Shown here: piece by piece, positions 1 through 64,000 of the stretch | How positions within the stretch are numbered: the stretch's first letter is position 1 | How the letters are laid out: every line of letters begins with the position of its first letter | Source: Bacteroidota bacterium | GTDB taxonomy: Bacteria > Bacteroidota > Bacteroidia > NS11-12g > UBA9320 | NCBI GenBank assembly: GCA_947468275.1 | Contig: CANIKO010000002.1 | Location: 169,363-233,362, forward strand | Length of the DNA stretch: 64,000 bases | Reading direction: 5' to 3' | Program-made: the position numbers and the translations under genes | Notes under the pieces: generated by a model | Database searches by the model: none | What the model was told of the DNA's origin: nothing | The model's input: the letters and a program-made list of their open reading frames with translations, nothing else

Positions 1-1
1 T

Positions 2-379
2 TTTTATTTAACAACCGACCCCGCCGAAAATAAAGATTTACTATCCGCAACATTAAATGCAACCGATCAAACTAACTATAATTATTTATGTAGCGAAATG
101 ACCAATTTGCTAGGTATTTCTAGATTCTGCGGCAGTTCTAGTATGCATTCAATATCTAAAAATAAAATAATTACCATTACACCAAATCCGTTTACAGATT
201 ACATAAATGTTTATCCCAAACTGAATAATTCAAATTGCAAACTCATGAATTGTTTTGGTCAATTGATTTATAGCGGGAGAACTCTGGAAACACAAAATTT
301 TTCAGATCTGCCAAAGGGAATTTACTTTTTAGAAATAACTGGCTCCATTTATTTTATGACTAAACTTGTTAAAGAATAA
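2..379 (+). CDS. C-terminal part of a type IX secreted protein
   Basis: Only the 3' end lies in the window; the frame is open from base 2, so the start is upstream. The last ~80 residues form a type A C-terminal sorting domain of the Bacteroidota type IX secretion system: an ITPNPFTDYINV beginning, a central strand around NCFGQLIYSG, the LPKGIYFLEI strand and a basic KLVKE end. This domain directs the cargo over the outer membrane and is normally cleaved off. Just before it, LTTDPAENKDLL resembles the region found near the end of sulfatase-like hydrolases, so a secreted hydrolase is possible, but that is a weak inference from one short match. No terminator is visible after the stop codon. Confidence 0.8.
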   Translation, partial: FYLTTDPAENKDLLSATLNATDQTNYNYLCSEMTNLLGISRFCGSSSMHSISKNKIITITPNPFTDYINVYPKLNNSNCKLMNCFGQLIYSGRTLETQNFSDLPKGIYFLEITGSIYFMTKLVKE

Positions 380-524
380 TTTTTTTAAGTTTAGAAACAG
401 CAAATAAAATCATTACAAATTTCTCCTTTTTTCAGATAAAAGACCCAAAAAAGCATCCATTATTACAAAGAAAAAAAAATCAATTTCTAAAGAATTACTT
501 CAGTAAAAAAAACAATTAAGAAGA

Positions 525-953
525 TTATTTTACGATTGTTATTTTATCGTCATTACTTACCAATTTGCCATTGATTGTTGTCGTTTTTGTAACATCAAAC
601 TCATTGCAACAATCAATATTTTTATCTTTACCATAGGTAAATTTTATGGTTTCAGTATTTGAGGCATTGAGTTTAATCGAGTAAGTATCGGCAGTTATTG
701 TAAATCCAAAATCAATAGTTCCGTTAGCGGTATTGGTAAAAAATTCAACAGTTTCGCCCAAGTTATTTTTTATCACTATGTTATCAGGATTATATACTGC
801 TGTGGCTCCAAAAATAAGATTATCACCACTGCTATTCACTACCTTCACTTCTTTAGCTGGAGGTGTTACCTGACAATCGTCACAGGTTTGGCAATTTTGA
901 AGGTTAACAGCCAGCAAAACAATGAATGTTAAAATAATCCCGGCTCTTTTCAT
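525..953 (-). CDS. exported Cys-rich protein, probable lipoprotein
   Basis: I do not recognise this 142-residue protein. It has a hydrophobic signal sequence (about residues 4-18) followed by NLQNCQTCDDC; the first Cys could be lipidated, although the preceding residues are not a standard lipobox. The rest is rich in Thr, Asn and Val with alternating hydrophobic residues, as in a small beta-sandwich, and contains one further CC pair (IDCCNEF). It is the last gene of the leftward nusB cluster, 17 bp after the phosphoribosyltransferase stop, so co-transcription is likely. A cell-surface or periplasmic location is the only function-related statement I can support. Confidence 0.6.
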   Translation of the reverse strand: MKRAGIILTFIVLLAVNLQNCQTCDDCQVTPPAKEVKVVNSSGDNLIFGATAVYNPDNIVIKNNLGETVEFFTNTANGTIDFGFTITADTYSIKLNASNTETIKFTYGKDKNIDCCNEFDVTKTTTINGKLVSNDDKITIVK

Positions 954-970
954 AACTATTTGAAATATTT

Positions 971-1477
971 TTAGGTTAAAAAGACCACCATTTTATCATC
1001 CTCTCCCCTTTCAAACCAAATGTGTTCTTGCAAAGTTGTTGCCAAAGAAATTCCAACGATATCTGCCTTAACAGGAAACGCTTTATGATTGCGATTGGCT
1101 AGCACAACTGTTTGAATTTTAGAAGGTTTTTGAGCAATTACAGGCAGCATAGAGGCAAGCATTGTTTGTCCGCTATTTAGCACATCATCTACCATTATAA
1201 CTGTTTCACCTTTAAGATTTGTTTCACAATCCAGTTTCACTTCAGAGTTAAAACCTTTGGTTTTATCCAAATCAATTCGCCCGTATTTAATTGTGATTTT
1301 TGATATTTCGGAAAGAATTTTTCCAATGGCTTTTGCCAAATAATCCCCATTGTTGGTAATACCAATAATCACCAATTGTGAAGCCAGATGATTATTTTCA
1401 TAAATTTCCCATGCCATGCGCTGCATTTTGCGCTCTATTTCAGTATGGGTTAATATAATTGTGCGTTTATCTGACAT
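971..1477 (-). CDS. PyrR/Hpt-like phosphoribosyltransferase
   Basis: A 168-residue type I phosphoribosyltransferase fold. The PRPP-binding loop VIMVDDVLNSGQTM is at about residues 93-106, with two acidic residues followed by the small-residue loop. The downstream segment PSKIQTVVLANRNHKAFPVKADIVG resembles in layout the PyrR family (RPxxIxLAVLVDRGHRELPI...ADYVG). PyrR proteins bind UMP and regulate pyrimidine genes and/or have weak uracil phosphoribosyltransferase activity; hypoxanthine-guanine enzymes share the fold. Nothing here separates base specificity, and no pyrimidine genes are adjacent. It lies 13 bp after coaE in the same leftward cluster. The family is sure, the substrate unknown. 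Confidence 0.85.
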   Translation of the reverse strand: MSDKRTIILTHTEIERKMQRMAWEIYENNHLASQLVIIGITNNGDYLAKAIGKILSEISKITIKYGRIDLDKTKGFNSEVKLDCETNLKGETVIMVDDVLNSGQTMLASMLPVIAQKPSKIQTVVLANRNHKAFPVKADIVGISLATTLQEHIWFERGEDDKMVVFLT

Positions 1478-1490
1478 TTCAAGCTACAAA

Positions 1491-2114
1491 TTAAATAGCT
1501 TTATTCATATCTTTTACATAGTCTAAAAAATAATGATGTAAATGCAACACTTGCTTTACTAGAGATGCTTTTCCATCATTTTTTAATATAAAATCAGCTT
1601 TCGCTATCCTTTCACGGTCGCTCATTTGATTTTCCATGCGTTTGAGAACATCGTCATTTTTAACATTATCTCGCTTTGCAACTCTTTCAAGCCGTGTATT
1701 AATTGGGGCCGTGACCACAATAATTTTATCAAGTTCTTTAAAACTATCGGTTTCAAACATCAACGCCGCCTCCTTTATTGAATATGGATGAACTATCTGA
1801 TTGGCGACCCAATTGCGATAATCATCAAAAACAGCAGGGTGCACTAAACCATTTAAAATATTGAGCTTGGCAGCATTATTAAATACTATTTTAGCAATAT
1901 ACGACCGATTAAGATTGTCTTTTTCGTCATAAGCATCCCAGCCAAAAACTTTCCTGATTTGTTTTTTCAATTCAGGATCTTCCTGCATAAGCGCCTTAGC
2001 TCTAATATCAGCATCATATATTGGAACACCTAAATGTTCAAATATTTGACAAACAGTAGATTTTCCACTGCCTATGCCACCGGTTACACCAATTTTTAAA
2101 TGAAATTTGATAAT
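1491..2114 (-). CDS. coaE: dephospho-CoA kinase, non-standard start
   Basis: Last step of coenzyme A synthesis: ATP-dependent phosphorylation of the ribose 3'-hydroxyl of dephospho-CoA. The P-loop IGVTGGIGSGKST is encoded at about 2055-2093, upstream of the first in-frame ATG (1988), so a protein starting at that ATG would lack its ATP-binding site and most of the family N-terminus, including the GVPIYDADIRAK segment. Between the yajC stop (2142-2144, same frame) and the P-loop there is no ATG, GTG or TTG; the frame reads ...FIIKFHLKIGVTGG. I placed the start tentatively at ATT 2112-2114, giving 207 residues, close to the usual ~200. ATT is known as a rare start (infC). A sequencing error or an ATG lost to mutation is the alternative. 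Confidence 0.75.
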   Translation of the reverse strand: MIKFHLKIGVTGGIGSGKSTVCQIFEHLGVPIYDADIRAKALMQEDPELKKQIRKVFGWDAYDEKDNLNRSYIAKIVFNNAAKLNILNGLVHPAVFDDYRNWVANQIVHPYSIKEAALMFETDSFKELDKIIVVTAPINTRLERVAKRDNVKNDDVLKRMENQMSDRERIAKADFILKNDGKASLVKQVLHLHHYFLDYVKDMNKAI

Positions 2115-2141
2115 AAATTCTTTTAAGAAAACAACGATAAC

Positions 2142-2456
2142 TTAGGCTGCCGCTTTATTTGCAGCCTCTGTCATTTCTAATGAAATAGCCGATTTCTCTA
2201 TTTTCAATTTACCTGCACCTTCAGTTTCTATTATAACTGTGGTGTCTTTCAAATCGGTAATTTTACCGTGAATGCCGCCAGAAGTGATAATATGATCTCC
2301 TTTTTTTAGCTCACTCCAAAATTTCTTTTGGGCTTTGCCTTTTCTCATTTGTGGTAAAATCATAAAAAAATACATTACCACGAACATTAATAATATCATT
2401 ATCATATTCATTGAGCCATTGCTTCCTTTTGGAGCCATTAATAGAATTTCGTGCAT
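2142..2456 (-). CDS. yajC: Sec translocon accessory subunit YajC
   Basis: A 104-residue inner-membrane protein that associates with SecDF and SecYEG. It has one transmembrane helix (about residues 18-35, MIMILLMFVVMYFFMILP) followed by the diagnostic cytoplasmic segment PQMRKGKAQKKFWSELKKGD, then the small beta domain HIITSGGIHGKITDLKDTTVIIE. Length and layout match the family. It follows the DUF1573 lipoprotein gene by 23 bp and precedes coaE in the same frame. secD and secF are not in the window. Confidence 0.95.
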   Translation of the reverse strand: MHEILLMAPKGSNGSMNMIMILLMFVVMYFFMILPQMRKGKAQKKFWSELKKGDHIITSGGIHGKITDLKDTTVIIETEGAGKLKIEKSAISLEMTEAANKAAA

Positions 2457-2479
2457 TGATTTGATTATTTAGTTTTAAA

Positions 2480-2941
2480 TTATTTTGCTTCGGGTTTGCT
2501 TTTAACATAAGCTTTAAACGTAAGTTTCTTTTTTACAGGATTGGTATTTGCAAAAATTGTAACATCCTTATTGATATTTTCATGTTTTCCTGTGCTATTA
2601 AATCTTACCTTTATTACAGATTCCTGGCCGGGTGCTATAGGTTCACGTGGCCATTCTGGAATCGTACATCCACAAGAAGCTTGAACGTCTGAAATTAATA
2701 ATGCTTTTGTTCCTGTATTTTTAAAACCATATTCATGTTCTACAACTTCGCCATCCATTAAGTTCCCAAAATCCCAGGTTTCATGCTCAAAAGTCATTAC
2801 AGGCACTTTACTACTTCCCTTAGGATTATCGGCTGTCGATGATGATTCAATAATTTTGGTATCAGAAGAATTATTTCCACTATTGCATGATAATAAAAAC
2901 CCTACTAATACAATTACTAAAAAAGAAATTCTGTTTTTCAT
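2480..2941 (-). CDS. DUF1573 lipoprotein
   Basis: A 153-residue lipoprotein: signal helix followed by LLSC (Cys about residue 19), a Ser/Asn-rich linker, then a DUF1573 domain from about residue 48 (TFEHETWDFGNLMDGEVVEHEYGF...). The conserved ASCGCTIPEWP segment and the APGQ.S.I.V.F core are present. DUF1573 is an immunoglobulin-like beta domain common in Bacteroidota exported proteins; its biochemical role is not established. The gene has its own -7 element at 2964-2971 and is followed closely by yajC, an arrangement I believe is common in the phylum. Confidence 0.9.
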   Translation of the reverse strand: MKNRISFLVIVLVGFLLSCNSGNNSSDTKIIESSSTADNPKGSSKVPVMTFEHETWDFGNLMDGEVVEHEYGFKNTGTKALLISDVQASCGCTIPEWPREPIAPGQESVIKVRFNSTGKHENINKDVTIFANTNPVKKKLTFKAYVKSKPEAK

Positions 2942-2963
2942 CTGTCTTATTTTTATTTTTTTG

Positions 2964-2971
2964 CAAAGATA
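2964..2971 (-). promoter_or_regulatory. -7 promoter element TATCTTTG
   Basis: Perfect TAnnTTTG match 23 bp upstream of the DUF1573 lipoprotein gene, in the gap after nusB. No clear -33 TTG box. Confidence 0.55.
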
Positions 2972-3001
2972 ATAATTTTCTTAACCGTAAAGTTGACTCC
3001 T

Positions 3002-3946
3002 TTATTCAATTAGCCCTCTTCCACGTTTATTTACTTTTCCTTCCTGTTTTAATTCATTTAATAATTTATCAAGAATTCCATTTATAAATTTAGAGCTTTG
3101 AGGTGTGCTATATATTTTAGCTAATTCTAAATATTCATTAATTGTAACTTTTACCGGAATTGAAGGAAACTCCATAAATTCAGCCAATGCCATAATCATA
3201 ATATAAAGGTCGATTCTTGCTATACGTTCCGAGTCCCATTCAGGAGTTCGTTTTGCAATTAATTCCTCATAGACAGTGTGGTTTTTAGTTGTCAGTTCTA
3301 AAAGTTTCTCTGAAAATTCCAAATCATCATCTAAATCTTTAGATATTAAAGGAACTTCAACGTTAATACCGTCTTCGGAACATGATTTTAATAATTTTTC
3401 AATTGACTTTAAAACAGGAATCTTTTCATCATGCCAATGAATATTGATTTCTTCCATTTTAATATTAAAGTCATCCGAGGTTTCTATTAAATATTTATAT
3501 AGGGTCGTTAAAAATTCGTGACTTCTTGAAAAATCATTGCTATCCTCATTCTCAAATTTTTGAATCCAATCAGCTTCGCCAATTTGCTTATATATTAGGA
3601 ATAGAAAATCACTATCTTTATTCCAATTATAGGATGAACTAGTAAAAATATCTTTAGATTTTGGATGATTAATTAATAAGTCTAAGCATTTATTCTCAGA
3701 AAGATAATTAAAAACCGAACCACTTTCATTTTTAACCTTTAAATGCTTATCGGCAGGATTGTAATTGGTTTTTACAAAATGAAATAAGTCATAAGGAAAT
3801 TGAAGAATATTTATGAAAGTATCCTCTATACCATGTATAGACTTTTTAAGAAACGACTTGGCCGATCTTAAATCCTTTACTTCTGATTGATGATAAGCAT
3901 ACACAGCTTGTAGCACCTTCACACGTATTAACCTCCTATTCAGCAT
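3002..3946 (-). CDS. nusB: transcription antitermination factor NusB
   Basis: NusB binds boxA RNA together with NusE (ribosomal protein S10) and supports rRNA transcription. The N-terminus MLNRRLIRVKVLQAVYAYHQS is the family signature, and the C-terminal half (about residues 185-300) carries the all-alpha NusB core including WDSERIARIDLYIMIMALAE and VTINEYLELAKIYSTPQSSKFINGILD. The 314-residue length exceeds the ~140 of E. coli; the extra helical middle region is typical of Bacteroidota. I chose ATG 3946 over a TTG one codon upstream. A perfect -7 element, TACTTTTG, lies at 3974-3981. It is the first gene of the leftward cluster. Confidence 0.93.
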   Translation of the reverse strand: MLNRRLIRVKVLQAVYAYHQSEVKDLRSAKSFLKKSIHGIEDTFINILQFPYDLFHFVKTNYNPADKHLKVKNESGSVFNYLSENKCLDLLINHPKSKDIFTSSSYNWNKDSDFLFLIYKQIGEADWIQKFENEDSNDFSRSHEFLTTLYKYLIETSDDFNIKMEEINIHWHDEKIPVLKSIEKLLKSCSEDGINVEVPLISKDLDDDLEFSEKLLELTTKNHTVYEELIAKRTPEWDSERIARIDLYIMIMALAEFMEFPSIPVKVTINEYLELAKIYSTPQSSKFINGILDKLLNELKQEGKVNKRGRGLIE

Positions 3947-3973
3947 CAATAATTATTTTTTTAAAACGGGTTG

Positions 3974-3981
3974 CAAAAGTA
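3974..3981 (-). promoter_or_regulatory. nusB: -7 promoter element TACTTTTG
   Basis: Perfect TAnnTTTG match 28 bp upstream of the chosen nusB ATG. Confidence 0.55.
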
Positions 3982-3993
3982 ATCATTAAGAGG

Positions 3994-5466
3994 TTACTTT
4001 TTTACAGTGTTTTTAACCTTTTTAAATACAAACACTTCAAAAGGATAATTGTTCAAGGTGGTGAATGGCGGGTTTGGAATAAAAGATTTTAGCAAAATAA
4101 AATTGGGATTACCTTTTAATTTTTTTAATGGTATCTGACATTCATTGGGGCCAAAGTGTCCATCCCAAATTATAATACTTCCAATAGGCGAATACTCAAA
4201 ATCAAAACTCCACAAATCAGTAAAATGGTCTTTATCATATGGATTTATATTGGCCAAAACACTAAGATAAGCATATAAATGATAGGTCATACCATCCTTG
4301 TATTCTATTGTTTTCAACCAGTTAGCAACTTCCACAAATACTTTCTGTTCTTCAGAAATTTGAAGCGGGAAACTGCGTTTTATATATTGAAAGGAATGCG
4401 ATGCAGACACCAAAAGTAAAACTGTAACTATTGTCAAAATGTAATTTTTAAACTTTGTAAAATTAAGAATAAGTATATTTAACGCATAAGTCCCTAATAA
4501 AGCCATAAGAGGAGTGATTACAATCATAACCCTTGTATAACCGCAACTTCCCATCATCCCCTTCCACCAAATAAACGAATGAACTCCAAAATATAACCAA
4601 AAGATTCCACCCACTAACCAAAACAAAAACTTGATTTCAAAGACTTTTTGACCAAACGTTTTAATAACATAAAAAAGCGCAGAAAGTGTTCCTATAATGA
4701 CCAAGCCACTGCCAGCTAATGAAAATACAAAGCGTGAAAGTTTGACATAATGAAATAAACTTCCGCTTCCGCATAAATTCAAACCTTTCACTTGGGCCTT
4801 TATATAAGGATTATTTGTAATTATCCATAGTGGATCGCCTTCCACTATCCAGCCAAAGGTATTAAATATCACTGGACCAGCCACAAACCATAACAGACTT
4901 TTATATTGTTTTTCAATAATTATTAAATAAAAACCGGTAACGGCCATAATGACGAAGCCTTCGCTACGTGCAAATGGCAGTAAACCGCAAATGGCAGCCG
5001 CGAGATTCCATCGTTTTGAAGCCATTAAAAACAAGAATAGGATTAATAGAAATTCATTTAAAAACTCCGTAAGACCTGAAATGGCATTTTCGATAGAAAT
5101 CTGAGGAAGTAAAACTAATAAAAAACCCAACCAAGCATACGATAGACTTAGTTTTTTAACAGTAGCCCAAGTTAACCATGCCGAGCCCAGCCAAAGAAAT
5201 ATGTTAAATATTTCAACCCCAATAAAACCAATATTAGCAAACGGGGATGCTAAAATATTATATAAAGGCTTGCCCCATTGGTCAAGAAAGAGATGAGGAT
5301 ATTTCCAGCTGTATCTTGCTATGAGATAATGATTATAACTATCCATTCCCCCTTCACAGCCCGGCGAAACAACAGCATAATAAATAAAAATAATAAGTAA
5401 AAAAGCAGTGAGAACACCAAGGTAAAATATTTCACTTTTAAGTATTCCCTTGATTTTCATAAACAT
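3994..5466 (-). CDS. polytopic GT-C type membrane glycosyltransferase-like protein
   Basis: A 490-residue protein with about ten hydrophobic segments. The first periplasmic loop contains GCEGGMDSYNHYLIARYSW followed by a HLFLDQWGKPLY segment, the layout of polyprenyl-phosphate sugar transferases of the ArnT/PMT type, in which an acidic residue in loop 1 is catalytic (here probably the Asp of MDSYNHY). The C-terminal ~110 residues are soluble. Such enzymes transfer sugars from lipid carriers to proteins or glycans outside the inner membrane; donor and acceptor cannot be told from the sequence. It is monocistronic or paired with nothing obvious; a -7 element lies at 5517-5524. Confidence 0.65.
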   Translation of the reverse strand: MFMKIKGILKSEIFYLGVLTAFLLIIFIYYAVVSPGCEGGMDSYNHYLIARYSWKYPHLFLDQWGKPLYNILASPFANIGFIGVEIFNIFLWLGSAWLTWATVKKLSLSYAWLGFLLVLLPQISIENAISGLTEFLNEFLLILFLFLMASKRWNLAAAICGLLPFARSEGFVIMAVTGFYLIIIEKQYKSLLWFVAGPVIFNTFGWIVEGDPLWIITNNPYIKAQVKGLNLCGSGSLFHYVKLSRFVFSLAGSGLVIIGTLSALFYVIKTFGQKVFEIKFLFWLVGGIFWLYFGVHSFIWWKGMMGSCGYTRVMIVITPLMALLGTYALNILILNFTKFKNYILTIVTVLLLVSASHSFQYIKRSFPLQISEEQKVFVEVANWLKTIEYKDGMTYHLYAYLSVLANINPYDKDHFTDLWSFDFEYSPIGSIIIWDGHFGPNECQIPLKKLKGNPNFILLKSFIPNPPFTTLNNYPFEVFVFKKVKNTVKK

Positions 5467-5516
5467 TTTTAGATGAAATGAATTAAAATTTTGCTAATAA
5501 CTTAAACTCACACAAT

Positions 5517-5524
5517 CAAAAATA
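5517..5524 (-). promoter_or_regulatory. -7 promoter element TATTTTTG
   Basis: Perfect TAnnTTTG match 51 bp upstream of the GT-C protein gene. Confidence 0.5.
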
Positions 5525-5564
5525 ATAATTGGTTGTGAAAATTAATGGAGTGTAAGTTTTTATA

Positions 5565-5604
5565 TTTAAAAAATGCTAATCAACCAATTATTAAATGGTT
5601 GATT
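5565..5604 (-). terminator. intrinsic terminator of the leucine dehydrogenase gene
   Basis: On the minus strand AATCAACCA (5604-5596) pairs with TGGTTGATT (5586-5578) around a 9-base loop and is followed by AGCATTTTTTAAATA. The stop codon (5591-5593) lies in the loop. Confidence 0.65.
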
Positions 5605-6691
5605 TTACACCTTTCACCTGTCTAATCCTTTTTTCAGCTAGCATTATTGCCGCTTTTTGAGTATGAATATTTTCTCTATTAGCGGTTTTTAAAATTTCAA
5701 GAGTTGTGTCGTAAATATTCTCTGCTTGCCCTAATGCTATTTCGCGGTTATAACCAGTATATTCAGAATAAACATTTATCAACCCTCCGGCATTTATCAA
5801 AAAGTCAGGAGCATAAATAATTCCTTTATCCTTAAGCATATTTCCGTGTTCCTCTTCATTTTCTAATTGATTATTAGCCGCACCTGAAATTATAGAGCAT
5901 TTCAATCTTTCAATTGTATTTGTATTTAAAACGGCTCCCATAGCACATGGAGCAAAAATATCAATATTCAAATCGAATAAATCCTGATTATCAACAACGA
6001 TAGCCCCAAATTCTTTCGCCGCTCTTTTTAGTTGTGCATCGTTTATATCAGAAACATATATTTTAGCACCTTCATTATATAATTTCTCAACAAGATGCCA
6101 GCCAACTTTACCTATCCCCTGAACTGCAACTGTTTTCCCATTTAAAGAATCACTTCCATAAACGAAGTTTGCAGATGCTTTCATCCCCATAAATACTCCA
6201 TAAGCAGTAACGGGAGAGGGATCTCCTCCTCCACCTTTTATTTCGGGTAAGCCTACAACATACTTTGTTTCCATGTTAATATATTCCATATCACGTGTGG
6301 TAGTTCCCACATCCTCAGCAGTAATATACTTTCCATTTAAATTTTGAATAAAGCGACCAAACTTTCTAAATAAACCTTCAGATTTCAATACATTAGGATC
6401 ACCAATAATAACGGCTTTAGCCCCTCCAAGATTTAAACCTGAAATAGCTGCCTTGTAAGACATCCCTCTCGAAAGTCTCAAGACATCACGAAGTGCATCA
6501 TTTTCTGAATGGTAATTAAAAAATCGGGTACCACCCAATCCTGGCCCCAAAACAGTATTATGAATTGCGATGATCGCTTTTAATCCGGTTTCTTTATCAT
6601 GGCATAGCATTACTTGCTCGTGCTCAAACTCACTCATAGGGCCAAATATTCTGGCATCATGCAATACGGCTTTTTCTTTTAAATCAATCAT
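5591..6691 (-). CDS. Leu/Val/Phe dehydrogenase (Glu/Leu/Phe/Val family)
   Basis: NAD-dependent oxidative deamination of branched-chain or aromatic amino acids to 2-oxo acids. The 366-residue length matches Bacillus leucine dehydrogenase. The substrate domain has GPGLGGTRF (residues 49-57), MSYKAAISGLNLGGAKAVIIGDP with the catalytic Lys at residue 80 and a second conserved Lys at 92, and the Rossmann domain has VAVQGIGKVGWHL (about residues 188-200). NNQL.NEEHG and the Ala/Gly-rich FLINAGGLINV segments are also typical. In Bacteroidota it probably serves Leu/Ile/Val breakdown and branched fatty acid supply. Substrate preference is not readable. Promoter at 6714-6721; hairpin terminator overlaps the stop codon. 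Confidence 0.93.
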   Translation of the reverse strand: MIDLKEKAVLHDARIFGPMSEFEHEQVMLCHDKETGLKAIIAIHNTVLGPGLGGTRFFNYHSENDALRDVLRLSRGMSYKAAISGLNLGGAKAVIIGDPNVLKSEGLFRKFGRFIQNLNGKYITAEDVGTTTRDMEYINMETKYVVGLPEIKGGGGDPSPVTAYGVFMGMKASANFVYGSDSLNGKTVAVQGIGKVGWHLVEKLYNEGAKIYVSDINDAQLKRAAKEFGAIVVDNQDLFDLNIDIFAPCAMGAVLNTNTIERLKCSIISGAANNQLENEEEHGNMLKDKGIIYAPDFLINAGGLINVYSEYTGYNREIALGQAENIYDTTLEILKTANRENIHTQKAAIMLAEKRIRQVKGVKSTI

Positions 6692-6713
6692 CTAGTTTTT
6701 TTAATAACTTGGG

Positions 6714-6721
6714 CAAAAATA
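6714..6721 (-). promoter_or_regulatory. -7 promoter element TATTTTTG
   Basis: Perfect TAnnTTTG match 23 bp upstream of leucine dehydrogenase. Confidence 0.6.
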
Positions 6722-6961
6722 CTACTTTTTCTAATTTTATTAGTATGCATTAAAGTATGGAGATAGGTTTTATTATCTCCTTGATTTGAATCAAATTTAT
6801 TAATGACTATAAAAAAAACAAACCATTTAATTACAAATAAACACTCTGAATTTCAGATACTTAATTTTTTTTTAGAATTTATTAACTTTATAAAGTTGTG
6901 ATAATCAAATTAAACTTGTTTTTTGCAGTCTCAATTACAAAATCAAAAATAAATAGGCGTT

Positions 6962-7282
6962 ATGTACGATTCTACAAGAGAAGGAAATGATGAAGTTTTT
7001 TCAAAGAAAGTAAAGGCTGGTAAAAGAACCTATTTCTTTGATGTGAAAGCAACAAGAGGGAATGATTACTACATTACCATTACTGAGAGCAAGAAAAGGC
7101 CCGAGGATGGTATGTACATCAAGCATAAAATCTTTTTGTATAAAGAAGATTTCAATAAATTTATGGAAGCATTTCAGGAAACTATAAATTTTGTAAAAAC
7201 TGACCTGATGCCAGAATACAACTTTGATGAGTTTAGACGTGATAACGATAGCATAGCGCCAGAACTATCAGAAAACCCTTAA
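6962..7282 (+). CDS. PUR-family (DUF3276) nucleic-acid-binding protein
   Basis: A 106-residue basic/acidic protein matching the DUF3276/PUR family of Bacteroidota and spirochaetes: KVKAGKRTYFFDVKATRGNDYYITITESKKR, then HKIFLYKEDFNKFMEAFQETINFV. The beta-beta-beta-beta-alpha repeat is that of Pur-alpha, which binds single-stranded DNA and RNA; the Borrelia homologue BpuR is a nucleic-acid-binding regulator. The target here is unknown. It is divergent from leucine dehydrogenase over a 270-bp AT-rich region in which I found a promoter element only for the leftward gene. No operon partner is evident. Confidence 0.9.
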   Translation: MYDSTREGNDEVFSKKVKAGKRTYFFDVKATRGNDYYITITESKKRPEDGMYIKHKIFLYKEDFNKFMEAFQETINFVKTDLMPEYNFDEFRRDNDSIAPELSENP

Positions 7283-7309
7283 ATAAGGAATAATCACTTT
7301 TTTTTTAGT

Positions 7310-7317
7310 TAGTTTTG
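7310..7317 (+). promoter_or_regulatory. -7 promoter element TAGTTTTG
   Basis: Perfect TAnnTTTG match 20 bp upstream of the DUF4199-like gene and hence of the run to plsC. Confidence 0.6.
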
Positions 7318-7337
7318 CACCCATATTAATATAGGTA

Positions 7338-7856
7338 ATGAATAAGGTATATGGAATTTTTGGGGCAGTTAGCGGAATTGTAACTTCTGCTTTTCTTTAT
7401 TTATATTATCAAAAGGAATTGTACACCATAAGGGAGAACAATCTTTTGTTTCGCGGATTTTCAGTAATTATTTTGGCACTATGTGTAATATTCGCAATTA
7501 TAGCCGCAAAAAAAATCAACGGAAATACAATAAGTTTTATGCGCAGTATGTTTACTGGGTTTATGGTTTCTTTGATAAATGGATTGGTAAATTTCATTTT
7601 ATTCAGTTTGCTATTTGTTTCTATGCCCAAATTATTGGTAAAACCCGAACATATAGCTAAGGAACAATTCGTTCATAATGCCGAAATCCAAAGAGATTCG
7701 AGCGTAAATATTGCTAAAGCCATGGAAAGTATCCATCAGCAATTTACACCGGGAGGTTTTTTATTACCAAGTCTTTTTTCGTCACTTATTATTGGAATTT
7801 TAGTTTCAATATTTGTAACTGCATTTGTTTATAGTCGTAGCGAAAGAGCCTTATGA
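7338..7856 (+). CDS. DUF4199-like integral membrane protein
   Basis: A 172-residue protein with four hydrophobic helices (about residues 3-22, 37-57, 70-95 and 143-166) and a polar, lysine-containing loop between helices 3 and 4. Size, the small N-terminal helix with GxxxG (GAVSGIV) and the loop fit the DUF4199 membrane family of Bacteroidota; function unknown. A perfect -7 element lies 20 bp before the ATG. The stop codon overlaps the start of the next gene (ATGA), so the two are translationally coupled and presumably share a transcript with plsC. Confidence 0.7.
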   Translation: MNKVYGIFGAVSGIVTSAFLYLYYQKELYTIRENNLLFRGFSVIILALCVIFAIIAAKKINGNTISFMRSMFTGFMVSLINGLVNFILFSLLFVSMPKLLVKPEHIAKEQFVHNAEIQRDSSVNIAKAMESIHQQFTPGGFLLPSLFSSLIIGILVSIFVTAFVYSRSERAL

Positions 7857-8257
7857 CAGAAATAGAAAGTTCTTTAAATCAGGTAGCCAGGAATGCTGAG
7901 GATGTTTTCACTTTTTTAAACACAGTTAATAATCATCAAAAAATAATGCCACCTCAGGTAAGCGAATGGTGGAGCAATGATGACGAAGCGAAAATGAAGG
8001 TACAAGGTTTAGGAACCTTACATTTAAAAAAAGACAAAGCTCAACCCAACTCCTATATAAAAATTGTTCCCATTGGAACCACCCCAGTTGACTTATATAT
8101 TGAATGGCATATTGCAACAGATGGAGAAAATTGCAATGTTAAAGTGATTATTTTTGCCGACCTTAATATGTTTATGAAAATGGTGGCCACCAAACCTTTG
8201 CAAAGCCTTGCCGATTTTATGGCAAGTAAGGTAAACACAGCTATAACTGAACCCTAA
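7853..8257 (+). CDS. SRPBCC (START-like) ligand-binding protein
   Basis: A soluble 134-residue protein: N-terminal NQVARNAEDVFTFLNTVNNHQKIMP, a middle of alternating hydrophobic strands (YIKIVPIG, DLYIEWHIA, NVKVIIFADL) and a C-terminal amphipathic helix. This is the helix-grip order of SRPBCC proteins, which bind hydrophobic ligands in a central tunnel. The ligand is unknown. It overlaps the DUF4199-like gene by 4 bp and lies 5 bp before plsC, so a link to lipids is possible but only inferred from position. Confidence 0.7.
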   Translation: MTEIESSLNQVARNAEDVFTFLNTVNNHQKIMPPQVSEWWSNDDEAKMKVQGLGTLHLKKDKAQPNSYIKIVPIGTTPVDLYIEWHIATDGENCNVKVIIFADLNMFMKMVATKPLQSLADFMASKVNTAITEP

Positions 8258-8262
8258 AATAA

Positions 8263-9003
8263 ATGTTTAAATTTTTACGAATTGCTTGGGCTATTTGGTT
8301 TCTCATCCTTTTCATAACGGTTTTATTAATACTTTACATTCCTTTTAGAATTTTATTATCCCGAAAAGAATGGTATCCGGCGGCTCATAATCTCCGAAAA
8401 TATTGGGCTTATGTTATAATGTACCCATGTTTTATTTTTCCATCCGTTATTTTTGAAGAAAAACCGGATAAAAACAAAACCTACATTTTTTGTTCCAATC
8501 ATTTTTCTTACCTCGATATCATTATTACGACCATGCTATTACCCAATTATTTTAATTTTATGGCTAAGGATGAACTCTCAAAAATTCCGGTTTTTGGTAT
8601 TTTTTTCAGAACCATTGACATTTCTGTAAATCGTCAAAGTAACAGGGAATCACATAATGCTTTTATGATAGCAGCTGAAAGACTTAAAGAAAGAACAAGC
8701 GTACTCATTTTCCCTGAAGGGGGTATCCATAAAAATGTTCCACCAATGGCAAAATTTAAAGCCGGAGCATTTAGGCTAGCTATTGAGAATCAAATTCCAA
8801 TAATACCAATTACCTTACTCGACAACTGGAAACGTTTGCCTGGCGGAGGATTAGACAATGGCCTTGCGCCGGGCCGAATAAGAATGGTAGTTCATCGTGA
8901 GGTAAATACTGTTGGTCTAAATTTGGAACAAAAGGATGAACTGAAAGAAAAAGTTTTTAGTATCATTGAGGCTGAGTTTAGGAAATATAATTCTGTGATT
9001 TGA
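8263..9003 (+). CDS. plsC: 1-acyl-sn-glycerol-3-phosphate acyltransferase
   Basis: Acylates lysophosphatidic acid to phosphatidic acid in phospholipid synthesis, at the inner membrane. The 246-residue protein has an N-terminal membrane helix (about residues 7-30), the catalytic NHFSYLD (H80 and D85, the HX4D motif) and the acceptor-binding FPEGG (about 150-154), then FKAGAFRLAIENQIPIIPI. All family motifs are intact. It ends a three-gene run starting at 7338, with gatC 54 bp downstream. An ornithine-lipid or other acyltransferase role is possible because PlsC-fold enzymes vary in acceptor. Confidence 0.9.
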   Translation: MFKFLRIAWAIWFLILFITVLLILYIPFRILLSRKEWYPAAHNLRKYWAYVIMYPCFIFPSVIFEEKPDKNKTYIFCSNHFSYLDIIITTMLLPNYFNFMAKDELSKIPVFGIFFRTIDISVNRQSNRESHNAFMIAAERLKERTSVLIFPEGGIHKNVPPMAKFKAGAFRLAIENQIPIIPITLLDNWKRLPGGGLDNGLAPGRIRMVVHREVNTVGLNLEQKDELKEKVFSIIEAEFRKYNSVI

Positions 9004-9053
9004 AAATTTGGAAATTTGAAAATAGCTTCGCAATAAAGAACATAGAACATTAA
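9002..9053. repeat. repetitive intergenic phrase (AAATTTG/ AACAT type)
   Basis: Fills nearly the whole plsC-gatC gap. It starts with a near-palindromic GAAAATTTGGAAATTTGAAAAT run and ends with AGAACATAGAACATTAAG. Related phrases occur at 18977-19017 and 61988-62005 (CAAAT type) and inside 13441-13491 (GTTCTATGTG). Confidence 0.4.
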
Positions 9054-9057
9054 GAAA

Positions 9058-9348
9058 ATGGAAATTACTAATAAAAAAATAGAAGAGTTGGCTCATTTGG
9101 CCCGATTAGAATTTAACGAGGGAGAAAAGATAAAAATCAAAGCTGATCTTGAGAGAATTGTTGGCTTTTTTGATAAACTTTCGGAAGTAAATACTTATAA
9201 TGTAGAACCTCTAATTTATATGAGCGACCGCCAAAATAATTTGCGAAGCGATGAAGTAAAAGAAGAAATAACCAAACAAGAAGCTTTAAAAAATGCTCCA
9301 AGTAAAGATTCTGACTACTTTAAAGTTCCAAAGTTTATTAATAAATAG
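9058..9348 (+). CDS. gatC: Asp/Glu-tRNA amidotransferase subunit C
   Basis: GatC holds together the GatCAB amidotransferase that converts Glu-tRNA(Gln) and Asp-tRNA(Asn) to the cognate amide forms. The 96-residue length fits. The N-terminal ITNKKIEELAHLARLEFNEGE helix pair, the DLERIVGFFDKLSEVNTYNVEPL segment and the C-terminal LRSDEVKEE.....ALKNAPSKDSDYFKVPKFI tail are diagnostic. gatA and gatB are not in the window, which is common outside the Firmicutes. It has no promoter motif that I could pick out. Confidence 0.95.
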   Translation: MEITNKKIEELAHLARLEFNEGEKIKIKADLERIVGFFDKLSEVNTYNVEPLIYMSDRQNNLRSDEVKEEITKQEALKNAPSKDSDYFKVPKFINK

Positions 9349-9456
9349 ATTGTGAGTATGAAAAAAGTTAAAAATGGTTAAAATAGAAATTGGTAATAAT
9401 CACTAGAGTAACTAATCACCTTTTTAACCAATTCAACTAAAAAACCAAAAAACACG

Positions 9457-10143
9457 ATGTCAGCCGTAATACAATTGCACGATATAGAAAAAACCTATGT
9501 GATGGGAAATCAAAAGGTATATGCTTTACAGAAATTGAATTGCGATATCAAACAGGGCGAATACGTTGCATTAATGGGGCCTTCGGGCAGTGGAAAATCA
9601 ACCTTGATGAATATCATTGGATGTTTGGACTCCCCCACTTCAGGAACTTATATACTTAATGGTACTGAAGTATTTAAAATGAATGATAATGCCTTGGCCG
9701 AAATTAGAAATAAGGAAATTGGATTTGTTTTTCAAACCTTTAACCTGTTGCCAAGAATGAATGCTTTGGAAAATGTGGCATTACCACTTATTTATACCGG
9801 CATAGCTAAAAAAGAACGATTGGAACGGGCTGAAAAAGCGTTAACTTCTGTTGGATTAAAAGACAGAATGCATCATCGCCCCAATGAACTGTCAGGCGGC
9901 CAACGCCAGAGGGTAGCCATTGCAAGAGCCTTGGTAAATAATCCTTCCATATTGTTAGCCGACGAACCTACAGGAAACCTTGATAGCAAAAGCTCTAGCG
10001 AAATATTAGACCTTTTTGATGAAATACACAAAAACGGAAATACCATTGTGATGGTAACTCACGAGGAAGATGTGGCCCGAAGAGCCAAACGAATTGTGAG
10101 AATGATTGACGGAATGATTGACATGGGTACTTCTTCTTCTTAA
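9457..10143 (+). CDS. ABC transporter ATPase, MacB/LolD type
   Basis: A 228-residue ATPase with Walker [10 protein letters not shown] (residues 41-49), Q-loop [18 protein letters not shown], signature [15 protein letters not shown], Walker [14 protein letters not shown] and the H-loop [10 protein letters not shown]. The [12 protein letters not shown] segment after the Q-loop is typical of the type VII (LolD, MacB, FtsE) group, which act as mechanotransmitters rather than conventional importers. No permease gene flanks it; the partner must be elsewhere. A lipoprotein-release (LolD) role cannot be confirmed without a LolC/E-type partner. It converges on the AI-2E family gene with a gap of only 24 bp and no clear hairpin. 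Confidence 0.85.
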
Positions 10144-10167
10144 GTAATGCCTAAACACTTAATCAAT

Positions 10168-11301
10168 TTACTTCAATTCAGATTTTTTAGAATATTTTTT
10201 ACTTTTAAAAAACGGAATTTTAATTTTAACAACCTTTTGATTAACAGGTAAATTATCTCCCATCAAATATCCCCAAGGCTCTAAAAAACCAATTCGATCA
10301 AAAATCACTTTAATAATTGCTAGCAATGGTATAGCCATAAACATTCCAGCTACACCTGCAATAGCCCCTCCAATAATTATACTTATAATTGAAACGAAGG
10401 CGTTGATTTTAACCTTAGAACTTACAACCATTGGCACCAAAATATTATTATCAAAAAACTGAACAATAGCATTTACTAGCATCACTCCAAATATTAATGA
10501 AAGATCAGTAGAACCGGTGAGTGTGGCAAAAATGCTTAATATGGCTGCAATGGTAATTCCTATATATGGAATTAAATTTAGTATACCGGTAATTACTCCA
10601 AGTAGCAATGCGTATTGCACTCCTAAAATCATATAACCAATGCTTGTGAGTGAAGCTACTATTGCCATTTCGGTGAGCAAACCAATTAAAAAACTATGAA
10701 TCGCTAGTTTTACGTGGGTCAAAATATCTTTTAATTTATTATGATGCTCTTTTGAAAAAAGCTTGTATAAAAATCTCACAAACAAATCTTTGTATAAAAG
10801 AAATAAAAAAGTATAAATTGGTATCAAAATCAAATTCATCAATACATCAGTAAATGAACTTATGGTTGTTCCTACATTGGCAGTTGAATTAATTAATGAA
10901 TCTTTTGTGACTTGATTTATATATTTATTCTGCTCAGAATAACTAACATGAAACCTTTGTTTGATCCAATATTGAATATTGTGATAATGTATAGAAAGAT
11001 TAGTATTTATTTTAACCCAATCATTGGCTATATCACCAATTTGCCATGAAACAAAAAACACAATTCCTGAAATAAAAATGATAGATAAAAATAGAGATAC
11101 TGCTACTGATACGACATAAGGAAATCTTAATTTTTTATTAAATCTACCTACTAAAGGACTTAATAAAATAGAAAATAGCATGGCCAATAAAACTGGAAAA
11201 ATAATATTTTGGCCAACGTAGAGTATTATTGTTATTAATACCAAAGCAAACAACACAAATGTAGCCTGCATATAAAATGGATAATTTTTAGTAGAAATCA
11301 T
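10168..11301 (-). CDS. AI-2E family transporter-like membrane protein
   Basis: A 377-residue polytopic protein with about eight transmembrane helices. It has the family layout: two N-terminal helices with FPVLLAMLFSILLSPLVGRF, a long periplasmic loop (about residues 95-150), then the conserved core with GVQYALLLGVITGILNLIPYIG and a C-terminal part PLLAIIKVIFDRIGFLEPWGYLMGD. Family members include the proposed autoinducer-2 exporter TqsA and Na+/H+ antiporters, so the substrate is open. The C-terminus is very lysine-rich. A perfect -7 element lies at 11348-11355. Confidence 0.85.
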   Translation of the reverse strand: MISTKNYPFYMQATFVLFALVLITIILYVGQNIIFPVLLAMLFSILLSPLVGRFNKKLRFPYVVSVAVSLFLSIIFISGIVFFVSWQIGDIANDWVKINTNLSIHYHNIQYWIKQRFHVSYSEQNKYINQVTKDSLINSTANVGTTISSFTDVLMNLILIPIYTFLFLLYKDLFVRFLYKLFSKEHHNKLKDILTHVKLAIHSFLIGLLTEMAIVASLTSIGYMILGVQYALLLGVITGILNLIPYIGITIAAILSIFATLTGSTDLSLIFGVMLVNAIVQFFDNNILVPMVVSSKVKINAFVSIISIIIGGAIAGVAGMFMAIPLLAIIKVIFDRIGFLEPWGYLMGDNLPVNQKVVKIKIPFFKSKKYSKKSELK

Positions 11302-11347
11302 GTTTTTTTTTAGAATTTGCTAAAGTATGATTGGAAATACAAAGTAA

Positions 11348-11355
11348 CAAAAGTA
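11348..11355 (-). promoter_or_regulatory. -7 promoter element TACTTTTG
   Basis: Perfect TAnnTTTG match 47 bp upstream of the AI-2E family gene. Confidence 0.5.
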
Positions 11356-11380
11356 GGTGATGAAATAATTATATCTGCCT

Positions 11381-11812
11381 TTAATTCAAAAATTGAATAA
11401 GTCCTTTACAACCAAAGAGAAAGACACTCCAAAGTATTACTGAAATTAATTGCATTCTAAAGACTTTCATTTTATCGGGTTCAAATAATGTAGTAATAAT
11501 GCACCCAAAAGGAACACCAAGAATTAATGGCGTTAAAAAAACAAGACCAATTAAGCCATATCCTTTTTTTACTAAAACAACTCTTCTTAAATTTTTATAG
11601 CTCACCTTAAAAAAAGAATACCTTTCAAAAAACTTGGATATGAGTGAACCAAGAAAGGTAAAAACGGAAACGCCAATACTTCCACCCACTGACACAATAA
11701 GCATATCATATAACCAAAACCTTGATGAATGGGCTAATAAGGCAATAATTACAACAATATATTTTACCGATGATAGAAGTATCCATCCCGCTATTTCTAA
11801 AAAATCAGTCAT
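11381..11812 (-). CDS. small integral membrane protein, possibly Sm_multidrug_ex/DedA-like
   Basis: A 143-residue protein with four hydrophobic segments (about residues 8-28, 35-57, 83-107 and 120-140). Between segments 2 and 3 is a basic amphipathic stretch, and segment 3 contains GYGLIGLVFLTPLILGVPFG, reminiscent of the re-entrant GxxG...P loop of small multidrug export and DedA-type proteins. The resemblance is weak and I do not assign a function. I chose ATG 11812 over GTG one codon upstream. A -7 element TACGTTTG lies at 11838-11845. Confidence 0.55.
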   Translation of the reverse strand: MTDFLEIAGWILLSSVKYIVVIIALLAHSSRFWLYDMLIVSVGGSIGVSVFTFLGSLISKFFERYSFFKVSYKNLRRVVLVKKGYGLIGLVFLTPLILGVPFGCIITTLFEPDKMKVFRMQLISVILWSVFLFGCKGLIQFLN

Positions 11813-11837
11813 CACTTATAGATTGCTAAATTAATAC

Positions 11838-11845
11838 CAAACGTA
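11838..11845 (-). promoter_or_regulatory. -7 promoter element TACGTTTG
   Basis: Perfect TAnnTTTG match 25 bp upstream of the small membrane protein gene. Confidence 0.5.
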
Positions 11846-11916
11846 TATAAACTAAACTTAACGATTAAATAAAAAATACCTTAATTTTTGGGTGACAATC
11901 TGTCACCGATAATATT

Positions 11917-11924
11917 TATCTTTG
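11917..11924 (+). promoter_or_regulatory. miaB: -7 promoter element TATCTTTG
   Basis: Perfect TAnnTTTG match directly before ATG 11936. It decides the miaB start because the longer frame runs through it. Confidence 0.65.
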
Positions 11925-11935
11925 CGCCTATTCGC

Positions 11936-13363
11936 ATGGAAACCCAATTACTGGAAACAATAACAAATAGAGTTACTCCTAAAAGCAAAAATTTATACAT
12001 TGAAAGTTATGGCTGTGCCATGAATTTTGCAGATAGTGAGGTGGTTGCTTCAATTCTTTTAGAAAATGGATATAATACCACCAATATTGAAGAAGAAGCC
12101 GATGTGATATTGATCAATACCTGCAGTATCAGAGAAAATGCTGAACAACGAATCCGACATCGACTAATCCATTTGCGCGCAAATAAAAAACGCAACAATG
12201 AATTGGTAATTGGAATATTGGGCTGTATGGCAGAACGGCTTAAAAAAAATCTTCTTGAAGAGGAAAAATTAGTAGATATAGTTGCCGGGCCCGATTCTTA
12301 TCGTGATTTACCAAAACTTTTGAATGAAGTGGAAGATGGTAATAAATCCATAAATGTAATTTTATCATTGGAAGAAACCTATGCAGAAATAAGCCCTACC
12401 CGTCTGAATAGCAACGGAGTAACTGCTTTTGTAAGCATTATGAGAGGTTGTGATAATATGTGTAGCTTTTGTGTTGTGCCTTTTACCCGTGGCCGCGAAC
12501 GCAGCCGTGATGCCGAAAGTATTCTAAAAGAAGTAAAAGAATTGTCAGATTTAGGGTACAAAGAAGTTACCCTTTTGGGACAAAATGTAGACAGCTACCT
12601 TTGGTTTGGTGGAGGCCCTAAAAAAGAGTTTGTTAATTTAACCAAAGAAGAACAGGCAAGTAGTGTAAATTTTGCGAAACTTTTAGAAATGGTGGCTTTG
12701 GTGGATGACTCAATGCGAATTCGTTTCAGTACTTCCCATCCTAAAGATATATCAGATGAAGTAATCTTTACAATTGCGAAATATCCTAATATTTGCAAAT
12801 ATATTCACTTGCCAGCTCAAAGCGGAAACAGCCGCATACTTGATCTAATGAACCGCAACTACACCAGAGAATGGTATATAGGAAAAGTAAACCGTATACG
12901 TGAAATAATGCCTAACTGCGGCATTTCATGTGATATTATTTCAGGGTTTTGCACTGAAACTGAAGAGGATCATCAAGATACATTATCTCTGATTGAATTA
13001 TCAAAATTCGACTTCTCCTATATGTATAATTATAGCGAACGCCCAGGAACACTTGCTGCCAGAAAATTTGAAGATGATGTACCTGAGAGTGTTAAAGGCA
13101 GAAGATTACAAGAAATTATTGTGACTCAAAATGGGGTTTCTAAGCAAAAGAATAAAAACCGGGAAGGAAAAATATTTAGAGTATTGATAGAAGGAAAATC
13201 TAAAAAGAGTGACGAAGATTTAAGAGGAAGAAATGATGAAAATATGGTGGTTATTTTTCCAAAAGAAAATTATAAACCTGGCGAATATGTAGATGTATTA
13301 ATTGAAAGAAGTACAACCACGAGTTTAATTGGAAAGGTTGTTGGCAAATCAGATAAACCTTAA
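11936..13363 (+). CDS. miaB: tRNA-2-methylthio-N6-isopentenyladenosine synthase
   Basis: Radical-SAM methylthiotransferase that converts i6A37 to ms2i6A37 in tRNAs reading codons that begin with U. Three Cys of the N-terminal cluster are at about residues 27 (YGCAMN), 63 (NTCSIRENA) and 97 (GILGC); the radical-SAM Cys are C172, C176 and C179 in [23 protein letters not shown]; a TRAM domain closes the protein. The longest frame starts at 11888, but the promoter element TATCTTTG at 11917-11924 lies inside that extension, and MiaB homology begins after it. I therefore use ATG 11936 (475 residues), leaving a leader of about ten bases. Confidence 0.95.
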
Positions 13364-13368
13364 ATTGA

Positions 13369-13491
13369 ACACGGAAACACAGAGGGCACTAAGAAATTTA
13401 TACTAATTAATAGTTAAAATAATGATAATGTACATAAAACATAAGAAACTCAGTGAAACTCCATGTTCTATGTGTTTCCGTGTTATTTTTT
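13369..13491. repeat. imperfect inverted repeat with CACGGAAACACAGAGG phrase
   Basis: The miaB to sigma-54 activator gap starts with AACACGGAAACACAGAGGGC and ends with the reverse complement of a close relative, AACACGGAAACACATAGAAC, about 75 bp apart. The two arms share 14 consecutive bases (AACACGGAAACACA). Phrases of this type recur between genes in many Bacteroidota genomes as I recall them; origin unknown. No transposase is present. Confidence 0.55.
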
Positions 13492-13502
13492 AAAATAAAA
13501 TT

Positions 13503-14762
13503 ATGGATATTCAGGCAGTAAAACAGCGATTTGGAATAACAGGAAATTCACCACGAATCAATTATGCTTTGGAAACAGCTATGAAAGTTGCTCCAACGGA
13601 TATTTCTGTTTGCATTCAAGGAGAAAGTGGTGTGGGAAAAGAGTCTTTTTCTAAAATAATTCATCATTTAAGTAACCGCAAACATGGCCCGTTTATTTCC
13701 ATCAACTGCGGTGCTATTCCAGAAGGCACCATTAATTCAGAACTTTTTGGCCATGAAAAAGGTTCATTTACAGGTGCCAATGAAGCTCGTAAAGGATATT
13801 TTGAAACCGTAAATGGAGGAACCATTTTTTTGGATGAAGTAGGTGAATTACCTTTTGAAACTCAAGCCCGTTTACTTCGTATACTAGAAAATGGCGAATT
13901 CATAAGGGTTGGTGCATCAAAAGTACTAAAAACAGATGTGAGAGTTGTAACAGCTACGAATAAGGATTTACTTGCTTTAAGCCATAAAGGAAAATTTAGA
14001 GAAGACTTATATTATCGCCTTTCCACCTTACCAATTTATGTACCAGCACTTCGCGAAAGGCCCACAGATATTCCTATTCTATTTAAAAAATTTGCGGTTG
14101 ATTTTGCCGAAAAATACCATATCCGCGATTTAGAACTTACACCGGATGCTGAAGTTGTTTTGACTAATTATCGTTGGCCAGGAAATATCCGTCAATTGAA
14201 AAACATTGTTGAACAAATGTCGGTATTAGAACAAGAAAGAGTTATTAATGAAACTACACTAGTAAAATATTTACCTAAAGAAACCAGTAATACATCCTTG
14301 ATGCTGGCTGCCGACGGAAGACAGGAAGGACTAAACGAACGAGAGATTTTTTATAAGGTTTTGTATGATTTAAAAAAGGATATGAATGATTTAAAAGGAA
14401 TCGTTTTGGGTCTATTGGAAAATCAACAACTAAGCAATCCGGAATTTGTAGAAACCAATAAAGCCGCGCTTACACGAATACTGCCATCAACTGATGAAAA
14501 TGCTCACGTTCAAACAAAAGATTTGATGGTGAGACCCAAGCAAGCCCCGTATTATGAAGATGAAGTTTTGACTCAAGATTACCAAATTGAACCCTCTGAT
14601 ATGGTAAATACCGATGAAAATCTAAGTTTAAACGCCAAGGAAGAAGAGATGATAAAAAAAGCATTACTAAAAAATAATGGCAGAAGAAAACGAGCAGCGC
14701 ATGAACTTGGTATTTCAGAACGGACTTTGTATAGAAAAATAAAAGAATTTGGCCTTGAATAA
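13503..14762 (+). CDS. sigma-54-dependent activator without sensory domain
   Basis: A 419-residue bacterial enhancer-binding protein. The AAA+ domain begins almost at the N-terminus: Walker A GESGVGKE (40-47), the sigma-54 contact loop ELFGHEKGSFTGA (80-92; Ser for the first Ala of GAFTGA), Walker B GGTIFLDEVGEL (about 104-115), RLLRILE, and LTNYRWPGNIRQLKN. A spacer with an Asp/Glu/Gln-rich region follows, then a Fis-type helix-turn-helix at the end (NGRRKRAAHELGISERTLYRKI). There is no receiver, GAF or PAS domain, so activity is presumably set by expression level, a partner protein or the spacer. Its stop codon overlaps lptE by 14 bp, so it is translationally coupled to envelope genes. Confidence 0.92.
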   Translation: MDIQAVKQRFGITGNSPRINYALETAMKVAPTDISVCIQGESGVGKESFSKIIHHLSNRKHGPFISINCGAIPEGTINSELFGHEKGSFTGANEARKGYFETVNGGTIFLDEVGELPFETQARLLRILENGEFIRVGASKVLKTDVRVVTATNKDLLALSHKGKFREDLYYRLSTLPIYVPALRERPTDIPILFKKFAVDFAEKYHIRDLELTPDAEVVLTNYRWPGNIRQLKNIVEQMSVLEQERVINETTLVKYLPKETSNTSLMLAADGRQEGLNEREIFYKVLYDLKKDMNDLKGIVLGLLENQQLSNPEFVETNKAALTRILPSTDENAHVQTKDLMVRPKQAPYYEDEVLTQDYQIEPSDMVNTDENLSLNAKEEEMIKKALLKNNGRRKRAAHELGISERTLYRKIKEFGLE

Positions 14763-15270
14763 TAGAAACATTTATATTGCACTTATACTTTTTGCACTGT
14801 TTTTTTTAATTTCTGTGTTATTAAGTGGATGTTATAGCCTAAAAGGAAGTACAATTCCTTCTGATATAAGTACCTATTCGGTTGGTTTTTTTGAAAATAA
14901 AGCTATTACTGTTAATCCTAAGCTAAGCCAAACCATCACTGAAAAACTAAAAGATAAAATGAACAACACCCGTTTGAACTTTACAAGAGAAAACGGGGAT
15001 TTTAATTTTAATGGAGCTATTACAGGCTATACCATTACTCCGGTGACAGTTCAGGGAGACGCAACCGCTACTCAAAACCGACTTTCAATTGCTGTAAATG
15101 TAAAATTTGAATGTCTGAAACATCCAGAGTTAAATTTTGATCAAACCTTTAACGGATTTCAGGATTTTGATGCCACAAAGAATTTTTCAGCCCTTGAAAA
15201 TAATTTAGTGGCTGGCATAACTGACCAATTAATTCAAGAAATTTTTAATAAAGCCGCTGTCAACTGGTAA
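14749..15270 (+). CDS. lptE: LPS-assembly lipoprotein LptE
   Basis: LptE is the outer-membrane lipoprotein plug of the LptD translocon. The signal sequence ends in LLSGC (Cys about 27) followed by YSLKGSTIPSDISTYSVGFFENKA, the typical Bacteroidota LptE beginning, then the alpha/beta repeats ending in LIQEIFNKAAVNW. The 173-residue length is normal. The frame begins with TTG 14749; a second TTG at 14755 is an equally good start and no ATG is available before the signal peptide. It overlaps the activator gene and is followed 5 bp later by the TPR protein. The partner lptD is at 25550-28117. Confidence 0.9.
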   Translation: MALNNRNIYIALILFALFFLISVLLSGCYSLKGSTIPSDISTYSVGFFENKAITVNPKLSQTITEKLKDKMNNTRLNFTRENGDFNFNGAITGYTITPVTVQGDATATQNRLSIAVNVKFECLKHPELNFDQTFNGFQDFDATKNFSALENNLVAGITDQLIQEIFNKAAVNW

Positions 15271-15275
15271 CCATT

Positions 15276-16466
15276 TTGAACAATCTTCAACACTATATTA
15301 CCAACTTGCAAACTTTAGGTTCTCATGATGCGGAATCCTTAGAAGTTCTTCGTCAGAAATATCCATATTTTCAGGCTTTACATATTTTAATTGCCAAATG
15401 CCATAAGAATCAAAATACATTTGGCTTTAATAAAAATCTAAAATTAGCCTCACTTTATGCAGGAAATCGGGAGGTGCTTTTTAATTTCATTAATTCAGAA
15501 CCTGAAAAAATAAACCAAGATTCAGAAGCACTTTCAACTGAACAATCTAACCTCAAAGCACAAATAATTGAAGAACTAAATAATCAGGATATCAATTCTG
15601 AATTATTTATAAAATTGCCGATAGGTCAAAATGCTCCTGAATCTTCCGAATTAATCAATACTACTGATACCAATGAAGCAGCTAATACTCTTAATGAAAT
15701 AATAGAAGAAAATCCATTGCTGGAAGAAACTGGAGAAGTATCTCAAAATTTAGTGGCTTCTATTGAAACTGAAGAAATTGCAGAGGAAACGTCTTTTAAT
15801 ATTGCAGAAGAGATAGTTGAAGAAAAGCGTGAAGAACCCGAATTAATAACAATTGATAAAATTGAGGAAGTTGAAGAGCAAATAATAATCTCCGATTCTC
15901 AAAATGTGGAGAATACAGAACTTGATTTTTATGATTGGCTTGATAATTTCGTTACTACTGAGACTACTGAAATTAAAAATCACCAACCAACCGACGGAAA
16001 TTCACAAGCAAATGAATCGGTTGAAATAGAAGAAGACATAACGATAAATCTTCCTGAAAATTTTGAAGAAGAAAATGAGGAAGTTGAAATTATTTATAAC
16101 CCAGCCGCTTGGGCCGAAATTGCTTACGATATCCAAGCCTTTGTAAAGGACGAGGAAAAAGAAACAGCTACCAGCAGTAATTCCAAAGATGAAATAGATA
16201 ACCTATTGGATAAGTTTATCAAAAAAAATCCAAGTATATCGCGACCTAAAGCCGAATTTTATAAACCCGAAAACATGGCTCGCAAGAGTGAAGAATTTCA
16301 TGGAGAAGTGGTAAGTGAAACATTGGCCCAACTTTTTTATAAGCAAGGTCACCTTCATACCTCACTCGAAATGTATGAAAAATTAATGTTGCAAAATCCG
16401 GATAAAAAAGACATTTTTGCAGCCCGAATAAAATCAATAAAAGAAGAACTCATAAATAAATTATAA
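15276..16466 (+). CDS. acidic-linker TPR-like protein between lptE and secG
   Basis: A 396-residue protein in three parts: an N-terminal helical domain (about 1-75: LEVLRQKYPYFQALHILIAKCHK), a long acidic low-complexity stretch (about 80-300, dominated by Glu, Ile and Asn), and a C-terminal helical part (about 335-396) with ETLAQLFYKQGHLHTSLEMYEKLMLQNPDKKDIFAARI, which reads as a TPR-like repeat. There is no signal peptide, so it should be cytoplasmic. The start is TTG 15276. It is separated by 5 bp from lptE and 3 bp from secG. I believe a protein of this type is common at this place in Bacteroidota; its function is unknown. Confidence 0.7.
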   Translation: MNNLQHYITNLQTLGSHDAESLEVLRQKYPYFQALHILIAKCHKNQNTFGFNKNLKLASLYAGNREVLFNFINSEPEKINQDSEALSTEQSNLKAQIIEELNNQDINSELFIKLPIGQNAPESSELINTTDTNEAANTLNEIIEENPLLEETGEVSQNLVASIETEEIAEETSFNIAEEIVEEKREEPELITIDKIEEVEEQIIISDSQNVENTELDFYDWLDNFVTTETTEIKNHQPTDGNSQANESVEIEEDITINLPENFEEENEEVEIIYNPAAWAEIAYDIQAFVKDEEKETATSSNSKDEIDNLLDKFIKKNPSISRPKAEFYKPENMARKSEEFHGEVVSETLAQLFYKQGHLHTSLEMYEKLMLQNPDKKDIFAARIKSIKEELINKL

Positions 16467-16469
16467 AAA

Positions 16470-16808
16470 ATGTTTACATTAATAATCTGGCTTACAATTA
16501 TCGCATGTGCTTTACTAATAATTATCGTGCTTATCCAAAATCCTAAAGGTGGTGGATTAGCTGCTAATTTCTCGGCTGCCAACCAAATTTTAGGAGTAAA
16601 TAAAACAACCGAAGGGGTTGAAAAAATTACTTGGATTTTGGCTTTATCTCTATTAATACTATCACTTGCCGGTCCATTTTTCATCACCAGAAGCGGTGGT
16701 TCAGGTAAAGATTCTTTAATGAAAGATAAAATAGAAAATGCCACTCCGGGTTCTGCAGTTCCTAATCCTCCAGCCGGAACAGCAACTCCTCCTCCTCCTG
16801 CTCAATAA
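16470..16808 (+). CDS. secG: preprotein translocase subunit SecG
   Basis: Small subunit of the SecYEG channel. The 112-residue protein has two transmembrane helices (about 2-22 and 53-74) joined by the conserved IQNPKGGGLAANFSAANQILGVNKTTEGVEKITW loop. The C-terminal tail is Gly/Pro rich (GSGKDS...PPAGTATPPPPAQ), common in the phylum. It ends the operon that begins with the sigma-54 activator, and a strong hairpin terminator follows. Confidence 0.95.
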   Translation: MFTLIIWLTIIACALLIIIVLIQNPKGGGLAANFSAANQILGVNKTTEGVEKITWILALSLLILSLAGPFFITRSGGSGKDSLMKDKIENATPGSAVPNPPAGTATPPPPAQ

Positions 16809-16830
16809 TTTAAAATTAAAAATATTTACT

Positions 16831-16856
16831 GAGCCTCGCTTCGGCGGGGCTTTTTT
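16831..16856 (+). terminator. intrinsic terminator after secG
   Basis: GAGCCTCGC TTCG GCGGGGC followed by six T. The stem has one G-T wobble; the UUCG-like loop makes it stable. Ends the activator-lptE-TPR-secG unit. Confidence 0.85.
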
Positions 16857-16968
16857 GTGTATCAAAATTTAGCAAAAATTATTCTTACTTTTTTTTTGCC
16901 AAAAATATAACGTTAATCACCTTGTCTATTTAAAAACTATAGCTAACATTTGAATAAATATTGCTACT

Positions 16969-17604
16969 ATGAAAAAAATATTAATTCTTATCATATTGGG
17001 TTTAACCTTTTCTATTTTTAATTGCAAAGACAAAGAAGAAATAATACGTCATGTTGACCCTGAGCTAAAAGAATGGGGCCTGCACCAAAAAGGCACATGG
17101 TGGGTATATGAAGAAGAAAACACAAAAACTATTGATAGTTTTTGGGTAGATAGTGTAGAAGAAACTTTGACACACTTTAAGGATGACATTAAAAATAAAA
17201 AATGGGAGGATATTATTACTTTTATTAAGTCAAAAAAAAAGAGTGATGAAAATTTTTCATTAGTACTGAGCAGTTACGGAAGTAATGTGCAAATTTTTAC
17301 ATTTATTAATTACAATATTGAAAACACGAATACAAGCGTCCTTTTATCAATACCTTTAAAAAGCAACCAACGATTTCCATCCTGCGATGCATTTAAATGG
17401 GCTGAGGTAGATACAATTTATAATTCATATAATATTAAAGGTAATAATTTTAAAAATGTTGTAAAAATTTATGATATGTGCAATTCTGTTGTTAAGAATC
17501 AGCCTTCATATTTTTATACTGTAAGGAATATAGGAATTATACGTAAAGAATTTCCTGATGTAAACCAAGTTTGGAATTTGGTAAGGTTCAATATAATTCA
17601 ATAA
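16969..17604 (+). CDS. hypothetical lipoprotein
   Basis: I do not recognise this 211-residue protein. It begins with a signal helix ending IFNC (Cys about residue 19), followed by KDKEE, which fits a lipoprotein. The mature part has many aromatic residues and a W-rich start (EWGLHQKGTWWVYEEE) of the kind seen in small beta-barrel-like surface lipoproteins of Bacteroidota. Two further Cys occur late (SCDAFKW and DMCNSV). It lies alone between the secG terminator and a structured intergenic element. A poor promoter match (AACATTTG) occurs just before the ATG. Confidence 0.6.
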   Translation: MKKILILIILGLTFSIFNCKDKEEIIRHVDPELKEWGLHQKGTWWVYEEENTKTIDSFWVDSVEETLTHFKDDIKNKKWEDIITFIKSKKKSDENFSLVLSSYGSNVQIFTFINYNIENTNTSVLLSIPLKSNQRFPSCDAFKWAEVDTIYNSYNIKGNNFKNVVKIYDMCNSVVKNQPSYFYTVRNIGIIRKEFPDVNQVWNLVRFNIIQ

Positions 17605-17646
17605 TCACTTTTAAAATATAATTTATGAAAAATATTCTATTCTTTA

Positions 17647-17760
17647 TCGGTTGGTGTCCCACCAACCGAAAACAGAGAAAAATATCAATTGTTTGAGTAT
17701 CCCAATGAATACCGTTTGAGCAATTCATAATTTTATTTCGATTGATGGGACACCAACCGA
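17647..17760. repeat. 114-bp element bounded by perfect 14-bp inverted repeats
   Basis: TCGGTTGGTGTCCC at 17647-17660 is the exact reverse complement of GGGACACCAACCGA at 17747-17760. The left end also folds on itself: CGGTTGGTG TCC CACCAACCG (17648-17668). The interior has no reading frame and contains two TTTGAG copies. It could be a REP/BIME-like or MITE-like element, or a structured leader. No target-site duplication was recognised and no transposase is nearby. Confidence 0.6.
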
Positions 17761-17772
17761 CAGGAAATTTAT

Positions 17773-17806
17773 AAAAAAGGCCTCAAAATTTTGAAGCCCT
17801 TTTTTA
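17773..17806. terminator. bidirectional intrinsic terminator upstream of surE
   Basis: AAAAAAGGCCTCAAAA pairs with TTTTGAAGCCCTTTTTT: an A/T-flanked hairpin with one mismatch (C-A) and a tract of T on either strand. It would end rightward transcription from the lipoprotein gene before the surE promoter. Confidence 0.7.
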
Positions 17807-17817
17807 ATTCTACCTAT

Positions 17818-17825
17818 TATCTTTG
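17818..17825 (+). promoter_or_regulatory. surE: -7 promoter element TATCTTTG
   Basis: Perfect TAnnTTTG match between the upstream terminator hairpin and the surE ATG. Confidence 0.6.
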
Positions 17826-17841
17826 CCACCACAAATAATCC

Positions 17842-18609
17842 ATGGACAACCTACCACTCATACTTATAAGCAACGATGATGGGATAACAGCACCCGGTAT
17901 AGCTGCATTGGTAGAGAGTATGAAATTGCTTGGAAATGTGGTGGTGGTGGCTCCCGATAGCCCGCAAAGCGGGATGGGACATGCCATAACAATGAACCAC
18001 CCGTTACGAATGGAAAAGGTTCATATTTTTGATGAGGTGGATGCATATCAATGCAGCGGCACCCCGGCCGATTGTGTAAAATTAGCGGTAGACAAAGTAA
18101 TGCATCGCCGCCCTGATTTGTTAGTTTCAGGTATCAACCACGGGTCGAATTCATCCATTAACGTTATTTATAGCGGAACTATAAGTGCTGCCGTAGAAGG
18201 AGCCATTGAAGGAATTAATGCCATCGGGTTTTCGTTGAATGATTATAAGTTTGATGCCGATTTTGGAGCTTCATCGCATTATGCCCGATTAATTGCTTCA
18301 CGAGTTCTTGAAAAAGGATTACCTGCCGGAACTCTGCTAAATGTAAATATTCCTGCCCTTGGGTTACCTGATATAAAAGGTTTAAAAATTTGCCGTCAGG
18401 CCAAGGCCAAATGGATAGAAGAATTTGATGAACGAACCGACCCTCATAATAGAAAATACTATTGGCTTACCGGTAAATTTGTAAATAATGATCATGGCGA
18501 AGATACCGATGAATGGGCCCTTGCCAATGGATTTGTGTCCGTGGTTCCGACCCAGTTTGACCTCACTGCCCATCATGATATTGCCACCCTTAATACCTGG
18601 GAATTTTGA
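17842..18609 (+). CDS. surE: 5'/3'-nucleotidase SurE
   Basis: Metal-dependent nucleoside monophosphatase. The N-terminal LILISNDDGITAPGIAALVE contains the metal-binding Asp pair; later motifs VVVAPDSPQSGMGHAITM, CSGTPADCVKLA and LLVSGINHGSNSSINVIYSGTISAAVEGAIEGI are all intact. The 255-residue length is normal. A perfect -7 element lies 17 bp before the ATG. The stop overlaps the TTG start of the next gene; lpxB follows. A surE-lpxB pairing is, to my knowledge, common in Bacteroidota. Confidence 0.96.
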   Translation: MDNLPLILISNDDGITAPGIAALVESMKLLGNVVVVAPDSPQSGMGHAITMNHPLRMEKVHIFDEVDAYQCSGTPADCVKLAVDKVMHRRPDLLVSGINHGSNSSINVIYSGTISAAVEGAIEGINAIGFSLNDYKFDADFGASSHYARLIASRVLEKGLPAGTLLNVNIPALGLPDIKGLKICRQAKAKWIEEFDERTDPHNRKYYWLTGKFVNNDHGEDTDEWALANGFVSVVPTQFDLTAHHDIATLNTWEF

Positions 18610-18896
18610 TACAGCGATTTGATAAACTTTGGATTGGTATAATTATCGGTTTTACAATCCCTCTAATTGTACTTTTGGTTCTGTATTTAGAAGGAAATAT
18701 AGCCGACAACTATTTTTATTTTATTAAAAAATTATTTACAGACCGATTGCTATCTGCATTTTTGAGGATTGGTTTAATTGGAAATCTAGCCATATTTCTT
18801 TTAACCTTTAATACCGGCTTCACCTATCTGCCAAAAGGAATCCTTACTGCCACCATTGTATATGGAATGTGTATTGTTTATATGTTTTATTGGTAA
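18606..18896 (+). CDS. small membrane protein between surE and lpxB
   Basis: A 96-residue protein with three hydrophobic segments (about residues 8-28, 47-66 and 74-94) and a short lysine-containing loop. It starts at TTG 18606, overlapping the surE stop by 4 bp (TTGA), so it is probably translated by coupling. No family is recognised; its position suggests a link to envelope biogenesis but nothing in the sequence proves it. Confidence 0.65.
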   Translation: MIQRFDKLWIGIIIGFTIPLIVLLVLYLEGNIADNYFYFIKKLFTDRLLSAFLRIGLIGNLAIFLLTFNTGFTYLPKGILTATIVYGMCIVYMFYW

Positions 18897-18976
18897 ACGC
18901 TTTGTTAAATAAAATAAATTTTGACCCTTCCCCATTCAAAGGTAGATTCCATTTTATCAAACTGAGAAGGCGTAAA

Positions 18977-19017
18977 CATTTTCAAATTTCCAAAACATCA
19001 AATCTTCAAATCCAATT
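18977..19017. repeat. CAAATTT/CTTCAAAT repetitive phrase before lpxB
   Basis: TTTTCAAATTTCCAAAACATCAAATCTTCAAAT, a quasi-repetitive run made of CAAAT units directly in front of the lpxB TTG start. Similar units lie at 61988-62005 and, reversed, at 9002-9024. Confidence 0.45.
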
Positions 19018-20124
19018 TTGAAATACTACATAATTTGCGGTGAAGCCTCCGGCGATTTGCACGGAGCCAATTTGATAAAAGCAATCAAGCAATTGGATAA
19101 TTCAGCTGAGTTTAAAGTGTGGGGCGGTGATTTAATGGAAGCCGAAGGAGCCGTAAACGTTAATCATATCAAGGAACGAGCGTTTATGGGTTTTGTAGAA
19201 GTGATTAAAAACCTTTTTAAAATTAGGTCGCTAATGGCTTTAGCCAAAACAGATATTTTAGATTACCAACCCGACCGTTTAATTTTTATTGATTACCCTG
19301 GTTTCAATCTTCGAATAGCGGAGTGGGCCAAAGAGCAAGGCTATAAAACCCATTATTATATATCGCCCAAAGTGTGGGCTTGGAACACCAAGCGAGCTTT
19401 AAAAATCAAACGGATTATTGACCACCTCTATGTTATTTTCCCCTTCGAAGTAGATTTTTATAAACACTATAATTACAAGGTTCATTATGTTGGAAATCCT
19501 TTGGTGGATGCTATTGAAGCATTTAAACCTGATGTGGATTATAAATCTAATAATCAGCTGAGTAACAAACCAATCCTTGCCTTATTGCCCGGTAGCCGTG
19601 TTCAGGAAATTAATTCCATACTTCCTGTAATGCTTGACAGTATTGAATCCTACAAAGATAATTTCACCATTGCTCTGGCTGTGGCTCCTAATTTTGACCT
19701 TTCCTTTTTTAACAAGTTTAAAAATATTAAAGAAGTAAAATTTATTATCGACGACACTTACAACCTTTTAACAGTAAGCCATGCAGCCTTGGTAACTTCG
19801 GGCACAGCCACTCTTGAAACCGCATTATTAAATGTTCCTCAAGTGGTGTGCTACAAAACAAGTCGCATCAATGCAGCCATTGCCAAACAGGTTATAAAAG
19901 TGAATTTTATTTCTTTGGTCAATTTAATAATGGGTAAAGAAATAGTTAAAGAACTTCTTCAAAATGACCTGACCATAGAAAAAATCAGAACAGAATTAGA
20001 TAAAATTATAAATGAACCCGGAAGGTCTGAAGTTTTAAAAAATTATAAATCATTAAAATCCATTGTTGGCGGCTCGGGTGCTTCAATGCGAGTGGCTCAG
20101 TTGGTTGTGAAAGCTTCGGAGTAA
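19018..20124 (+). CDS. lpxB: lipid-A-disaccharide synthase
   Basis: Joins UDP-2,3-diacylglucosamine and lipid X to the beta-1,6 disaccharide of lipid A. Motifs: YYIICGEASGDLHGANLIKA at the N-terminus, VWGGD.ME, YPGFNLR, YYISPKVWAWNTKRALKIKR, VGNPLVD, LALLPGSRVQEI and the nucleotide-binding VTSGTATLETALLNVPQVVCYK. All family blocks are in order in 368 residues. The start is TTG 19018, which places the signature at residue 2 as expected; no ATG is available upstream in frame. A double hairpin with a T-tract follows. Confidence 0.95.
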   Translation: MKYYIICGEASGDLHGANLIKAIKQLDNSAEFKVWGGDLMEAEGAVNVNHIKERAFMGFVEVIKNLFKIRSLMALAKTDILDYQPDRLIFIDYPGFNLRIAEWAKEQGYKTHYYISPKVWAWNTKRALKIKRIIDHLYVIFPFEVDFYKHYNYKVHYVGNPLVDAIEAFKPDVDYKSNNQLSNKPILALLPGSRVQEINSILPVMLDSIESYKDNFTIALAVAPNFDLSFFNKFKNIKEVKFIIDDTYNLLTVSHAALVTSGTATLETALLNVPQVVCYKTSRINAAIAKQVIKVNFISLVNLIMGKEIVKELLQNDLTIEKIRTELDKIINEPGRSEVLKNYKSLKSIVGGSGASMRVAQLVVKASE

Positions 20125-20137
20125 ATTATTTTCTTAT

Positions 20138-20181
20138 CCGTTGGCCAAAGCCAACGGCAATGGATATAGTCCATTTTTTTT
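20138..20181. terminator. double hairpin after lpxB, terminator-like
   Basis: CCGTTGGC CAAA GCCAACGG (20138-20157) is a perfect 8-bp stem. It is followed by ATGGA TATAG TCCAT (20160-20174) running into eight T. The second hairpin is a rho-independent terminator for lpxB; the first resembles the REP-like palindromes seen elsewhere in the window (17648-17668). Confidence 0.65.
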
Positions 20182-20582
20182 CAAATAATCATCACCCCTT
20201 GCTTGCCGGTAAACGGCACAGCCACAAAAAACTCTTTAGAAATACTGCCCGGAACAAATTCATACTTGCGTTCGTGTATTTTTTTATCAATATAATAACT
20301 TAGCCAAAACCTATTGCTGAGATGAAATATTTCTTCCATAATAATTTCGAAGGATATGGCACATCGCGGTTTTACCGATTCAACATAATGACGAAATGTT
20401 GCAGTTTGGATAGATTGATCGTCCTCATTCATCCCAAAGCCACTGGAGTTAATAATTACATTTTCTAGCCGATGGTCGCTTAAGTTAATAAGATATACTT
20501 TCCAATCATTTTCAGCCTCCGATTCCTTTACCACAGCTATTCCAATATCTTTTACTTCTTCCCGTTCTATGTCTTTTAACAT
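20181..20582 (-). CDS. conserved-looking hypothetical protein
   Basis: A soluble 133-residue protein without signal peptide. It begins MLKDIEREEVKDIGIAVVKESEAENDWKVYLINLSD and ends in a strand-rich FWLSYYIDKKIHERKYEFVPGSIS. I associate this general layout with an uncharacterised Bacteroidota family but cannot name it. The longest frame starts at GTG 20588, but the -7 element TACTTTTG (20588-20595 on the plus strand) runs into that codon, so ATG 20582 is more likely. It converges on lpxB. Function unknown. Confidence 0.65.
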   Translation of the reverse strand: MLKDIEREEVKDIGIAVVKESEAENDWKVYLINLSDHRLENVIINSSGFGMNEDDQSIQTATFRHYVESVKPRCAISFEIIMEEIFHLSNRFWLSYYIDKKIHERKYEFVPGSISKEFFVAVPFTGKQGVMII

Positions 20583-20587
20583 GGTCA

Positions 20588-20595
20588 CAAAAGTA
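20588..20595 (-). promoter_or_regulatory. -7 promoter element TACTTTTG
   Basis: Perfect TAnnTTTG match six bases before ATG 20582, implying a very short leader or leaderless mRNA. Confidence 0.45.
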
Positions 20596-20655
20596 ATTTT
20601 TTAGGTTAAACCTTTGATGTGGTAACTTGAAAAAAAATCTACCAACCAAGTATCA

Positions 20656-20699
20656 AAATTCCTAATTCCAGATTCCTAATTCCTAATTTGCCAATTTGC
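20656..20699. repeat. AATTCCTAATTCC-type repetitive phrase
   Basis: AAAATTCCTAATTCCAGATTCCTAATTCC... : tandem TTCCTAA units upstream of the rhomboid gene. Sister copies at 30103-30130, 31830-31867, 37265-37306 and 60269-60297. Confidence 0.5.
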
Positions 20700-20759
20700 T
20701 GGCTTAATATTTGTCCGTCTCTAATATCATGTATTCAATATTTTTATTAATTTCGGAAA

Positions 20760-21527
20760 ATGATTAAGTTACTTTGGTCAGCAATAGACAGTATTATTTA
20801 CCCGCTAATACTAGTATTGATGCTATGGGTAACCTATTTTTTTAATATAAATTATCATTGGCATTTAGAAGAGTTGGGTTTAGAACCTCATTCTTTTCAG
20901 GGCCTTAGAGGAATTATCTTTATGCCATTTTTGCATGAAAATTTCGAACATTTGTTTAGCAATACCATTCCATTATTGGTAGCCGGAAGTTTTCTTTTTT
21001 ATTACTTTAAAAATTGGACCTGGTTAATTGCAGGGGTTGTTTGGCTAATGGGTGGCATTATATTGTGGTTTATTGGAGATACCGGTACCATTCATATAGG
21101 AGCCAGTGGTTTGGTTTATGGGTTGGTGTTTTTTCTGCTAGCATCAGGAATTATTAGAGGTCACAGAAATTTAGCCGCAGTTGCTTTATTAATGGTATTT
21201 TTATATGGCAGTTTAGTTTGGGGTTTGTTTCCTGATTATGTAAAACTATTTAAGGAGAATATCTCATGGGAAGGCCACTTGGGCGGTGCAATATCTGGAA
21301 CCTTAATGGCGTTTTTATTAATTAATAAAGGACCTCAAAAACCGATGGAAGAAATATCGGACGATGTGGAGGATGATGAATGGGATGAAGCCCCTTATTG
21401 GCTTGCTGATGAAAATGATAAAGAAAATATAGGAGATGATACGGATGAACATAAACCTAACCAAGAACCATCTATTCATTATAAATATGTTCCAAAAAAT
21501 GCCAACCCTTGGGAAAAAGATGATTAA
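20760..21527 (+). CDS. rhomboid intramembrane serine protease
   Basis: Six hydrophobic segments in the first 195 residues. Catalytic Ser116 lies in HIGASGLVYG, the GxSG motif, and catalytic His173 in WEGHLGGAISG; the oxyanion region HENFEHLFSNTIPLL (residues 59-73) is in the expected place. Rhomboids cut single-pass membrane proteins within the bilayer; substrate unknown. After the last helix there is a ~60-residue acidic tail rich in Asp, Glu and Trp (about 195-255), which is longer than in the core family. The last 8 bp overlap the next gene. An imperfect -7 match, TAATTTCG, is close to the ATG. Confidence 0.9.
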   Translation: MIKLLWSAIDSIIYPLILVLMLWVTYFFNINYHWHLEELGLEPHSFQGLRGIIFMPFLHENFEHLFSNTIPLLVAGSFLFYYFKNWTWLIAGVVWLMGGIILWFIGDTGTIHIGASGLVYGLVFFLLASGIIRGHRNLAAVALLMVFLYGSLVWGLFPDYVKLFKENISWEGHLGGAISGTLMAFLLINKGPQKPMEEISDDVEDDEWDEAPYWLADENDKENIGDDTDEHKPNQEPSIHYKYVPKNANPWEKDD

Positions 21528-22491
21528 AATAGGTATTCGGTTATTAATTATTAGTTATTGGTTATTTATTCCAAACTATTCAGCAGCTTGGGGTTTTAAT
21601 GCTCATAAACAGATAAATAATGCCGCTGTATTTACTTTACCTCCCGAACTTTTCAAATTTTATAAAGCCCATATTAATGAAATAACCGATAAAGCAGTGA
21701 ATGCTGATATGAGGCGTTATACATTGGCTGATGAGGCTTGCAAACATTATTTGGATGCAGACCATTATGAAAAAATAACCCCTATCGATACCATACCTCA
21801 TGCATGGAAAGATGCCCTTGATAAATATGGAAAAGACACGCTGAATGCCTATGGAATTGTTCCTTGGCAAATAGAATTAATAAAATATCAACTCACCAAA
21901 GCATTTGAATCTAAAAATCTTTATTTAATTATTAAACTAAGTGCTGATTTGGGGCATTATGCTGCCGATCTCCACGTTCCTCTTCATTCCACACAAAATT
22001 ACAACGGCCAACTAACAGGTCAAGAAGGAATTCACAGCCTTTGGGAATCGCGGATTTTCGATTTATTTTATAAAGATTATGACTTTGCGGTAGGCCGTGC
22101 ATTCTATATTGAAAACACAAACGAAACCATATGGAATAGATTTTCACAAAGTTTTGCGGCATTGGATAGTGTTATTGTATTTGAAAAACTAGCTACTGAA
22201 AAATATCCCGATAAATATGTGTTACAATCCCTAGGGCGAAATACCTCAAAAATTTATAATGAAACATTTTGCAATTATTATAACCAGCTTTTGAACGGAA
22301 TGATAGAACGAAGAGCCCGAGCTTCCGCTGAGCTCGTGGGTTCGCTTTGGTATACCTGCTGGGTAGATGCGGGGCAGCCTAATTTGAGTAATCTTAAGTA
22401 TGAAACCAAAGAAGACGAGGACGAAAAAGAGAAAAACTTTTTTCAAACCTTGATTGAAAAAAGCAAAATGATAGGAAGAAAGGATGAATAA
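21520..22491 (+). CDS. S1/P1 nuclease / zinc phospholipase C-like protein
   Basis: An exported metal enzyme of the phospholipase C/P1 nuclease fold. The longer frame starts at 21436, but the natural N-terminus is ATG 21520, giving a signal peptide ending before AWGFNAHKQIN; in this fold the mature N-terminal Trp and the His six residues later are zinc ligands. Further ligand-rich segments are YLDADHYE and LGHYAADLHVPLHSTQNYNG followed by GIHSLWE. The C-terminus ends in a Lys/Glu-rich tail. The protein is 323 residues. Nuclease and phospholipase activities cannot be told apart by eye. It overlaps the rhomboid gene by 8 bp. Confidence 0.8.
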   Translation: MIKIGIRLLIISYWLFIPNYSAAWGFNAHKQINNAAVFTLPPELFKFYKAHINEITDKAVNADMRRYTLADEACKHYLDADHYEKITPIDTIPHAWKDALDKYGKDTLNAYGIVPWQIELIKYQLTKAFESKNLYLIIKLSADLGHYAADLHVPLHSTQNYNGQLTGQEGIHSLWESRIFDLFYKDYDFAVGRAFYIENTNETIWNRFSQSFAALDSVIVFEKLATEKYPDKYVLQSLGRNTSKIYNETFCNYYNQLLNGMIERRARASAELVGSLWYTCWVDAGQPNLSNLKYETKEDEDEKEKNFFQTLIEKSKMIGRKDE

Positions 22492-22552
22492 GTGGGCATG
22501 TAATTTGAATGTTTGATATTTTAAAAAAAAAGCATCCTTAATATTTCATTGA

Positions 22553-22582
22553 TAGTTCAACATTCCGCATTCAACATTAATT
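22553..22582. repeat. TCAACATTC repetitive phrase
   Basis: TAGTTCAACATTCCGCATTCAACATTAATT: two TTCAACATT units in the gap before the penicillin-binding protein, directly upstream of its promoter element. Confidence 0.4.
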
Positions 22583-22585
22583 ATG

Positions 22586-22593
22586 TAGGTTTG
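22586..22593 (+). promoter_or_regulatory. -7 promoter element TAGGTTTG
   Basis: Perfect TAnnTTTG match 20 bp before the class A penicillin-binding protein ATG. Confidence 0.55.
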
Positions 22594-22612
22594 CAATCAA
22601 GATAAAAATTGT

Positions 22613-24883
22613 ATGATTAAGGACTTTAAAAAAGCTATATCTAACCCTAATAATTATAAAACCATTACCAAGAAACTTTGGAGGTATTTCTTTTTTGGTC
22701 TATTAGGTGTTGTGGTCTTTTTAATAATGGTAAAAGTAGGTTTGTTTGGCAAAATGCCAGATATTGATGAACTTGAAAATCCGAAAACTAGTTTGGCGTC
22801 AGAAGTTTACAGTGCTGACAAGGTTTTAATGGGTAAATATTATTATGAAAACCGCGCCAATTGCGAATTTAAAGAATTGCCCCAAAATCTGATTGATGCC
22901 TTAGTTGCTACCGAAGATATACGATTTTACAAGCATTCAGGTATTGATATAAAAGCATTAACCCGCGCCTTTGTTTTTTTGGGCAAAGATGGTGGGGCGA
23001 GCACCATTACTCAACAGTTAGCGAAAAACTTATTTCACAGCCGGAGCACATTTTTACCAGCACGTATGCTGCAAAAATTAAAGGAAATGATAATTGCGGT
23101 AGAGCTCGAAAAGCGTTATACCAAAGACGAAATAGTCATGTTGTATTTTAATACCGTTCCGTTCGGTGGCAATTCATTTGGAATAAAATCTGCATCAAAA
23201 ACTTTCTTTAGCAAGGAGCCAAAACAACTTGCTGTTGAAGAATCCGCCATGCTTGTTGGGATGCTTAAAGGGAGCACCTTATACAATCCAGTTCGCAACC
23301 CTGAAAGAGCGGTAAAACGGCGCAACGTAGTATTAACCCAAATGCACAAATATGATTTCTTAACCGATAATCAATTCGAAACGGCCAAAGCGAAACCATT
23401 AACGCTTAAAATTTCGGTTCAAAATCAAAATGAAGGAATAGCCCCCTATTTTAGAGATTATGTAAAAGAGTATTTATCAGAATGGTGCAAATCGCGCAAC
23501 TTAAATATCTATCGTGATGGTTTAAAAATTTATACCACTATTGATAGCAAAATGCAGCGGTATGCCGAAAAAGCGGTTGAAAAACAAATGCAATCTTTAC
23601 AAAATGAATTTTTTGCTGAATGGAAAGGTAAAAATCCATGGAGACAGGAAAAAGAAAGTTGGAAAGAAGACCCGGATTACCTTTGGAAAAACCTTAAAAA
23701 AACCAGCAAATATTCCTATTTAGAAGATAAATTTGGTAAAGGCTCCGACTCAATAATGTTTTATTTGCGCAAAAAGGAACCTATGACTATTTTTACTTGG
23801 CGCGGAGATAGAGATACTATGTTGAGTACTGTAGATTCATTAAAATATTACAAATCATTGCTTCATACCGGCTTTATGAGTATGGACCCACACAGTGGAG
23901 AAATTAAAGCTTGGGTGGGTGGTAATAACTTTAAAAATTTCCAATACGACCATGTAAATCCGCATTCAAACAGGCAAGTTGGCTCTACTTTTAAGCCCTT
24001 CGTTTATGCCTTAGCGATTGATAATGATCTTTCGCCATGTTATATGGCCCCGACTGGGCCGGTAACTTTTAAAATGCCTGAAGGAGGCACTTGGACGCCT
24101 AAAAATTCAATGAAAATCAAATCGTCACACGTTACTTTATATCAAGGATTAAAATTATCCATAAATACAGTTACGGCCCATTTAATGCAAAAACTTGGTG
24201 TTAATTCGCCATATTCTGTAAGAAAATTAGTGGGTAAAATGGGAATTGATTCCACTAAGATTCGCCCCTATCCTTCCATTTGCTTGGGTTCTATGGATTT
24301 ATCAGTTTTTGAAATGGTAGGAGCCTATTCTACATTTGCCAATGAAGGTGAATTTGTTGAGCCCATTTTTATTACCCGAATTGAAGATAAATATGGCAAC
24401 GTATTGGAAGAATTTACTCCAAAACGCACAGAAGCCATGCGCAAGCAAACAGCATATGCACTTTGCAAAATGATGGAACTTACCACACAATCTGGAGGAA
24501 CGGCATCGCGAATGAGAACCACTTACGGAATCCCTTACGATATACCTATAGCTGGTAAAACCGGTACTACCCAAAACAATTCCGACGGATGGTTTATTGG
24601 AGTAACTCCTGATTTGGTAAGCGGCGGATGGGTTGGCTGTGAAGATCGCCAAGTACATTTTAATAGCACCGCTTTAGGGCAAGGTGGACACATGGCGATG
24701 CCTATATTTGCATATTATATGAAGGAAATATACAACGACCGTTCAATAGTAATCACCAAAAATGATTTTAAAAAACCAGATATTGATATGACCATCGAGC
24801 TAGATTGTGAAAATTATAAAGGCGATTATAACGATGCTCCTACAGATGAAGAACCAGACCCCATTGAGGGAGTGGATTTTTAA
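22613..24883 (+). CDS. class A penicillin-binding protein (PBP1A type)
   Basis: Bifunctional peptidoglycan glycosyltransferase and DD-transpeptidase anchored by one N-terminal helix (about residues 24-45). The GT51 domain has VATEDIRFYKHSGIDIKAL (catalytic Glu101) and GGASTITQQLAKNL. The transpeptidase has S458TFK (GSTFKPFVYAL), the SIN motif in LKLSINTVTAHL and K649TG in IAGKTGTTQNNSDGWFIG. The 756-residue length is normal for the Bacteroidota type. TAGGTTTG at 22586-22593 is a perfect -7 element. The tail after the transpeptidase is acidic. Confidence 0.95.
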   Translation: MIKDFKKAISNPNNYKTITKKLWRYFFFGLLGVVVFLIMVKVGLFGKMPDIDELENPKTSLASEVYSADKVLMGKYYYENRANCEFKELPQNLIDALVATEDIRFYKHSGIDIKALTRAFVFLGKDGGASTITQQLAKNLFHSRSTFLPARMLQKLKEMIIAVELEKRYTKDEIVMLYFNTVPFGGNSFGIKSASKTFFSKEPKQLAVEESAMLVGMLKGSTLYNPVRNPERAVKRRNVVLTQMHKYDFLTDNQFETAKAKPLTLKISVQNQNEGIAPYFRDYVKEYLSEWCKSRNLNIYRDGLKIYTTIDSKMQRYAEKAVEKQMQSLQNEFFAEWKGKNPWRQEKESWKEDPDYLWKNLKKTSKYSYLEDKFGKGSDSIMFYLRKKEPMTIFTWRGDRDTMLSTVDSLKYYKSLLHTGFMSMDPHSGEIKAWVGGNNFKNFQYDHVNPHSNRQVGSTFKPFVYALAIDNDLSPCYMAPTGPVTFKMPEGGTWTPKNSMKIKSSHVTLYQGLKLSINTVTAHLMQKLGVNSPYSVRKLVGKMGIDSTKIRPYPSICLGSMDLSVFEMVGAYSTFANEGEFVEPIFITRIEDKYGNVLEEFTPKRTEAMRKQTAYALCKMMELTTQSGGTASRMRTTYGIPYDIPIAGKTGTTQNNSDGWFIGVTPDLVSGGWVGCEDRQVHFNSTALGQGGHMAMPIFAYYMKEIYNDRSIVITKNDFKKPDIDMTIELDCENYKGDYNDAPTDEEPDPIEGVDF

Positions 24884-24922
24884 AAAAAATTAAAATAAAC
24901 GTATATATTATTTTAGTTTTTA

Positions 24923-24930
24923 TACATTTG
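24923..24930 (+). promoter_or_regulatory. -7 promoter element TACATTTG
   Basis: Perfect TAnnTTTG match 33 bp before the TTG start of the tail-anchored protein gene. Confidence 0.5.
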
Positions 24931-24962
24931 TCTTTTTTAAACCAAACTTCTGAATAAATAAT

Positions 24963-25442
24963 TTGCCGGATTTAGCCTATAAAATTAGTAATAATCAAGA
25001 AGTTGATTATCCTATAAATACTGTAATAATTGCAATCAATAAATTATTAAAATATTCCAAAAACTATAGGCTACTTAATTATAATGACCACTTAAATCAT
25101 TTTACAATCGGACAGTATAGCGAAAAGATTGGTTTTCTTTCTCAAGGTTTTTTCATTGAAATTTATCTTTTAGAAAAGTTAAACAATATAACATTAATAA
25201 AATTTGAAATCAGTAAAATGAATAACAACCTTTCCGCAGTTTATGAATCAAAAATTGCAAATGAACATATTGATGAAATTATCAATTATATATTAAATTT
25301 TGATAGTGAAATTCCAGATAAGCTAAAAATAAAAAGAAATTATTCTAAAGATAGTTCACTTATTTGGATGGTTATAATGATATTTCTGGTTTGGCTATGT
25401 TATTATTCAATAAATTATTTAGATTTAGTCTCGAAATTTTAA
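24963..25442 (+). CDS. hypothetical tail-anchored membrane protein
   Basis: I do not recognise this 159-residue protein. It is soluble and beta/alpha-like over residues 1-125 and has one hydrophobic segment near the C-terminus (about 132-152, LIWMVIMIFLVWLCYYSI). There is no N-terminal signal, so it reads as a tail-anchored inner-membrane protein with its bulk in the cytoplasm. The start is TTG 24963; TACATTTG at 24923-24930 gives it its own promoter. Base composition is more AT-rich than the penicillin-binding protein gene before it. Confidence 0.55.
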   Translation: MPDLAYKISNNQEVDYPINTVIIAINKLLKYSKNYRLLNYNDHLNHFTIGQYSEKIGFLSQGFFIEIYLLEKLNNITLIKFEISKMNNNLSAVYESKIANEHIDEIINYILNFDSEIPDKLKIKRNYSKDSSLIWMVIMIFLVWLCYYSINYLDLVSKF

Positions 25443-25549
25443 CTCTGCTTCATTTTTCAAAAAAAACAGCACGGAGAAATACATTATTTTTTTATTACTA
25501 AAATATTTTTAACCTTTTTTTTAAAAAATAACTATCCGCTATAGTTGTA

Positions 25550-28117
25550 TTAATTATCATACCAAAAATTTCGCCTATTCATTTTCAAATCTTGCAGGGT
25601 TGATGATTTTACACGGATAGTAAAATCAAAGCTACGGCGGAATCCTGTTGGAATCCAACCAAAACTAAACTGCCAACAATGTAGATCGCGAAACAGATCA
25701 ATTTTGGTTACGGCCATTTGTTTTGTTTTGAAATCATAACCCGAGGCTATTAAAACTTTCCAATTTTGAGTAAGGTTTAAATCTCCGTTAAAAGTTATAC
25801 TTTGAGTTATTTGGTTAGCTCTATTGGGAACAGGCTTACTATAATAAAAATTGTAATTTAATGCCAGATTCCAGGGAATATTAAAGTCAACAAAAAATTG
25901 AGGATAGTTATTTATCATGGCTAATTCCTGCTGATTAGCCGTGGAAGAAGTTTTCGGTTTTCTCGCTTGTGGATTTAGATTTGTTCCCATGCTTAGCCCA
26001 AAATTAGTAAGTCGGCCTATACTTTTTCCATCCATTATTATCAATTCATTTACCCTTCGATTTGAATATTTGTAGGGATCTATAGACCAGTTATAGTTTA
26101 TTCCTACTTTACCTTTGAACACTGAGGAGCGCCCATTAAAACTAAGATTCGTCCATTTAAAACTATCTGCCAAAAAATTATGATTTGCTGAAACATTTAA
26201 CATTTCAATCAATTTCACCTTTTTAGTAACCATCCCTGTGTCGGTGTGTTTGCGAGTTTTTAGCTCCACATTGTTATTTATATTAAATCCTATGGACGCA
26301 TTTTTACCTCCAGTTGGATATCCCATTCCTGTAACATTGTACCTAGAATAATTTTGAATAGTTCCGCTAGTATCAGTTTGCACTTTGCGAAATCCATTTT
26401 TTTGAGTTTCCATATTAGGCCGAAATCCAAAATTTAGACTTGGGGTAATTACATGTCGAATTGCTTGTAGCCGACCTTTTTTAAACTGCGCCATACCATA
26501 AATTGTTGAATTTATTGAAATTCCTCCTTGAATAGATGAAGCTCTGTCAAAACCAAGCGTTTGTTTTGTAAGCAAAGTATCCTTAACAGCATCCCATGTC
26601 TTCTCAACAGATTTTAAATACCAATATTCAGTATAAGAAATATTGGGATTCATCTGGAAATATTTCAATAACTTAACCGACGCAGTCAAAGGAATTGAGT
26701 GAATCATTCCATTTTGAAGGCTATCAAAAATATTTATTTTTTCAGGATTTTTTTCTAAACCAAGAGCTGGTCCAAGGTTTTTCTGTTTCATAAATACACT
26801 GTTTTTTATGTCCCCATTATATGATAAGCCTATGGTTTTTAGCGCTTTGTTTCGCGAATTCAAATTTTGAAAAGGAGTGATACGTGGTACATTTATATTC
26901 AGTTCAGGAAAAGACAGGTTTACTTCCTGCTTATTTAAGTTTTGAGTAATACGGCTTGTTGTACTTAAATTTAAGTTATTATTTAAAAAAGAAGTGCGGT
27001 AATTTATGGAAGACTGAACCGTTGACTGAATCATACTTTGCTGTTGAACAGAATTATTTTTACCATAATTGGGAGATTGATAATTTACATTAGCATTAAA
27101 CGATTGACCTGGTCTCGCTTTCGGATCAAGCGCATAATTCCAATTTAGTTTATAATCTTTTAATACAATAATCCCTGTTTCTTTCTCTCCATATTTATTT
27201 TGATTGTAATCAACCCCCAAATTCCCCCTAAAATGATAACGCTTTGCATAATTAGAATTGACGTGAACACCATAACTTCCTCTAAAAAAATAATCCCCTG
27301 ACACCGCTAAATCAAAATATTTATTTACAGGAATATAATATCCTAAGTTTTTCAAATAAAATCCCCTTACCTGATCTTCACCATAAGTAGGAAATATTAC
27401 CCCTTTAGCTTGTCCCTTTTGCAAAGGAAAAAATCCAAAAGGAATAAGTAATGGTGTATTCACTTCGGCTATAACCAAATTGGCGGGCCCAGTAACTACC
27501 TGTTTGTTGGGAATGATTTTAAATTTTTTTGCCAAAATATAAAAATGCGGATGCAGAGAATCATTACACGTGGTATACTTAGCATTTTTAATATAGGTTT
27601 GGTTTTGCGGATCCTTATAGGTTTTTTCGCCAAACACATAGCCTTCGCCCTGTATAGTGCGTGCATTAAAAACAAGCGCTTTTTTAGTATCAAAGTTATA
27701 TTTCATACTATCACTTTTAAATTGGTCTTTAGTATCAGAAAAATGTGGTCGGTGTGAAAAATTACCTAATGAATCAGGATACGCACGAGCAAAAATATCC
27801 TTGGTCATAAAATCAACCATAATAAAGCCCGCGTCTAAATTTATATCTTCATAATGCACTTCTGCATTGCCATATAAATAAACTTTTTTTCCGGGCAAAT
27901 CAAAAATCATAGAATCGTCAGCACTACATTCAACAGGAGATTCAATTCCCGACTTTGTTTTAAAATTTAATGTATCTGTTTTAATTGAATCAGTTTGTGC
28001 TATAACACTAAAGTGCATAAAAACCGATACAATTAACCATAAAAAATGGAAAAAAGATGTTTCAAATAATTTTTTATGAGTGGTTTTCGTTATAATATTG
28101 TATGTCTTATTAAACAC
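25550..28117 (-). CDS. lptD: LPS-assembly outer-membrane protein LptD
   Basis: Outer-membrane translocon that inserts LPS into the outer leaflet. An N-terminal LptA/OstA-like beta-jellyroll (KKVYLYGNAEVHYEDINLDAGFIMVDF, then PDSLGNF) leads to the Bacteroidota-type LptD barrel with KNAKYTTCND, KQVVTGPANLVIAEVNTPLLIPFGFFP and KGVIFPTYGE..RGFYLKNLGYYI. The longest frame begins at 28324, deep inside the divergent amidase gene. I prefer GTG 28117, which gives a signal peptide with LFETSFFHFLWLIVSVF.. ending VIAQ (about 855 residues); ATG 28018 would cut the signal peptide in half. Position of the start is uncertain; identity is secure. Confidence 0.88.
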   Translation of the reverse strand: MFNKTYNIITKTTHKKLFETSFFHFLWLIVSVFMHFSVIAQTDSIKTDTLNFKTKSGIESPVECSADDSMIFDLPGKKVYLYGNAEVHYEDINLDAGFIMVDFMTKDIFARAYPDSLGNFSHRPHFSDTKDQFKSDSMKYNFDTKKALVFNARTIQGEGYVFGEKTYKDPQNQTYIKNAKYTTCNDSLHPHFYILAKKFKIIPNKQVVTGPANLVIAEVNTPLLIPFGFFPLQKGQAKGVIFPTYGEDQVRGFYLKNLGYYIPVNKYFDLAVSGDYFFRGSYGVHVNSNYAKRYHFRGNLGVDYNQNKYGEKETGIIVLKDYKLNWNYALDPKARPGQSFNANVNYQSPNYGKNNSVQQQSMIQSTVQSSINYRTSFLNNNLNLSTTSRITQNLNKQEVNLSFPELNINVPRITPFQNLNSRNKALKTIGLSYNGDIKNSVFMKQKNLGPALGLEKNPEKINIFDSLQNGMIHSIPLTASVKLLKYFQMNPNISYTEYWYLKSVEKTWDAVKDTLLTKQTLGFDRASSIQGGISINSTIYGMAQFKKGRLQAIRHVITPSLNFGFRPNMETQKNGFRKVQTDTSGTIQNYSRYNVTGMGYPTGGKNASIGFNINNNVELKTRKHTDTGMVTKKVKLIEMLNVSANHNFLADSFKWTNLSFNGRSSVFKGKVGINYNWSIDPYKYSNRRVNELIIMDGKSIGRLTNFGLSMGTNLNPQARKPKTSSTANQQELAMINNYPQFFVDFNIPWNLALNYNFYYSKPVPNRANQITQSITFNGDLNLTQNWKVLIASGYDFKTKQMAVTKIDLFRDLHCWQFSFGWIPTGFRRSFDFTIRVKSSTLQDLKMNRRNFWYDN

Positions 28118-28178
28118 TGTCAAACAGCCGCCAAAATTACAACAAGAAACGGGAGGTTTACAATTAGTTATTGACCAA

Positions 28179-29099
28179 ATGAAAGTAATAAAACTGAGGG
28201 AATGGAATAATGAACAGAATAAAGCCAAGAAAGGCTTTGGTTCAGGCAATTTTATTTCTACCAGAGCGTTGGTTATTTCTTTTTTGCTTCTGGCACTTTT
28301 TAGCATCCAGGCTGTTTTATACAAAAATCGTGCCTCCGCTACGGAAAATCATGATAAATCAGAATTAAATGGATTTCAAACAGGTGACAAGCAAATTAAG
28401 ACAATTATTATAGATGCAGGCCACGGCGGTAAAGACCCAGGATGTGTTGTACATGGCAATATTTTTGAAAAAGATATTTCTTTAGATATTGCTTTAAAAT
28501 TAGGTAAACTAATTGAGGACAGCATAAAAGGTGTAAAGGTGATTTATACACGAAAAACCGATAAATTTATAGAACTTTTTCAAAGGGCCTCCATAGCCAA
28601 TTTAAATAACGCCGATATTTTCATTTCTATTCATTGCAATTATAACCCAGTAAATACTTTCAATGGTTTTGAATCCTATATTATGGGAACGCATAAAACT
28701 GCGGCCAATTTACAGGTTTCTAAACGTGAGAATGAATCTGTTTTATTAGAAAAAGATTACAACACAAATACCGAATATGAAGGGTTTGACCCAAGTTCAC
28801 CCGAATCAGATATTATATTTTCATTGTACCAAAATGCCTTTATGGATCAAAGTGCACGTTTGGCAAGCAAAGTTCATGAAGCCGTCAGAAAAAACAATGT
28901 TTTGCACACGAAGGAAGTAAAACAAGCAGGATTTCTGGTACTTTGGAAAACTGCCATGCCAAGCATTCTGATTGAAACCGGTTTTTTGAGCAATACGGGC
29001 GATCTTAATCTGCTTAATTCTGATGACGGCAGAAAAAATTTATCATATAGTTTAATGGTTGGATTCAGAAATTACTGTAATTGGTATTCAAATCAGTAA
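28179..29099 (+). CDS. N-acetylmuramoyl-L-alanine amidase (AmiC-like)
   Basis: Zinc amidase that cleaves the peptide from MurNAc during cell separation. After an N-terminal membrane helix (ALVISFLLLALFSIQAVLY) the Amidase_3 domain starts with TIIIDAGHGGKDPGC (zinc His), GNIFEKDISLDIALKLG (Glu), IFISIHCNYNP (His) and PSILIETGFLSN (catalytic Glu). The longest frame starts at GTG 28080; I chose ATG 28179 because the added residues are not family-like and would overlap the start region of lptD. It is 45 bp upstream of the MCE gene and likely co-transcribed. TAATATTG (28093-28100) is a one-mismatch -7 element. Confidence 0.9.
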   Translation: MKVIKLREWNNEQNKAKKGFGSGNFISTRALVISFLLLALFSIQAVLYKNRASATENHDKSELNGFQTGDKQIKTIIIDAGHGGKDPGCVVHGNIFEKDISLDIALKLGKLIEDSIKGVKVIYTRKTDKFIELFQRASIANLNNADIFISIHCNYNPVNTFNGFESYIMGTHKTAANLQVSKRENESVLLEKDYNTNTEYEGFDPSSPESDIIFSLYQNAFMDQSARLASKVHEAVRKNNVLHTKEVKQAGFLVLWKTAMPSILIETGFLSNTGDLNLLNSDDGRKNLSYSLMVGFRNYCNWYSNQ

Positions 29100-29144
29100 A
29101 TTCGCGGTTCATTTTTTATATTCTAACACAACTTTCCCCATTAC

Positions 29145-30104
29145 ATGAAAATAAGTAACGAAACCAGAGTAGGAACAATAGCGGCTATATCCATCACCAT
29201 CCTTATTTTGGGTTATAATTTTATGAAAGGTGAAAACCTTTTCACTTCCTATAACAGATATTACGCCGCCTACGATGATGTAGACGGTTTGTTCAAATCC
29301 AACCCTGTAATGATAAATGGATACAAAGTTGGCCAAGTTAGTGATGTAAAGATGGATCCTAAATCCTTAAAACTTTTAGTAGAAGTAAAGGTTCCAAATA
29401 ATATTAAGGTATCAAAAGATGCTGTTATAAAAATTGTTAACACAGATTTAATAGGTTCAAAAGGAATTCAAATATTAATGGGTAAATCGCATGAAATTGC
29501 TAAAACAGGAGATACTTTAAATTCGGATAAAGACCAAGGAATGGCCAAAACAGCAAGTAAACTTATAGCCCCATTATCTGAAAAAATAAACACATTGCTG
29601 AGCGAAATAAACAATCAAATAAGTGGCGACCAAATAAAATTAACGCTTCAAAGCTTAAATAAAACCCTGAGCACGGCTGATGCTGCCATTAAAGAAATGG
29701 AAACCATGATAACCAGTAAAAATGGAAAGATTGACGGAATATTAGGCGAGGTAAATTCAGTAACTTCCGATTTAAAATCTTCAACACCAAAAATAAACAG
29801 CATACTTGCCAATATTGAAGAAACCTCAGCCGAGCTAAAAAAACTGGAACTGGAAGCAACCATTAAACAACTGAAAACTGTTTTGGCTGATTTATCTGCA
29901 ACCATTAGTAATATCAATAAAGGCCAAGGCTCATTGGGCAAAATAGCCACCGATGATGAACTTTACAAAAAACTAAACACTACACTTGAAACCTTTAACA
30001 ACCTAGCGGCAGACATCGAAAAATACCCAAGCCGCTATACCGGAATTACTAAGTCTCAACGTAAACAAGCGGACAAGGAAAAGAAGAAAGCTGGGGAGAA
30101 ATAA
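29145..30104 (+). CDS. MlaD/MCE-domain lipid transport protein
   Basis: Periplasmic substrate-binding part of an MCE-type phospholipid transporter, anchored by one N-terminal helix (about residues 9-27). The MCE domain follows: YYAAYDDVDGLFKSNPVMINGYKVGQVSDVKMD (about 42-75) and KDAVIKIVNTDLIGSKGIQI. The remaining part (about 150-290) is a long helical stretch, as in MlaD relatives that form needle or ring assemblies. The C-terminus is very Lys-rich. The ATPase and permease (MlaF, MlaE) are not in the window. It follows the amidase directly. Confidence 0.9.
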   Translation: MKISNETRVGTIAAISITILILGYNFMKGENLFTSYNRYYAAYDDVDGLFKSNPVMINGYKVGQVSDVKMDPKSLKLLVEVKVPNNIKVSKDAVIKIVNTDLIGSKGIQILMGKSHEIAKTGDTLNSDKDQGMAKTASKLIAPLSEKINTLLSEINNQISGDQIKLTLQSLNKTLSTADAAIKEMETMITSKNGKIDGILGEVNSVTSDLKSSTPKINSILANIEETSAELKKLELEATIKQLKTVLADLSATISNINKGQGSLGKIATDDELYKKLNTTLETFNNLAADIEKYPSRYTGITKSQRKQADKEKKKAGEK

Positions 30105-30130
30105 TTAGGAATCTTGAATTAGGAATTTGG
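30103..30130. repeat. AATTAGGAATC-type repetitive phrase
   Basis: ATTAGGAATCTTGAATTAGGAATTTGG: the reverse-complement orientation of the AATTCCTAATTC phrase, starting at the MCE gene stop codon. Confidence 0.5.
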
Positions 30131-30186
30131 ATTTTTTTAAACACACTTTATTGCATCGTAGTTAAAAAAAAACATAAACCCTCCAA

Positions 30187-31092
30187 ATGAAAAAAATTAT
30201 CTATTTATTTATCTACCTATCTATAAATTTCCTCTCGGCTGATAGGGCATTTGGGCAATACGATTCAATCAAAGGAAATTTTCTAGTTTTATATTCCGGC
30301 GATATTATTATAACTAATAAATTACAATACTTAACCCCTATTTTCTATACAGATAATACTCATTACAACCAAGATGATGTTGAGTATTATCATGATCCGA
30401 CTGGATTATATAAAAATACTCTTAACTTAAATAAGCCGGGAAGTTCATCCTTTGTCAATGTGAGAAGAGAAGTCGGCGGCCCTAATTCAGGAAACATAGT
30501 TTTATATTCTGGTCAAGTTATTAAGTGTAATTCGATACAACATCAATCTCATTTTTTAATTACTGAATCGACCAAATATCATGAAGATGATGTAGAATTC
30601 TATAGAAAAGACAACGATTTATTTGCGAATACAAGAAAGTTTTCCATTTTAAAAAAGACTTCAGCATTTATAAAAGCTGAAACAACTGGTAAAATTAATT
30701 TGTTCAGAGAAACTACTGTCACCTATTCTAGGGATAGTAAGGGTAATCAAAGAACTAATATTCAAACCTCCTTATACTATAATAAGGGATATGGTGATTT
30801 AAAGTTCACTAAACTTAAATATTTAAAAAAAGATTTAGCAGATAATGCCGCAAGTTTACAGTTATTAGAAAAAGTAAAAAAAAGAAAAATAATTTCAGGT
30901 TGTCTGTGGACAGTTACTGTATTAATCATACCACTAGCCGTTTATCAATATAATACAGATGATGAGAGTGGTGGCACAATTCTAGCTGAAGTTGCAGGTA
31001 TGGTAGTGTTAGCGTTAACTGCGAAATTAGTAAACAGGCATGAAGATGATAATATAGAAAAGGCAATAAACATTTATAATGCAGGTTATTAA
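30187..31092 (+). CDS. exported protein with two copies of an unnamed module
   Basis: A 301-residue exported protein (signal peptide about 1-23, FGQ cut site) of unknown function. It has two copies of a ~50-residue unit: residues about 31-82 (LVLYSGDIIITNKLQYLTP.., DDVEYYHDPTGLYKNT) and about 102-152 (IVLYSGQVIKCNSIQHQ.., DDVEFYRKDNDLFANTR). The second half contains a NLFRETTVTY strand, YNKGYGDLK, then LKYLKKDLADNAASLQLLEKV and two hydrophobic helices near the C-terminus (about 238-258 and 265-282). The next gene is a shorter relative. No catalytic residues stand out. Confidence 0.7.
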   Translation: MKKIIYLFIYLSINFLSADRAFGQYDSIKGNFLVLYSGDIIITNKLQYLTPIFYTDNTHYNQDDVEYYHDPTGLYKNTLNLNKPGSSSFVNVRREVGGPNSGNIVLYSGQVIKCNSIQHQSHFLITESTKYHEDDVEFYRKDNDLFANTRKFSILKKTSAFIKAETTGKINLFRETTVTYSRDSKGNQRTNIQTSLYYNKGYGDLKFTKLKYLKKDLADNAASLQLLEKVKKRKIISGCLWTVTVLIIPLAVYQYNTDDESGGTILAEVAGMVVLALTAKLVNRHEDDNIEKAINIYNAGY

Positions 31093-31131
31093 ATTTTATT
31101 AGGTAAAATAAAATCTTCAACTTTATTTAAT

Positions 31132-31794
31132 ATGAAAAAAAACACTCTACTATTCATTAGTTTGCTTTGCGTTACAAAACTATTTAGCCAATCTGAAAAA
31201 CCAAATTACTCTTGTTTGTCGTTATATTCTGGAAGAGTTATTTATTCAAATTATGTTCAATATAATAAACCCTACTTCAATACAGATAAAGGTAGATTTT
31301 TTGAAGATTCTGTGAGTTTTTATAAGAACAGTTCAGGTTCCTTTGGGAATACAAGACATTTGAGAAAACGTAATCCTACATATTTTATGAAAGCTGTAAC
31401 TTTTAAAAATCTTAACTTATACAGCCAAACGGTAACCATAATTGCTGATAATACAACTAGTACAAAAGATGCCCTTGTATATAATAAAGGAACGGATATT
31501 CTAAAAAAGGCTAACTATAAAAATCTTAAATTTGATATGGCTGATAATGCCGAAAGTATGAGAATACTTAAACAGGTTAGAAATATTAGAAATGCTGAGT
31601 TCGGAATTTACGGATTAAGTTTGGCTTGTTTGGTAATTGGGATTGTAAATATTGCAAAAGATGGCCCGGATTACCTCAAATTTGGAGCGATTCCTTTAAG
31701 TTTAGGATTATATAAAATTACTGTTCTTGGCAATTCAAAACAAAAGAAAATAATTAAAGCTTTTCAAGCGTATGATTATGCTTCGCCAAATTGA
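31132..31794 (+). CDS. exported protein related to its upstream neighbour, one module copy
   Basis: A 220-residue exported protein (signal peptide ending LFSQ, about residue 20). Residues about 26-78 are a third copy of the unit in the preceding gene (CLSLYSGRVIYSNYVQYNKP.., EDSVSFYKNSSGSFGNTR). The shared second half follows: NLYSQTVTI, YNKG, NYKNLKFDMADNAESMRILKQV, then two hydrophobic segments (about 158-176 and 188-202). The match along the whole length, not only the module, makes these tandem paralogues that arose by duplication. Function unknown; 39 bp separate the genes. Confidence 0.7.
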   Translation: MKKNTLLFISLLCVTKLFSQSEKPNYSCLSLYSGRVIYSNYVQYNKPYFNTDKGRFFEDSVSFYKNSSGSFGNTRHLRKRNPTYFMKAVTFKNLNLYSQTVTIIADNTTSTKDALVYNKGTDILKKANYKNLKFDMADNAESMRILKQVRNIRNAEFGIYGLSLACLVIGIVNIAKDGPDYLKFGAIPLSLGLYKITVLGNSKQKKIIKAFQAYDYASPN

Positions 31795-31829
31795 AAAAAA
31801 TAACATATTGATAAAAAATATCAATCCCT

Positions 31830-31867
31830 TTTAATTCCTAATTCCTAATTCTCAATTCCTAATTAAT
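31830..31867. repeat. AATTCCTAATTC-type repetitive phrase
   Basis: TTTTAATTCCTAATTCC TAATTCTCAATTCCTAATT: four TTCCTAA-like units filling the convergent gap between the paralogue pair and hmgA, ending next to the hmgA stop codon. Confidence 0.55.
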
Positions 31868-33025
31868 CTACTCCACCCAACTCTTCCAATAGCCCTTATC
31901 CTCCATATCCAGAGCGGCTTGTGTAAGCTGTAAGGGATAAAATGGGTCAATCATCACCGCTAATTCTTTGGTTTCTTTAGCACCAATACTTTTTTCAACT
32001 GTTCCCGGATGCGGGCCATGCGGAATGCCTTTGGGATGCAATGAAATCATTCCTCGTTCCACATGCTTGCGACTCATAAAATCACCATCTACATAATATA
32101 AAACTTCATCGCTGTCCACATTGCTGTGGTTGTAAGGAGCAGGAACCGACAATGGATGGTAATCATAAAGTCGTGGCACAAATGAGCAAATCACAAAATT
32201 ATGGCCTTCAAAAGTTTGATGAATGGGTGGTGGCATGTGCAATCTTCCGGTTATGGGTTCATAATTGTGAATAGAAAAACCGTAAGGATAAACAAACCCA
32301 TCCCAACCAATAGCATCAAACGGATGTGTGGCATAGGTGTAAGGATAAATCATGTTTTGCTTTTTTATCATTACCTTAAAATCGCCTTGTTCATCATGGG
32401 TTTGCAAATTTTGAGGCAATTTTATATCCCGTTCGCAAAACGGTGAATGTTCCAATAATTGTCCAAATTCATTGCGATAACGCTTTGGAGTAACTATTGG
32501 CGAAAATGATTCAGTTATAAATAATCGGTTATTGGGGGTATCAAAATGTATTTTATAAATGGTTCCGCGTGGAATAACTAGATAATCGCCATGTTCAAAG
32601 ATAATTTCACCATAAACCGTTAGTAATTTTCCACTGCCTTCATGTATAAAAATCACTTCATCCGCATCGGCATTTTTTACAAAATAATCAGTGGTTCCAT
32701 TAGCTGGTGCTGCAGACGATACTGTTAAATCCTGATTTCCCATCAATACCACACGGCTTTTCAAGTAGTCATCTTCAGGCTTAGTCTTAAAGGTAATAAA
32801 ACTGCGGTTTTGCATGTTTTTCTTAAGCACATATTCAGGTTCTACACTCCATGCTTCGCCAATATCCTTTACCAATGTAGGAGGATGGCAATGGTAAACT
32901 AAGGAATATACACTCGAAAAACCGAGAGTACTTACAAGTTCTTCAGCATATAGGTTTCCATCAGCTTTGCGAAACTGTGTGTGGCGTTTTGGTGGAATAT
33001 TTCCAAGTTGGTGGTAAAAAGGCAT
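31868..33025 (-). CDS. hmgA: homogentisate 1,2-dioxygenase
   Basis: Fe(II) enzyme of phenylalanine/tyrosine breakdown that opens the homogentisate ring to maleylacetoacetate. The N-terminal YHQLGNIPPKRHTQFRK segment, the cupin part DADEVIFIHEGSGKLLTVYGEI, PRGTIYKIHF and the iron-site region PAPYNHSNVDSDEVLYYVDGDF (His and Glu ligands) followed by GIPHGPHPG are intact; 385 residues is typical of the Bacteroidota form. No other genes of the pathway lie beside it (no maleylacetoacetate isomerase, fumarylacetoacetase or hydroxyphenylpyruvate dioxygenase). TAAATTTG at 33070-33077 is a plausible promoter. Confidence 0.93.
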   Translation of the reverse strand: MPFYHQLGNIPPKRHTQFRKADGNLYAEELVSTLGFSSVYSLVYHCHPPTLVKDIGEAWSVEPEYVLKKNMQNRSFITFKTKPEDDYLKSRVVLMGNQDLTVSSAAPANGTTDYFVKNADADEVIFIHEGSGKLLTVYGEIIFEHGDYLVIPRGTIYKIHFDTPNNRLFITESFSPIVTPKRYRNEFGQLLEHSPFCERDIKLPQNLQTHDEQGDFKVMIKKQNMIYPYTYATHPFDAIGWDGFVYPYGFSIHNYEPITGRLHMPPPIHQTFEGHNFVICSFVPRLYDYHPLSVPAPYNHSNVDSDEVLYYVDGDFMSRKHVERGMISLHPKGIPHGPHPGTVEKSIGAKETKELAVMIDPFYPLQLTQAALDMEDKGYWKSWVE

Positions 33026-33069
33026 AGTTTAAAGTTTGGTGGTTTGAAAAAGTGTATCTAATTTGCTTT

Positions 33070-33077
33070 CAAATTTA
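33070..33077 (-). promoter_or_regulatory. hmgA: -7 promoter element TAAATTTG
   Basis: Perfect TAnnTTTG match 45 bp upstream of hmgA, in the gap shared with the divergent TPR lipoprotein. Confidence 0.45.
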
Positions 33078-33086
33078 AAATAAAAA

Positions 33087-34103
33087 ATGATTGGGCGTTT
33101 AGTTAAAAGCTTAATAATATTTGTGGTGATACTTAGCGTATTACCTTCATGCAATAAAAATAATGCAAATTATAAAATGGCCCATGACACTACTTTGAGC
33201 GCAGAAGTAAGAGCATGGTCACAAAAAATATTGGATGACCCAGAGCGAGATGACTACTTTGCCGAAAGAGCTATGGTTTTAATTAGCAATGATAAAAACT
33301 ACAAATTAGCTATCGCTGACTTGGAAAAAGCTATAAAAATGAATCCTAAAAAACCGGTTTATCAAACCAAATTAGCCGATGCTTATTTTGGAGATAATCA
33401 AACGTTTAAAGCCAAAGAAACTTATCTAAAGGCGGTCGAAGCCAATCCCAACGATGCAGAGGTGCTATTTAAAACAGGTCAGTTTTTTTTGTTTGTAAAA
33501 AAATATGATGACGCAAAACAGTATATGAACGAAGCCTTAAAAATTGATGAAAGCTATCCTAAGGTTTACTTTTTCATAGCACAAGCGTTTAAGGAAACCC
33601 AAGATACAATAAGGGCCATAGAGTTTTATAAAAAAGCCATTCAAATTGATGCTGGTGATTATGATTCCTATTTACAATTAGGTCAAATATTAACACAGCA
33701 AAAAAATAGCGATGCTTTAAAATATTTGGATGCGGCCATTAACACCAATGAAGGGATTGAAGAAGCTTGGTATGCCCGTGGCTATTATTACCAATTGGCC
33801 GGTAATTATGAAAAAGCAATGGCCGATTATCAAAAAACAATTACCATCAATCCTTATCATACTTTGGCTTATTACAACGCCGGCTATATTTATTTCTCAC
33901 AAAAAAACTGGCCATTGGCAATAAAACACTTTGAACTGTCGATGAAAGTGAACGATGAATTTGAAAAGCCTGTTTATATGATTGGTCTAACAAAAGAAGC
34001 CGAAGGCAAAAATGAGGAAGCTTTGACTTTTTATAAACGTTGCCTACAATTAAACCCTAATTTTGAACTGGCGAAATTAGGCCTTAAGCGTCTAGAAAAA
34101 TAA
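33087..34103 (+). CDS. TPR-repeat lipoprotein
   Basis: A 338-residue lipoprotein: signal helix ending LPSC (Cys about residue 22), then about seven tandem tetratricopeptide repeats covering residues 70-335 (for example AIADLEKAIKMNPKKPVYQTKLADAYF, AIEFYKKAIQIDAGDYDSYLQLGQIL). TPR stacks bind other proteins; the partner is unknown. It is divergent from hmgA across a 61-bp gap that must hold both promoters. After its stop codon there is a GTTTGGCGTCCTCACCGAC phrase that resembles the inverted-repeat end at 17647. Confidence 0.8.
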   Translation: MIGRLVKSLIIFVVILSVLPSCNKNNANYKMAHDTTLSAEVRAWSQKILDDPERDDYFAERAMVLISNDKNYKLAIADLEKAIKMNPKKPVYQTKLADAYFGDNQTFKAKETYLKAVEANPNDAEVLFKTGQFFLFVKKYDDAKQYMNEALKIDESYPKVYFFIAQAFKETQDTIRAIEFYKKAIQIDAGDYDSYLQLGQILTQQKNSDALKYLDAAINTNEGIEEAWYARGYYYQLAGNYEKAMADYQKTITINPYHTLAYYNAGYIYFSQKNWPLAIKHFELSMKVNDEFEKPVYMIGLTKEAEGKNEEALTFYKRCLQLNPNFELAKLGLKRLEK

Positions 34104-34158
34104 CAATATTAACGTTTGGCGTCCTCACCGACTAGAACGTAAATCTTATAAAATAAAC

Positions 34159-34413
34159 ATGAAAAACGAACCCATACTGTTTAAATCGCAAAAATTTGAA
34201 CTTGAACCCGGTATTTATTACTGGTGCAGTTGCCCTGATAATTTTGAATTAGTGCTATGCGACAACACTCATAACAGCTGCAAACCTTTAAAATTTGAAA
34301 TTACAGAAAAACGGCTTCGCTCCTATTGCACCTGCAAACAAACCAAAACACCACCATTTTGTGATGGCACCCATAAGGCATTAAATGATTTAAATTTCCC
34401 GGAAGGCGTTTAA
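34159..34413 (+). CDS. small protein with two CDGSH-type Fe-S sites
   Basis: An 84-residue protein with two tandem mitoNEET-type iron-sulfur sites. Site 2 is canonical: C57-x-C59 with PPFCDGTH (C68, H72). Site 1 is C23-x-C25 with LVLCDNTH (C34, H38), so all four 2Fe-2S ligands and spacings are kept while the usual Gly after CD is Asn. Tandem CDGSH proteins are common in bacteria; electron transfer or cluster storage is proposed for the family. No signal peptide. Neighbours give no functional hint. Confidence 0.85.
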   Translation: MKNEPILFKSQKFELEPGIYYWCSCPDNFELVLCDNTHNSCKPLKFEITEKRLRSYCTCKQTKTPPFCDGTHKALNDLNFPEGV

Positions 34414-34454
34414 CGGATGGTATGCAAATGCATAAATTCAGCCGGATGTATTAC

Positions 34455-34478
34455 TAGAATTTTAGAATTTCTAAAATA
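34455..34478. terminator. AT-rich hairpin between convergent genes
   Basis: ATTTTAGAATTTCTAAAAT is a near-perfect palindrome in the gap between the CDGSH gene and the leftward pirin. Weak stem and no strong T-tract, so only a possible terminator. Confidence 0.3.
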
Positions 34479-34497
34479 AAATTATATTTAAAATTTA

Positions 34498-35217
34498 TTA
34501 AAATTCCATAGGCACTTCCATAAGCAAGACCTCGGTATCATGGCTTTCGGATTTAAGATTAAAAATATTGGTATCCCATATGCCAAGCCCGTCGCGGGTA
34601 TTTAATAGTTGGCCGTTTATACTTATATCACCGTTAATTACAAAAGCATAAACACCATTTCCTTTAAGTTTTAAATTATAGATTGTTTCAAAATCTTTAT
34701 CAAATTTACCCAAATGAAACCACGCATTTTGATGTATCCAAACTCCATCATCTTCAGGATTGGGTGAAAGAATTTGTTGTAATTTATTATGTCGGTCAGC
34801 CAAATTCAGTAATTGCTGGTCATAACGAGGGGTTACATTTTGCTTATTAGGAAACAACCAAATCTGCAATAAATTCAAAGTCGTATTTGAGCTACTATTA
34901 AACTCGCTGTGCTGAATTCCCGTCCCTGCACTCATCACTTGTATTTCACCAGCATGAATAACGGCTGTATTCCCCATGCTATCGCGGTGCCTTAATTCCC
35001 CTTCCAATGGAATGGTTATGATTTCCATATTGTCGTGAGGATGGGTTCCAAAACCCATTCCCGCATCTACTTTATCGTCATTTAGCACTCGTAAGGCACC
35101 AAAATGAATCCTGTTTGAATCGTAATAACCTGCAAAGCTGAACGAATGATGGGCATCCAACCAACCGTGATTGGCATGGCCTCGGGTACTGGCCTTGTGA
35201 AGAATTGATTGGGTCAT
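34498..35217 (-). CDS. pirin-family bicupin (YhaK-like)
   Basis: A 239-residue two-domain cupin. N-terminal GHANHGWLDAHHSFSFAGY.D...HFGALRVLNDD is the pirin signature, and the metal site is formed by GTHPHDNMEIITIPLEG and AGTGIQHSEFNSS (His, His, His, Glu). Pirins bind iron or nickel; some are quercetinases, others regulators. Nothing here indicates which. A second, longer pirin lies at 39962. Possible promoter TAAATTTG at 35244-35251. Confidence 0.9.
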   Translation of the reverse strand: MTQSILHKASTRGHANHGWLDAHHSFSFAGYYDSNRIHFGALRVLNDDKVDAGMGFGTHPHDNMEIITIPLEGELRHRDSMGNTAVIHAGEIQVMSAGTGIQHSEFNSSSNTTLNLLQIWLFPNKQNVTPRYDQQLLNLADRHNKLQQILSPNPEDDGVWIHQNAWFHLGKFDKDFETIYNLKLKGNGVYAFVINGDISINGQLLNTRDGLGIWDTNIFNLKSESHDTEVLLMEVPMEF

Positions 35218-35243
35218 AAATAGTTTATTTTTAGCTTTTAAAA

Positions 35244-35251
35244 CAAATTTA
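35244..35251 (-). promoter_or_regulatory. -7 promoter element TAAATTTG
   Basis: Perfect TAnnTTTG match 27 bp upstream of the pirin gene; a TTG trinucleotide lies about 23 bp further up. Confidence 0.5.
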
Positions 35252-35317
35252 AGATTAATACGGATTTATTAATCCAATAAAATCAATGAATAAAAATCAT
35301 CAAATGCAAATTCAATA

Positions 35318-37228
35318 TCACTCCAATCCCATCAATTCCTCAAAAGCAGTCTCATATTCCTGTTCTTTCTCTACCAATTCGTGTTTCAGATTTGTGAGGG
35401 TTTGTGAAAACTTTTTAAGTTCCATGGCATTGTTATAAACAGATTCTTTGGTCATTTCTGCCTCGTTGCTATCAACCTGCTTTTTAAGATTTGCAATTTC
35501 AATATCCAAACCATCAATTTGCTTTTTTAAAACTTTAACTAAGGTATCTCTATGTGGCAAATTTTCAGCTTTTGGTTTCACATGAACAGTAATGGCCTCT
35601 TTAATTGACGCATTTGCAGACGTTTTATTTTTTAATCTCAGCTGATTCCAAGGTTCAAACTCAGCATAGGTTCCTGGATATTCCTTAATTTGATTGTCTT
35701 CAATCCACCAAATTTTATTGGCTATTTGACTCACAAAATGCCTATCGTGACTCACAACTATAAAACTTCCGGCATAATTATTAAATACATCAATTAAGAT
35801 ATCAATACTTTGCATATCCAAGTGATTAGTGGGCTCATCCAATACCAAAAAATTAGCACCGGTAGTTACCATTTTAGCCAATGATACCCGTGCTTTTTCT
35901 CCACCGCTCAATACCTTTATTTTTTTGAATACATCATCGCCTTGGAACAAAAATCCTCCCAATAATCCGCGTAAATCGCCTTCGGTTTTATTGGTAGCAA
36001 AACTTGCCAATTCCTGAATTACATCATTTTCTAGATTCAGACTCTCCAACTGATGCTGGGCATAGAACGATTGAATCAAATTATAACCCATTACTCTTTC
36101 GCCAATAAACGTTTCGGCACCAGCAATAATTCGCAATACAGTACTCTTTCCTTTTCCGTTGGCACCTATTAGGGCAATTCTGTCGCCACGATCAAGTAGT
36201 ATATTGGACTTCTTTAATATTTCAATTGGCCCATAAGATTTGCTCACATTTTTAAGCTCACAAATCACTTTTCCAGGTTCCTTTAAAATATTAAACCTCA
36301 CATTTATTTTTGAATTATCTTGAACAACCGCTTCTACTAAATCTAGTTTATCCAGCATCTTCACCCTGCTTTGAACTAAGGTAGATTTACTAGCTTTGGC
36401 TTTAAAACGATTTATAAACCTCTCCTGCTGACGAATATAGTCCTGCTGATTATCATATTGACGAGTTTGTAAATCGTCTCTTTCCACTTTTTGTGATAAA
36501 TATTCTTCGAAATTTCCTGTATATTGATAAACCTTTTGATTGGCTATTTCAACAATTTTAGTTACCATTCTATTAAGGAAATATCTATCGTGCGAAACAA
36601 TTATTACGGTACCATCGTACCCCATCAGATAATTTTCTAACCACTCAATACTCGGTAAATCCAAGTGATTCGTAGGCTCATCCAGCATCAGTAATTGAGG
36701 TTTCATCAACAGCATTTTGGCTAGCATCACCCTCATTCGCCATCCTCCGGAAAATTCAGACAAAGGGCGCTGTAAATCCGAAGTACTAAACCCAAGTCCT
36801 TCCAATATTTCTTCCGTTTTGTAACGGATATCATACCCATCACTGTGAAGAAACTCTTCCTGCATTTCGCCCAATTTATGAAGGTTTTCTTCAGAATAAT
36901 CTGTCTCTACTATTTTTAAAAGTTTCTCAATTTCAGCTTCCAAAAACAATTGCCTTTCAAATGCCTGCATGGCTACATTTACAATGGGTTCGTCGCTTGA
37001 GAAGGATAATAAATCCTGATTTAAGAAACCAATGCTTAAACTTTTTAATTTACTAATATCTCCTTCGCGCAATTGGTATTCACCTGTAATTACGCGCAAA
37101 AGCGTACTTTTCCCTGTGCCGTTTTTGCCAACCAGGCCTATTCTTTCTTTTGGTTTAATATGCCAATCGGCATCTTTGTAAAGGTATCTTCCTCCAAATT
37201 CAAAGGAAAAATTACTTAATGATATCAT
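35318..37228 (-). CDS. ABC-F family ATPase
   Basis: A soluble protein with two ABC ATPase domains and no membrane part, 636 residues. Domain 1: Walker A GKNGTGKSTL, signature LSEFSGGWRMRVMLAKML, Walker B LLMLDEPTNHLDLPSIEWLE. Linker with EEYLSQKVERDDLQTRQYDNQQ and the RFKAKASK segment. Domain 2: GANGKGKSTVLRI, LSGGEKARVSLAKM and FLVLDEPTNHLDMQS. A coiled-coil C-terminal extension (about 560-636) is present, as in Uup-type members. ABC-F proteins act on the ribosome E site; the subtype cannot be fixed by eye. No resistance gene context. Confidence 0.93.
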   Translation of the reverse strand: MISLSNFSFEFGGRYLYKDADWHIKPKERIGLVGKNGTGKSTLLRVITGEYQLREGDISKLKSLSIGFLNQDLLSFSSDEPIVNVAMQAFERQLFLEAEIEKLLKIVETDYSEENLHKLGEMQEEFLHSDGYDIRYKTEEILEGLGFSTSDLQRPLSEFSGGWRMRVMLAKMLLMKPQLLMLDEPTNHLDLPSIEWLENYLMGYDGTVIIVSHDRYFLNRMVTKIVEIANQKVYQYTGNFEEYLSQKVERDDLQTRQYDNQQDYIRQQERFINRFKAKASKSTLVQSRVKMLDKLDLVEAVVQDNSKINVRFNILKEPGKVICELKNVSKSYGPIEILKKSNILLDRGDRIALIGANGKGKSTVLRIIAGAETFIGERVMGYNLIQSFYAQHQLESLNLENDVIQELASFATNKTEGDLRGLLGGFLFQGDDVFKKIKVLSGGEKARVSLAKMVTTGANFLVLDEPTNHLDMQSIDILIDVFNNYAGSFIVVSHDRHFVSQIANKIWWIEDNQIKEYPGTYAEFEPWNQLRLKNKTSANASIKEAITVHVKPKAENLPHRDTLVKVLKKQIDGLDIEIANLKKQVDSNEAEMTKESVYNNAMELKKFSQTLTNLKHELVEKEQEYETAFEELMGLE

Positions 37229-37264
37229 TTTTTAGTTATTGTGTTATTTGTTATTGAGTTATTT

Positions 37265-37306
37265 TTAATTTCTTATTCGTAATTCCAGATTCCTAATTCA
37301 TAATTA
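37265..37306. repeat. AATTCCAGATTCCTAATTC repetitive phrase
   Basis: TTCGTAATTCCAGATTCCT and following AATTCATAATTA, upstream of the ABC-F gene and running into the nhaD 3' end. The AATTCCAGATTCCTAATTC core is shared exactly with 20659-20677. Confidence 0.55.
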
Positions 37307-38561
37307 TATAAACCCCCGCCCCTGCAAAAAACCCAAGCAAGGACAAAAGTGAAATATTTTTCAAGTACCATATAAAATCAATTTTTTCCAAACCCATGGC
37401 GGCAACTCCCGCTGCTGAACCTATAATTAAAGTACTACCTCCTACCCCAGTGCAATAAGCCAGAAATTCCCAAAAATAATGGTCGGTTGAAAATTGCTCC
37501 AAAGTATACATCCCCTGGGCAGACGCTACTAATGGTATGTTATCAACCACAGCTGAAAGCAAACCTAACAGCATAACAATTATGGAATCACTGCTGGTAA
37601 TTTTGGTTAATGATACGGCCATCGATTGCAAAATACCTGTGCTTTCCATAGCTGAAATTGCCAATAATATCCCTAGAAAAAATAAAATACTTGAGGCATC
37701 AATTTTACTGAGTGCACCGGCTACTGAAAGATGGTTTTTATCTGGTGTATCTTTTTCATGATGAATAATTTCGGTAATAACCCACATAATCCCAAGTCCT
37801 AATAATATTCCCATTACTGGCGGCAAATCGGTTATGAACTTAAAAATTGGCACAAAAATCAAACACCCCAAACCAACAAAAAAAACAACCTTTCGCTGAG
37901 TTGGCGTAGAGGATAAAATTTGTTTTTCCTTGTGAATAATTATAGGATTCAATGCACCTTTAAACTTAAAAGACATAATCATTAAAGGAATTATTAAACA
38001 CACTAAACTTGGCAAAAAAAGACTTGAAACTATTTTGAAAGGTGAAATTTGACCACCAATCCAAAGCATGGTGGTCGTTACATCACCAATTGGCGACCAA
38101 GCGCCACCGGCATTGGCTGCAATCACAACCATTCCAGCAAACAAAAGCCGATTTTTCGAATCTGTCACTAGTTTGCGTAGCAAAGAAATCATAACAATAG
38201 TCGTGGTTAGATTATCTAAAATAGAGGAAAGAAAGAATGTGATTATACAAACTATCCAAAGTAAATTCCTGATTTTTGTAGTTTGTATTTGTTCAGAAAT
38301 AATTTCAAAACCATCATGGGCATCAATTAATTCAACAATAACCATTGCAGATAGCAGAAAGAACAGGATGCTTGAAATTTCACCCAAATGAAGGAGTAAT
38401 TGTTCGTTGACTGCCCTTTTATCAATATTGAAAAAAATATATACCACCCAACACAATACACCTGTGATCAGAGCAATTGCTGCTTTATTCAGTTTTAAGG
38501 GTTGCTCAAATGCAATGGCCAAATAACCGAGAATGAATATGACGAGAATACTTATAGTCAT
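37293..38561 (-). CDS. nhaD: Na+/H+ antiporter NhaD
   Basis: A 422-residue inner-membrane protein with 11-13 hydrophobic segments. The family blocks are present: HLGEISSILFFLLSAMVIVELIDAHDGFE, FFLSSILDNLTTTIVMISLLRKLV, AANAGGAWSPIGDVTTTMLWIGGQI, and late VDNIPLVASAQGM with TGVGGSTLIIGSAAGVAAMG. NhaD exports Na+ or Li+ in exchange for protons in alkaline or saline conditions. It is directly downstream of ribBA on the same strand, separated by a repetitive gap, so linkage is not evident. Confidence 0.9.
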   Translation of the reverse strand: MTISILVIFILGYLAIAFEQPLKLNKAAIALITGVLCWVVYIFFNIDKRAVNEQLLLHLGEISSILFFLLSAMVIVELIDAHDGFEIISEQIQTTKIRNLLWIVCIITFFLSSILDNLTTTIVMISLLRKLVTDSKNRLLFAGMVVIAANAGGAWSPIGDVTTTMLWIGGQISPFKIVSSLFLPSLVCLIIPLMIMSFKFKGALNPIIIHKEKQILSSTPTQRKVVFFVGLGCLIFVPIFKFITDLPPVMGILLGLGIMWVITEIIHHEKDTPDKNHLSVAGALSKIDASSILFFLGILLAISAMESTGILQSMAVSLTKITSSDSIIVMLLGLLSAVVDNIPLVASAQGMYTLEQFSTDHYFWEFLAYCTGVGGSTLIIGSAAGVAAMGLEKIDFIWYLKNISLLSLLGFFAGAGVYIIMN

Positions 38562-38566
38562 TTGAT

Positions 38567-38629
38567 TTATGAATTATAAGTTATGAATTGTGAGTTAGCC
38601 TTAATTTATAACTCATAATTTATAACTCT
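38567..38629. repeat. TTATGAATTATAAGTTATGAATT quasi-repeat with inverted half
   Basis: The left half (ATGAATTATAAGTTATGAATTG) is an imperfect reverse complement of the right half (AATTTATAACTCATAATTTAT), giving a long weak hairpin in the gap between ribBA and nhaD. The units resemble the TTATGAATTA phrase near 37290-37306. Confidence 0.45.
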
Positions 38630-38630
38630 T

Positions 38631-39833
38631 TTAAAGATCATGTCCCATTTTATCACGCTTGGTATCCAAATATTTCTTATTGTGTTTGTTGGCCTTAATT
38701 TGAATCGGAACATTTTCAACTATCTCCAATCCATATCCCACCAAACCAGTTCTTTTTTGAGGATTGTTACTCATTAGGCGCATTTTTTTAACTCCTAAAT
38801 CACGAAGAATTTGGGCGCCAATTCCATAATCGCGTTGATCCATTTTAAACCCTAATTGCAAATTGGCTTCCACCGTATCCAATCCTTGTTCCTGTAATTT
38901 ATAGGCTTTTAATTTATTAATAAGTCCAATACCACGGCCCTCTTGGTTCATATAAACTATCACACCACGACCTTCTTTTTCAATCATCTCCATTGCAGCA
39001 CTTAATTGGGGACCACAATCACAACGGCAACTTCCAAAAATATCACCTGTAACACAGGAAGAGTGCACACGTGTCAACACAGCATCTCCTTCATTCCAAG
39101 TTCCTTTTATTAAGGCAATATGTTCCTGGTCTGTGTTGATTTGTTTATAAGCCACCAAATCAAAATCACCATGAACTGTGGGCAAATCGACACTTATAAT
39201 TCTTTTAATCAAACTCTCCTTTGCCAAACGATATTTAATCAATTCTTCAATGGAAATAATTTTAAGGTCAAACTTTTTAGCAACCATAAATAAATCTGGT
39301 AACCTGGCCATTGAACCATCTTCGTTTAATATTTCAACGATACAACCCACTGGAGGCAATCCTGCCAAGCGTGATAGATCGATAGCTGCTTCTGTGTGTC
39401 CAGCGCGGCGAAGCACCCCTTCCGAACGGGCTATTAAGGGAAAAATATGTCCTGGTCGTCCCAAATCATCAGGTTTTGTGTCTACATTCACCAATGCCTG
39501 TATCGTTTTCGACCTATCGTGTGCAGAAATCCCTGTTGTGCAACCATGTCCTAATAAATCTACCGAAACAGTAAAAGCAGTGCGATGATGGTCGGTATTA
39601 TTGGTTACCATCAATTCGAGTCCTAGTTCCTTGCAGCGTTCTTCCGATAGCGGCACGCAGATTAATCCCCGGCCTTCACGAGCCATAAAATTTATCATTT
39701 CGGGGGTAACGTTGCTTGCTGCCGTTAAGAAATCACCTTCATTTTCGCGATTTTCATCGTCCACCACAATCACCAACTTCCCGTTCTTTATATCCTCAAT
39801 CGCGGATTCAATCGTATCTAGTTTTGTTTTCAT
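38631..39833 (-). CDS. ribBA: bifunctional riboflavin enzyme RibBA
   Basis: 3,4-dihydroxy-2-butanone-4-phosphate synthase fused to GTP cyclohydrolase II, the two entry steps of riboflavin synthesis. The RibB part has [27 protein letters not shown] and [18 protein letters not shown]; the RibA part has the zinc site [32 protein letters not shown] and [11 protein letters not shown]. It is a 400-residue protein, the standard fusion. TATTTTTG at 39867-39874 is a perfect -7 element; no FMN riboswitch is recognisable in the short leader. Confidence 0.96.
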
Positions 39834-39866
39834 AATTAACCTATTTCAGGCTTTTTAAAGAAGGTG

Positions 39867-39874
39867 CAAAAATA
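39867..39874 (-). promoter_or_regulatory. ribBA: -7 promoter element TATTTTTG
   Basis: Perfect TAnnTTTG match 34 bp upstream of ribBA. Confidence 0.55.
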
Positions 39875-39945
39875 AGATTAATATAGGGTAAAATTTGGAA
39901 GTGAGTTAAAGGTTTTAAAACATTACAAAAATCCAACTGTTATAC

Positions 39946-39953
39946 TATTTTTG
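39946..39953 (+). promoter_or_regulatory. -7 promoter element TATTTTTG
   Basis: Perfect TAnnTTTG match 9 bp before ATG 39962 of the Tat-type pirin; supports the full-length start with the twin-Arg sequence. Confidence 0.5.
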
Positions 39954-39961
39954 AAATTGTT

Positions 39962-41146
39962 ATGATCGATAAATATCCTAGACGAAATTTTGTAACCAAA
40001 CTCTCTTTGGGCATTACGTCCCTAATAACCTTACCAATTACCAGAGTAACAAATACTTTAAAAAAAGACATCGAAAATTCGACTATAAAATTAAATAAAA
40101 ATCATAACATTGATAATCAAATTGAACCTAAGGAAATGAAGAATCCAATAAAAAATATTAAACCCCTAGGATTTGTTTGGGAAACGGCGGATCCATTTTT
40201 GTTTTGTGTGCACCACGAAGATTATTTTCCAAAAGGAAATGAAGTGATGGGGCCTGATAAATCAAATTTTGAAGGTCGCCATTTGGGGGATGATTTTATT
40301 ATTAAAGATGGCTTTAGGATGTATCATGGTAAAACTGTCCCTGGCTTTCCGGGTCATCCGCACCGAGGGTTTGAAACTATAACGGTGGTAAGAAAAGGAT
40401 TGGTAGACCATGCCGATTCATTGGGTGCAGCCGGAAGATATGGCGATGGCGATGTACAATGGATGACTGCCGGCAAAGGGGTTCAACATTCTGAAATGTT
40501 TCCTTTAATACATAAAGACAAAGAAAATACCATGGAATTGTTCCAAATTTGGCTCAACTTACCCAAGAAAAACAAGATGGTTGATGCCCATTTTAAAATG
40601 CTTTGGAGTGATAGCATTCCAAAATTTGTGAATGATGAGAAAACTTTGGAAGTTGAGGTTATTTCCGGAAAATTAGGAGACAAAACAGCCCCTACCCCCC
40701 CACCCAATTCCTGGGCTGCTGACCCCGCCAATGAAGTAGCCATATGGAATATAAAATTAAAACCAAATGCTAAATGGACATTGCCAAAGGCCTCGGCAGG
40801 AATAAACCGCACCTTGTATTTTTATGAAGGAAGTGGCTTAAAAGTTGGTGACCAAACGATCGATAAATATTGCGCCGTGGAAGTGGAAGCAGATATGGAA
40901 ATTACCCTTGATAATGGAACCATAGATGCCAGTATTTTGGTATTACAAGGCAAACCTATAGGTGAACCTGTAATGCAATATGGTCCGTTTGTAATGAATA
41001 CCAAAGAGGAAATAAACCAAGCCTTTGAAGATTACCATAAAACCCAATTTGGAGGCTGGCCTTGGCCCAAGTATGACCAAGTGCATGATAGAAGCAAAGG
41101 AAGATTTGCAAAGCATAGTGATGGCAGATTGGAAGAAAAAGGATAA
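39962..41146 (+). CDS. pirin-family protein with Tat-like N-terminus
   Basis: The pirin core (about residues 60-330) has GGYDVP-like metal-site segments: GFPGHPHRGFETITVVRKG and TAGKGVQHSEMFP, with the conserved His residues. In front of it is YPRRNFVTKLSLGITSLITLP, where the Arg pair, Phe and Lys fit the twin-arginine signal (SRRxFLK type) followed by a short hydrophobic stretch. Classical pirins are cytoplasmic, so this one may be exported. A later ATG (MKNPIKNIK) would give a leaderless protein, but the promoter TATTTTTG at 39946-39953 supports ATG 39962. Length 394 residues is long for the family. Confidence 0.8.
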   Translation: MIDKYPRRNFVTKLSLGITSLITLPITRVTNTLKKDIENSTIKLNKNHNIDNQIEPKEMKNPIKNIKPLGFVWETADPFLFCVHHEDYFPKGNEVMGPDKSNFEGRHLGDDFIIKDGFRMYHGKTVPGFPGHPHRGFETITVVRKGLVDHADSLGAAGRYGDGDVQWMTAGKGVQHSEMFPLIHKDKENTMELFQIWLNLPKKNKMVDAHFKMLWSDSIPKFVNDEKTLEVEVISGKLGDKTAPTPPPNSWAADPANEVAIWNIKLKPNAKWTLPKASAGINRTLYFYEGSGLKVGDQTIDKYCAVEVEADMEITLDNGTIDASILVLQGKPIGEPVMQYGPFVMNTKEEINQAFEDYHKTQFGGWPWPKYDQVHDRSKGRFAKHSDGRLEEKG

Positions 41147-41176
41147 AAAAGCTCTAAACACTCCTTTCCTTTTTAT

Positions 41177-41184
41177 TACTTTTG
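41177..41184 (+). promoter_or_regulatory. -7 promoter element TACTTTTG
   Basis: Perfect TAnnTTTG match 12 bp before ATG 41197 of the glycosyltransferase; rules out the TTG at 41182 as start. Confidence 0.6.
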
Positions 41185-41196
41185 CCACTTAAAATT

Positions 41197-42378
41197 ATGA
41201 AAATTTTGTTTGTGGCTAATAGGGTTCCTTACCCGCCTTTCAGGGGCGACAAATTAAAAATTTATAACCTTGCCAAGCGGCTTTCAGCAAACCATGAAAT
41301 TCATTTAATCACTTTTGCAGAATCTAAGGAAGATTATAATTATGATGAAGAATTAGGGAAATTATTCAAACAGGTTAATATTATAAGTTTGCCGAAATGG
41401 CAATCCTATTTAAATTGTTTAATAGCCATTTTTTCAAACATCCCCTATCAGGTGGCTTATTTCAAAAGCAGTAAAATGAACCGCCTAGTTCAAGAATTTT
41501 TAAGTAAAAACGAAATTGATATCATCCATACCCAACATTTGCGAATGGCTCAATTTACTTCCAAAATTCAAATGCCAAAAATTTTGGATTTGCCAGATGC
41601 ATTTTCATTGTACTGGAAACGCCGTATAGAAAACCAAACAAATCCTATTAAACGTTTTTTTGAAAAAATTGAATTTAAGAGACTTTATAAATTTGAAGGA
41701 GAAATTGTTAAAAATTTCAACTTGGGTTTGGTGTGTTCACGCGAAGATTTAAATTATATGCAAACTGAACATAGCTCTGAAAACATTGATTTACTTAAGA
41801 ATGGCGTAGATTTGGATACTTTTAAATCCGAAGGTCATGATTATACAAAAAACACAACTTTGCTTTTTACCGGCAATATGGATTATGCCCCAAATGTGGA
41901 TGCAGTTGGGTATTTTGTAAAGGAAATTTTCCCAAGCATTACTTCAAAATTCCCAAATGTAAAATTCATAATTGCAGGGCAGCGTCCGGTAAAACAAGTT
42001 TTGGACTTAAAAGCTTCAAATATTGAAATAACCGGTTTTATTCCTAATTTAAAAGTCATGTATCAACAAGCATCCATTGTAGTTTCTCCACTAAGATTTG
42101 GAGCAGGAACTCAAAATAAAGTATTGGAAGCAATGGCCATGGGCATACCTGTAGTTAGCGGAAATATTGGATTCGAAGGTTTAGAAATAGAAAATGGAGA
42201 AGGTGTTTTTTTAGAAACTAATCCTACGGAATTTGCAAATAAAGTCATAGAATTATTGCAATCCGAAATATTGCGCCAACAGACTGGAACCAAAGGAAAT
42301 TCGGTAGCTAAAGAGAAATTTAGCTGGGATATTATCTCGTTGCAATTGGAAAGCTATTGTAAGTCCTGTGCCAATTAA
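41197..42378 (+). CDS. GT4-type glycosyltransferase
   Basis: A soluble GT-B glycosyltransferase. The N-terminal KILFVANRVPYPPFRGDKLKIYNLAKRL resembles the Stp1/EpsH-type sugar transferases of exopolysaccharide loci, and the C-terminal domain has LLFTGNMDYAPNVDAVGYF, IIAGQRP and VVSPLRFGAGTQNKVLEAMAMGIPVVSG with the E-x7-E-like nucleotide-sugar segment. Donor and acceptor are unknown. The longest frame starts at 41182 within the promoter TACTTTTG (41177-41184), so ATG 41197 is the start (393 residues). No polysaccharide cluster surrounds it. Confidence 0.85.
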   Translation: MKILFVANRVPYPPFRGDKLKIYNLAKRLSANHEIHLITFAESKEDYNYDEELGKLFKQVNIISLPKWQSYLNCLIAIFSNIPYQVAYFKSSKMNRLVQEFLSKNEIDIIHTQHLRMAQFTSKIQMPKILDLPDAFSLYWKRRIENQTNPIKRFFEKIEFKRLYKFEGEIVKNFNLGLVCSREDLNYMQTEHSSENIDLLKNGVDLDTFKSEGHDYTKNTTLLFTGNMDYAPNVDAVGYFVKEIFPSITSKFPNVKFIIAGQRPVKQVLDLKASNIEITGFIPNLKVMYQQASIVVSPLRFGAGTQNKVLEAMAMGIPVVSGNIGFEGLEIENGEGVFLETNPTEFANKVIELLQSEILRQQTGTKGNSVAKEKFSWDIISLQLESYCKSCAN

Positions 42379-42411
42379 GTGCCATTTTTAAGTCAGCAGA
42401 CCAAAATTTAG

Positions 42412-42442
42412 ATTGCATTATTGGCGGTATTGCATATTTTTG
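42412..42442 (+). promoter_or_regulatory. two-box Bacteroidota promoter, ATTG-N19-TATTTTTG
   Basis: TTG at 42413-42415, 19 bases, then TATTTTTG at 42435-42442, 14 bp before the anchored barrel gene. The best two-box match in the window. Confidence 0.65.
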
Positions 42443-42456
42443 TTTCGAAAACTTAA

Positions 42457-43704
42457 ATGGGAAGATTCGAACGAGAAAATATTTCAAAGAAAGTAAATGT
42501 GGTTTCACAGGTCTTTGCGATATTGGCTAGTTTAGGAATTCTTATCATAGGACTTCAATTATTTTCTAAATCTACAGGCTTCGATATTTTTGATATTAAT
42601 TACTCGTTTTCAAAATTATTCTCAGATGAGCCTAAAGAAGAAAGTAATATTCATCAATTAATCCCCAAAATAAATTTACAGGCATCAAAACCAGAAATTG
42701 AAATGCCTGACAATTCAGAAGCACTAAAAAAAGCTGAATCCTTCCTTCAAAACCATTTAACCATTTCTCCAATTAATTCTTCACCGTCAATAGTTTCTCC
42801 TAATAAAGAAAATGAAAAGCAAACTGAGAAATATTCGTTAATTACCATAGCATCATTGCTTAATTCAGATAATTTATTTACGCCAACTATAAAGTCCATT
42901 TATTCCAAAAATCTAGCTCTGTTTGGCGTTTTGCCTCAAGGGAAAGAAGTCAAACTTAGCAGGTGGTCAATAGGTTTAAGTCTCTGTCCAGGAATTTCGT
43001 ATCGCCAATTAAAATATGCTAATTGGGGCAAAACAGTTGGGCATAAAATTGGTTATTATCAATCACAGAAGGAAAGAAATCATCTTGACAAAGCATTAAT
43101 GAAATATTCTTTGGGATTAGATGTAATATTCAGGGTCAACAAAAAACTAAGTTTTCAGTCAGGCTTAACCTACTTTAACACTGGTGAATCTTTATTATTA
43201 AAAGAAATAACTACCGATCCAAAAGGTTCAGGTTCTTTGGCTGGAACTGGAGCTCAAAATCATTATTTCTTTGAAGGAACCGCCGATTTTGCATCACCTG
43301 AAGAACTTAATTCAGATAATAATGTAAGATTTGCCAATAACCTATCGTTTCTAGAAATACCTATAATAGTTAACTATAAAATTAAATCTATTAATGAACT
43401 TACTAACCTTGAAATTCAAGCTGGAGCATCTATTACCCGACTTAATTATGTAAATGCTATGGTTTATAATTTTGACAATGATGGGTATTATTTAATTTCT
43501 GGTGCCAATCCGAATGTGTTTCAAAAATATGGAAGTAATGCTATAGTTGGAATTATATATAATAAGTATATAACCAATACCATCCAGCTTTTTGCCAATC
43601 CTCAAATGAAAGTAGGATTGACGAATGTTTTTAATCCTGAATACATAATTAAGCAGCATTATTTCAATGCCGGCGTTCGATTAGGGATAAAAATTAATCT
43701 TTAA
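42457..43704 (+). CDS. membrane-anchored outer-membrane-barrel-like protein
   Basis: A 415-residue protein of unusual layout: no cleavable signal, one transmembrane helix at about residues 16-36 (VFAILASLGILIIGLQLF), a ~130-residue polar linker rich in Pro, Ser, Lys and Glu, then a C-terminal half of alternating amphipathic strands from about residue 168 (WSIGLSLCPGISYRQLKY; YSLGLDVIFRVNKKLSFQSGLTYF; FLEIPIIVNYKI; YFNAGVRLGIKINL), as in PorT/OmpW-like beta-barrel domains of Bacteroidota. This would be an inner-membrane-anchored barrel, or an envelope-spanning protein. Promoter TATTTTTG at 42435-42442 with TTG 19 bp upstream. Function unknown. Confidence 0.65.
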   Translation: MGRFERENISKKVNVVSQVFAILASLGILIIGLQLFSKSTGFDIFDINYSFSKLFSDEPKEESNIHQLIPKINLQASKPEIEMPDNSEALKKAESFLQNHLTISPINSSPSIVSPNKENEKQTEKYSLITIASLLNSDNLFTPTIKSIYSKNLALFGVLPQGKEVKLSRWSIGLSLCPGISYRQLKYANWGKTVGHKIGYYQSQKERNHLDKALMKYSLGLDVIFRVNKKLSFQSGLTYFNTGESLLLKEITTDPKGSGSLAGTGAQNHYFFEGTADFASPEELNSDNNVRFANNLSFLEIPIIVNYKIKSINELTNLEIQAGASITRLNYVNAMVYNFDNDGYYLISGANPNVFQKYGSNAIVGIIYNKYITNTIQLFANPQMKVGLTNVFNPEYIIKQHYFNAGVRLGIKINL

Positions 43705-43768
43705 GATTAGGCCATCAATTTTTATTATTTCCTTATTTTCGCCACATTAAATTTCAACAACCCAAACC

Positions 43769-46711
43769 ATGAAAAAAATATTTGCTTTTCTTATTTGCTC
43801 CTTTGCATTCAACGCTTTTTCTCAAACCAAGCCGAATGTTTTCAGAATAGACCTTAAAAGTTCGACCGACGGAAAATACACTTACAAAGAATATGAAAAT
43901 GACCCCTTAAAGAGTCGTTGGTATACATTGGATAATGGGCTTACTGTAATTCTTTCTCCTAATAAAACAACACCTCGAATTCAAACTTTAATAGCTACTA
44001 AAGCTGGAAGCAAAAGCGACCCAGCGGATAATACTGGATTAGCTCATTATTTAGAACACATGTTGTTTAAAGGAACGGATAAATACGGAACTCTAGATTT
44101 TGCAAAAGAAAAAATATATCTAGATCAAATTGATACCCTATATGAAAAATACAATCATGAAACCGATGAAACCAAACGCAAAGGTATTTATAAGGACATA
44201 GATTCGGTATCAGGTATAGCTGCCAAATATGCAATCGCTAATGAGTATGACAAATTGGTTCAAAGTATTGGAGCTAAAGGTACTAATGCTTTTACAAGTT
44301 TTGAACAAACCGTATATGTGAATGATATTCCAAGCAACGAAGTAGATAAATGGTTGAGCATTGAATCTGAAAGATTTAGAAACCCAATTCTACGTTTGTT
44401 TCATACCGAACTAGAAGCTGTTTATGAAGAAAAAAACAGAACTCTTGATAATGACGGAAGGAAAATGTTTACAGCATTATATGAAAATATTTTCCGCGAG
44501 CATAATTATGGCAAACAGACTACTATCGGTACGGTTGAGCATTTAAAAAACCCGTCCCTACAAAAAATTAGAAAATATTTTACCACCTATTATGTGCCGA
44601 ATAACATGGCAATTATTATGTCAGGCGATTTTGACCCTGATAAATTAATAAATGAAATAAATGAAAAATTTAGTTACATGGTTCAACATGGGGTTCCGCA
44701 ATACAAGTTTAATCCTGAAATCGTTAATCCAGAGCCTAAAACTGTAGATGTTTACGGCCCTGATGCGGAGTATGTATATATTGGATACCGATTACCAGGA
44801 GCTGGAACACGTGAAGCTTCCTTATTAAATCTTACCGATTTGCTATTGAGCAATAGCAGTGCAGGATTGATTGATCTTAATTTAGTTAAATCTCAAAAAG
44901 TACTTGGCGCCTCATCTAGTCCTAATATCATGGCAAATTATAGTGTTCACATGTTTAGTGGAAAACCAAAAGAAGGTCAAACATTAGAACAAGTTCGCGA
45001 TTTGCTGTTAGCTGAATTAGATAAGCTTCGCAAAGGCGATTTTGACTATAATATGGTTCAAAGCATTGTGGCGAATAATAAAGTAACCCAAATGCGACAA
45101 TTTGAAGAAAATAGTGGAAGAGCCTATAATTTGCTTGACTATTTTATTTTAGGAACTGATTATGGATCTGGATTGACAGAAAACGAGCGTATGCTTCAGT
45201 ATACTAAACAAGATATAATAGATTTTGTTAATAAATACTATACTAATGATTATGTGATCTGCTATAAACATAAAGGTAAAGATAATTCTATTCAAAAAAT
45301 AGAAAAACCAAAAATCACAAAAGTAGAAGTGAACCGCGATGCAACTTCAGCTTTTGTTGATACTATTTTAAAAACTCCTTCGGCTAAACTTATGCCAGTT
45401 TTTGTAGATTACAAAAATGATATAGAAAAAATATCACTAAAAAACAATGTAAATGGATACCTGGTGAAAAATGAAACCAATCAATTATTTTCACTTTATT
45501 ATGTGTTAGATGCAGGAAAATATAACGATCTCAAGCTGGCATTTGCTGTTAATTATTTGCCGTATTTGGGAACTTCTAAATATAGTGCAGATCAAATTGC
45601 TACTGAATTTTATAAATTAGCATGCGACTATGGAGTATCTGTAAATAACAAACAATCCTATGTATATTTAAGTGGATTGACTGAAAACTTCGAAAAATCA
45701 TTGGCATTATTTGAAGAACTATTAGCAGACGCCAAACCGGATGAAGCCGCCCTGAAAAATTTAGTAGGCCGAACATTAAAAGGCCGTAAGGACAGCAAAC
45801 TAAGTAAAGGCACTATTTTAAATTCTGCACTTCGCAATTATGTAATTTATGGTTCTGATAATCCATTTAAAAACATACTCAATGAAAGCGACCTCAATAA
45901 TTTAAAAGCCGAAGAGCTCTGTACTTATATTCACAACCTAGTAAAATATCAGCATAAAGTTTTTTACTACGGACCGCAAGATAGCAAAACAGTAAAAACA
46001 CTTTTGGATAACAAACATAACAGTGTAAGAAAACCACTTGCTCTGCCTATTGCTAAAGAATTTACAAAACGAGTAATAACTGAAAATGAAGTATACTTTA
46101 CAAATTATGATATGGTTCAAGCAGAAATAGCTTGGTACCGCCGTTTGGATAAGGTAGATCATGATAAAGATGCTTTAGTTACTGTTTTTAATGAATATTT
46201 TGGTGGAGGAATGAGCAGTTTAGTTTTTCAAACCATTCGCGAAAGCAAAGCCTTGGCATACAGCACCTATTCATACTATACTCAAGGAAACGAACCAGGT
46301 GAATATGACGGAATTTCGGCTTATATTGGCGCTCAGGCAGACAAATTGCCTGAAGCAATACCAGCTATGAACGAGTTGTTGGACAAATTACCTGAATCTG
46401 AATTATTATTAACCAATTGCAAAGCCTCAATTAAAAGCCAAATTGAAAGCAACCGCACTATTGGAACAGATAAACTTTTTGCGTTTGACAATGCCTTGAA
46501 ATGGGGCTATAAAACAGATCCATCCAATGCAATTTATAATAATATTGATAAAATAACTTTTAAGGATTTGCAGACATTTCATAATACATGCTACAGTAAA
46601 AAACCCTACGCATATTTCTTGATAGCTAATAAAGAAAAGGTAAAAATAAGTGACCTTGAAAAATTTGGTAAGTTGAAAGAATTGACCTTAGAAGAAATTT
46701 TTGGATACTAA
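43769..46711 (+). CDS. M16 family zinc protease, two-domain
   Basis: Exported peptidase of the pitrilysin (M16) family, 980 residues, with signal peptide ending AFSQ. The inverted zinc motif is HYLEH (H93, E96, H97) in LAHYLEHMLFKGT, with the third ligand in ELEAVYEEKNR. A ~70-residue insertion after the motif contains lysine-rich helices. The C-terminal inactive-type M16 half has GGGMSSLVFQTIRESKALAYSTYSYY. There is no type IX sorting domain, so it probably stays periplasmic. Such proteases digest peptides of up to some tens of residues; substrate unknown. Imperfect -7 element TATTTTCG at 43734-43741. Confidence 0.9.
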   Translation: MKKIFAFLICSFAFNAFSQTKPNVFRIDLKSSTDGKYTYKEYENDPLKSRWYTLDNGLTVILSPNKTTPRIQTLIATKAGSKSDPADNTGLAHYLEHMLFKGTDKYGTLDFAKEKIYLDQIDTLYEKYNHETDETKRKGIYKDIDSVSGIAAKYAIANEYDKLVQSIGAKGTNAFTSFEQTVYVNDIPSNEVDKWLSIESERFRNPILRLFHTELEAVYEEKNRTLDNDGRKMFTALYENIFREHNYGKQTTIGTVEHLKNPSLQKIRKYFTTYYVPNNMAIIMSGDFDPDKLINEINEKFSYMVQHGVPQYKFNPEIVNPEPKTVDVYGPDAEYVYIGYRLPGAGTREASLLNLTDLLLSNSSAGLIDLNLVKSQKVLGASSSPNIMANYSVHMFSGKPKEGQTLEQVRDLLLAELDKLRKGDFDYNMVQSIVANNKVTQMRQFEENSGRAYNLLDYFILGTDYGSGLTENERMLQYTKQDIIDFVNKYYTNDYVICYKHKGKDNSIQKIEKPKITKVEVNRDATSAFVDTILKTPSAKLMPVFVDYKNDIEKISLKNNVNGYLVKNETNQLFSLYYVLDAGKYNDLKLAFAVNYLPYLGTSKYSADQIATEFYKLACDYGVSVNNKQSYVYLSGLTENFEKSLALFEELLADAKPDEAALKNLVGRTLKGRKDSKLSKGTILNSALRNYVIYGSDNPFKNILNESDLNNLKAEELCTYIHNLVKYQHKVFYYGPQDSKTVKTLLDNKHNSVRKPLALPIAKEFTKRVITENEVYFTNYDMVQAEIAWYRRLDKVDHDKDALVTVFNEYFGGGMSSLVFQTIRESKALAYSTYSYYTQGNEPGEYDGISAYIGAQADKLPEAIPAMNELLDKLPESELLLTNCKASIKSQIESNRTIGTDKLFAFDNALKWGYKTDPSNAIYNNIDKITFKDLQTFHNTCYSKKPYAYFLIANKEKVKISDLEKFGKLKELTLEEIFGY

Positions 46712-46731
46712 TTAAAATTTCATGTTTTTAT

Positions 46732-46770
46732 AAAAAAAACTCAACTCCTAATAAGAGTTGAGTTTTTTTT
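46732..46770 (+). terminator. intrinsic terminator after the M16 protease
   Basis: AAAAAACTCAACTC, a 7-base loop, then GAGTTGAGTTTTTTT. A perfect stem extended by A/T pairs with a T-tract on both strands. Confidence 0.85.
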
Positions 46771-47085
46771 ATAATACAAATTCTTAATATTATCAGGATG
46801 AAGAAGTAAATATTTCCAAAATTTATTTATTACTTCAGTATTTCAAGCCTCTTTTTTACTTCATTTTATGTCACGAATAGTGAATAATTCCTTTTACTTT
46901 TGAATATTATTTACCTAAAACCATAAAAAATGGTCCTTATCAATAAAGTAATTACCTAATGACGCTTATATAATTATACCAAATAATAATCACAAAAAAT
47001 TCAACCTTTAAGAAAGCTCAAACCCTTTTCTTTGGAGCTTTTTAATTTTTATAAATAGGTCAGATTTAATACCACAAAAAGCTGC
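46771..47085. other. AT-rich gap without genes
   Basis: About 315 bp without a coding frame I trust. It contains an AAAGCTC ... GAGCTTTTT hairpin (47013-47044, 15-base loop), which may be a second terminator or a small RNA end, and the -7 element of the next gene at its right edge. Otherwise nothing seen. Confidence 0.5.
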
Positions 47086-47093
47086 TAAATTTG
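47086..47093 (+). promoter_or_regulatory. -7 promoter element TAAATTTG
   Basis: Perfect TAnnTTTG match overlapping the TTG at 47091, which favours GTG 47106 as start of the GT-C protein. Confidence 0.5.
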
Positions 47094-47105
47094 GAACCTA
47101 TATTC

Positions 47106-48539
47106 GTGCAGGTTTACAATTCACAAATAATTACCAAATTATCGCCCCACCTTAAATCTATAAAATTTTGGCTGGCATTCTTTTTTGTTATCCGATTGGT
47201 GGGTATTACCAATCCTCCATTGGAAAGGGGCCACGACTGGCGACAATGTCTAACGAATATGATTAGCCGCAACCTATACGAAACCGATAACAATCCATTC
47301 TATCCCACAGTAGATAACGGTGGCAGGCATGAGTCAGGAATAATTGCTTCCGAGTTTCCAGTATTTAATTATTGTGTGTATCTAGTTTCATTACTATTTG
47401 GTTATTCACACTGGTATGGCAGGCTTATCAATTTGATACTTTCTACCATAGCGGCATGGTATTTTTATAAATTACTTAAAGAATATTTTGCTGAGTCGGT
47501 AGCTTTCAACGCCACATTTTTGCTAACCATTTCCATATGGTTCGGCTTTAGCCGAAAATCTATGCCCGATACTTTTAGCATGTCACTAATGCTCATGGCT
47601 ATTTATCATGCTTTTTTATTCATCAAAAAAAACGACGGATGGCGATTGGCTGCGTATGGAATTTTGGCTTCATTGGCCGTATTGGCTAAGCTTCCGGCTA
47701 TTTTTGCATTTAGTATTTTGGTTTTGCCAATTTTTTCAAAAACCAATATATGGCTTCCAAAACTTTCATTAGTTGTAACTTCACTTGCTGTTTTATCAAT
47801 TGGCTATTGGTGGTACTTTGTTTGGGATGAATATTTGTTTAGAACCTGGTGGTATCAATTGTTTTTTCCAAGAACCTTAAAAGAAGGCCTTCAGGAATCC
47901 ATGCCATTTTGGAATAAAGCTTTGGAACAATTTTATTTTACGGCATTTCAAAGTTTTATAGCCTTTGCCACATTTTTGTACGGGCTGTATCATTGTATAA
48001 AAAACAAAATAAATCTACCTCTTATAATATTAGGTGTTACCTTTCCTGTATTCATAGCTTTCATTTTAAAAACGGGAAATGTATTTGCCTTGCACAATTA
48101 CTATATTATTCCTTTTGTGCCTGTAATGGCCCTTATAGGTGGTATTGGTTTATCAAATATTCCATCAAAAATTTATCCTTGGTTATTGGCCTTGATTAGT
48201 ATTGAATCGATTGCTAACCAACAAAACGATTTTTTTATAAAAGACAGTGAAAAATTCAAACTAACACTTAACACAGAAATTAACAAAGTAGTTCCAAAAG
48301 CTGAGAAGATAGCTATGGCGGGAAACACGGGACCTCAATACATATATTTTGCGCATCGCAAAGGTTGGGGCTTGTCTAAAGAGCAAACATTAGATACAAG
48401 CTATATGAACTTTTTAATTAAAAAAAATTATAAATATTTGGTGGTTATCAAAAGAGAGTTTTCGGAATTACCTCAATATCAATTGTTATCAGAAAATAAA
48501 GATATTTTAATTTATAAGCTTGGAAAAACTAAAATTTAA
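47106..48539 (+). CDS. ArnT/PMT-like GT-C glycosyltransferase
   Basis: A 477-residue polytopic protein. Loop 1 holds the acidic site NPPLERGHDWRQ (Asp44), followed by a GRHESGIIASEFPVFNYCVYL periplasmic part and helices ending about residue 360; a ~100-residue soluble C-terminus follows. This is the ArnT/PMT_2 arrangement using polyprenyl-phosphate sugars. The longest frame starts at TTG 47091 which is inside the promoter TAAATTTG (47086-47093), so GTG 47106 is preferred. It is similar in layout, not in obvious sequence, to the protein at 3994-5466. Acceptor unknown. Confidence 0.75.
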   Translation: MQVYNSQIITKLSPHLKSIKFWLAFFFVIRLVGITNPPLERGHDWRQCLTNMISRNLYETDNNPFYPTVDNGGRHESGIIASEFPVFNYCVYLVSLLFGYSHWYGRLINLILSTIAAWYFYKLLKEYFAESVAFNATFLLTISIWFGFSRKSMPDTFSMSLMLMAIYHAFLFIKKNDGWRLAAYGILASLAVLAKLPAIFAFSILVLPIFSKTNIWLPKLSLVVTSLAVLSIGYWWYFVWDEYLFRTWWYQLFFPRTLKEGLQESMPFWNKALEQFYFTAFQSFIAFATFLYGLYHCIKNKINLPLIILGVTFPVFIAFILKTGNVFALHNYYIIPFVPVMALIGGIGLSNIPSKIYPWLLALISIESIANQQNDFFIKDSEKFKLTLNTEINKVVPKAEKIAMAGNTGPQYIYFAHRKGWGLSKEQTLDTSYMNFLIKKNYKYLVVIKREFSELPQYQLLSENKDILIYKLGKTKI

Positions 48540-48552
48540 ATCTTTATTTTTA

Positions 48553-49968
48553 TTAAAATCCACTTACATCAAGTCTTCCCCCTGTCACACATTTTCCTGA
48601 CAGAGAACTTGTAGATATTGCTGAATTTAAAATTGCGGCTTTGATAGTAGTTGCTGAACTTCCTGAATGAGTAGATGCATATAATGCTGCGGCACCAGTT
48701 ACATGTGGTGTGGCCATTGAAGTTCCACTATAATTACCGTATCCTGATACGATCTTTCCTTTGCTGTTAACAGGTAAACTTGAATAAATACCTAAGCCTG
48801 GTGCACCTATATCCACGGATGTGGCTCCATATTGAGACCAAGAAGCTAAATCACCTGAAGAGGTTATAGCCGCCACAGCAATCACATTATTACTTGAATA
48901 ATTTGATGGGTAACTTGGGGTAGCATCATTATCAGTTCCACTGTTTCCGGCGGCCGCAATAAAAAGAATATCTTTTGCATTAGCCCTGTTTATTGCATCT
49001 AAAAGACCTTGGCTAAATCCGCCTCCACCCCATGAATTATTTGTGGCTACAATATTCATGTTATGTCTTGTTTTAAGATCTGTTACATAATCCACTGCTT
49101 TTATAGCATTAGCTAATGTTCCGCCATTAGTACCAAGAAATTTACATGAAATCATTTTAATATTCCAATTAACACCAGCAATACCTTTACTATTTCCGCC
49201 AATTCCACCAATGGTTCCAGCTACGTGAGTCGCATGATCATCGTTGGCATCATCAAATGTAGTATTATTATTACCGACAAAATCCCAACCCCATTTGTCA
49301 TCAACAAAGCCATTTCCATCATTGTCCTTACGATCACCTATTGTTTCATATGGATTTACCCAACAATTCGCGGCTAAATCTTCATGAGTATTCATAATGC
49401 CTTCATCAATTACAGCAACAATTACTTCAGATGAACCAGTTTTACCATTTGCCCAAGCTTCAGCTGCTTGACTTCCAAATTTATTTGCTGGTGAACTTGC
49501 ATCTCCACACATTCCCCAAAGATTTCCAACAGTACCTATAAAATAAGGGTCATTGGAAGTAGCATAATGTGTATAGATATAATTGGGTTCGGCATATTCA
49601 ACTTCTGGCATTGCCTTAAGTTTATTTATAGCTTCAAAAATATCACCTACAACATTCACAAGTACTATACCATCCAAATCACCGGCTTCAACCATTGCTG
49701 AGGTAAGTATTCTTTCCTCGACAGAAGCACCAATTTTCGCATAAACTAGATTAACAACCTCGGGATTAGCCTCTTTTTTGAACTTAACCAAAACTTGATT
49801 GGCAACGTAACTAGTTCCCGGTTTATTACCTACAAAAACTGGTTTATCTAAATTGTCATTATTAAGGTTCAAGTCATTTTGGGTCTCTTTTTTACAAGAA
49901 GAAAAGAATGTAATGGATACAATGAATCCGACAAGAAGGATTAAGTTAAGTTTAAAAATGTTTTTCAT
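48553..49968 (-). CDS. subtilisin-like (S8) lipoprotein protease
   Basis: A 471-residue exported serine protease with a lipobox-like FSSC (Cys25). An inhibitor-type prodomain spans about 55-128 (VLVKFKKEANPEVVNLV.., MPEVEYAEPNY). The catalytic triad is Asp188 (VAVIDEGI), His245 (DDHATHVAGT) and Ser417 (SGTSMATPHVTG); the oxyanion Asn342 is in AAAGNSGT. Two flanking positions deviate from the norm: DEG for DTG/DSG and HAT for HGT. A Ca-like DNDGNGFVDD loop is at about 215-224. It has no type IX sorting domain and so would be lipid-anchored. Promoter TATATTTG with a TTG box 18 bp upstream. Confidence 0.9.
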   Translation of the reverse strand: MKNIFKLNLILLVGFIVSITFFSSCKKETQNDLNLNNDNLDKPVFVGNKPGTSYVANQVLVKFKKEANPEVVNLVYAKIGASVEERILTSAMVEAGDLDGIVLVNVVGDIFEAINKLKAMPEVEYAEPNYIYTHYATSNDPYFIGTVGNLWGMCGDASSPANKFGSQAAEAWANGKTGSSEVIVAVIDEGIMNTHEDLAANCWVNPYETIGDRKDNDGNGFVDDKWGWDFVGNNNTTFDDANDDHATHVAGTIGGIGGNSKGIAGVNWNIKMISCKFLGTNGGTLANAIKAVDYVTDLKTRHNMNIVATNNSWGGGGFSQGLLDAINRANAKDILFIAAAGNSGTDNDATPSYPSNYSSNNVIAVAAITSSGDLASWSQYGATSVDIGAPGLGIYSSLPVNSKGKIVSGYGNYSGTSMATPHVTGAAALYASTHSGSSATTIKAAILNSAISTSSLSGKCVTGGRLDVSGF

Positions 49969-49988
49969 AAATTTAATTTGTTAGCGGG

Positions 49989-50017
49989 CAAATATACTAA
50001 TTCTAATTAACAAACAA
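49989..50017 (-). promoter_or_regulatory. two-box Bacteroidota promoter, TTG-N18-TATATTTG
   Basis: TATATTTG is the reverse complement of 49989-49996, 20 bp upstream of the S8 protease ATG, with a TTG box 18 bases further upstream. Confidence 0.6.
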
Positions 50018-50079
50018 TTACCTTATACTATCAATTAAAACATTAATTTATAGTCTTGTGAAATAGAAAATAAGTGCTT

Positions 50080-50472
50080 TTATTTAGATGCAGCAGCAGG
50101 ATTATACTTTCGATAAGGTGCAGCAAGATACATCATTAAAAGTCTTGAAAACCTAACCATTATTGGTGTAAGCAGCAATATTAGTGGAATAATAACCGAT
50201 ATATAAATCCAAAGTTCGGGGTCGCCAAAAAAGACAAATAGTGTAAATCCTGTAATAATAGATACTCCAACATTTAGCGCATATGTAAAATACATAGCTC
50301 CCCAAAAAAAGCCAGGCTCCGGTTCAAACTTAACTCCACAAACTGGGCAATTTTTATGAACATTACCATGATTAACTATATTATAGAAAGGATGTGTAAA
50401 AACTTTTCCTGTTCGGCACTTTGGACATTTACCTGCAAAAAGTGAAGAGAAAAAACCATTATTTGACGACAT
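50080..50472 (-). CDS. DUF983 membrane protein
   Basis: A 130-residue protein with two CxxC pairs (KCPKCRTGK and NCPVCGVKFEPEPGFFWGAMYF) followed by two transmembrane helices (about 58-80 and 84-106). This is the DUF983 layout; the Cys pairs suggest metal binding (zinc or copper). DUF983 genes often lie next to cytochrome oxidase genes; here it is the last gene of the oxidase operon, 2 bp after the CPMC protein. Its role in oxidase assembly is an inference from position. Confidence 0.85.
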   Translation of the reverse strand: MSSNNGFFSSLFAGKCPKCRTGKVFTHPFYNIVNHGNVHKNCPVCGVKFEPEPGFFWGAMYFTYALNVGVSIITGFTLFVFFGDPELWIYISVIIPLILLLTPIMVRFSRLLMMYLAAPYRKYNPAAASK

Positions 50473-50474
50473 AA

Positions 50475-50711
50475 TTATTTAATTTGTTTCTTTCTACTAT
50501 TATAATACCAAGCTATTCCAGCAATACCAACAGCTAAATAAGGCACACTTAACAAATAAAGAATCCCTTTATTGAGCCCTCTTCCTTTTGTATTATTTTT
50601 ATCTTTCATAGCACTCTCAATCGAAGTTTTGCACATGGGGCACTGTGCATTTGAATAGGGAGCTAAAACTAAAAATATTAAAATAAAAAGTGTTATAATT
50701 CTATTTCGCAT
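50475..50711 (-). CDS. CPMC mini-protein of the oxidase operon
   Basis: A 78-residue protein: cleavable signal peptide ending SNAQ, mature N-terminus CPMCKTSIESAMKD (Cys24 and Cys27 of CPMC), a short polar stretch with KGRGLNKGILYLLSVPY, then one transmembrane helix (about 52-70) and a basic tail. The layout suggests a periplasmic CxxC site next to a membrane anchor. Position between a methyltransferase and DUF983 in a copper-enzyme operon points to copper handling or thiol exchange, but no biochemical evidence is known to me. Overlaps the methyltransferase by 11 bp. Confidence 0.75.
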   Translation of the reverse strand: MRNRIITLFILIFLVLAPYSNAQCPMCKTSIESAMKDKNNTKGRGLNKGILYLLSVPYLAVGIAGIAWYYNSRKKQIK

Positions 50712-51450
50712 GATTAAAATTTTCAGGAATAAAGATAAAATTTTGGGTCAAATGTAAACTTGGCTCAAAGTTAACAAGGTTCTGGTTAAACACTACCATA
50801 ATATTATAATTAATCGATTTAAAAAAATTAAAACAATTATTTCGATTTTGATTGTCCCAAAGTTCACAATATATAATTGGACGATTATTCAGTATTAACT
50901 GTTCGGCCCCTTTAAAAACTTGAAATTCAAAATTCTCTACATCAATTTTTATCGCTGAAATTCCGGCAGCTAGCAAATCTAACATAGAATCTATCGTTTT
51001 TTGTTCTACCTCTACAATTATTCCATCATTAAATTCAGTTATATCTGGAGAAATAACATGACATAATCCTTGTTTTTTAACACCATTAACCACCGGTATC
51101 ACCATCCGTAATGGTTCAGAATTATTACCTAGTGCCATTTCATAAATCGATACATTTTCAAGATGATGATGTGTAATAATTTTTCGAAGGGTATTTGCAT
51201 TCCATGGAATTGGTTCAAAAGCAAATACTTTGCCCAGACCTACGTGTTTACTTAGATGGTAAGTCATTATTCCAATATTGGCTCCTAAGTCTAATACATT
51301 AGAATCTTTAGGTATTAAATTTATAAAATAGAAGAAGTCTTTTTCACCCTTGTCCCATTTCAAGGTTTTAATTTTATATTTCGAAAAAAAATAGAGATAT
51401 CGCTCAAAACCAAGAAAGGCCTGCAGTATCCTCTGTATTAAATTTTTCAA
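50701..51450 (-). CDS. FkbM-type SAM-dependent methyltransferase
   Basis: A 249-residue methyltransferase of the FkbM family: SAM-binding motif I VLDLGANIGIMTYHLSK (about residues 53-69), acidic FAFEP at the end of strand 2, and the family-typical IDVENFEFQVFKGAEQLI with PIIYCELW. FkbM enzymes methylate oxygen on sugars or small molecules. It starts at TTG 51450, one base after the DUF420 stop, and overlaps the CPMC gene. Such an enzyme is not a known oxidase biogenesis factor, so it may be an insertion into the operon. Confidence 0.85.
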   Translation of the reverse strand: MKNLIQRILQAFLGFERYLYFFSKYKIKTLKWDKGEKDFFYFINLIPKDSNVLDLGANIGIMTYHLSKHVGLGKVFAFEPIPWNANTLRKIITHHHLENVSIYEMALGNNSEPLRMVIPVVNGVKKQGLCHVISPDITEFNDGIIVEVEQKTIDSMLDLLAAGISAIKIDVENFEFQVFKGAEQLILNNRPIIYCELWDNQNRNNCFNFFKSINYNIMVVFNQNLVNFEPSLHLTQNFIFIPENFNHAK

Positions 51451-51451
51451 T

Positions 51452-51997
51452 TTAAATAGGAAAATTATAATAAGGAGATAGTAATAGATAAACTAAAACA
51501 CCTGTAAATGTAACATAAACCCAAATTGGAAAACTCCATTTCACTATTTTTCGATGTTTTATTCTATTATCACCCAACCCATAATAAAAAGATAGAAGAA
51601 CAAGTGGTAGCACAATAGCGGCTAAAATTATATGAGTTATTAAAATAAAATAATAGATTGATTTAAGTATTCCGTCACCACCATATTTTGTTTCTGGCAC
51701 TAAATAATGATAGGTAACGTAAGAGATAAGAAATAATGCCGATAGAAAAAAGGCTACAACATTAATTTTTTGATGCGTTTTATATTGTTTCCTCTTCACA
51801 AAATAAAATGAAATAAGCAGCAAAATGAAACAAGTTCCATTAATGAACGCATTGAGTTTGGGCAATGAATAAGCAAAAGATGGAATAGTATCTGGTACTG
51901 GAATAATTTTTTTATTCAATACAATTACTAAAAGAAAAACCAATATGGAGATTGAAAAAACAATTCTAAATATAGTGCGTTCGTTACTTTTTATCAT
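51452..51997 (-). CDS. DUF420 membrane protein
   Basis: A 181-residue inner-membrane protein with five hydrophobic segments. It has the DUF420 pattern: PSFAYSLPKLNAFINGTCFILLLISFYFVKR, then HQKINVVAFFLSALFLISYVTYHYL, ILITHIILAAIVLPLVLLSFYYGL and HRKIVKWSFPIWVYVTFTGVLVYLLL with conserved His and Trp residues. DUF420/CtaM-like proteins accompany and in Bacillus-type systems assist assembly of cytochrome oxidase. It overlaps SCO by 14 bp. Overlap and order argue for co-translation in the oxidase operon. Confidence 0.85.
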   Translation of the reverse strand: MIKSNERTIFRIVFSISILVFLLVIVLNKKIIPVPDTIPSFAYSLPKLNAFINGTCFILLLISFYFVKRKQYKTHQKINVVAFFLSALFLISYVTYHYLVPETKYGGDGILKSIYYFILITHIILAAIVLPLVLLSFYYGLGDNRIKHRKIVKWSFPIWVYVTFTGVLVYLLLSPYYNFPI

Positions 51998-52628
51998 GAT
52001 ATTCTTTTAAAACAATTATTATATCATCTTCTAAACGCAATACATCACTAAAATCCTGAGAGTCATATATTCCGCGAATATGTTTTTCCTTGTCTACTAA
52101 AATTAATTTATCGCTATGAATAAATTTAGCTGGCTTATTTCCTTCAACAGCTATAGCCTTATAACTTTCCGCAGCCAACGTATAAATTTCCTTTTTTCTT
52201 CCAGTCACAAAATGCCACTTTTTATTATCCACCTGTAGTTTTTTAGCATATTCAGCTAAAACAGCAACAGTATCATGTTCAGGATGTACGGTATGAGAAA
52301 TAAACATAACTTTAGGCTCTAGTTTAAATTTTTCATATACCAAATGTAAATTCCTATTCATTCGAGGGCAAACATCAGGGCACGTTGCAAAAAAGAAATT
52401 AGCTACGTAAATACTTCCGTCAAAATCTTTCTGTGTTACTGAATCGCCATTTTGATCGATAAAAGAAAAATTAGGTACAAGCCAAGGAGTGGTATCTCCC
52501 GTCATTTCAATACTACCCATTATGGGGAGTTTTTTATAGGATGTTTTACTATATTTCCAAAGTAATCCCCAAACTAGAGGGCCAATAAGAATGGCACCAA
52601 CAATAAATATTTTAAGAAATTGCTTCAT
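51984..52628 (-). CDS. SCO1/SenC copper chaperone
   Basis: Thioredoxin-fold copper protein that delivers Cu to the CuA site of CtaC. An N-terminal membrane helix (about 5-23) anchors it; the copper ligands are C83 and C87 in TCPDVCPRM and a His in KFIHSDKLILVD (about 170). The VMFISHTVHPEHDTVAVLAEYAKKL segment is typical. The 214-residue length is usual. The start abuts the CtaF-like gene (1-bp overlap). Position three genes from the CtaC, CtaD core fits its role. Confidence 0.92.
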   Translation of the reverse strand: MKQFLKIFIVGAILIGPLVWGLLWKYSKTSYKKLPIMGSIEMTGDTTPWLVPNFSFIDQNGDSVTQKDFDGSIYVANFFFATCPDVCPRMNRNLHLVYEKFKLEPKVMFISHTVHPEHDTVAVLAEYAKKLQVDNKKWHFVTGRKKEIYTLAAESYKAIAVEGNKPAKFIHSDKLILVDKEKHIRGIYDSQDFSDVLRLEDDIIIVLKEYHDKK

Positions 52629-52963
52629 TAATTAGCCAACCAGAAGCTTCCTTCGGAAAGGAGACCGGCCACCAAGCCCAAAACAAGCAAAAAAGGAACA
52701 ATTATGCATGCGGCAAGGTCAATCTTCTCATGCTTCATATGCATGAAAGATGCTACAATGTAATAAGCTTTAACAATTCCTAAAATTATGAAAGTGATAT
52801 TTCTTAATCCACCAAGAGGTGGCATAGAGAAATAAAGTACAATATCTACTACTGTAAGAACTGAAAGAATTATTAAAGTTCTCCAAATTTCCTTGGTCCC
52901 ATTACTCTCTACGTGAGGGATATAAGTTTCTGGAATGTATTCGTTTGAGTTATCGTTATGCAT
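52628..52963 (-). CDS. cytochrome c oxidase subunit IV-like (CtaF/CyoD)
   Basis: A 111-residue protein with three transmembrane helices (about 30-50, 55-77 and 85-105). The VESNGTKEIWRTLIILSVLTVVDIVLYF start and the ILGIVKAYYIVASFMHMKHEK segment are those of the prokaryotic subunit IV family (COX4_pro). It is a small accessory subunit helping assembly or stability of the aa3 core. It follows the subunit III gene by 40 bp. Confidence 0.85.
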   Translation of the reverse strand: MHNDNSNEYIPETYIPHVESNGTKEIWRTLIILSVLTVVDIVLYFSMPPLGGLRNITFIILGIVKAYYIVASFMHMKHEKIDLAACIIVPFLLVLGLVAGLLSEGSFWLAN

Positions 52964-53003
52964 ATTAAGTTGCTAAATTATTTTTTATAAAATCTTAAGA
53001 AAT

Positions 53004-53774
53004 TTAAATCAAATAGAAGAATGTAAATACAAATACCCACACTAGATCTACAAAGTGCCAGTACAATCCTACTTTTTCTACCATTTCATAATGGCCTCGT
53101 TTTTCATACATGCCGCGCTTAGTATTAACATATATTAAGAAATTAAATACTACACCACTAAATACGTGAAATCCATGAAACCCTGTAACAATAAAGAATA
53201 ATGCTGCAAAGTGAGCTGGACCAAATGGATTATGTGATAATGTAGCCCCTTCTGTTATAAATTGAGTCCATTCCCATGCTTGACAACCTAGGAACGCAAG
53301 CCCACCAAGTATTGTGTAAAACATATAAATTCCTACCTTTTTCTTATCCATACGATGCCCTGCTTCCACAGCAAGTACCATCGTTACTGAACTAAAAATG
53401 AGTATAAATGTCATCAAACTAACAAACATTAATGGTAAATGAATACCATGAAGAAATGGAAAGTGGTTAAAAACCAATTCCGGTGCTGGCCAATGACTTT
53501 CATCAAAAGCACCTATTTCTTGCATTTTCTCTACAAAGTTGTGACCATACTTTTGAGTTAGGTCCGACATAGGAGATAACTTTTCAACCATAGGGGGGGG
53601 AACAGGATAACTAAACCTGACGGCTCCGTAGCCTATTAATAAGGAAGAAAATGTAAATGCATCAGATAGTAGAAAAATCCACATCATTAATTTTCCGTAA
53701 CTCACGTTGAAAGGGGAACGACCACCTGACCATGTTTTTTTTGTTGAAACTGTTGCTGAAGTATCTGTTGACAT
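53004..53774 (-). CDS. ctaE: cytochrome c oxidase subunit III
   Basis: Seven-helix subunit III of the aa3 oxidase, 256 residues. Motifs: FNVSYGKLMMWIFLLSDAFTFSSLLIGYGAVR near the N-terminus, HLPLMFVSLMTFILIFSSVTMVLA, GCQAWEWTQFI and FFIVTGFHGFHVFSGVVFN, and the final YWHFVDLVWVFVFTFFYLI. The longest frame begins at 53834; I chose ATG 53774 because the extra N-terminus is not family-like and would overlap the next gene. A shorter paralogue sits directly upstream in the operon. Confidence 0.92.
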   Translation of the reverse strand: MSTDTSATVSTKKTWSGGRSPFNVSYGKLMMWIFLLSDAFTFSSLLIGYGAVRFSYPVPPPMVEKLSPMSDLTQKYGHNFVEKMQEIGAFDESHWPAPELVFNHFPFLHGIHLPLMFVSLMTFILIFSSVTMVLAVEAGHRMDKKKVGIYMFYTILGGLAFLGCQAWEWTQFITEGATLSHNPFGPAHFAALFFIVTGFHGFHVFSGVVFNFLIYVNTKRGMYEKRGHYEMVEKVGLYWHFVDLVWVFVFTFFYLI

Positions 53775-53781
53775 ATAATTT

Positions 53782-54375
53782 TCAGTGTGCAAAATAAAAA
53801 AATAAAAATAAATAAACCCATAGTATACCAACAAAGTGCCAATAAGTATTACACATATTTGTTGATAATAGATTTTTCTTATGAATCCTGTGCCTAAAGG
53901 CTCTGATTATTTGAATAAAAAGGAATAATACACCTCCAAGCATATGAGCTAGGTGCAATCCCGAAAGCGCATAAATAAAGGAGGCAGAAACCTTGTCTCC
54001 ATGAATATCATCTGCAAAAAACAAATCCATTGCATTCATTGCTTTCCAACCTAAATACTGAAGGTAACAAAAACCAAGTGCAAGAATAAAAGTGGTAATT
54101 AACCCAATTTTAACTTGATTAATATCATCATTTTTGGCGGAACGATAAGCCCACCACATTGTAATACTACTAAAAATAATAACAATAGTGCTATATAAGA
54201 ACTGAACTGGAAGCGTAAATTTATACCAATTTCCTTCTCCCATTCTTACAATATATGCACTTGTTAGCCCAGCAAATAACATTACTATTGCCACTATTAC
54301 TAGCCACATAGCAAATATTTTAGGATTTACCCTTTTGGTATCAAATTCATACTCACTTTTCTGCACTACAATCAT
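53782..54375 (-). CDS. short second cytochrome c oxidase subunit III paralogue
   Basis: A 197-residue five-helix relative of CtaE: FAMWLVIVAIVMLFAGLTSAYIVR, LGFCYLQYLGWKAM, FIYALSGLHLAHMLGGVLFLFI and TYWHFVGILWVYLFLFFYFAH. Five-helix subunit III proteins are known from quinol oxidases and from bacterial cox clusters. Tandem long and short copies are common in Bacteroidota. Which copy sits in the mature complex is not known from sequence. It overlaps the start of ctaB by 4 bp, so it is coupled. Confidence 0.88.
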   Translation of the reverse strand: MIVVQKSEYEFDTKRVNPKIFAMWLVIVAIVMLFAGLTSAYIVRMGEGNWYKFTLPVQFLYSTIVIIFSSITMWWAYRSAKNDDINQVKIGLITTFILALGFCYLQYLGWKAMNAMDLFFADDIHGDKVSASFIYALSGLHLAHMLGGVLFLFIQIIRAFRHRIHKKNLLSTNMCNTYWHFVGILWVYLFLFFYFAH

Positions 54376-55265
54376 ATTTTATCAATAAAAAAGGCTAATA
54401 AAACAACAGGGTTATAAATTATAGAATAAAACATAAGCCTTTTGGCTTCTTTAATTTCACATGAATTGAAAAGTCTTATTGCCTGAATAGAAAGTAAGAT
54501 TCCACATACAATGGCAACCGAAAGTGAAATACTTCCTGAAATACCTATAAAAAATGGAGTCGCTGAAATAGGAATTAATGCTAATGTATATAAAACTGTT
54601 AAAAGAGCTGATTTTTTATTTCTCCCATCTTTGGAAGGCAATAAATTATATCCAGCACGTTTATAATCATCATCTAATATCCATGCAATGGCCCAAAAAT
54701 GTGGAAATTGCCAAATAAATTGCAAAGCAAAAAGTGAAATACCACCCATATCAAGAGTACCTCTAGCAGCTACCCAACCTAACAATGGAGGAATTGCCCC
54801 AGGAAATGCTCCTACAAATACAGCAAAAGATGAATATCTTTTTAATGGAGTATAAAGAAATGCATAGGAAACTAAGGATACTAAACCTAAAATAGCACTT
54901 AATTGATTAAGATAATTACCAAGAATAGCAACTCCTGATACACCTGTTATTGTACAAAATATTACAGCCTCACCAATTGACATTCGATCTGTTGCCAGAG
55001 GTCTGTTATTGGTTCGAAGCATTTTATTATCGAAATCTTTTTCAATAATTTGATTTATACCATTTGCAGAACCAACTACTAAAAATCCACCAATTGTTAA
55101 CGCAAGCATGGCTTGAAAATCTATTCCATTTTGAAAGGCTATTAAATAACCCAAAACAGCAGATAACACGACAGTAAATGTTAAACGCATTTTAACTAAT
55201 TGGCCATAATCGACCAATTTAGCTTTAATGTTAAACGAATTATCTGCGGTTATTGTCCTAATCAT
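54372..55265 (-). CDS. ctaB: protoheme IX farnesyltransferase (heme O synthase)
   Basis: UbiA-type prenyltransferase that adds farnesyl to heme B as the first step to heme A for the oxidase. The Asp-rich motif is NGINQIIEKDFDNKMLRTNNRPLAT; a second motif with WILDDDYKRAGYNLLPSKDG is in place. About nine hydrophobic helices. The longest frame starts at TTG 55286, 3 bp after ctaD; ATG 55265 (297 residues) seems the better start. Heme A synthase (CtaA) is not in the window. Confidence 0.9.
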   Translation of the reverse strand: MIRTITADNSFNIKAKLVDYGQLVKMRLTFTVVLSAVLGYLIAFQNGIDFQAMLALTIGGFLVVGSANGINQIIEKDFDNKMLRTNNRPLATDRMSIGEAVIFCTITGVSGVAILGNYLNQLSAILGLVSLVSYAFLYTPLKRYSSFAVFVGAFPGAIPPLLGWVAARGTLDMGGISLFALQFIWQFPHFWAIAWILDDDYKRAGYNLLPSKDGRNKKSALLTVLYTLALIPISATPFFIGISGSISLSVAIVCGILLSIQAIRLFNSCEIKEAKRLMFYSIIYNPVVLLAFFIDKI

Positions 55266-55289
55266 TATCCTTTTGTTGGTAACCAACTA

Positions 55290-57191
55290 TTATGAATTTC
55301 TAAAGCCAAACCATCTTGAGAGTAAAGCTGAAAAATGAACAACTTCAGATTTATCAGTACTTTCCGGCATAATTGGAGCAGTGGTATGCTGATGTGCAAT
55401 TTCTTCTTCATTTCCATCATCAGGAACAGTTTGAGGAATAAAATCATCCTCGTATCCAGGCTTACTATAATCATACGGCCAACGGTGAACTGTTGGAATA
55501 GCACCTGGCCAGTTACCATGCAACCTCTCAACAGGAGCAGTCCATTCAAGGGTATTTGATTTCCAAGGATTTTGATCTGATTTTTTACCAAAGAATATAC
55601 TGCTAAAGAAATTATATAAGAATAAAAGTTGTGCAGTTGCGCCTAAAATAGCTGCCATGGTAATTAATATGTTTACATCATCCCATACTCCAAATTCAGG
55701 CAATACTGAGAATTGATAATAACGACGAGGTACTCCTGCTAATCCAATAAAGTGCATTGGAAAAAACACCATATAGGCCGAAACAAACGTCAACCAAAAG
55801 TGCATATACCCTAATGTTTTATTCATTGTCCGACCATATAAACGTGGATACCAATGGTAAATACCTGCCATCATACCAAATATCGCGGCACAACCCATTA
55901 CAAGGTGAAAGTGAGCAACCACAAAATAGGTATCGTGCAATTGGATATCAATAGCAGCATTTCCTAAGAAAATACCTGTTAAACCACCACTTATAAAGAA
56001 GGATACTAAACCTATAGCAAATAACATGGCTGGGGTAAACTGAATATTTCCTCTCCATAATGTCGCTAGATAATTAAAGGTTTTTACCGCCGATGGTACT
56101 GCAATAATTAAGGTAAATACCATAAATACCAACCCAAGTAAAGGATTCATACCGGTAATAAACATGTGATGTCCCCATACTATAAATGAAAGGAACGCTA
56201 TACCAATAATTGAAATAACCATAGCGGTATATCCAAAAATAGGTTTACGAGCATTTACAGCTATAATTTCTGAAGTGATTCCCAACGCTGGAAGTATTAT
56301 TATATAAACCTCTGGGTGTCCTAAGAACCAAAAAAGATGTTGGAAAAGTATCGGACTTCCTCCGCTATTAGCAAGAGCACCTTCACCGTTTAAGAAAATA
56401 TCACTTAGGTAAAAACTAGTTCCGAAACTTCTATCAAACACAAGAAGCAATGATCCACCTAATAATACAGGGAATGATAATAAACCAAGAATTGCTGTAA
56501 AAAAGAAAGCCCATATCGTTAGTGGCATTCTATTCATCGACATACCTTTAGTTCTCATATTTAGTACTGTTGTAATATAATTTATACCGCCTAAAAGGGC
56601 TGATCCGATAAACAATATCATAGCTATAAGCCACATGGTCATTCCTAATCCTGAACCAGGCATTGCTTTTGGCAATGCACTTAATGGAGGGTAAACTGTC
56701 CATCCACCTGCTGCAGGTCCTGACTCAATAAAAACACTTGCAGTTAAAACTACAGATGAGGCGAAGAAAAACCAATATGAAAGCATATTCATAAATGGTG
56801 AAGCCATATCCCTAGCACCAACTTGCAATGGAATTAATAAATTACTGAAGGTTCCACTTAGTCCGGCCGTCAATACAAAAAATACCATTATGGTACCGTG
56901 AATAGTAACAAGGCCCATATAAAAAGAAGAATCTAATTTTCCTCCTGGAGCCCATTTACTACCTAATAAGGTTTCCAAAATCGGAAAACTTGAATCAGGC
57001 CACGCTAATTGTAAACGAAATAATATAGACATTAACATTCCAAAACATCCCATTATTATACCTGTAATAAGGAATTGTTTTGAAATCATTTTATGGTCCT
57101 GTGAGAAAACATACTTTGTAATAAAGTTTTCTTTGTGATGGTGACCATGATCATCATGACCTTGTGCGTTATGTGTTGCTGTTTGGCTCAT
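55290..57191 (-). CDS. ctaD: cytochrome c oxidase subunit I
   Basis: Catalytic subunit of the aa3 proton-pumping oxidase, 633 residues with ~12 helices. Heme and CuB ligands: HGTIMVFFVL (low-spin heme), GHPEVYIIILPALG (CuB His and the cross-linked Tyr), VWGHHMFITGM (CuB His pair), and the VVAHFHLVMG His pair (high- and low-spin heme). The His/Asp-rich N-terminus (GHDDHGHHHKEN) and a ~100-residue charged C-terminal extension after the last helix are typical of Bacteroidota. It lies 9 bp after ctaC. Confidence 0.97.
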   Translation of the reverse strand: MSQTATHNAQGHDDHGHHHKENFITKYVFSQDHKMISKQFLITGIIMGCFGMLMSILFRLQLAWPDSSFPILETLLGSKWAPGGKLDSSFYMGLVTIHGTIMVFFVLTAGLSGTFSNLLIPLQVGARDMASPFMNMLSYWFFFASSVVLTASVFIESGPAAGGWTVYPPLSALPKAMPGSGLGMTMWLIAMILFIGSALLGGINYITTVLNMRTKGMSMNRMPLTIWAFFFTAILGLLSFPVLLGGSLLLVFDRSFGTSFYLSDIFLNGEGALANSGGSPILFQHLFWFLGHPEVYIIILPALGITSEIIAVNARKPIFGYTAMVISIIGIAFLSFIVWGHHMFITGMNPLLGLVFMVFTLIIAVPSAVKTFNYLATLWRGNIQFTPAMLFAIGLVSFFISGGLTGIFLGNAAIDIQLHDTYFVVAHFHLVMGCAAIFGMMAGIYHWYPRLYGRTMNKTLGYMHFWLTFVSAYMVFFPMHFIGLAGVPRRYYQFSVLPEFGVWDDVNILITMAAILGATAQLLFLYNFFSSIFFGKKSDQNPWKSNTLEWTAPVERLHGNWPGAIPTVHRWPYDYSKPGYEDDFIPQTVPDDGNEEEIAHQHTTAPIMPESTDKSEVVHFSALLSRWFGFRNS

Positions 57192-57200
57192 GCTTTCTTT

Positions 57201-58970
57201 TTAATTAATAACTACTGATTTTTGAGTTGAATCTTTTTGAATTTCTTTTTCTACAGGTGCTTCAGGCTGCTTAGTAAAAGCACCAGCTTGACTAGCTATC
57301 CATTTATTATAGTCTGCTTCTGTATCTACCACAATTTTAAGTTTCATATTAAAATGGCCTGCTCCACAAATTTTGGCACATAATAGCCAATATTCAAAAT
57401 CAGGTTTTTGAAGTTTTGCTTTTTTATCTTTCGTAGTTTCGATTGCCTTAAAAACAACTTCAGTATTCAAACCTGGAACAACGTTAATCTGACTGCGAAA
57501 CATTGGAATGTAGGCAGAGTGTATGACATCTCTTCCGCGGAATTTAAATGTTACCGTTTTGTTTACTGGGATGTGTATTTCATTATTTACAATAATATCA
57601 TCTAACCCAGTATTGTCATAAAAAACATTGGCATTTTCATTTTCCAATGAAACTTTAATCCTACTAATTTGAATTTTACGGTTTGTGATAGTTTTTTCAA
57701 TATCTGTCACTGCAGTTCCATCTTCAATTTCTGCTATTTTAGAAAGATGCATTTTTCTTTCCTCATCTACCAACCCACCTAACGTCGTTTTTAATTCTTC
57801 AAGTTTTTGCGGCAAGCCTTTCTTTAGTATTTCTAAATCCTTAATGTCTTGCTCTAATAAAGGAATTAATTGCTCAGCCTTATCTTTTATTGCCACTCCC
57901 AACAAATTATCATTTGAAATTAAGTTCCAATTTGTTTTCCCTAGTTTACCATCTCCTCCAGGATAACGGGCTGTCCAACCAAATTGATAACCAAATATTT
58001 CAACATTAAATTTATCTCTTTCAGGGTTGTTAGTAATTCCATTCCAAGTTTTTAACCCTCCGATAACTAAGATTGTCAAAACTATCGCTGGAATAAGAGT
58101 CCAAATCGCCTCAATTTTATTATTATGCGAATAATAATAAGCTGTATGTCCTTTACGGGCTCTGTATTTGTATGCAAACCAAAACAATAAAAATTCAGTA
58201 ATAACAAAGACAATACCTGTAAAAAATAGGGTGATATTGAACATTTGATCAAGTTTTCTACCGTGTTCTGTTCCAGCTTCTGGTAGTGTTAATTTACCAT
58301 GAGCATAAAACTCCCATCCACAGGCAATAAAACCAACAACCATAAATACAAGGCAAATGATGGCATTTACACTATTCCATTTTATAATATCTTTACCTCG
58401 TATTAATGATACCTGATCTATAATTTTCACAATCATAAAAAGTATGATTGCTACCAATACAAATAGTAATATCAAAACCCAATTAACTTTACTTACAACA
58501 TTTTGATCTAAAGGTGAGGTTTCAATTACTGTTGGTGCGGCAGCACCAGAGGCAGAACCTCCGCCAGCACTCGCATCTTCAATATACATTACAATAGAGG
58601 CTATTTCATCGTCCTTCAAATCAGTAAAATTGGTCATTACCAATTTATTGTTTTTTTCAAATAGGTCGATGGCATCCTTATCTCCACTTTTTCTAAAAGC
58701 TTCGTTGTTTTTGATCCATTTAGTTAACCATTCGTAGGACCTACGTTTGTGCACATCCTTTAAGGCAGGTCCAACTAATTTGTTGTTAAGTGCGTGGCAA
58801 CTTTGACATTTCCCTTCGAAAAGGGTTTTACCTGCGGTAATTGTAGCATCGTCAATTGCTTTACCTGAAATACTTTCTTTAATGGCAGCAGCATTTACCA
58901 AATTAAAAAGCAAAAATGCAGATGTAATAAAAAGTAATTTTTTGAGTTTTCCGGATAATGGTCTATGCAT
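57201..58970 (-). CDS. ctaC: cytochrome c oxidase subunit II fused to cytochrome c, with insertion
   Basis: CuA subunit, 589 residues. After a signal peptide there is a mono-heme cytochrome c domain: CQSCH (55-59) with probable axial Met112. Then four hydrophobic segments (about 164-183, 201-218, 245-266, 289-306) and the CuA cupredoxin: FGYQFGWTARYPG, then His484, Cys531, Cys535, His539 and Met542 (CAKICGAGHFNM). Between about residues 358 and 455 it carries an insertion of ~90 residues with strong coiled-coil character, where other Bacteroidota CtaC have a loop of about ten. Four hydrophobic segments before CuA are more than the usual two. It leads the oxidase operon; promoter at 59017-59024. 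Confidence 0.93.
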   Translation of the reverse strand: MHRPLSGKLKKLLFITSAFLLFNLVNAAAIKESISGKAIDDATITAGKTLFEGKCQSCHALNNKLVGPALKDVHKRRSYEWLTKWIKNNEAFRKSGDKDAIDLFEKNNKLVMTNFTDLKDDEIASIVMYIEDASAGGGSASGAAAPTVIETSPLDQNVVSKVNWVLILLFVLVAIILFMIVKIIDQVSLIRGKDIIKWNSVNAIICLVFMVVGFIACGWEFYAHGKLTLPEAGTEHGRKLDQMFNITLFFTGIVFVITEFLLFWFAYKYRARKGHTAYYYSHNNKIEAIWTLIPAIVLTILVIGGLKTWNGITNNPERDKFNVEIFGYQFGWTARYPGGDGKLGKTNWNLISNDNLLGVAIKDKAEQLIPLLEQDIKDLEILKKGLPQKLEELKTTLGGLVDEERKMHLSKIAEIEDGTAVTDIEKTITNRKIQISRIKVSLENENANVFYDNTGLDDIIVNNEIHIPVNKTVTFKFRGRDVIHSAYIPMFRSQINVVPGLNTEVVFKAIETTKDKKAKLQKPDFEYWLLCAKICGAGHFNMKLKIVVDTEADYNKWIASQAGAFTKQPEAPVEKEIQKDSTQKSVVIN

Positions 58971-59016
58971 CCTTATAGGGTTTTGTATGTATTAGTTGTA
59001 AATAATGATAAGTCCG

Positions 59017-59024
59017 CAAAAATA
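59017..59024 (-). promoter_or_regulatory. ctaC: -7 promoter element TATTTTTG of the oxidase operon
   Basis: Perfect TAnnTTTG match 47 bp upstream of ctaC. It is the only promoter candidate found ahead of the eleven-gene leftward run. Confidence 0.55.
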
Positions 59025-59115
59025 TTTCTATTTTGCTATTATTATTGGTTAGTTAATAAATATTTTTTAAGATATTTTATTTATAATGATTATAAATAAT
59101 AATCTGCGATTAAAT

Positions 59116-60234
59116 TCACTGATTTCTATAGACATCCGAATACCTTTCTATTAATATTTGAGGATTAAATCGTTCTAATTCTTTAGAAATTGATTTTTTT
59201 AAATGTTGGTAAGTATTTTCATCGGTTAATTTAAGGAGCATTGAAGCTATATCCTCTGAATTTTCAGGATCAAATAATAATCCCGACTGCCCGGCAACCT
59301 CCTCTAATGAACTTCCTTTAGAGGTAAGGACTGGCTTACCACAGCGATAACTTTCAATTATAGGGATCCCAAACCCTTCATACAAGGAAGGATAAACTGT
59401 AGCATAGCTAGCATGATATAAATGAAATAATTCTTCATCATTTACTGAATTGAGATGTTTCACTCTATCGAGAAGATTGTTTTTAATTAGTATATTCTTT
59501 ATCGCTTCTGAATCTTTTCCTGCCCTTCCAACCAACACTAAGTCATATTCCACTTGATTTGAAATTGATGCAAAAGCTTCCACCAATCGCAATTGATTTT
59601 TTCTTCCACCAATGGCTCCTACATTCAAAAAGAAAGGTTTTATTAAATCATATTTTCGTTTTACCGCTTCAATCATTTTAGAATCAGCCGGGCTATGGAA
59701 TCGCTCTGATGAATCCAAATAAATGACTTCAATTTTATCGGCATCAATTTTATAGTATTTAATAATACACTCTTTCGTATGGTTGCTTATAGCCACAATT
59801 TTATCAGCACGTTCGCAGGCACTTCTAAATTTTCGGTCATAAATAGCCCGGTCAATCGGATTGTAATATTCGGGATGTACCTTAAAAATTAAATCGTGAA
59901 TTGTTACTATGGTTCGTATTGCACTTGTTTCAATGCCAATTGGCAGTTCATTACTCAAGCCATGATAAACCTGTATTTTATCTTTTAATAAATCTTTCTT
60001 AATTCCTTTACTGCGCCAAAAACCTTTAAATAAATTGGGAGGCAAATGGGTATGAATATTTTCTCCCACAAAATCCTTTTGAACATTGGAAATATTGGTC
60101 GTGTATAAATGGTATTGGTTTTCTGGAAATTGATTAATCAATCCATGAACCAACCAACGGCTGTAATTTCCCAATCCGGATTGGTTAAGAAAAAGTCGCT
60201 TGGCATCAAAGCCTATTTTTATATTTGAAGTCAA
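59116..60234 (-). CDS. GT4-type glycosyltransferase
   Basis: A 372-residue GT-B glycosyltransferase: GFDAKRLFLNQSGLGNYSRWLV at the N-terminus (acceptor side), TIHDLIFKVHPEYY, and a C-terminal donor domain with FFLNVGAIGGRKNQLRLVEAFA and HASYATVYPSLYEGFGIPIIESYRCGKPVLTSKGSSLEEVAG, the E-x7-E motif. Mannosyltransferase-like members show the same N-terminus, but the sugar cannot be predicted. It lies downstream of dapD on the same strand, separated by a repetitive phrase; no polysaccharide locus is evident. Confidence 0.88.
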   Translation of the reverse strand: MTSNIKIGFDAKRLFLNQSGLGNYSRWLVHGLINQFPENQYHLYTTNISNVQKDFVGENIHTHLPPNLFKGFWRSKGIKKDLLKDKIQVYHGLSNELPIGIETSAIRTIVTIHDLIFKVHPEYYNPIDRAIYDRKFRSACERADKIVAISNHTKECIIKYYKIDADKIEVIYLDSSERFHSPADSKMIEAVKRKYDLIKPFFLNVGAIGGRKNQLRLVEAFASISNQVEYDLVLVGRAGKDSEAIKNILIKNNLLDRVKHLNSVNDEELFHLYHASYATVYPSLYEGFGIPIIESYRCGKPVLTSKGSSLEEVAGQSGLLFDPENSEDIASMLLKLTDENTYQHLKKSISKELERFNPQILIERYSDVYRNQ

Positions 60235-60268
60235 TGAATAGATAGTTGTTTAGTAATTGGTCTAGAAA

Positions 60269-60297
60269 ATCCCTGATTCTTAATTCGTAATTAATTA
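60269..60297. repeat. ATTCTTAATTCGTAATTAATT repetitive phrase
   Basis: A degenerate copy of the AATTCCTAATTC phrase, overlapping the dapD stop codon (60295-60297). It fills part of the gap before the glycosyltransferase. Confidence 0.4.
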
Positions 60298-61110
60298 CAC
60301 CGCCACGTTATGTTCACGCAACGCATCATTCAATGAAGTTTTTAAATCGGTACTAGCTTTGCGTTGACCTATAATTAAAGCGCATGGAACACCGTATTCA
60401 CCAGCGGCAAATTGTTTCATTTGAGTTCCGGGAATTACCACACTTCTTTCAGGCACATAACCGCGGTATTCTTTTGGTTCGGCACCGGTTACATCAATAA
60501 TTTTAGTACTTAAGGTCAAAGTAACTCCGGCTCCCAAAACCGCTTCTTTCCCAACCCTCACTCCTTCTACCACAATACACCGTGAACCAATAAAACAACC
60601 GTCTTCAATAATTACTGGAGCTGCCTGAACTGGCTCTAAAACTCCGCCAATTCCTACGCCACCACTTAAGTGAACATGTTTGCCTATTTGAGCACAACTG
60701 CCTACGGTAGCCCAAGTATCCACCATAGTTCCGCTATCTACATAAGCACCAATATTTACATAACTTGGCATTAAAATAACGCCCGAAGCTATATAGGCTC
60801 CATGCCTTGCCACGGCATGAGGAACCACACGAATTCCCAACTCAGCATAATGATTTTTTAAAGGCATTTTATCATGAAACTCCATTGGGCCGGCATGAGA
60901 GGTTTCCATTTTTTGAATAGGGAAATATAAAATCACAGCTTTTTTTACCCAATCGTTCACTTTCCAGCCATCAGTGGTTGGCTCGGCTACACGAAGTTTT
61001 CCTTTATCTAAAAGTTCTATTACTACACGAATATCTGCCTGAACGGATGATTCCTTTAATAACTCCCTGTTATCCCAAGCTTGCTCGATAGATTTTTGTA
61101 AATGTTCCAT
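60295..61110 (-). CDS. dapD: tetrahydrodipicolinate N-succinyltransferase
   Basis: Succinylase branch of lysine and meso-diaminopimelate synthesis. N-terminal helical part, then a hexapeptide-repeat left-handed beta-helix (about residues 100-230) with GVILMPSYVNIGAYVDSGTMVDTWATVGSCAQIGKHVHLSGGVGIGGVLEP, the family signature. The 271-residue length (from ATG 61110) is normal. The longer frame begins with TTG 61125, which lies in the promoter-like GAAGTTTG. This gives the cell a diaminopimelate route for the peptidoglycan made by the PBP at 22613. Confidence 0.95.
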   Translation of the reverse strand: MEHLQKSIEQAWDNRELLKESSVQADIRVVIELLDKGKLRVAEPTTDGWKVNDWVKKAVILYFPIQKMETSHAGPMEFHDKMPLKNHYAELGIRVVPHAVARHGAYIASGVILMPSYVNIGAYVDSGTMVDTWATVGSCAQIGKHVHLSGGVGIGGVLEPVQAAPVIIEDGCFIGSRCIVVEGVRVGKEAVLGAGVTLTLSTKIIDVTGAEPKEYRGYVPERSVVIPGTQMKQFAAGEYGVPCALIIGQRKASTDLKTSLNDALREHNVAV

Positions 61111-61267
61111 AAATTTATGGTGCAAACTTCCTACAATTTAAAACGATAAACAACAAGGAATAATGAATTATTAATGGTTAATTTTGAATCTTATCTTAAC
61201 AAAGAATCTGTTACCTTCCGAGACAATTGGTCATTGTAATTGTATTAAATATAGAAACTTTAAACCA

Positions 61268-61891
61268 ATGAAAAATCTTAAAAATCTGATTATTATAATA
61301 CTTATTAGCTCATTAATGACCCAATGTACTTCGATTATAAAAGTGGTTTATGGGTTCAAAAATCCCAAAATAATAGGTTTAACTAGAGTAAATAAAAGCA
61401 TTGCTAAACATCACCTTAAATATTTTGAACATTATGCAATAACAAGTCAAGGCTTTTATGATTACTTTAAAAGAAATACATCTGTCAATAATTTGATGAT
61501 ATTCAATAAGGAAGGACAAATGATTTCACCAAAAAAATTATCAATATGTTCAGGTTCTAAAATTGATTTCATTGACCAATTTACTGATACTTCACAAACA
61601 ATTACAATTGACACTATCAATATCTCCACCCTTCTTTTGGAGTTAAGAACTCTTCAAGGGGAAAGATTTCATTTTGATAATGCCGGAGCAGAATATACAA
61701 TTCTACTTACTTGGGCAACATTTGCAGGAAAGTTAAATGATGAGTTGACTCGAAGTTGGGCAGAAAAACTTAAGGCAAAAAATGGGTTAAATCTCAAAGT
61801 AGTATATATATATGTTCAGACCCTAGAGACTTTTGGCCGGATAGTGAACTCGATATTAGAATTAAAAAGGTACATAAAAATTAAAGATTAA
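61268..61891 (+). CDS. hypothetical lipoprotein
   Basis: I do not recognise this protein. From ATG 61268 it is 207 residues: signal helix (LIIIILISSLMTQC, Cys at about residue 18) and a mature part of mixed strands and helices. It contains LTWATFAGKLNDELTRSWAEKLK and no catalytic motif that I can name. A longer frame starts at 61184, but its N-terminal extension would place the signal sequence internally, so I used the later start. The gene is alone, divergent from dapD. Confidence 0.6.
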   Translation: MKNLKNLIIIILISSLMTQCTSIIKVVYGFKNPKIIGLTRVNKSIAKHHLKYFEHYAITSQGFYDYFKRNTSVNNLMIFNKEGQMISPKKLSICSGSKIDFIDQFTDTSQTITIDTINISTLLLELRTLQGERFHFDNAGAEYTILLTWATFAGKLNDELTRSWAEKLKAKNGLNLKVVYIYVQTLETFGRIVNSILELKRYIKIKD

Positions 61892-61987
61892 AAAAGGATT
61901 TAGTTGGAGGAATAATTCGATTAATTAATCTTATTTCATCTCACCTTTACCATTTAGCGACCTGAGACGTACTTTTTATACCCAAAA

Positions 61988-62005
61988 CATTTTCAAATCT
62001 TAAAA
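61988..62005. repeat. TTTTCAAATCTTAAAAT phrase
   Basis: A short CAAATCTT run at the 3' end of kdsA, similar to the phrase before lpxB (18977-19017). Confidence 0.3.
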
Positions 62006-62013
62006 TCACCCCA

Positions 62014-62835
62014 TCACAACACCTGCTTAATCCTGAGAAGCTTCACCAACAAAGGCTCCAACAAATCTAATTTTAACATATTAGCTCCGTCGCTTTTAGC
62101 TTCCGCAGGATTTGGGTGAGTTTCTACAAACAGGCCGTCAGCACCCACAGCAATAGCTGCTTTAGCTATAGTTTCGATTAATTCCGGCTTGCCACCGGTT
62201 ACGCCGCTGCCTTGGTTGGGTTGCTGCAAACTATGGGTAATATCCATAACCACAGGTGCTCCCATGGCTTGCATTTCTGGGATATTTCTGTAATCTACTA
62301 TCAAATCGCCGTAGCCAAACATATTGCCACGATCTGTTAAAATCACTTGATTATTTCCGCTATCCAATACTTTTTGCATCGCAAATTTCATAGCTGATGC
62401 GGCTGCAAATTGGCCTTTTTTAATATTTACTATTTTTCCGGTATTGGCTGCAGCAACTAATAAATCCGTTTGTCGGAAAAGGAATGCAGGAATTTGTAAC
62501 ACATCTACATACTTAGCCGCCATAGCCGCTTCATTGCTTTCATGAATATCGGTAACTGTTGGAATATTATAGGTTGCTCCCACTTTGGCCAATATTTCCA
62601 AGGCTTTTTCATCCCCAATTCCAGTAAAAGAAGTCAAACTAGTTCGGTTGGCTTTGCGATAGGAACCTTTAAAAACATACGGAATACCTAGTTTGGTGGT
62701 AATTTCCAAAATCCTACCGGCAATATCCATAGCCATTTGCTCACTTTCAATGGCACACGGCCCCGCCAAAATAAAAAATGTGTTTTTATTTTCTCGTGGG
62801 TTTAAAATTTTATGAAGTGTTTCTTGTTTTGTCAT
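62014..62835 (-). CDS. kdsA: Kdo-8-phosphate synthase
   Basis: Condenses arabinose 5-phosphate with phosphoenolpyruvate to make Kdo-8-P for the LPS inner core. Motifs: FILAGPCAIES (Cys27), YVFKGSYRKANRTS, LTDRGNMFGYGDLIVDYRNIP, DITHSLQQPNQGSGVTGG and VETHPNPAEAKSDGANML. The Cys in GPCAIES is the metal ligand of the metal-dependent (class II) type; E. coli KdsA has Asn there. The longest frame starts at 62865, but TATTTTTG (62847-62854) overlaps it, so ATG 62835 is the start (273 residues). Confidence 0.95.
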   Translation of the reverse strand: MTKQETLHKILNPRENKNTFFILAGPCAIESEQMAMDIAGRILEITTKLGIPYVFKGSYRKANRTSLTSFTGIGDEKALEILAKVGATYNIPTVTDIHESNEAAMAAKYVDVLQIPAFLFRQTDLLVAAANTGKIVNIKKGQFAAASAMKFAMQKVLDSGNNQVILTDRGNMFGYGDLIVDYRNIPEMQAMGAPVVMDITHSLQQPNQGSGVTGGKPELIETIAKAAIAVGADGLFVETHPNPAEAKSDGANMLKLDLLEPLLVKLLRIKQVL

Positions 62836-62846
62836 GATATTTAATG

Positions 62847-62854
62847 CAAAAATA
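62847..62854 (-). promoter_or_regulatory. kdsA: -7 promoter element TATTTTTG
   Basis: Perfect TAnnTTTG match 12 bp before ATG 62835; decides the kdsA start. Confidence 0.6.
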
Positions 62855-62879
62855 CATCTATTCATCTATTGCAGTTGCT

Positions 62880-63377
62880 TTAAAGCAACTGAAATAAGTA
62901 CTCATTCTTCAATTTAACATAGCGCTCTGCATTTTGCTTTATAGCTTCTATTTGTTCATCATTCAGTTGTTTTATCACCTTAGCCGGAGCTCCCATAACC
63001 AATGAATATGGAGGAATTTTGGTTCCCGCAGTTATTAAAGAATTGGCTCCGATAATACAAAAGTCTCCAATTTCAACCCCGTTCATAATCGTGCTGTGCA
63101 TTCCTACCATTACATGGTTTCCTAAAGTAGCCCCATGCACTATTGCCAAATGGCCAACAATACAATTGTGCCCAATTGTAACTGAAAAACCTTCATCCAC
63201 ATGCAACACGGCATTATCCTGAATATTGGTTCTATTGCCAATAGTAATATTATCATTATCAGCCCGAATCACCGCTCCAAACCAAATGGAAACATCGTCA
63301 CCTAGAGTAGCTTTTCCTAGCACTATGGCATTTGGAGCTATAAAAACCCGCTGGCCTTTTTTAATTTGTTGCATCAT
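62880..63377 (-). CDS. gamma-type carbonic anhydrase family protein
   Basis: A 165-residue hexapeptide-repeat protein (left-handed beta-helix) with the three zinc His: one in NAVLHVDEGF, and two in IGHNCIVGHLAIVHGATLG. The pattern matches the YrdA/CaiE-like group. True carbonic anhydrase activity needs more residues than I can judge, and many members are inactive. Its start abuts the stop of the upstream phosphotransferase fragment (1-bp spacing), so the two genes are co-transcribed; kdsA is 44 bp downstream. Confidence 0.88.
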   Translation of the reverse strand: MMQQIKKGQRVFIAPNAIVLGKATLGDDVSIWFGAVIRADNDNITIGNRTNIQDNAVLHVDEGFSVTIGHNCIVGHLAIVHGATLGNHVMVGMHSTIMNGVEIGDFCIIGANSLITAGTKIPPYSLVMGAPAKVIKQLNDEQIEAIKQNAERYVKLKNEYLFQLL

Positions 63378-64000
63378 TTAATAAAACCTGTTATTCACCA
63401 ACCTGTAATTATAATCCTGAATTTTTGCCTTCAAAATAAATTGCATTGAATCGGAGACAATTAAGGTTTTTGCATCTCCTTTAAATTTATTTCCATCAAA
63501 TGTATAGCTCAATTTATTTGTTATCGCTTGATAACTCCCTTCCTCATTTTGAAACGCCATTTTATCTTTTTGAAAATACGTTCCTAATGTAAAAATTTTA
63601 CCAGAATATCCAACTTTTGATAAAACCATTGGAATGATGTCAATATGTTGAATGATACTATTCACTTTACTGGGGATTTTCTTTGAAGGCTCAAAAACGA
63701 GAAGTGGAATTTCGTATTTCCCATCATGACTTTGATATCGCTTTGTGAAATTTTCACTACTATGATCAGCTGTAATAATAAATATAGTTTCATTATACCA
63801 AGGCGAATTTTTAATGGTTTCAAAAAACTTTTTTAAACATTGATCCGAATACCTGATGGTTTGATGAATGGGTTGTTTTATCGCTTTAAAACTGTCTTTA
63901 TAATCTTTTGGTAAGGTGTAAGGATGATGACTACTCAAGGTGAAAACTGAAGCTACAAATGGTTGTTTGGTTTGACTTAATTGTTTAGCCACATACAGTA
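63378..64000 (-). CDS. C-terminal part of an LTA-synthase/sulfatase-fold phosphotransferase
   Basis: The frame is open through the right window edge, so only the last 206 residues are seen. They contain FVASVFTLSSHHPYTLP, ETIFIITADHSSENF with the metal-binding Asp-His, and the QSHDGKYEIPLLVFEP segment, which together are the second half of the alkaline-phosphatase-fold domain of LTA synthase-like (LtaS/MdoB) proteins. In Gram-negative cells such proteins transfer phosphoglycerol or phosphoethanolamine to glycans at the periplasmic face. Identity of the donor is unknown. It is the first gene of the pair with the carbonic anhydrase-like protein. Confidence 0.85.
   Translation of the reverse strand, partial: LYVAKQLSQTKQPFVASVFTLSSHHPYTLPKDYKDSFKAIKQPIHQTIRYSDQCLKKFFETIKNSPWYNETIFIITADHSSENFTKRYQSHDGKYEIPLLVFEPSKKIPSKVNSIIQHIDIIPMVLSKVGYSGKIFTLGTYFQKDKMAFQNEEGSYQAITNKLSYTFDGNKFKGDAKTLIVSDSMQFILKAKIQDYNYRLVNNRFY

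Follow-up and report, generated by a model that had tools for sequence, protein, structure and literature searches.

The closest described systems each resemble one part of the locus reported here. The Sm motif carries an L.NG...G.V pattern, and SlyB is ordered as a helical hairpin plus a beta domain. SlyB forms ring-shaped transmembrane complexes in the outer membrane, as stated in excerpts of PMC13067283. The exported proteins described below resemble the Sm/LSm (Hfq) small beta-barrels in the L.NG...G.V pattern and in a weak Foldseek match of a modelled relative (L028), but they differ in being exported and in having no PDB sequence-profile match, and the Foldseek match is not significant. 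Their likeness to SlyB is an analogy of working, a helical hairpin and a beta domain placed in the envelope; unlike the lipoprotein SlyB, however, the two proteins of this locus have no lipobox cysteine at the mature N-terminus, the hairpin of the family is C-terminal, and the glycine-zipper model matched none of 17 family members at E up to 1. A Leptospira model, NF047433 (LA_0442/LA_0875 N-terminal domain), gave a weak match to the signal peptide and LKNG segment of one family member (L014; E 3.4e-4, 20.3 bits), but this covers 33 residues only and falls under the 43-bit cut-off.

The locus lies within a 64,000-nucleotide stretch of DNA, referred to here as the window, from a 3.3-Mb Bacteroidota genome in 32 contigs, and its two genes sit side by side on the forward strand. 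P0001 (30187..31092) encodes a two-module protein of 301 aa and P0002 (31132..31794) a one-module paralogue of 220 aa, both taken from open reading frames and their translations. A reading of the window made from sequence alone had proposed tandem exported paralogues, and both proteins indeed begin with a signal peptide: residues 1-23 in P0001 (30187..30255) and residues 1-19 in P0002 (31132..31188). Within the signal-peptide codons of P0001 lies a degenerate tract of 4-nt periodicity (30198..30225), in which three of the seven units are exactly TATC. Local alignment places module copy 1 at residues 31-95 of P0001 (30277..30471), copy 2 at residues 99-165 (30481..30681), and copy 3 at residues 23-90 of P0002 (31198..31401). 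Toward its C-terminus, P0001 has two hydrophobic helices assigned from model and hydropathy, at residues 235-253 (30889..30945) and 264-282 (30976..31032), and then a KAI..YN motif (31060..31080) conserved in the family alignment. Hydropathy gives P0002 a first helix at residues 157-175 (31600..31656) and a weaker second segment at about residues 182-200 (31675..31731); values above 1.4 are reached by two segments in P0001 and by the first alone in P0002. The proteins end shortly after KAINIYN and KAFQAYD, respectively. A third paralogue is encoded on another contig of the same genome.

The module is strand-rich and spans ~50-65 residues. Local alignment scores for its three copies were 108 (copies 1 and 2), 109 (1 and 3), and 107 (2 and 3), against best scores of 46, 52, and 44, respectively, in 1,000 shuffles per pair, none of which reached the real value, and P0001 was matched twice in independent profile searches. 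The repeat pattern first read from the sequence, with two units in P0001 and one in P0002, thus survives careful alignment. So do the other elements said to be shared, namely a G-I-N-L-F/Y strand, YNKG, an (L/M)ADNA.S...L helix, and two hydrophobic segments, all of which align between the two proteins, the second segment of P0002 being the weaker. Searches of Pfam, NCBIfam, PADLOC, and PHROGs with P0001 and P0002 returned nothing or weak, inconsistent matches (none in PADLOC; PHROG E 0.046 and worse), and no Pfam or NCBIfam model rose above its cut-off over the family members and partial relatives described below, in agreement with the earlier statement that the unit could not be placed. The type IX sorting-domain and adhesin models of Pfam and NCBIfam were likewise unmatched by either protein. 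The best PDB sequence-profile matches, to a poly-ADP-ribose polymerase (0.028, profile A2) and a GDP-mannose dehydratase (0.085, profile A9), were judged to be chance, and a SLATT two-transmembrane effector, prompted by two weak NCBIfam matches (best 0.056), was rejected.

Profile searching places the module inside a family of exported proteins of ~230 residues. Full-length members run in a common order from the signal peptide through an L-[KY]-[NS]-G-type beta module, an 'F.KR...G.I.LY' strand, a loop of variable length, 'YFSKD' or 'YYNKG', 'NLK..L.DN..S...L', and two hydrophobic segments to 'KAI..YN', and the family alignment extends from signal peptide to YN. With P0002 as query, relatives were found in 3 of 58 related genomes (its own included), all of the same genus, and three of the seven genomes of that genus carry family genes. 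Across the phylum, a seven-row profile matched in 13 of 395 sampled genomes, a 17-row profile in 19 of 395 (class) and 5 of 108 (order), and a 21-row profile in 26 of the 395-genome phylum sample, 14 of them over most of the model and the others in part; rows from earlier searches entered the later profiles, so that those genomes match by construction. Among the named members are four Balneolaceae/Balneola records and one from Ignavibacteriae, from a single contig scan that yielded 5 loci among 95 candidate stretches. Most of the family model (alignment A8) is covered both by P0002 and by the half of P0001 that holds its second module, each itself a row of that alignment; the independent test is the comparison of the close (A2) and distant (A3) halves of the family, which hhalign aligned over 218 columns with a probability of 99.6 (E 2e-24), compared with 0.1 for two unrelated neighbor-gene profiles. 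Judged from these alignments, the module forms the N-terminal domain of full-length family proteins and is not a free-standing repeat. One module per protein is the usual state, and no second module in the same frame was found in any other family protein recovered by the profile searches, so that P0001, with two, is by the same alignments an exception. An unassigned repeat is now tied to an exported, phylum-wide family that has no name in the curated libraries used.

Export is predicted for the whole family. In the Bacteroidetes, a Q-rule, by which glutamine is expected at the mature N-terminus after the signal peptide, has been described, although according to PMC5837995 it does not cover the entire FCB group; the members considered here include Balneolaceae and Ignavibacteriae. 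Of 22 members, a script picked out 21 with a small residue and then Q after the signal peptide, and the twenty-second (AQAQ) was recognized by eye. This pattern fits the Q-rule and would put the mature N-termini at Q24 in P0001 and Q20 in P0002, both cleavage sites being predictions.

The reading made from sequence alone had expected strand-rich repeats with a C-terminal membrane hairpin, and structure prediction agrees with this for a relative and only in part for the window proteins. AlphaFold2 modelled P0001 from seven rows with a mean pLDDT of 55, with block means of 24-47 over residues 21-130 and better values over residues 161-230, so that its modules are poorly modelled. When the Balneolaceae member L028 replaced P0001 as query over the same loci, the mean pLDDT rose to 74; L028, a relative, is about 23% identical to P0002, and its model is not one of the window proteins. 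It combines a many-stranded domain (strands from residue 25 to 133, block means 68-89) with a long helical hairpin (helices 143-149, 154-187, and 197-229, less certain in the middle at 56-59). No PDB entry matched this model in Foldseek at E <=0.001. The best of the short Hfq matches, to 8bvj_L (probability 0.89, E 0.61, TM 0.49 of the target, 45 columns), is not significant; such matches are at most a hint of an Sm/SH3-like small barrel. VIA-align superposed essentially the helical hairpin alone (model residues 142-236) with a best Z of 7.9, a range that its own note terms a common arrangement, and the chemoreceptor, ExbB/TolQ, and CorA helices that it lists are left uninterpreted. Matches in BFVD, mostly to levivirus coat proteins at E 0.02 and more and an rmsd of about 15, were rejected.

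The charges around the hairpin bear on where it could sit. By the positive-inside rule, the cytoplasmic side of inner-membrane segments is the more positive. In 19 of 21 members the two flanks of the hairpin, taken together, are more positive than the loop, with two ties and no member showing the reverse, in a count that used 15-residue flanks on each side of ends set by hydropathy, the flanks being longer than the loops. With a cleaved signal peptide and a periplasmic module, a normal inner-membrane hairpin would have its loop inside, contrary to the rule. The charge pattern thus suggests that the hairpin may lie in the outer membrane, or may enter a membrane solely from the periplasmic side.

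An outer-membrane position recalls SlyB, and by analogy the hairpin could oligomerize there while the beta module shields the membrane or partner proteins under stress. Export, the hairpin charges that are unsuited to normal inner-membrane threading, the glycine-rich hairpins of the Balneolaceae members, and the outer-membrane rings formed by SlyB (excerpts of PMC13067283) are all consistent with such a guard, but the window hairpins are low in glycine, no stress gene is adjacent, and the cysteine and glycine zipper are missing as noted above, and we consider this role very unlikely. An envelope-stress sensor, in which the module would respond to a ligand or to folding in the periplasm and the hairpin relay the signal, would use the same strand-rich exported module and hydrophobic helices; it appears highly improbable, as the proteins have no cytoplasmic domain, no kinase, sigma, or anti-sigma gene lies adjacent, and a membrane-spanning hairpin would return the C-terminus to the side of the module. 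Nor does any regulator or adhesin-assembly gene adjoin P0001 and P0002. Sensor, adhesin, outer-membrane guard, and exclusion roles all stand as hypotheses.

The genes occupy a site that varies among relatives. To their left is an MlaD/MCE-domain gene on the forward strand (29145..30104; PF02470, 3.4e-14) and to their right, convergent on the reverse strand, a homogentisate dioxygenase-like gene (31868..33025; PF20510, 2.9e-10), both of which serve as markers of the site and lie outside the system. In the sister genome G005 the site is empty, with 17 bp between the MCE and dioxygenase genes versus 1763 bp in the window. In G004 it holds a ParE-like toxin gene (L062:7508-8000; Pfam 28.3 bits, cut-off 23) and a tandem family pair, and in G003 a YhcG/DUF1016 nuclease (L064:2324-3106, apparently in two frames) and one family gene, just after which the contig ends; G001 and G002 have the dioxygenase gene with different neighbors on the MCE side. 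The P0001/P0002 pair is accessory, and its site is an apparent accessory hot spot. The variable repeat number that had been predicted for this assembly thus holds in part: relatives carry 0, 1, or 2 genes at the locus, but P0001 was the only protein seen with two modules.

The toxin and nuclease genes at this site, together with its being empty in G005 and with the fast divergence described below, would suit proteins that exclude, or confer immunity against, phages or rival bacteria. We find this very improbable, given that PADLOC returned no match and PHROG only weak ones, that no such toxin or nuclease neighbor was seen beside the third paralogue among the neighbors listed, and that P0001 as query found no relative in IMG/VR, a result for which viral origin was also rejected. 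By eye, no neighbor gene recurs with the family among the neighbors listed.

The two-gene insert is bounded by an imperfect inverted repeat of the AATTAGGAATT type, whose left arm (30102..30134, 33 nt) is 85% complementary to the right arm with which it pairs (31833..31865). Repeats of this type occur as six exact copies in the window versus 0.2 expected (30102-30134, 31833-31865, and 20657-20688), and the two-unit pattern, with up to 2 mismatches, at 33 places in the genome (18 forward, 15 reverse) versus 0 for the control. A transposon-like insert with inverted-repeat ends was rejected, given these 33 places and a short palindrome of the repeat that is retained at the empty site. The repeats instead resemble intergenic sequence dispersed through the genome and may be terminators or recombination sites.

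Between the window and G004, the flanking genes are near-identical and the cargo is not. The MCE and dioxygenase proteins are 92% and 97% identical, whereas P0001 shares 46% identity with the first G004 gene (79 of 172 positions) and P0002 shares 40% with the second (77 of 194 positions). The second locus behaves similarly, with 58% identity for the paralogue and 86% and 93% for its neighbors. Such low identity would be expected from rapid change, from allele replacement, or from relaxed constraint, and the fast divergence could also reflect independent acquisition at a hot spot. At the DNA level, P0001 and the first G004 gene agree at 36 of 46 and 63 of 76 aligned positions over the 5' flank and signal-peptide sequence and then at 43 of 72, in a comparison that left out the last slices (P0001/G004, with 1 position aligned, and P0002/G003, with 5). 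The G004 counterpart of P0001 (L009:898-1416) has a signal peptide, one module, and KAIDIYN, and the hydrophobic hairpin is absent from it, which argues that the anchor is not indispensable. In a tree of modules, copy 1 grouped with this gene with a support of only 73/74; an origin of P0001 by gene fusion is plausible.

The same G004 gene carries a perfect (TATC)6 tract inside its signal-peptide codons. It is the sole perfect tetranucleotide tract of at least 4 copies in 680,330 bases of fetched loci, a set from which 23 duplicate loci were excluded and some overlap was kept, so that the tract was counted twice through the overlap of L062 and L082. The exact 16-nt TATC pattern was found nowhere else in the seven genus genomes (about 19 Mb), in a search for TATC alone whose backward control is the repeat itself and hence uninformative. 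The second G004 gene has a frame break in a T run just past its signal peptide. Together, the two G004 repeats suggest slippage-based switching, with assembly error and chance as alternatives.

P0001 and P0002 are possibly phase-variable. If so, slippage in 5' simple repeats would switch surface or envelope proteins on and off, and immune, phage, or competitor pressure would drive their divergence. The isolated TATC tract, the T-run break beside it, and the fast divergence of the counterparts point this way. However, the window tract is degenerate, which makes slippage there unlikely; the genome-wide search covered TATC alone, the G004 frame break may be an assembly error, and no on/off variants were seen. 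On balance we regard phase variation as unlikely. A fuller version would make the site a contingency locus of an undescribed envelope family, in which a signal-peptide tetranucleotide and a partner homopolymer switch export by slippage and fusion of tandem copies adds modules; we consider this quite unlikely. Among the papers listed on tetranucleotide-repeat phase variation in Bacteroidetes, none gives an account of this family in its title or abstract.

The G004 genes could also be read as decay, with P0001 and P0002 as little-used, lineage-specific genes under relaxed constraint and heading for loss. Carriage by only three of the genus genomes, one frame-broken G004 copy, and another that is hairpin-less are in keeping with this, but the motifs from the signal peptide through YN are conserved even between distant members of the phylum and both window frames are intact, leaving decay distinctly unlikely.

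We favor a reading, which to us stands about as good a chance of being right as of being wrong, in which P0001 and P0002 are accessory proteins, exported by Sec and anchored in a membrane, that bind a partner in the periplasm through fast-evolving modules. The signal peptide would take each protein out through Sec, leaving a mature chain that begins at Q; the module would face the periplasm and bind a variable partner, and the hairpin would enter a membrane from the periplasmic side and anchor the protein there. Fusion or duplication of tandem copies would have given P0001 its extra module. The likeliest role would be that of a non-enzymatic binding or guarding envelope protein whose partner changes quickly. 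As the evidence is that of sequence and no gene neighbor is conserved, we infer the binding and the anchoring. Module homology, full-length colinearity, Q after the signal peptide, the L028 model, the empty site, and the divergence speak for this reading; the hairpin charge pattern, the poor model of the P0001 modules, and the hairpin-less G004 counterpart speak against it. What is new is a family without a curated model and a possible switch, the kind of system itself not being unheard-of. With near-identical flanks, fast-changing cargo at one site, and a possibly switchable repeat in one relative, envelope variation becomes directly testable here.

The two parts of the family, beta module and hairpin, also occur in separate proteins. 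One uncurated set of exported proteins from the phylum (A10: L042, L044, L045, L048, L103, L107, and L108) has the same N-terminal module, the 'F.KR...G.I.LY' strand, and a late YN (hhalign probability 98.1, E 7e-14), but is without the hydrophobic hairpin, in place of which L045 has a long, strand-rich C-terminal part. A second uncurated set, likewise exported (A13: L046, L047, L049, L053, L057, L104, L106, L109, and L113), has only the C-terminal hairpin half, with the 'L..N..A...L' helix, two hydrophobic segments, and YN (hhalign 97.1, E 7e-11, 90 columns), but its N-terminal parts are different and several members continue into a stretch ending in F. These comparisons support a family that splits into two reusable halves, N-terminal module and C-terminal hairpin, which appear to travel apart; they do so without independent proof, as both sets were collected using the family profile. 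The hairpin-less L048 as query found no match in the window genome, which by itself is uninformative.

Several of these proteins have further features of their own. After YN, L049, L104, L106, L109, and L113 continue with a stretch rich in glycine and strands, which in most of them ends in F; we take this to be reminiscent of outer-membrane beta signals. In G410, from Ignavibacteriae, a hairpin-half protein is encoded ~3 kb downstream of a full-length member at the same locus (L065:8580-12422), and two further partial matches lie on another contig. In the exported proteins L058 and L111, a lone L.NG...G.I module precedes a strand-rich tail, which may be an outer-membrane barrel.
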